A model generated the notes under the pieces. That model ran no database searches. It was not told where the DNA came from and saw only the letters and a list, made by a program, of their open reading frames with translations. Positions 1 to 11,648 of a DNA stretch of 11,648 nt are shown here, piece by piece. The first letter of the stretch is position 1. Every line of letters starts with the position of its first letter. This DNA is from Candidatus Woesearchaeota archaeon (GTDB taxonomy: Archaea > Nanobdellota > Nanobdellia > Woesearchaeales > 21-14-0-10-32-9). The DNA lies in NCBI GenBank assembly GCA_007117145.1, contig SKHC01000084.1, positions 1-11,648 of the forward strand, given 5' to 3'. The position numbers and the translations under genes were made by a program.

Positions 1-1403
1 TTAAGTATTTGTTCATTAAATCCACAAGGTATTCTGTGCCTTGTTACAACAACAGAGATGTTTCTATCTCTGATAATGTTTTGTTTGCTTTGACAGTTAC
101 CTGTAAAGAATGCAGTCACTTCTGCTATGTTTCCGCTATGCAAGTTAGAAGGAGGGGTTGCGATTACTTGGTTTTTGCTTGCAGGGTAACTTGCAAAAGT
201 TGTAAGTGGCTCAGTCATTATAATATTTCCAGTTCCAAATTTATCTTCAACATACCTCAATGCGTTTATGTCTTCTGTTTGAGCTAGGTGCATAACATAG
301 AATCTTTGATCTGGAACATCGTAGTATCCATTAAAACTTACTCCGATCAGCACAAGCGATAAAATAATTGCGACATAATAATTAGTTTTCCTAAAATATT
401 CAAATGCTATTCCAAGACCAATTCCTGCAGTTATCGTCAAAGCTATAAATGTGTAAAGAAGCGCTCTTTGATAAGGAAAAAAATAGCTCATATCAAATAA
501 AAGATAAGAAAAAATTGAAACTATAGGTAAAAATAAAAGTAAAGCAAAGTATTGTTTTTTATAAATTAAGTATCCAATTCCAATTATTCCAAACAAATAA
601 ACAACAGGGCTTACATGATCAAATAACCCAAACACGTGCTCGAATCCTTCTGTCCATCCATGTCTAAACGTAATTATGCCTAGAATGCCAAAGATTCGTT
701 CTCTAAGTATCAATGTACTTAGTAAACCCATAATTACTGGGAGACCTAGCACTTTGTAGTCAATTTTTCTTTTAATTATAACCTCGTTTATCAAGTAAAC
801 TGCAAGAAGTAATAAGCTAACCATAGGATAAGATAAAAGACTTATTACAAATGCTAAAACAGCTAACAATTGATAATTCTTAGTGTAAAAATAAAAGAAA
901 GCCATCATAATAAAAAAGCTAAATGTGCTCGGTACAAAAAAGAAGTGTCCTAACGTGTTGATATTGCTGTTTATACTTAAAAAGAATATACTCGAGAAAA
1001 ATGCGGAGTAATAATTTTTAGTTAAAGATTCCACAAATAAAAACACAAACAGCGTGGTGAGCACTCCAATTATTGCAGGTAAGAACTGAAAATAATACAA
1101 TATATCTAAACCTGTGCTCTTAAAAATCGTAGAAACGAAAATATGTGTTCCACTTTGAAGATTGAAATGATACGTATCAGTGTAAGGGTTTACATTTGAA
1201 AATTTTCCAGTTTCCATTGTATAAACAGATAGCGCAACCACGTTCCATTCATCTCCGTGCAAAGGATAAGGATAATACCCAGGAGAAGTTTTAGTGTAAA
1301 TGCTATCTTCTACAATTCGTACAGTTCCTGGGTTATTAAAGTGAGGTAAATATAATAAGACAAATCCAAAAACTATTATTATAGTCAAAAGAACTTTCTT
1401 CAT
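1..1403 (-). CDS. Polytopic membrane protein, probable GT-C type glycosyltransferase (partial, C-terminus off the left edge)
   Basis: The minus strand is open without a stop from an ATG at 1403 to the edge of the window, giving at least 467 residues. The protein starts with a hydrophobic helix (about 4-19), followed by an external loop containing an acidic pair D51-E52 in the context LHGDEW. Roughly nine more hydrophobic segments follow, up to about residue 355, then a soluble stretch with two cysteines. One N-terminal helix, an Asp/Glu pair in the first external loop and many later helices is the layout of GT-C glycosyltransferases, which move sugars from polyprenyl-linked donors on the outer membrane face. 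I see no family-specific motif such as the WWDYG of oligosaccharyltransferase, so donor, acceptor and exact family are unknown. A TATA box centred 25-26 bases before the ATG supports this start. It could instead be another large membrane enzyme or transporter. Confidence 0.85.
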   Translation of the reverse strand, partial: MKKVLLTIIIVFGFVLLYLPHFNNPGTVRIVEDSIYTKTSPGYYPYPLHGDEWNVVALSVYTMETGKFSNVNPYTDTYHFNLQSGTHIFVSTIFKSTGLDILYYFQFLPAIIGVLTTLFVFLFVESLTKNYYSAFFSSIFFLSINSNINTLGHFFFVPSTFSFFIMMAFFYFYTKNYQLLAVLAFVISLLSYPMVSLLLLAVYLINEVIIKRKIDYKVLGLPVIMGLLSTLILRERIFGILGIITFRHGWTEGFEHVFGLFDHVSPVVYLFGIIGIGYLIYKKQYFALLLFLPIVSIFSYLLFDMSYFFPYQRALLYTFIALTITAGIGLGIAFEYFRKTNYYVAIILSLVLIGVSFNGYYDVPDQRFYVMHLAQTEDINALRYVEDKFGTGNIIMTEPLTTFASYPASKNQVIATPPSNLHSGNIAEVTAFFTGNCQSKQNIIRDRNISVVVTRHRIPCGFNEQIL

Positions 1404-1424
1404 ATGTCACAGTTAGCTTAAAGT

Positions 1425-1432
1425 ATTATAAA
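1425..1432 (-). promoter_or_regulatory. TATA box of the minus-strand membrane protein gene
   Basis: Read on the minus strand the site is TTTATAAT, centred 25-26 bases upstream of the ATG at 1403. At that spacing archaeal transcription would start at or beside the A of the ATG, so the mRNA is probably leaderless. No Shine-Dalgarno sequence is present before the start. Confidence 0.6.
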
Positions 1433-1455
1433 AATATATGTTTTAAAACGAACTA

Positions 1456-1463
1456 TTTATATT
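1456..1463 (+). promoter_or_regulatory. TATA box of rio1
   Basis: TTTATATT is centred 26-27 bases before the ATG at 1486, with a purine-containing stretch (AACGAAC) just upstream that could act as the TFB recognition element. The spacing predicts a leaderless transcript. It lies back to back with the promoter of the minus-strand gene inside an 82-base divergent region. Confidence 0.65.
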
Positions 1464-1485
1464 ATTATCAATCTTATCAAAAGTC

Positions 1486-2196
1486 ATGGTTAGAAAGTCA
1501 AGAAAGGGGAGGCAGGAGTGGAAGACGTATAAAAACGTTTTTGACAGCTTTACTTTAAGGAATATTCATACTTTGGCATCTAAAGGTTATTTTAAAGAAT
1601 TAACAAGTCCTTTAGCACTTGGAAAAGAAGCAAACATATTCTTAGCAGAGAAAGATGATGGCTATGTCATAGTTAAGATTTATCGTTTAGAGAACTGTAA
1701 TTTTAATAAGATGTACTCTTACATAAGCACTGACCCAAGGTTTATAGGTCTTGACAACCAAAAAAGAAAAGTCATTTTTTCATGGGTTCAAAGAGAATAC
1801 AGAAACCTTCTTACAGCAAGAGACAAAATTAGAGTTCCAACACCTATAGCTTTTAAAGATAACATTTTGGTGATGGAGCTAATCGGAGATGTTGCTGATC
1901 AGTTAAAAAATGATGTGCCTAAAGATATAGATGGTTTCTTTGAAAAAGTGGTTGCTCAGATGAAATTGTTGTTAACAGCAGGTCTTGTGCATGGTGATTT
2001 GTCTGAATTCAACATTTTAAATGATAACGGGGAGCCTGTATTTATAGATATGAGTCAGTCAACAACCATAAAGGCATTTGATGCAAAAGAACTTTTAGAA
2101 AGAGATGTTAAAAATGTATTAAGATTCTTTTCAAAATATACTAAGCCAAGAGATATTCTTCCTGAAATGCTTGAGCACTTTGAAAAGCATAAGTAA
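1486..2196 (+). CDS. rio1: RIO1-type atypical serine protein kinase/ATPase
   Basis: This 236-residue protein belongs to the RIO kinase family. The RIO1-type nucleotide loop LALGKEAN lies at 43-50, the ATP-contacting lysine is K64 (VKIY), the catalytic loop HGDLSEFN is at 169-176 with D171 and N176, and the metal-binding IDMSQS is at 187-192 with D188. The GKEAN loop and the YR..N.F..M segment point to RIO1 rather than RIO2, and there is no N-terminal winged helix as in RIO2. RIO1 proteins work as ATPase/kinases in late maturation of the small ribosomal subunit. All expected catalytic residues are present and the length is normal for an archaeal form. A gene for a Dim2/Pno1-like KH protein, another small-subunit maturation factor, follows 34 bases later. 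A TATA box 26-27 bases upstream supports the ATG at 1486. Confidence 0.95.
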   Translation: MVRKSRKGRQEWKTYKNVFDSFTLRNIHTLASKGYFKELTSPLALGKEANIFLAEKDDGYVIVKIYRLENCNFNKMYSYISTDPRFIGLDNQKRKVIFSWVQREYRNLLTARDKIRVPTPIAFKDNILVMELIGDVADQLKNDVPKDIDGFFEKVVAQMKLLLTAGLVHGDLSEFNILNDNGEPVFIDMSQSTTIKAFDAKELLERDVKNVLRFFSKYTKPRDILPEMLEHFEKHK

Positions 2197-2199
2197 ACG

Positions 2200-2207
2200 T
2201 TTAAATA
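2200..2207 (+). promoter_or_regulatory. TATA box of the KH-domain gene
   Basis: TTTAAATA starts four bases after the rio1 stop and is centred 27-28 bases before the ATG at 2231. It suggests that the KH gene has its own leaderless promoter, possibly in addition to read-through from rio1. It also argues against the longer open frame that begins inside rio1 at 2171. Confidence 0.5.
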
Positions 2208-2230
2208 TTAGGCGAGGTTTCTCTTGTTTT

Positions 2231-2770
2231 ATGGAGTTCAACTACGAATTAAAAATACCTAAGGAAAGAATTGCTGTTCTTATTGGTAAGAATGGAGAGG
2301 TAAAAAAAGATTTAGAGGAAGCCACAGGTATTTTCATAGATGTTGATAGCAAGGAAGGAGATGTTAAAATAAAAGGTGAGAATTCTTTGAATCTCTTCGC
2401 GTTAAAAGAAGTAATACTTGCTGTAAGTAGAGGATTCAATCCCGATACTGCTCAATTGCTTTTAAAACAAGATTACGTTTTAGAAATTATTCCTATTCTT
2501 GATTTCATTAAAAACAAAAACCACTTAGAGAGATTAAAAGGTAGAGTGATAGGAGCTAAAGGTAAAAGCAGAAATACCATAGAAAGATTGACTGAAACGT
2601 ATATTAGTGTTTATGGTAAAACTATTTCAATCGTTGGAAGAGCGGAGAATGTGATGAGTGCTAAAAAAGCTGTTGAGTCACTTCTAAATGGAAGTCCTCA
2701 TAGTAATGTTTACAGATTTTTAGAAAGAAACAAAGTCAGACTTAAAAGAAAAGAGTTAAGTGAGTGGTAG
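2231..2770 (+). CDS. Two-KH-domain RNA-binding protein of the archaeal Dim2/Pno1 (Krr1-like) family
   Basis: This is a 179-residue protein with two KH domains. The first begins at the N-terminus and has the loop GKNG at 19-22. The second has GAKG at 108-111, preceded by LKGRVI and followed by the VYGKT strand and a final VY..LE helix, which are hallmarks of the Pno1/Dim2 family. In eukaryotes Pno1 binds the 3' end region of pre-18S rRNA during small-subunit assembly; archaeal homologues are thought to do similar work and to bind initiation factor aIF2alpha. Its place directly after rio1 fits a shared role in 30S maturation. The open frame extends upstream to an ATG at 2171 inside rio1, but those 20 extra residues do not look like KH protein. 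The start at 2231 has a TATA box 27-28 bases before it and begins just before the first KH strand, so I choose it. Confidence 0.9.
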   Translation: MEFNYELKIPKERIAVLIGKNGEVKKDLEEATGIFIDVDSKEGDVKIKGENSLNLFALKEVILAVSRGFNPDTAQLLLKQDYVLEIIPILDFIKNKNHLERLKGRVIGAKGKSRNTIERLTETYISVYGKTISIVGRAENVMSAKKAVESLLNGSPHSNVYRFLERNKVRLKRKELSEW

Positions 2771-2771
2771 T

Positions 2772-3185
2772 TCATACTTGTTGTAAGTAATAGTTTTCTA
2801 ATGCTCTAAGACAATAAAGTCTTTCTGATGTGCTGATTATGTCTTCGCAGTTGTAGCTTTCTTTAACTTTTTCGCTGTAGCACTCAATCTTTCTATCGCC
2901 GTTTGGAAGAGCGTCACAGCTTTGCATTTCAACTCCGCCTGTTGTAGGTGTTGAGATTACTTCTAAGTTTGTGTAAAGGAATATGAATCCTCCTCCAAGA
3001 ATAGTTATTGTGATTAGTACTATCATGCTAACAATAAGCGTTGAGTTTGTACTTGTTGCTTTAGAAATTCCTCGTTCTATTTGGTCATCGCTCCAACCAG
3101 CTGCTTGCAAGTTGTACCGTAGAGTTCTTTCGTCCACCCCTTTTTTCAAACTACTCTTTATATACCTTTCAAGATCCCTTCCCAT
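2772..3185 (-). CDS. Small single-span membrane protein with an N-terminal helical domain and a four-cysteine external repeat
   Basis: This protein of 137 residues has three parts. Residues 4-43 form a helical module (LERYI..SLKKG, then AAGWSDDQIE) of a kind often seen at the N-terminus of small membrane proteins from DPANN archaea and candidate-phylum bacteria; I know no assigned function for it. Residues 50-72 are a membrane helix. The tail, predicted to be external, has cysteines at 90, 102, 113 and 125. These form two units of C-x11-C that resemble each other (C......R.IEC and C.......RLYC), so the tail looks like a tandem repeat of a small disulfide-linked helical hairpin. It converges on the KH gene with one base between the stop codons, and it diverges from top6B. 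It is a real gene despite having no known function: the domain layout is coherent and an upstream TATA-like site is present. Confidence 0.8.
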   Translation of the reverse strand: MGRDLERYIKSSLKKGVDERTLRYNLQAAGWSDDQIERGISKATSTNSTLIVSMIVLITITILGGGFIFLYTNLEVISTPTTGGVEMQSCDALPNGDRKIECYSEKVKESYNCEDIISTSERLYCLRALENYYLQQV

Positions 3186-3210
3186 TACATATTTTTTGAG
3201 TTGGTTCTTA

Positions 3211-3218
3211 CTTAAATA
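3211..3218 (-). promoter_or_regulatory. TATA-like box of the small cysteine-repeat membrane protein gene
   Basis: On the minus strand TATTTAAG is centred about 29-30 bases before the ATG at 3185, predicting no leader or a leader of a few bases. It shares the 81-base divergent region with the top6B promoter. Confidence 0.45.
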
Positions 3219-3236
3219 TTTTTTCTATCAGAAAAC

Positions 3237-3244
3237 TTTATTAA
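3237..3244 (+). promoter_or_regulatory. TATA box of the topoisomerase VI operon
   Basis: TTTATTAA is centred 26-27 bases before the top6B ATG at 3267. The predicted transcript is leaderless; only a run of T lies directly before the ATG, with no Shine-Dalgarno sequence. Confidence 0.55.
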
Positions 3245-3266
3245 TACATATCCAACTTCATTTTTT

Positions 3267-4925
3267 ATGGTTGATTTAGCTTTAAATAATTCTAAAGCCC
3301 ACGAGCTTGCAAAAAGTCAAAGAGAAATAAGTATAGCTGAATTTTTTGAAAGAAACAGACACCTTTTAGGTTTTGACAATAAGCGTAAAGCTTTACTTAC
3401 TACAATTAAAGAGGCAGTTGATAATTCGCTTGATGCTTGTGAGGAAGCAGATATCTTACCTGAGATAATAGTTGAGATAACTGAGATGGGTGCAGACAGG
3501 TTTAGGGTTGCAATTGAAGATAATGGTCCTGGTATAGTTAAAGAGCAAATTCCAAAGATTTTTGCTAAGCTTTTGTATGGTTCTAAATTTCATAAGATGA
3601 AAATGCAAAGAGGACAGCAAGGCATTGGTATAAGTGCTGCAGTCATGTATTCTCAATTAACAACAGGCAAGCCTGCCAGAATCATTTCTAAGATAGGGGC
3701 AGGGCATCCAGCGCTTTACTATGAACTTAAAATTAATACTCAAACTAATAATCCTGAGATTATTTCTGAGCACGTAAAAGATTGGGGTAAAGAGTCAGGA
3801 ACACGAATAGAAATTGACTTGGAAGCTTCTTATAATAAAGGAAGGCAAAGCGTGGATGAATATATAAGAGAAACAGCAATCATAAACCCTCATGTGACAT
3901 TGATTTATCAACCTCCGAAAGGCGAGCAGTTAATGCTTGTAAGAGTCACTGAGAAGAAACCTGTTCAACCAGTTGAGATTAAACCGCATCCTTACGGTGT
4001 TGAGATGGGAATGCTAATCAAGATGCTTCAAGTTACAACTGCTAAGACTGTCAAGCAATTCATGAAAGAAGATTTTAGCAGGGTAAGTGATAAGGTCGCT
4101 GAAGAAATATTAGAAAATGCTCAAGTGTTAAGTAAAACTAAGCCTAAAAATGTTACAAGAGAGATGGCTGAGAGAATAATAGAAGGCATTAGAAATACTA
4201 AGATTATGATGCCTCCGACTGATTGCATCGTGCCAATAGGATCAGAACTTTTAGAGAGAGGTCTAAAGAAAGAGATTAACGCAGAGTTTTATGCTACGGT
4301 TTCAAGAACGCCAAATGTTTACAGAGGAAATCCGTTCCTTGTAGAAGCAAGTCTTGCGTATGGCGGAGATATTCCTTCAGAGGGAGGAATTGAAGTTATG
4401 AGATTTGCAAATAAAGTACCTTTGCTATATCAGCAAGGAGCATGTGCTATTAATGAAAGTGTTTGTCAAACTAATTGGAAAAGCTATGGTTTGCAACAGT
4501 CAGGAAGCAACCTCCCTCAAGGACCTTTAGTTTTAGTCGTTCATATAGCAAGTGTTTGGGTTCCATTTACAAGTGAAGCAAAAGAAGCCATCGCTCACTA
4601 TCCAGAAATAATCAAGGAAATCAAACTTGCTATTCAAGAAGTTGGCAGAGATCTTGGACGGTACGTCAACAAGAAGAAGAAAGTTAAAGATGAGATGAAG
4701 AAGAGAAGCTACATAGAAACATATATTCCTCACATAAGTGAAGCTTTAAAAGATATATTGGCTTTATCTGATTTTGCAGAGAGCGATATTAAAGACAATT
4801 TAAGTTACTTATTAGAACACACAAGGGGTAAACTAGATAATTTAGAATTTAATCCTGAGGCAAACACAGAATACGATGAAAACTTAGCAAGGATAGGAAG
4901 AGAGGAGGAAGAAAGAGATGAGTGA
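3267..4925 (+). CDS. top6B: DNA topoisomerase VI subunit B (ATPase subunit)
   Basis: The ATP-binding subunit of the type IIB topoisomerase, 552 residues, a usual length. It dimerises on ATP to drive strand passage through the break made by subunit A, relaxing supercoils and unlinking chromosomes. The GHKL ATPase fold is clear: the N-box EAVDNSLDA at 49-57 with N53, DNGPGI at 85-90, and the glycine-rich GQQGIGIS at 116-123. The H2TH region begins near residue 240 (PHPYG), and the transducer domain holds the conserved [10 protein letters not shown] at 434-443, where K439 is the likely lysine that contacts the ATP gamma-phosphate. The C-terminus is strongly acidic. The gene overlaps the start of top6A by 8 bases, so the two subunits are co-transcribed and probably translationally coupled. 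No key residue is missing. Confidence 0.97.
4904..4908 (+). promoter_or_regulatory. Shine-Dalgarno site of top6A
   Basis: GGAGG lies 9 bases before the ATG at 4918, inside the end of top6B. It supports that start and shows that internal operon genes use SD-led initiation while the first genes appear leaderless. Confidence 0.75.
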
Positions 4926-6000
4926 TGCTTTAAAACAAATAAAGGAAGCTGCAACTAAGATATACGATAATATTAAGCAAAAGCAAAAAGCTGAGTTATC
5001 TGCTCCAATCAGAAGTCTAAACAACGTAGTCTATAACGTAAACCCTGGGTTTTTCGAGTTAAAAGGTCAAACAAAGAAGAGAACGCTAACTGCAAACACA
5101 GTAAAAAGTTTTGCTCAAACGCTCAGACTTATGAGTTTGTCTAAGCAGTTAATTGAAAGCGAGGATATTGCAACCAAAAGAGAAGCGTATTATGTTTCTA
5201 AAAATTGGGATGAAGCTCGGTTTAAAGAACAAACAGAGTCTGATTCCGTGATGGATGACATCGAGGCAATGTTTCAGGTTAACAGAGAACAACTAGGTTT
5301 CATTGCAGATGAACATGGAGGAAGCGTTGCAGGCCAGTTAATAGTTATAGATAAAGACACAAATACAGGTGAAGAGCTGAGAATTGATTGTACAAAGTTT
5401 GGAAGTGGTAGTTACAGTATTCCAAGTGACGTTGAACATTTACAATTCAAAACTGATGCTAAAGCAGTTATTGCAATTGAAACCAATGGTATGTTTGAGA
5501 GGTTGAACAAGCATAGTTTTTGGAAGAAACAAAATTGCATTTTGGTTAGCATGGGAGGGGTTCCAACAAGAGCTTGCAGAAGATTTATCAGAAGGTTAAG
5601 CGATGATGCGAACATCCCAGTCTACGTCTTCACTGATGGAGATTTCTACGGTTATTTTAATATTTACAGAACCTTAAAAGTTGGTAGTGGAAACGCAGCT
5701 CACATAAACGAGTTTTTCTGTGTTCCAAAAGCTAAATTCTTAGGTATAACACCTCAAGACATAATAGATTACAAGCTTCCAACTCATCCTATGAAAGAAG
5801 TTGATATGAAAAGAGGTAGAGATGCATTGAAAAATGATCCTTTCGTTAAAAGTCACAAAGAATGGCAAGAAGCCATAAAGCAACAGTCAAAACTTGGCAA
5901 AAGAGCAGAGCAACAGGCACTAGCAAAGCATGGTTTAAACTTCGTTGTAAGTGACTATTTACCTGAAAAATTGGCTAATCGTGGTTCTTGGTTGCCATAG
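4918..6000 (+). CDS. top6A: DNA topoisomerase VI subunit A (DNA-cleaving subunit, Spo11 homologue)
   Basis: The catalytic subunit, 360 residues. It cuts both DNA strands and stays joined to the 5' ends through a tyrosine. The 5Y-CAP (winged-helix) domain covers about 60-140 and contains TKREAYY with tandem tyrosines Y91-Y92; by comparison with the family the second is probably the catalytic one. The Toprim domain follows, with the glutamate E188 (AIETNG) and the metal-binding D240 and D242 (DGDFYGY). The conserved [13 protein letters not shown] lies soon after. The usual motif is DGDPYG; here the proline is phenylalanine, the only departure noted in an otherwise canonical active site. The start at 4918 is supported by the GGAGG site and by the 8-base overlap with top6B. 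Confidence 0.97.
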
Positions 6001-6005
6001 TAACC

Positions 6006-6013
6006 TTTATATA
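6006..6013 (+). promoter_or_regulatory. TATA box of the envelope gene cluster
   Basis: TTTATATA starts six bases after the top6A stop and is centred 27-28 bases before the ATG at 6037. The longest open frame begins with an ATG at 6013, which lies on the last base of this box and so could not be on the transcript. This makes 6037 the best start and separates the envelope cluster from the topoisomerase operon. Confidence 0.6.
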
Positions 6014-6036
6014 TGCTTTTGACAACTAATATGTGT

Positions 6037-7203
6037 ATGAGACAAAAATTTGGTCAGGCAACTGCCAGCGGAGCGGCAATAACTTTGATTGTTATAACAG
6101 TGGTTGTCGTGCTCTACGTGTTGTTTTTACCTCCTGCTGAAAGGCTAAAACTCTTAGAAGGGGAGAATGGAAATGGTGAGCCAAGTCCATCAAGACCTGA
6201 GGTGTTACTTGAAGAATTCGTAGGTAGGCTTCAATACGTGAGAGGGGGAGATGTTAACTTTGATTTGCAAAGTTTCAATCTAAGGACGATAACCTCGGCG
6301 CAAGTAGTAGCTTCTAAATCTAATATGTATGTTAAAAACAGTTTATTTGATACAATCACAGACACATTTAATTTCAATGTGGATACTTCCCGGTCGGAAG
6401 ATTTACTATTAACATTTAATGCGAGAGGAAAAGGTCATTTAGAAGTTAAGTTAAATGGTGAGCGGGTTTTCTTCGGGGAAATTGATGGTAACAGTCCTCC
6501 GATTTATTTAAATAAAAATTTGCTTGAGAGTTCAAACACTTTATTTTTTGAAGTTTCAAGTCCAGGGATAGTGTTTTGGAGTTTTAATTCTTATGAGATA
6601 ACATCTGCAAGGATAATAGGTGATGTTACAGATACTACAAGGTCTATGAATCAGCAAACAGTGAGTGTTTCTGAGATGCAACTTGATCTTTTAAGCACAG
6701 CGAGACTTAGATACTTTGTAAGTTGTAATCCAAATGAGGTAAAAGAGTTTGAAATTAAATTAAATCACAACTCTATCTTTAAAGGGATTCCTGATTGTAG
6801 CGTTTTAAATCATGTTAGTATTTCAAGATCTGATTTATATCCTGGAGTTAACTTCTTTGAGTTTAGCTTAGAAGAGGGTATGGTGACAGTTGATCAACTG
6901 CGACTTATGATTCAGTTGGAAACACCTCAAACCCCTCTTTATTACTTTGATGTTGAGGATAGGTTCTTTTACGAAAATGAATCTTTAAGGGCGAGTGTTG
7001 ATGCAACTTTGAAATTAGAGTTTCCAAATACTGATAGGAAAAGACTTGAAGTGTTTATTAATGGTAGAATCATCAGTATAAATATTGCAGATTTCAAAGT
7101 TGAAAGAGATGTTTCCACTTATTTAAGACCTGGTCTTAACACGTTAGAAATTAGACCTTTGCAAGATATTGATATAGTTGAAATGCGTTTAGAATTAACT
7201 TAA
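6037..7203 (+). CDS. Single-span envelope protein with three repeated beta-rich modules, function unknown
   Basis: This 388-residue protein starts with a short basic segment (MRQKFGQ), then one membrane helix at about 13-31 ending in LFLPP, followed by a polar linker and a large part predicted to be outside the cell. I recognise no enzyme family. From about residue 122 the protein consists of three related modules, at about 122-194, 222-294 and 323-388. Each has strands leading to a short turn (LNGERVFFG, LNHNSIFKG, INGRIISIN), then an N-containing strand (ESSNTLFFEV, PGVNFFEFSL, PGLNTLEIRP) and a closing strand (ITSARIIGDV, VDQLRLMIQL, IVEMRLELT). The pattern resembles a jelly-roll or carbohydrate-binding fold, which is inference. 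The start at 6037 is chosen from the TATA spacing; ATGs at 6013 and 6031 are in frame. It is followed one base later by the 701-residue membrane protein, so the two are probably one transcription unit. Confidence 0.85.
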   Translation: MRQKFGQATASGAAITLIVITVVVVLYVLFLPPAERLKLLEGENGNGEPSPSRPEVLLEEFVGRLQYVRGGDVNFDLQSFNLRTITSAQVVASKSNMYVKNSLFDTITDTFNFNVDTSRSEDLLLTFNARGKGHLEVKLNGERVFFGEIDGNSPPIYLNKNLLESSNTLFFEVSSPGIVFWSFNSYEITSARIIGDVTDTTRSMNQQTVSVSEMQLDLLSTARLRYFVSCNPNEVKEFEIKLNHNSIFKGIPDCSVLNHVSISRSDLYPGVNFFEFSLEEGMVTVDQLRLMIQLETPQTPLYYFDVEDRFFYENESLRASVDATLKLEFPNTDRKRLEVFINGRIISINIADFKVERDVSTYLRPGLNTLEIRPLQDIDIVEMRLELT

Positions 7204-7204
7204 A

Positions 7205-9310
7205 ATGGTTTTTCAATTCTTAGCCGTTGCCGCAAGAGGTGTCGGGACATTTTTTGCAAGGACGGGTAGAGCAGTCGCTTCTGGTACTAGAAGAGTTTTT
7301 TCTAAGGGCAAGTCCGCAAGTTCTGCTGAAGGTGCAAGTACGGCTAAAGCAAGTGAGTCCGCAACGAATATGAGTGGGTTTTCAGAACAAGAAAAATTAA
7401 ATACTAATATCGAAAATATTAAAGTTACAACAGCGGATGCTATAAAAAGAGGCATGGGTCTTGAGGGAAGTGCTCAAGCTCAAAATCAAGAGTATATAGA
7501 TGCTTTAAATAAGAAAATGGAAGAGAAAAGCCAAAGTAGTGAGAAAGAGAAAGGTTATCTACGGCAGAAGTTACAACAAAATACAGATCATTATTATAAT
7601 AAATTAAACAATAAGTACGAGAATCTCAAATCTAAAGTTGATCAGTACACAGATAGCGAATTCTATAAAGACAAAGCTGATAATTTTTTAGATCCTGAAA
7701 AAAGAGCTAATATGCAAATGGGAAGTAAAGTCAAAAGAGGATTTGGAAGAGCTTCAAACGCTGTTAAGGGCGTTATTGGGGCAGGATTTGCAGGTGTTGG
7801 TTGGCTTTTTAGAAAATCAGAGTATGATAGAGATGAAGTCGATGATGGTATGGGGCAGTTGCTTTTGTTTATTGCAATATTTGTTCATTTATTTGATTTT
7901 TTCTGGTTTGAATTTCAAGTCAATGCAGAGACAATTGTAGGTAGATTTGCAATGTATCTTGCCTTATCTTTATTAGCATATTTAACCTTGAAAATGTCCA
8001 TTGGAGATTCTTTAAAAGAATTTACATTCATAAGTCTAATTCCTTTAGTATTACTTCCTATGCTCTTTGATTACATGTCTAATTTCGCAATCGGTCAAGA
8101 GTTTGCAACTCAACTTCAGATGTGGGTTTTCTTAATACCTTTCTGGCTCGTATACCTTATGTTTATTAAAAAAATAAGCGCGGGATTCTTAGGGGGGGTT
8201 GCCAAGTTTTATTTGAGTGCGATATTTGTTTTCATATTATTTATTTTGATTACAAACTTTGCTACGTCTTTAGGTCAGGCAACCAGTGCAGAAGGAGTAG
8301 ATAGTGAAGAAGCGTTGGTGGATGCAAAAGATTTCCTTGTAGACACGTTTGATTCAATAGTGGGCACATTTACAGGAATTGCGGGCAGAGTTACAGGAGA
8401 AGTTGATAGAAGACTTAATGAAACACTAGGCTATGGTTATCAAGCAGATGTTGAGCGCACTATGGATAGGTCAGGTGTATTTTTAGAGAATTTTAGACCA
8501 GTGGGTACTTTTTATGAAAATCAATCAGTTAGAATGTATGCTGACTTTGAAGTAAGGTCATTTATGGAAGAATTTTCAATAAGTTTCTATTGTATACTAA
8601 GAGATAGGAGTGGAAGAGAAATAGTTGGAACAGCTGTTCCTTCTTCAATCGTTGTTAATGAGTTTGACAACAGAAGGATTTTCTGTGATTTCGAAGATGT
8701 TAATCTTTCCGCAGGTTCTTATACTGCAAGGTTACTTTCAAGTTTTAATTACAAAACCAGTGGATACAGCACGTACTACTTTGTTCCAAGATCTACTCTA
8801 GAGGAAGACACAAGAACCACTTGGAATCAAAGACACAATATTAGGGAAAGACCAGTCAACATCCACACTCAAGGACCAGTATTTTTAGGTATGAATGAAT
8901 CAGTAAGACTGCCAATACCTATTTTTGAGAATAGAACAACATATTTTGCTATTGATTACGGTGTTAGAAATAATCAGCAAAGAGGGGAAATACAAAGAAT
9001 AACTGAGTTCACAACAAAACTTCCGCAAGCATTAGTGATAGAACAAAATCAATGTACTATACCTTTATTTAACACAGGAACGGATGTGAACACAGGTTAT
9101 GAAATATACACTTATACTATGGATCCTGACGAGAATAGACGAATACTTGCCGTAAGTTGTAATATTCAAATTCCAAAAGAGAGAGTTGATGAAGTTGCAA
9201 GTTCTGGTGCAAGACCAGTTACAATTTATGCAGAAGTAGCTTATGATTACGCTATAGAGCTTACGACAAGTATTAATATTCAAAGGCTTACAGGAGGAGG
9301 GCTAGGATGA
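7205..9310 (+). CDS. Large five-span membrane protein with a cytoplasmic helical part and an external C-terminal part, function unknown
   Basis: A 701-residue protein I cannot assign to a family. Residues 1-215 are polar: an N-terminal amphipathic stretch, an Ala/Ser-rich linker, a Lys/Glu/Gln-rich region likely to form helices or coiled coil, and a Gly/Ala-rich weakly hydrophobic stretch at 186-202. Five membrane helices follow at about 219-236, 246-264, 274-292, 305-322 and 333-351. Charges obey the positive-inside rule (basic N-terminal part; K263 and K272 between helices 2 and 3; K323-K324 between helices 4 and 5), which puts the N-terminus inside and residues 352-701 outside. The external part has two beta-rich Ig-like regions with cysteine pairs C463/C494 and C617/C652. 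Its last 100 or so residues resemble the C-termini of the two lipoproteins downstream. One base separates it from the gene before and it overlaps the next gene by 4 bases (ATGA), so it is an operon member. No SD sequence is visible before its ATG. Confidence 0.87.
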   Translation: MVFQFLAVAARGVGTFFARTGRAVASGTRRVFSKGKSASSAEGASTAKASESATNMSGFSEQEKLNTNIENIKVTTADAIKRGMGLEGSAQAQNQEYIDALNKKMEEKSQSSEKEKGYLRQKLQQNTDHYYNKLNNKYENLKSKVDQYTDSEFYKDKADNFLDPEKRANMQMGSKVKRGFGRASNAVKGVIGAGFAGVGWLFRKSEYDRDEVDDGMGQLLLFIAIFVHLFDFFWFEFQVNAETIVGRFAMYLALSLLAYLTLKMSIGDSLKEFTFISLIPLVLLPMLFDYMSNFAIGQEFATQLQMWVFLIPFWLVYLMFIKKISAGFLGGVAKFYLSAIFVFILFILITNFATSLGQATSAEGVDSEEALVDAKDFLVDTFDSIVGTFTGIAGRVTGEVDRRLNETLGYGYQADVERTMDRSGVFLENFRPVGTFYENQSVRMYADFEVRSFMEEFSISFYCILRDRSGREIVGTAVPSSIVVNEFDNRRIFCDFEDVNLSAGSYTARLLSSFNYKTSGYSTYYFVPRSTLEEDTRTTWNQRHNIRERPVNIHTQGPVFLGMNESVRLPIPIFENRTTYFAIDYGVRNNQQRGEIQRITEFTTKLPQALVIEQNQCTIPLFNTGTDVNTGYEIYTYTMDPDENRRILAVSCNIQIPKERVDEVASSGARPVTIYAEVAYDYAIELTTSINIQRLTGGGLG
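9295..9300 (+). promoter_or_regulatory. Shine-Dalgarno site of the first lipoprotein gene
   Basis: AGGAGG, part of a longer GGAGGAGGG run, ends 6 bases before the ATG at 9307 and lies within the end of the preceding gene. Together with the ATGA stop-start overlap it indicates coupled translation. Confidence 0.75.
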
Positions 9311-10284
9311 GATACTTATTAGTTATACTTTTACTGCTCTCTGCCTGTGGAGGGGGAGAATTAACCAGAGTGAACTACTTTGAAGGAAGAGAAGCAGTCC
9401 ATTTAACTTTTGGTCAGAATACTCCTCCGAGAAACGTTTATGATGACTCACAGTTCATGCTAGGTGTCAATATTCATAACAGAGGAGCATTTGATACTGA
9501 AGGTAAGATAATTTTTGAATATGACACTTTCGTTTTAGAAGGTTCAGGTTCATTTGAAAGAGAATTTGCAATCAGAGGAAAACAACCTGGTTTTCCAAGA
9601 GGAGAACAAGATTATTTGCAAGGAGGATTCTTAGAAGTTAGAGAGGTTGAAGGTTTGAGAGAATCCACAGATACAAGAATTACTGCTTCTATTTGCTATC
9701 CTTACAGAACTCAACTCACAGATTTTTTCTGTGTTGATAGTGATGTTTTCGGAGGAGATACAAATCCTCTTTGTAGAGGTCGTCAGTTTCACACATATTC
9801 AGGGCAAGGAGCACCAGTAATTATTGATAGAGTAACGCCAGATGTTGTTCCAAGAGGAACTTTAGAAGATAGTACTGAGACAGTCATCCCAGTACTTGAT
9901 GAAACAGGTAATTTAGTTGAAGTTAGACGTGAAGAAGTAAGCACTAGGCAGATAATACTTCAGCCTCACTTTGAAATCTCAATTAGAAATGTGGGAAGAG
10001 GACTTGTTTTTGGAACTAATCAAGGACTATCTGCATGTACAGATACATCTCAAAGGAGAATGGGAGAAGTTCACGTAATGGCAAATATGCTAGATTTAAA
10101 TCTCACGTGCAGTCCAAATCCAGTTACTATTAGAGGAGGAGAAGCAACAACCAGATGCTTTGTAGAGCCTGATGATTGGTTTTATACATCTACGAGTTAC
10201 ATGGATGTTTTAACTGTGTATCTTGATTATTACTATTTAGATCAAACAAGTACAGAGGTTAAAGTTAACCGTTTACGAAGATAA
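9307..10284 (+). CDS. Predicted lipoprotein with CARDB/Ig-like segments, paralogue of the next gene
   Basis: This protein of 325 residues begins with a very short signal sequence (one arginine, then a leucine-rich core) ending in the lipobox LSAC, so C14 would be the lipidated N-terminus. No family is recognised. VNIHNRGA (residues 54-61) and FEISIRNVG (222-230) look like the strand-N-x-G motifs of CARDB or related Ig-like domains. Cysteines at 130, 142 and 156 sit in a segment that reads CYPY, then CVD, then CR, then GQGAPV. A second group is C244, C268 and C284. The next gene repeats these features in the same order with nearly the same spacing, so the pair arose by duplication. It is translationally coupled to the 701-residue membrane protein through an ATGA overlap, which suggests the products act together on the outer face of the membrane. 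Confidence 0.85.
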   Translation: MRYLLVILLLLSACGGGELTRVNYFEGREAVHLTFGQNTPPRNVYDDSQFMLGVNIHNRGAFDTEGKIIFEYDTFVLEGSGSFEREFAIRGKQPGFPRGEQDYLQGGFLEVREVEGLRESTDTRITASICYPYRTQLTDFFCVDSDVFGGDTNPLCRGRQFHTYSGQGAPVIIDRVTPDVVPRGTLEDSTETVIPVLDETGNLVEVRREEVSTRQIILQPHFEISIRNVGRGLVFGTNQGLSACTDTSQRRMGEVHVMANMLDLNLTCSPNPVTIRGGEATTRCFVEPDDWFYTSTSYMDVLTVYLDYYYLDQTSTEVKVNRLRR

Positions 10285-10295
10285 AAAAGGTAACT

Positions 10296-10303
10296 TTTAA
10301 ATA
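10296..10303 (+). promoter_or_regulatory. TATA box of the second lipoprotein gene
   Basis: TTTAAATA lies 12 bases after the preceding stop and is centred 27-28 bases before the in-frame ATG at 10327, but only 12-13 bases before the ATG at 10312. The spacing supports a leaderless start at 10327. It matches the TTTAAATA box and spacing in front of the KH gene. Confidence 0.5.
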
Positions 10304-10326
10304 CTATCTTTATGAATAAAGCTTTG

Positions 10327-11616
10327 ATGGCCAGAAAAACCTTAGTAGGAATATTACTAGTATTAGTTCTTTTTATAGCTGGTTGTGGAGGTTTTGGAGC
10401 AGATAGGGCTGTTGCTTGTGCTGAAGGATCTAATTGCAAGTATTATACGGGTACGCGAGGAGTTGATATACTGCTTGATAGACCTCCTCATATGCTTTAC
10501 TACAGAAGTGCTGATGCTAATATTACAGATGGAAATGCTGTTCCAATAAATGTAAGGGTCCACAATAGGGGTGCAAGCGATTCGTATGGAGGTGTTTTCT
10601 TATCAGGTTTTGGTCCAACTTTCAAAGTTGATAGGATTTATGATGATGGAACTAGGCTTCCAATAAGTGTTACAGGTCTTGGTGATAATTGTGGTATTAA
10701 CTTAGGCAGTTTTGGTCCAGTGCCTTATTTCACTGTTCAGTGTTATGGATTTGACGTTACTAGCTCTGGAGGAACTTATAGAGGTACTTTAGATACAAAC
10801 AAAATAAGTGATGCTTTTGGTATTGATTGGCTTCCAGAAGATCTTCGTCTAAATTTCCAGTATACTGATGGTCATTTCGGATTTAATGTGGCATACGATG
10901 GTTTCACTCTTAACGCACTATATCATGGAAAATTACTTATGAGCATTGTTGTTAGCTTTTTAGATTTTGAAAGTTTAAATGGTATGACTTATGCATTGCA
11001 TGGAGATAATCCTGATTATCCGGGGGGAGGAGATGATTACAAGCAATTCCTTGTTGCTATGACTGGTTCTTGGCCAAGTGGTATCGATGAGATAGTTCAG
11101 CCTTATAGAGTTACTAATTGTTATGCATACACAACGTTTGTAAGTCCTCAAATATGTGTTGATCCGAATCCGTTCAGCGGAGATAGAGGTGTTTGCAGAG
11201 CTAACCAAGATTTAAGTCTTGGAAGCCAAGGAGCACCTGTTGCAGTAACAAGAGTTAGTCAAAGAAACACTGGAAGAAGCGTTATTATGGATTTTGAAGT
11301 CAGAAACGTTGGCGGTGGTCGAGTTTGGGAAGTTGGAAGCTTAGAGAGATGTAGTCCTTATTTCCCTGAAACGCCCACGGGAAGAAACCATCACGATGTT
11401 ATTTACGTTGGTTTTGTGATGATAGATGATTGGTTCATTGACTGTAGTCAAAGAATAATCAGACTTCATGATGGTGTGGGAAGGTTCACTTGCACGTATA
11501 ATTTTGCAGAGAGAGGCGTTATTGGAAGTGCTTACGTAACTCCACTGAGAATGGAACTTTGGTATGGTTATGAGACGACAGTTAACAACAACTTGAGAAT
11601 AAGAAGAATAGCTTAA
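10327..11616 (+). CDS. Predicted lipoprotein, larger paralogue of the preceding gene
   Basis: With the start at 10327 this is a 429-residue protein beginning MARKT, then a hydrophobic core and the lipobox IAGC with C20 as the lipidated residue. It shares with the preceding lipoprotein, in order: VRVHNRGA (76-83), a CYAY...CVD...CR block with cysteines 265, 277 and 290 followed by GSQGAPV, FEVRNVGGG (323-331), and cysteines 342, 373 and 389. The C373-C389 spacing (15 residues between) equals C268-C284 in the paralogue. An extra stretch of more than 100 residues between the HNRGA motif and the CYAY block accounts for most of the length difference. The function is unknown; an extracellular binding or structural role beside the neighbouring envelope proteins is inference. 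An in-frame ATG at 10312 would add five residues, but the TATA spacing favours 10327. Confidence 0.85.
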   Translation: MARKTLVGILLVLVLFIAGCGGFGADRAVACAEGSNCKYYTGTRGVDILLDRPPHMLYYRSADANITDGNAVPINVRVHNRGASDSYGGVFLSGFGPTFKVDRIYDDGTRLPISVTGLGDNCGINLGSFGPVPYFTVQCYGFDVTSSGGTYRGTLDTNKISDAFGIDWLPEDLRLNFQYTDGHFGFNVAYDGFTLNALYHGKLLMSIVVSFLDFESLNGMTYALHGDNPDYPGGGDDYKQFLVAMTGSWPSGIDEIVQPYRVTNCYAYTTFVSPQICVDPNPFSGDRGVCRANQDLSLGSQGAPVAVTRVSQRNTGRSVIMDFEVRNVGGGRVWEVGSLERCSPYFPETPTGRNHHDVIYVGFVMIDDWFIDCSQRIIRLHDGVGRFTCTYNFAERGVIGSAYVTPLRMELWYGYETTVNNNLRIRRIA

Positions 11617-11624
11617 TAAGCTTT

Positions 11625-11630
11625 AGGAGG
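11625..11630 (+). promoter_or_regulatory. Shine-Dalgarno site of the gene at the right edge
   Basis: AGGAGG ends 8 bases before an ATG at 11639 and lies 9 bases after the preceding stop. This is strong evidence that another gene of the cluster begins here. Confidence 0.7.
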
Positions 11631-11638
11631 TATAAAAA

Positions 11639-11648
11639 ATGAAGAAAA
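11639..11648 (+). CDS. Start of a further gene (partial, first three codons only)
   Basis: An ATG followed by two lysine codons starts 22 bases after the stop of the second lipoprotein, with an AGGAGG site at good distance. MKK is a common beginning for signal peptides or membrane helices, which would suit another envelope protein, but three codons say nothing about the product. Confidence 0.6.

Follow-up and report, generated by a model that had tools for sequence, protein, structure and literature searches.

Woesearchaeales form a large order of very small, widespread and uncultured archaea, and to our knowledge their partners are mostly unknown. The window analyzed here, a stretch of 11,648 nucleotides that makes up one entire contig in a genome of 640 kb that is 80% complete, ends in a run of genes that an earlier note had read as a candidate cell-envelope module, and it raises the question of whether these genes belong together and, if so, what they do at the cell surface.

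Gene layout and conservation

Open reading frame analysis placed four linked genes, A to D, on one strand and a fifth, E, truncated by the contig end, in agreement with the earlier note. The one-base gap between A and B and the ATGA overlap between B and C, from which tight linkage had been read, were also confirmed. The features are as follows:

6006..6013, + strand: TATA box of A, TTTATATA, 24-31 bases ahead of ATG 6037
6037..7203, + strand: gene A, 388 aa, with a class III-like N-terminal signal, one span and three tandem beta domains of jelly-roll type
6046..6057, + strand: K-F-G-Q motif of A, a loose match to a predicted prepilin-peptidase-type site before the Q
7205..9310, + strand: gene B, 701 aa, with a tail (~1-211), five spans (~219-342) and a beta-rich ectodomain (~351-701)
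8717..9295, + strand: part of the B ectodomain (residues 505-697) probably remotely related to C/D/E, score 42.2
9307..10284, + strand: gene C, first lipoprotein, 325 aa, lipobox Cys14, ATGA overlap with B
10294..10303, + strand: TATA box of D, CTTTTAAATA, conserved upstream of the second lipoprotein
10312..11616, + strand: gene D, second lipoprotein, 434 aa, with a lipobox and a probable leaderless start at ATG 10327
11639..11648, + strand: first 10 bases of gene E, ATGAAGAAAA, with ATG 11639 behind AGGAGGT

The relatives are Woesearchaeota. The order A, B, lipoproteins on one strand is kept in 49 of the 49 Woesearchaeales loci fetched, six of which are interrupted by a sequence end, and an arrangement of A, B and two lipoproteins was found in seven of nine other-class loci; the gap between B and the first lipoprotein has a median of -4 (n = 56 loci). 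Co-occurrence agrees with the gene order. In a phylum sample of 237 genomes, 149 of them in the order, gene A was found in 143/149 order genomes and the lipoprotein family in 148/149 (143 with both, five with the lipoproteins only and one with neither), and outside the order 47 genomes had both, 11 only A, three only the lipoproteins and 27 neither. None of the window's A, B, C and D (0/4) matches Pfam or NCBIfam above the curated cut-off, in agreement with the earlier note, which recognized no family in them, and across relatives A, the B core and the lipoproteins are covered by no Pfam or NCBIfam family. Because the order is conserved, the genes co-occur and no family covers them, the module withstood the two grounds that had been named against it, namely genes scattered in related genomes or matching known unrelated families; the exception is two other-class loci (L121 and L123), in which A stands without module partners. 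We conclude that the genes are one conserved module, and this delimits five families, labelled hypothetical wherever databases name them. The six identified recurrent neighbours of the module are Pelota, the RFC small subunit, a PRC-barrel protein, TrmB, a class I tRNA synthetase and an rRNA methylase.

For the promoters, a TATA box was scored as at least a 7/8 match to TTTAWATA upstream of the gene. Such boxes were found upstream of A in 31/48 loci (control, 3/48) and upstream of the first lipoprotein in 2/49 (control, 1/49). The separate TATA box that had been proposed for D is real and conserved, being present upstream of the second lipoprotein in 34/47 loci compared with 1/47 in the control. 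The start of A is likely leaderless; a second in-frame ATG lies upstream at 6013, and because this ATG overlaps the TATA box, a start at 6037 or 6031 is likelier.

Signal, repeats and membrane anchors

The N-terminus of A resembles the class III (pilin-type) signals of archaea, for which the published rule is G, A or S at -1, usually a charged residue at -2, often Gln at +1, and then a hydrophobic segment (PMC4371748). The window's A has G at -1 and an uncharged F at -2, which alone satisfies half of the rule, and its membrane span covers residues 11-30, with a short helix at 33-40. At the family level, both G/A/S at -1 and the charged -2 residue were found; by a pattern of our own making, 102 of 117 A sequences carry a strict pilin-type motif, 12 a loose one and three none. 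In the control set, strict motifs occurred in 49/56 A proteins, 3/145 lipoproteins and 9/73 other ORFs with an N-terminal span, and strict or loose motifs in 56/56, 13/145 and 25/73, respectively. A is probably cleaved by a prepilin peptidase. An A24 prepilin peptidase is encoded in the genome of the window (G000:C85:8965-9309) and in 231/237 sampled genomes, and six sampled genomes contain A without a peptidase match.

The repeats noticed earlier in A are real, as supported by profile comparison of its three segments (probability 97.5% for first/second, 94.3% for second/third and 9.1% for first/third). The AlphaFold model of A has a pLDDT of 90.7, and at the level of structure its domains resemble those found in PNGase F, BcsB and beta-galactosidases as well as sugar-binding domains of GH2. 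The jelly roll is a common fold, which by itself shows no function.

C and D each score against the profile of the other, and the paralogy claimed for them holds; the number of lipoproteins in relatives is three, not the two of the earlier note, and by the same gene order in relatives E is the third. The lipobox Cys is invariant across 33 aligned C/D/E sequences, in line with the lipoprotein rule, and lipid attachment is predicted. In a tree of 130 sequences the lipoproteins keep their slots, the third joining the second of the other class (support 94), whereas inside Woesearchaeales the first pairs with the second (support 98).

B has the five hydrophobic spans previously read from it. The cytoplasmic connector that had been counted as part of the module is not conserved: in a set of 34 sequences the length of B's N-terminal cytoplasmic tail varies between ~7 and 246 aa, and in a same-genus relative it is 10 aa. 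Residues 200-701 were modeled by AlphaFold with a pLDDT of 85.1, and the ectodomain scored 42.2 against the lipoproteins, compared with 27.5 for the best among 60 block-shuffled controls. The relation has an hhalign probability of 47% and was not seen with narrower family profiles. The B ectodomain and the lipoproteins are probably distantly related.

Murein-hydrolase domains and possible functions

The earlier note had offered attachment, secretion or envelope structure as possible functions, a choice that can be narrowed because a murein-hydrolase domain above the Pfam cut-off is present in 14/49 order B proteins, which belong to 13 families. These domains represent five unrelated classes (nine SLT, two M23, one amidase, one glucosaminidase and one NlpC/P60) and lie C-terminal to the last predicted span in 13/14 proteins. 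Lytic transglycosylases are marked by a catalytic Glu and a GLMQ-type motif; what we take to be the Glu motif precedes a GLMQ-type motif in 7/9 SLT B proteins, L081 lacking it and L082 being ambiguous. Presumably degenerate are L081, L058, which lacks the M23 HxH, and L094, in which no catalytic Cys motif was seen and the NlpC/P60 match is marginal (23.6 bits against a cut-off of 23). Within the B family of the window, neither the window's own protein nor the eight others carry a hydrolase domain, and none was found in 35/49 order B proteins or in the seven other-class B proteins scanned; SLT (PF01464) was not found in the window's B (Pfam at E ≤ 1; second scan at E ≤ 0.01). Since most B proteins lack such a domain, hydrolysis is not the constant function of the module. 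The enzyme domain directed at bacterial cell wall, found on B in over a quarter of the relatives, suggests that the module serves in contacts with bacteria.

Our best explanation, to which we give belief and doubt in about equal measure, is that A to E form a membrane-anchored Woesearchaeales surface complex acting on the bacterial cell wall. B would be the integral-membrane hub, and its ectodomain and the three lipoproteins, sharing a related beta domain, may pack side by side into a fixed hetero-oligomer. The pilin-type N-terminus of A, probably trimmed by prepilin peptidase, would serve as its anchor, and its three jelly-roll domains would point outward and bind glycan or S-layer. The distal region of B carries, in many lineages, a murein hydrolase (lytic transglycosylase, M23 peptidase, amidase, glucosaminidase or NlpC/P60), and the complex would therefore most likely bind the peptidoglycan of bacteria, be they partners or prey, and open it locally. 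In the window's B family the hydrolase may have been lost or never gained, and the complex here would then only bind, or use a separate enzyme. More tentatively, and with doubt prevailing, the module may be an order-wide contact machine, a fixed five-protein surface complex in which a jelly-roll stalk of pilin type is combined with a membrane hub on which unrelated murein hydrolases are exchanged in evolution, and which attaches to and opens the wall of bacterial hosts; if this is true, bacteria and not archaea would be the usual partners of Woesearchaeales. A near-universal operon whose hub bears, in many lineages, cell-wall enzymes from five unrelated classes is in any case a testable lead that Woesearchaeales engage bacteria. 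New here are the class III-like signal and jelly rolls of A, the retention of the prepilin peptidase in 42/44 genomes with no platform match, the probable kinship of B and the lipoproteins, and the hydrolase domains on B.

Unlikely, in our estimate, is a house-keeping scaffold of the cell's own envelope that spans from the membrane to the S-layer and holds the layer, with the B hydrolases as late add-ons for competition. Such a role would suit a module that is near-universal in the order genomes, has mostly a single match to A per genome and is present where B is hydrolase-free, and a Methanococcus-type S-layer profile matches in 206/237 sampled genomes (141 over the cut-off), so that a layer would need anchoring. 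However, S-layer-type matches also occur in module-less genomes and are missing in some genomes with the module, including the window's own incomplete one; the S-layer profile TIGR01564 matches none of the four window proteins (E ≤ 1) and gave no match in that genome. Moreover, a pure scaffold would hardly account for a single hub that carries murein hydrolases of five unrelated classes.

We consider it very unlikely that A is a true (minor) pilin built by type IV pilus machinery, with B to E as an exit or adhesion apparatus. The pilin-type N-terminus, the wide occurrence of the peptidase, the T2SSF platform match in 193/237 genomes and the glutamate at +5 in the other-class L121 and L123, as in classical pilins, would fit, but 44/237 genomes have no T2SSF match, and 42 of these keep A and 42 keep the peptidase, so that the platform is not found wherever A occurs, as it would be in a type IV pilus system; in addition, no pilus gene occurs among the six recurrent neighbours that were identified. 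For the prepilin peptidase retained in these genomes, A is a candidate substrate other than a pilus subunit. Nutrient capture, in which A and the lipoproteins would capture sugars or cellular debris to be taken up, like the Sulfolobus bindosome, whose subunits are large and bear processing sites of the pilin type (PMC4371748), is improbable, because the six recurrent neighbours that were identified include no transporter and the lipoproteins match no solute-binding family in Pfam or NCBIfam, even though the jelly rolls resemble sugar-binding domains and hydrolases would free sugars.

Comparison with known systems

BcsB, which belongs to bacterial cellulose synthase and shares an operon with the synthase BcsA, has a C-terminal span, whereas that of A is N-terminal; the overall TM-score between the two is low (0.23), and cellulose synthase is absent among the six identified recurrent neighbours (the window's contig stops within E). 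A is like class III signal proteins, including those of the Sulfolobus bindosome, in its signal pattern and in the A24 peptidase of its genomes, and unlike those described in the available part of PMC4371748 in being kept without a platform match, in its three jelly-roll domains and in its operon with lipoproteins.

Archaeal peptidoglycan hydrolases that kill bacteria have homologs in 175/3,706 archaeal genomes and are said to be prominent in Nanoarchaeota (PMC12352652, from the part available). They share with the module proposed here the use of archaeal enzymes against bacterial murein, and differ in that neither a membrane hub nor an operon is described in that part of the paper. Also close are fam00969 (module 98, PMC8204110) and the GH23 proteins (PMC9723730), which are, in the available parts of these papers, large extracellular lytic transglycosylases of Woesearchaeota and Pacearchaeota, and which have in common with B the lineages, the surface location, a murein lytic transglycosylase domain and a proposed contact with bacteria. 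Those parts describe neither an operon nor further hydrolase classes on one protein. Compared with fam00969 by description only, the B hub is hydrolase-free in most of the loci examined and lies inside a conserved operon.

Gene content and conserved order

The genome holding the window is 640 kb in size and 80% complete, and the window is one entire contig (G000:C76). A RIO1-type kinase, a KH-domain protein and topoisomerase VI B and A are encoded 5' of the module, which comprises the following genes.

A, from 6037, + strand: 388 aa, one span
B, after A, + strand: 701 aa, five spans
C, after B, + strand: 325 aa, lipoprotein
D, after C, + strand: 434 aa, lipoprotein
E, ATG at 11639, + strand: only the first ten bases lie inside the window

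One base separates A from B, B and C share an ATGA overlap, and 27 bases lie between C and D. None of A to D has a match above the curated cut-off in Pfam or NCBIfam searches. At the other end of the window, 3-1403 on the - strand encodes a protein with about nine spans and a length of 467 aa or more. Presumably membrane glycosyltransferase-like by eye, it has no Pfam match at E ≤ 1, and comparison with the eight other family stretches gave no relative.

A protein search found a relative of the window's B in 9/11 family genomes, its own included, and in 5/5 high-quality ones. Among 118 genomes of the order Woesearchaeales, A is present in 110, a match to the D profile in 113 and a match to the family-built B profile in 74. 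We then compared 49 order loci (the window, eight family stretches and 40 order stretches fetched around A or B), selected as high-scoring matches mostly on longer contigs rather than at random. In each of the 49, A, B and one or more lipoproteins follow one another in the same order on one strand. The linked same-strand genes described in the earlier note are confirmed. Three lipoproteins are found in 38 loci, four in 3, two in 6 and one in 2, and six of the eight loci with fewer than three are cut by the sequence end. Of the two uncut loci, L091 has a lipoprotein-like ORF without label between two recognised lipoproteins; in L087 the second lipoprotein is followed, downstream of about 7075, by an ORF of 304 aa that reads from the opposite strand, has a lipobox and no profile match, and may replace the third. 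Because the order loci keep A, B and the lipoproteins in this order, E, of which the window shows only the start, is by its position the third lipoprotein of the relatives. Neighbours that recur, each named from a single representative, include Pelota/eRF1 in 37 loci, the RFC small subunit in 39 and a PRC-barrel protein in 27. In L092, about 5 kb separates B from C (5552-10578) and holds 1472-aa and 185-aa ORFs on the opposite strand, neither with a Pfam match.

A TATA-like box precedes A in 31/48 loci (control 3/48) and the second lipoprotein in 34/47 (31 perfect; control 1/47), so that the separate TATA box previously noticed before D is both real and general. Such boxes precede B in 14/49 loci (control 5/49), the first lipoprotein in 2/49 (1/49) and the third in 11/40 (0/40). 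Judged from these motifs, A-B-C and D-E are likely two transcription units.

Murein-hydrolase domains on B

The Pfam scan covered all 49 order B proteins, the window's B both in full and from residue 200 on, and placed a murein-hydrolase domain above the gathering cut-off on 14 of them, from 13 families.

Table. Murein-hydrolase domains on B, by locus (Pfam)
SLT: L062, L063, L064, L070, L076, L081, L082, L083, L085; best 3.1e-17
M23: L058, L092; above gathering cut-off
Amidase_2: L080; 6.9e-30
Glucosaminidase: L090 (single-contig genome); 5.3e-15
NlpC/P60: L094; marginal

The domain lies C-terminal to the last predicted span in 13/14 proteins; the exception is L092, where it is followed by a weak hydrophobic stretch. 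Ten of the 14 are matched by the family-built B profile, and in these the domain lies past the region that matches. When built from the nine SLT domains, a profile also matches L094 and L069. A glutamate motif precedes a GLMQ-type motif in 7/9 SLT domains (absent in L081, ambiguous in L082), and HxxxD and HxH are retained in one of the two M23 domains; we take these to be the characteristic motifs of the two classes. Pfam detected no hydrolase domain on the window's B, eight other family B or seven B from outside the order. The chief functional clue is that unrelated enzyme folds, with one predicted substrate, sit on one orthologous hub. The first lipoprotein is extended in L074 (6731-9457, 909 aa), L075 (2741-4843, 701 aa) and L073 (7275-8924, 550 aa), with no Pfam match above cut-off in these extended proteins; B of these loci has no hydrolase.

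Spread and origin of the parts

Profile searches of 237 genomes sampled from the phylum (149 from the order and 88 others of the same class; E up to 0.001) found A in 143/149 order genomes and 58/88 others, and the lipoprotein family in 148/149 and 50/88. Outside the order the parts are mostly retained or lost jointly, since 47 genomes have both and 27 neither, versus 11 with A only and three with lipoproteins only. Seven of nine loci from these genomes read A, B and two lipoproteins, and their B is shorter, at 389-482 aa with one or two spans. The other two (L121 and L123, family f90) have A alone, with a classical pilin-like start and glutamate at +5; their genomes match the lipoprotein family, yet outside the stretch fetched. 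In a lipoprotein tree (n=130), built by a quick method without bootstrap, each slot forms its own branch with few exceptions, the order's third groups with the class's second (support 94) and the order's first with its second (98). On these groupings, A-B-C-E was probably the ancestral form of the operon, with C then duplicated to C and D in Woesearchaeales.

B is variable, with a tail of about 7-246 aa before the first span and 1 to 8 predicted spans among 34 sequences. In the model of residues 200-701 (pLDDT 85.1), helices lead into beta domains of a generic Ig-like type. Aligned with the lipoprotein profile, the B ectodomain covers 156 columns and scores 42.2 in hhalign (E 2e-4, probability 47%), above reversed controls (15.2 and 14.9) and the best of 60 block-shuffled ones (27.5). 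B is thus probably a remote relative of C/D/E that is bound to the membrane; family-only profiles (A2 vs A3) gave no such relation.

A of L015 (6589-8268) and L016 (11786-13468) carries a Cys-rich insertion of ~150 aa inside the third domain, and several families include longer versions of A, of about 560-605 aa. The A24 prepilin peptidase is retained in 42 of the 44 genomes of the 237-genome sample without a T2SSF pilus platform match, and therefore probably has other substrates there. The Methanococcus-type S-layer profile TIGR01564 matches 206/237 genomes, 141 of them above cut-off, and the matching open frames often measure 700-980 aa. A canonical S-layer protein seems to be present in many Woesearchaeales; the same search of the window's own genome gave no match. 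PMC11329633 was consulted on DPANN S-layers.

Proposed function and known systems

Conserved order, paralogy, anchors, the pilin-type motif and the hydrolase domains are established, and the earlier proposal of a cell-envelope module is supported in part and becomes more specific. We infer that A-E would assemble into one complex from which A, once trimmed, would extend outward, and that the target would be bacterial peptidoglycan, because archaea, to our knowledge, make no murein. In the window's lineage, where B carries no enzyme, the complex may be limited to binding or may pair with a separate hydrolase.

The operon, the hub and the several hydrolase classes on one protein are not described in the passages available from PMC8204110, PMC9723730 and PMC12352652, nor is the module in those from PMC9258230 and PMC11537232, and we find no description of a module of this kind in the literature searched. 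Murein enzymes in Woesearchaeota are an idea already known. In the same passages, PMC8204110 reports 51 families, most of them without a known function, that Pacearchaeota and Woesearchaeota have in common; one, fam00969, has a murein lytic transglycosylase domain, and contact with bacteria is suggested. PMC9723730 describes GH23 transglycosylases in five MAGs in a section on predatory Woesearchaeota, and PMC12352652 finds homologs of peptidoglycan hydrolases in 175 of 3,706 archaeal genomes.
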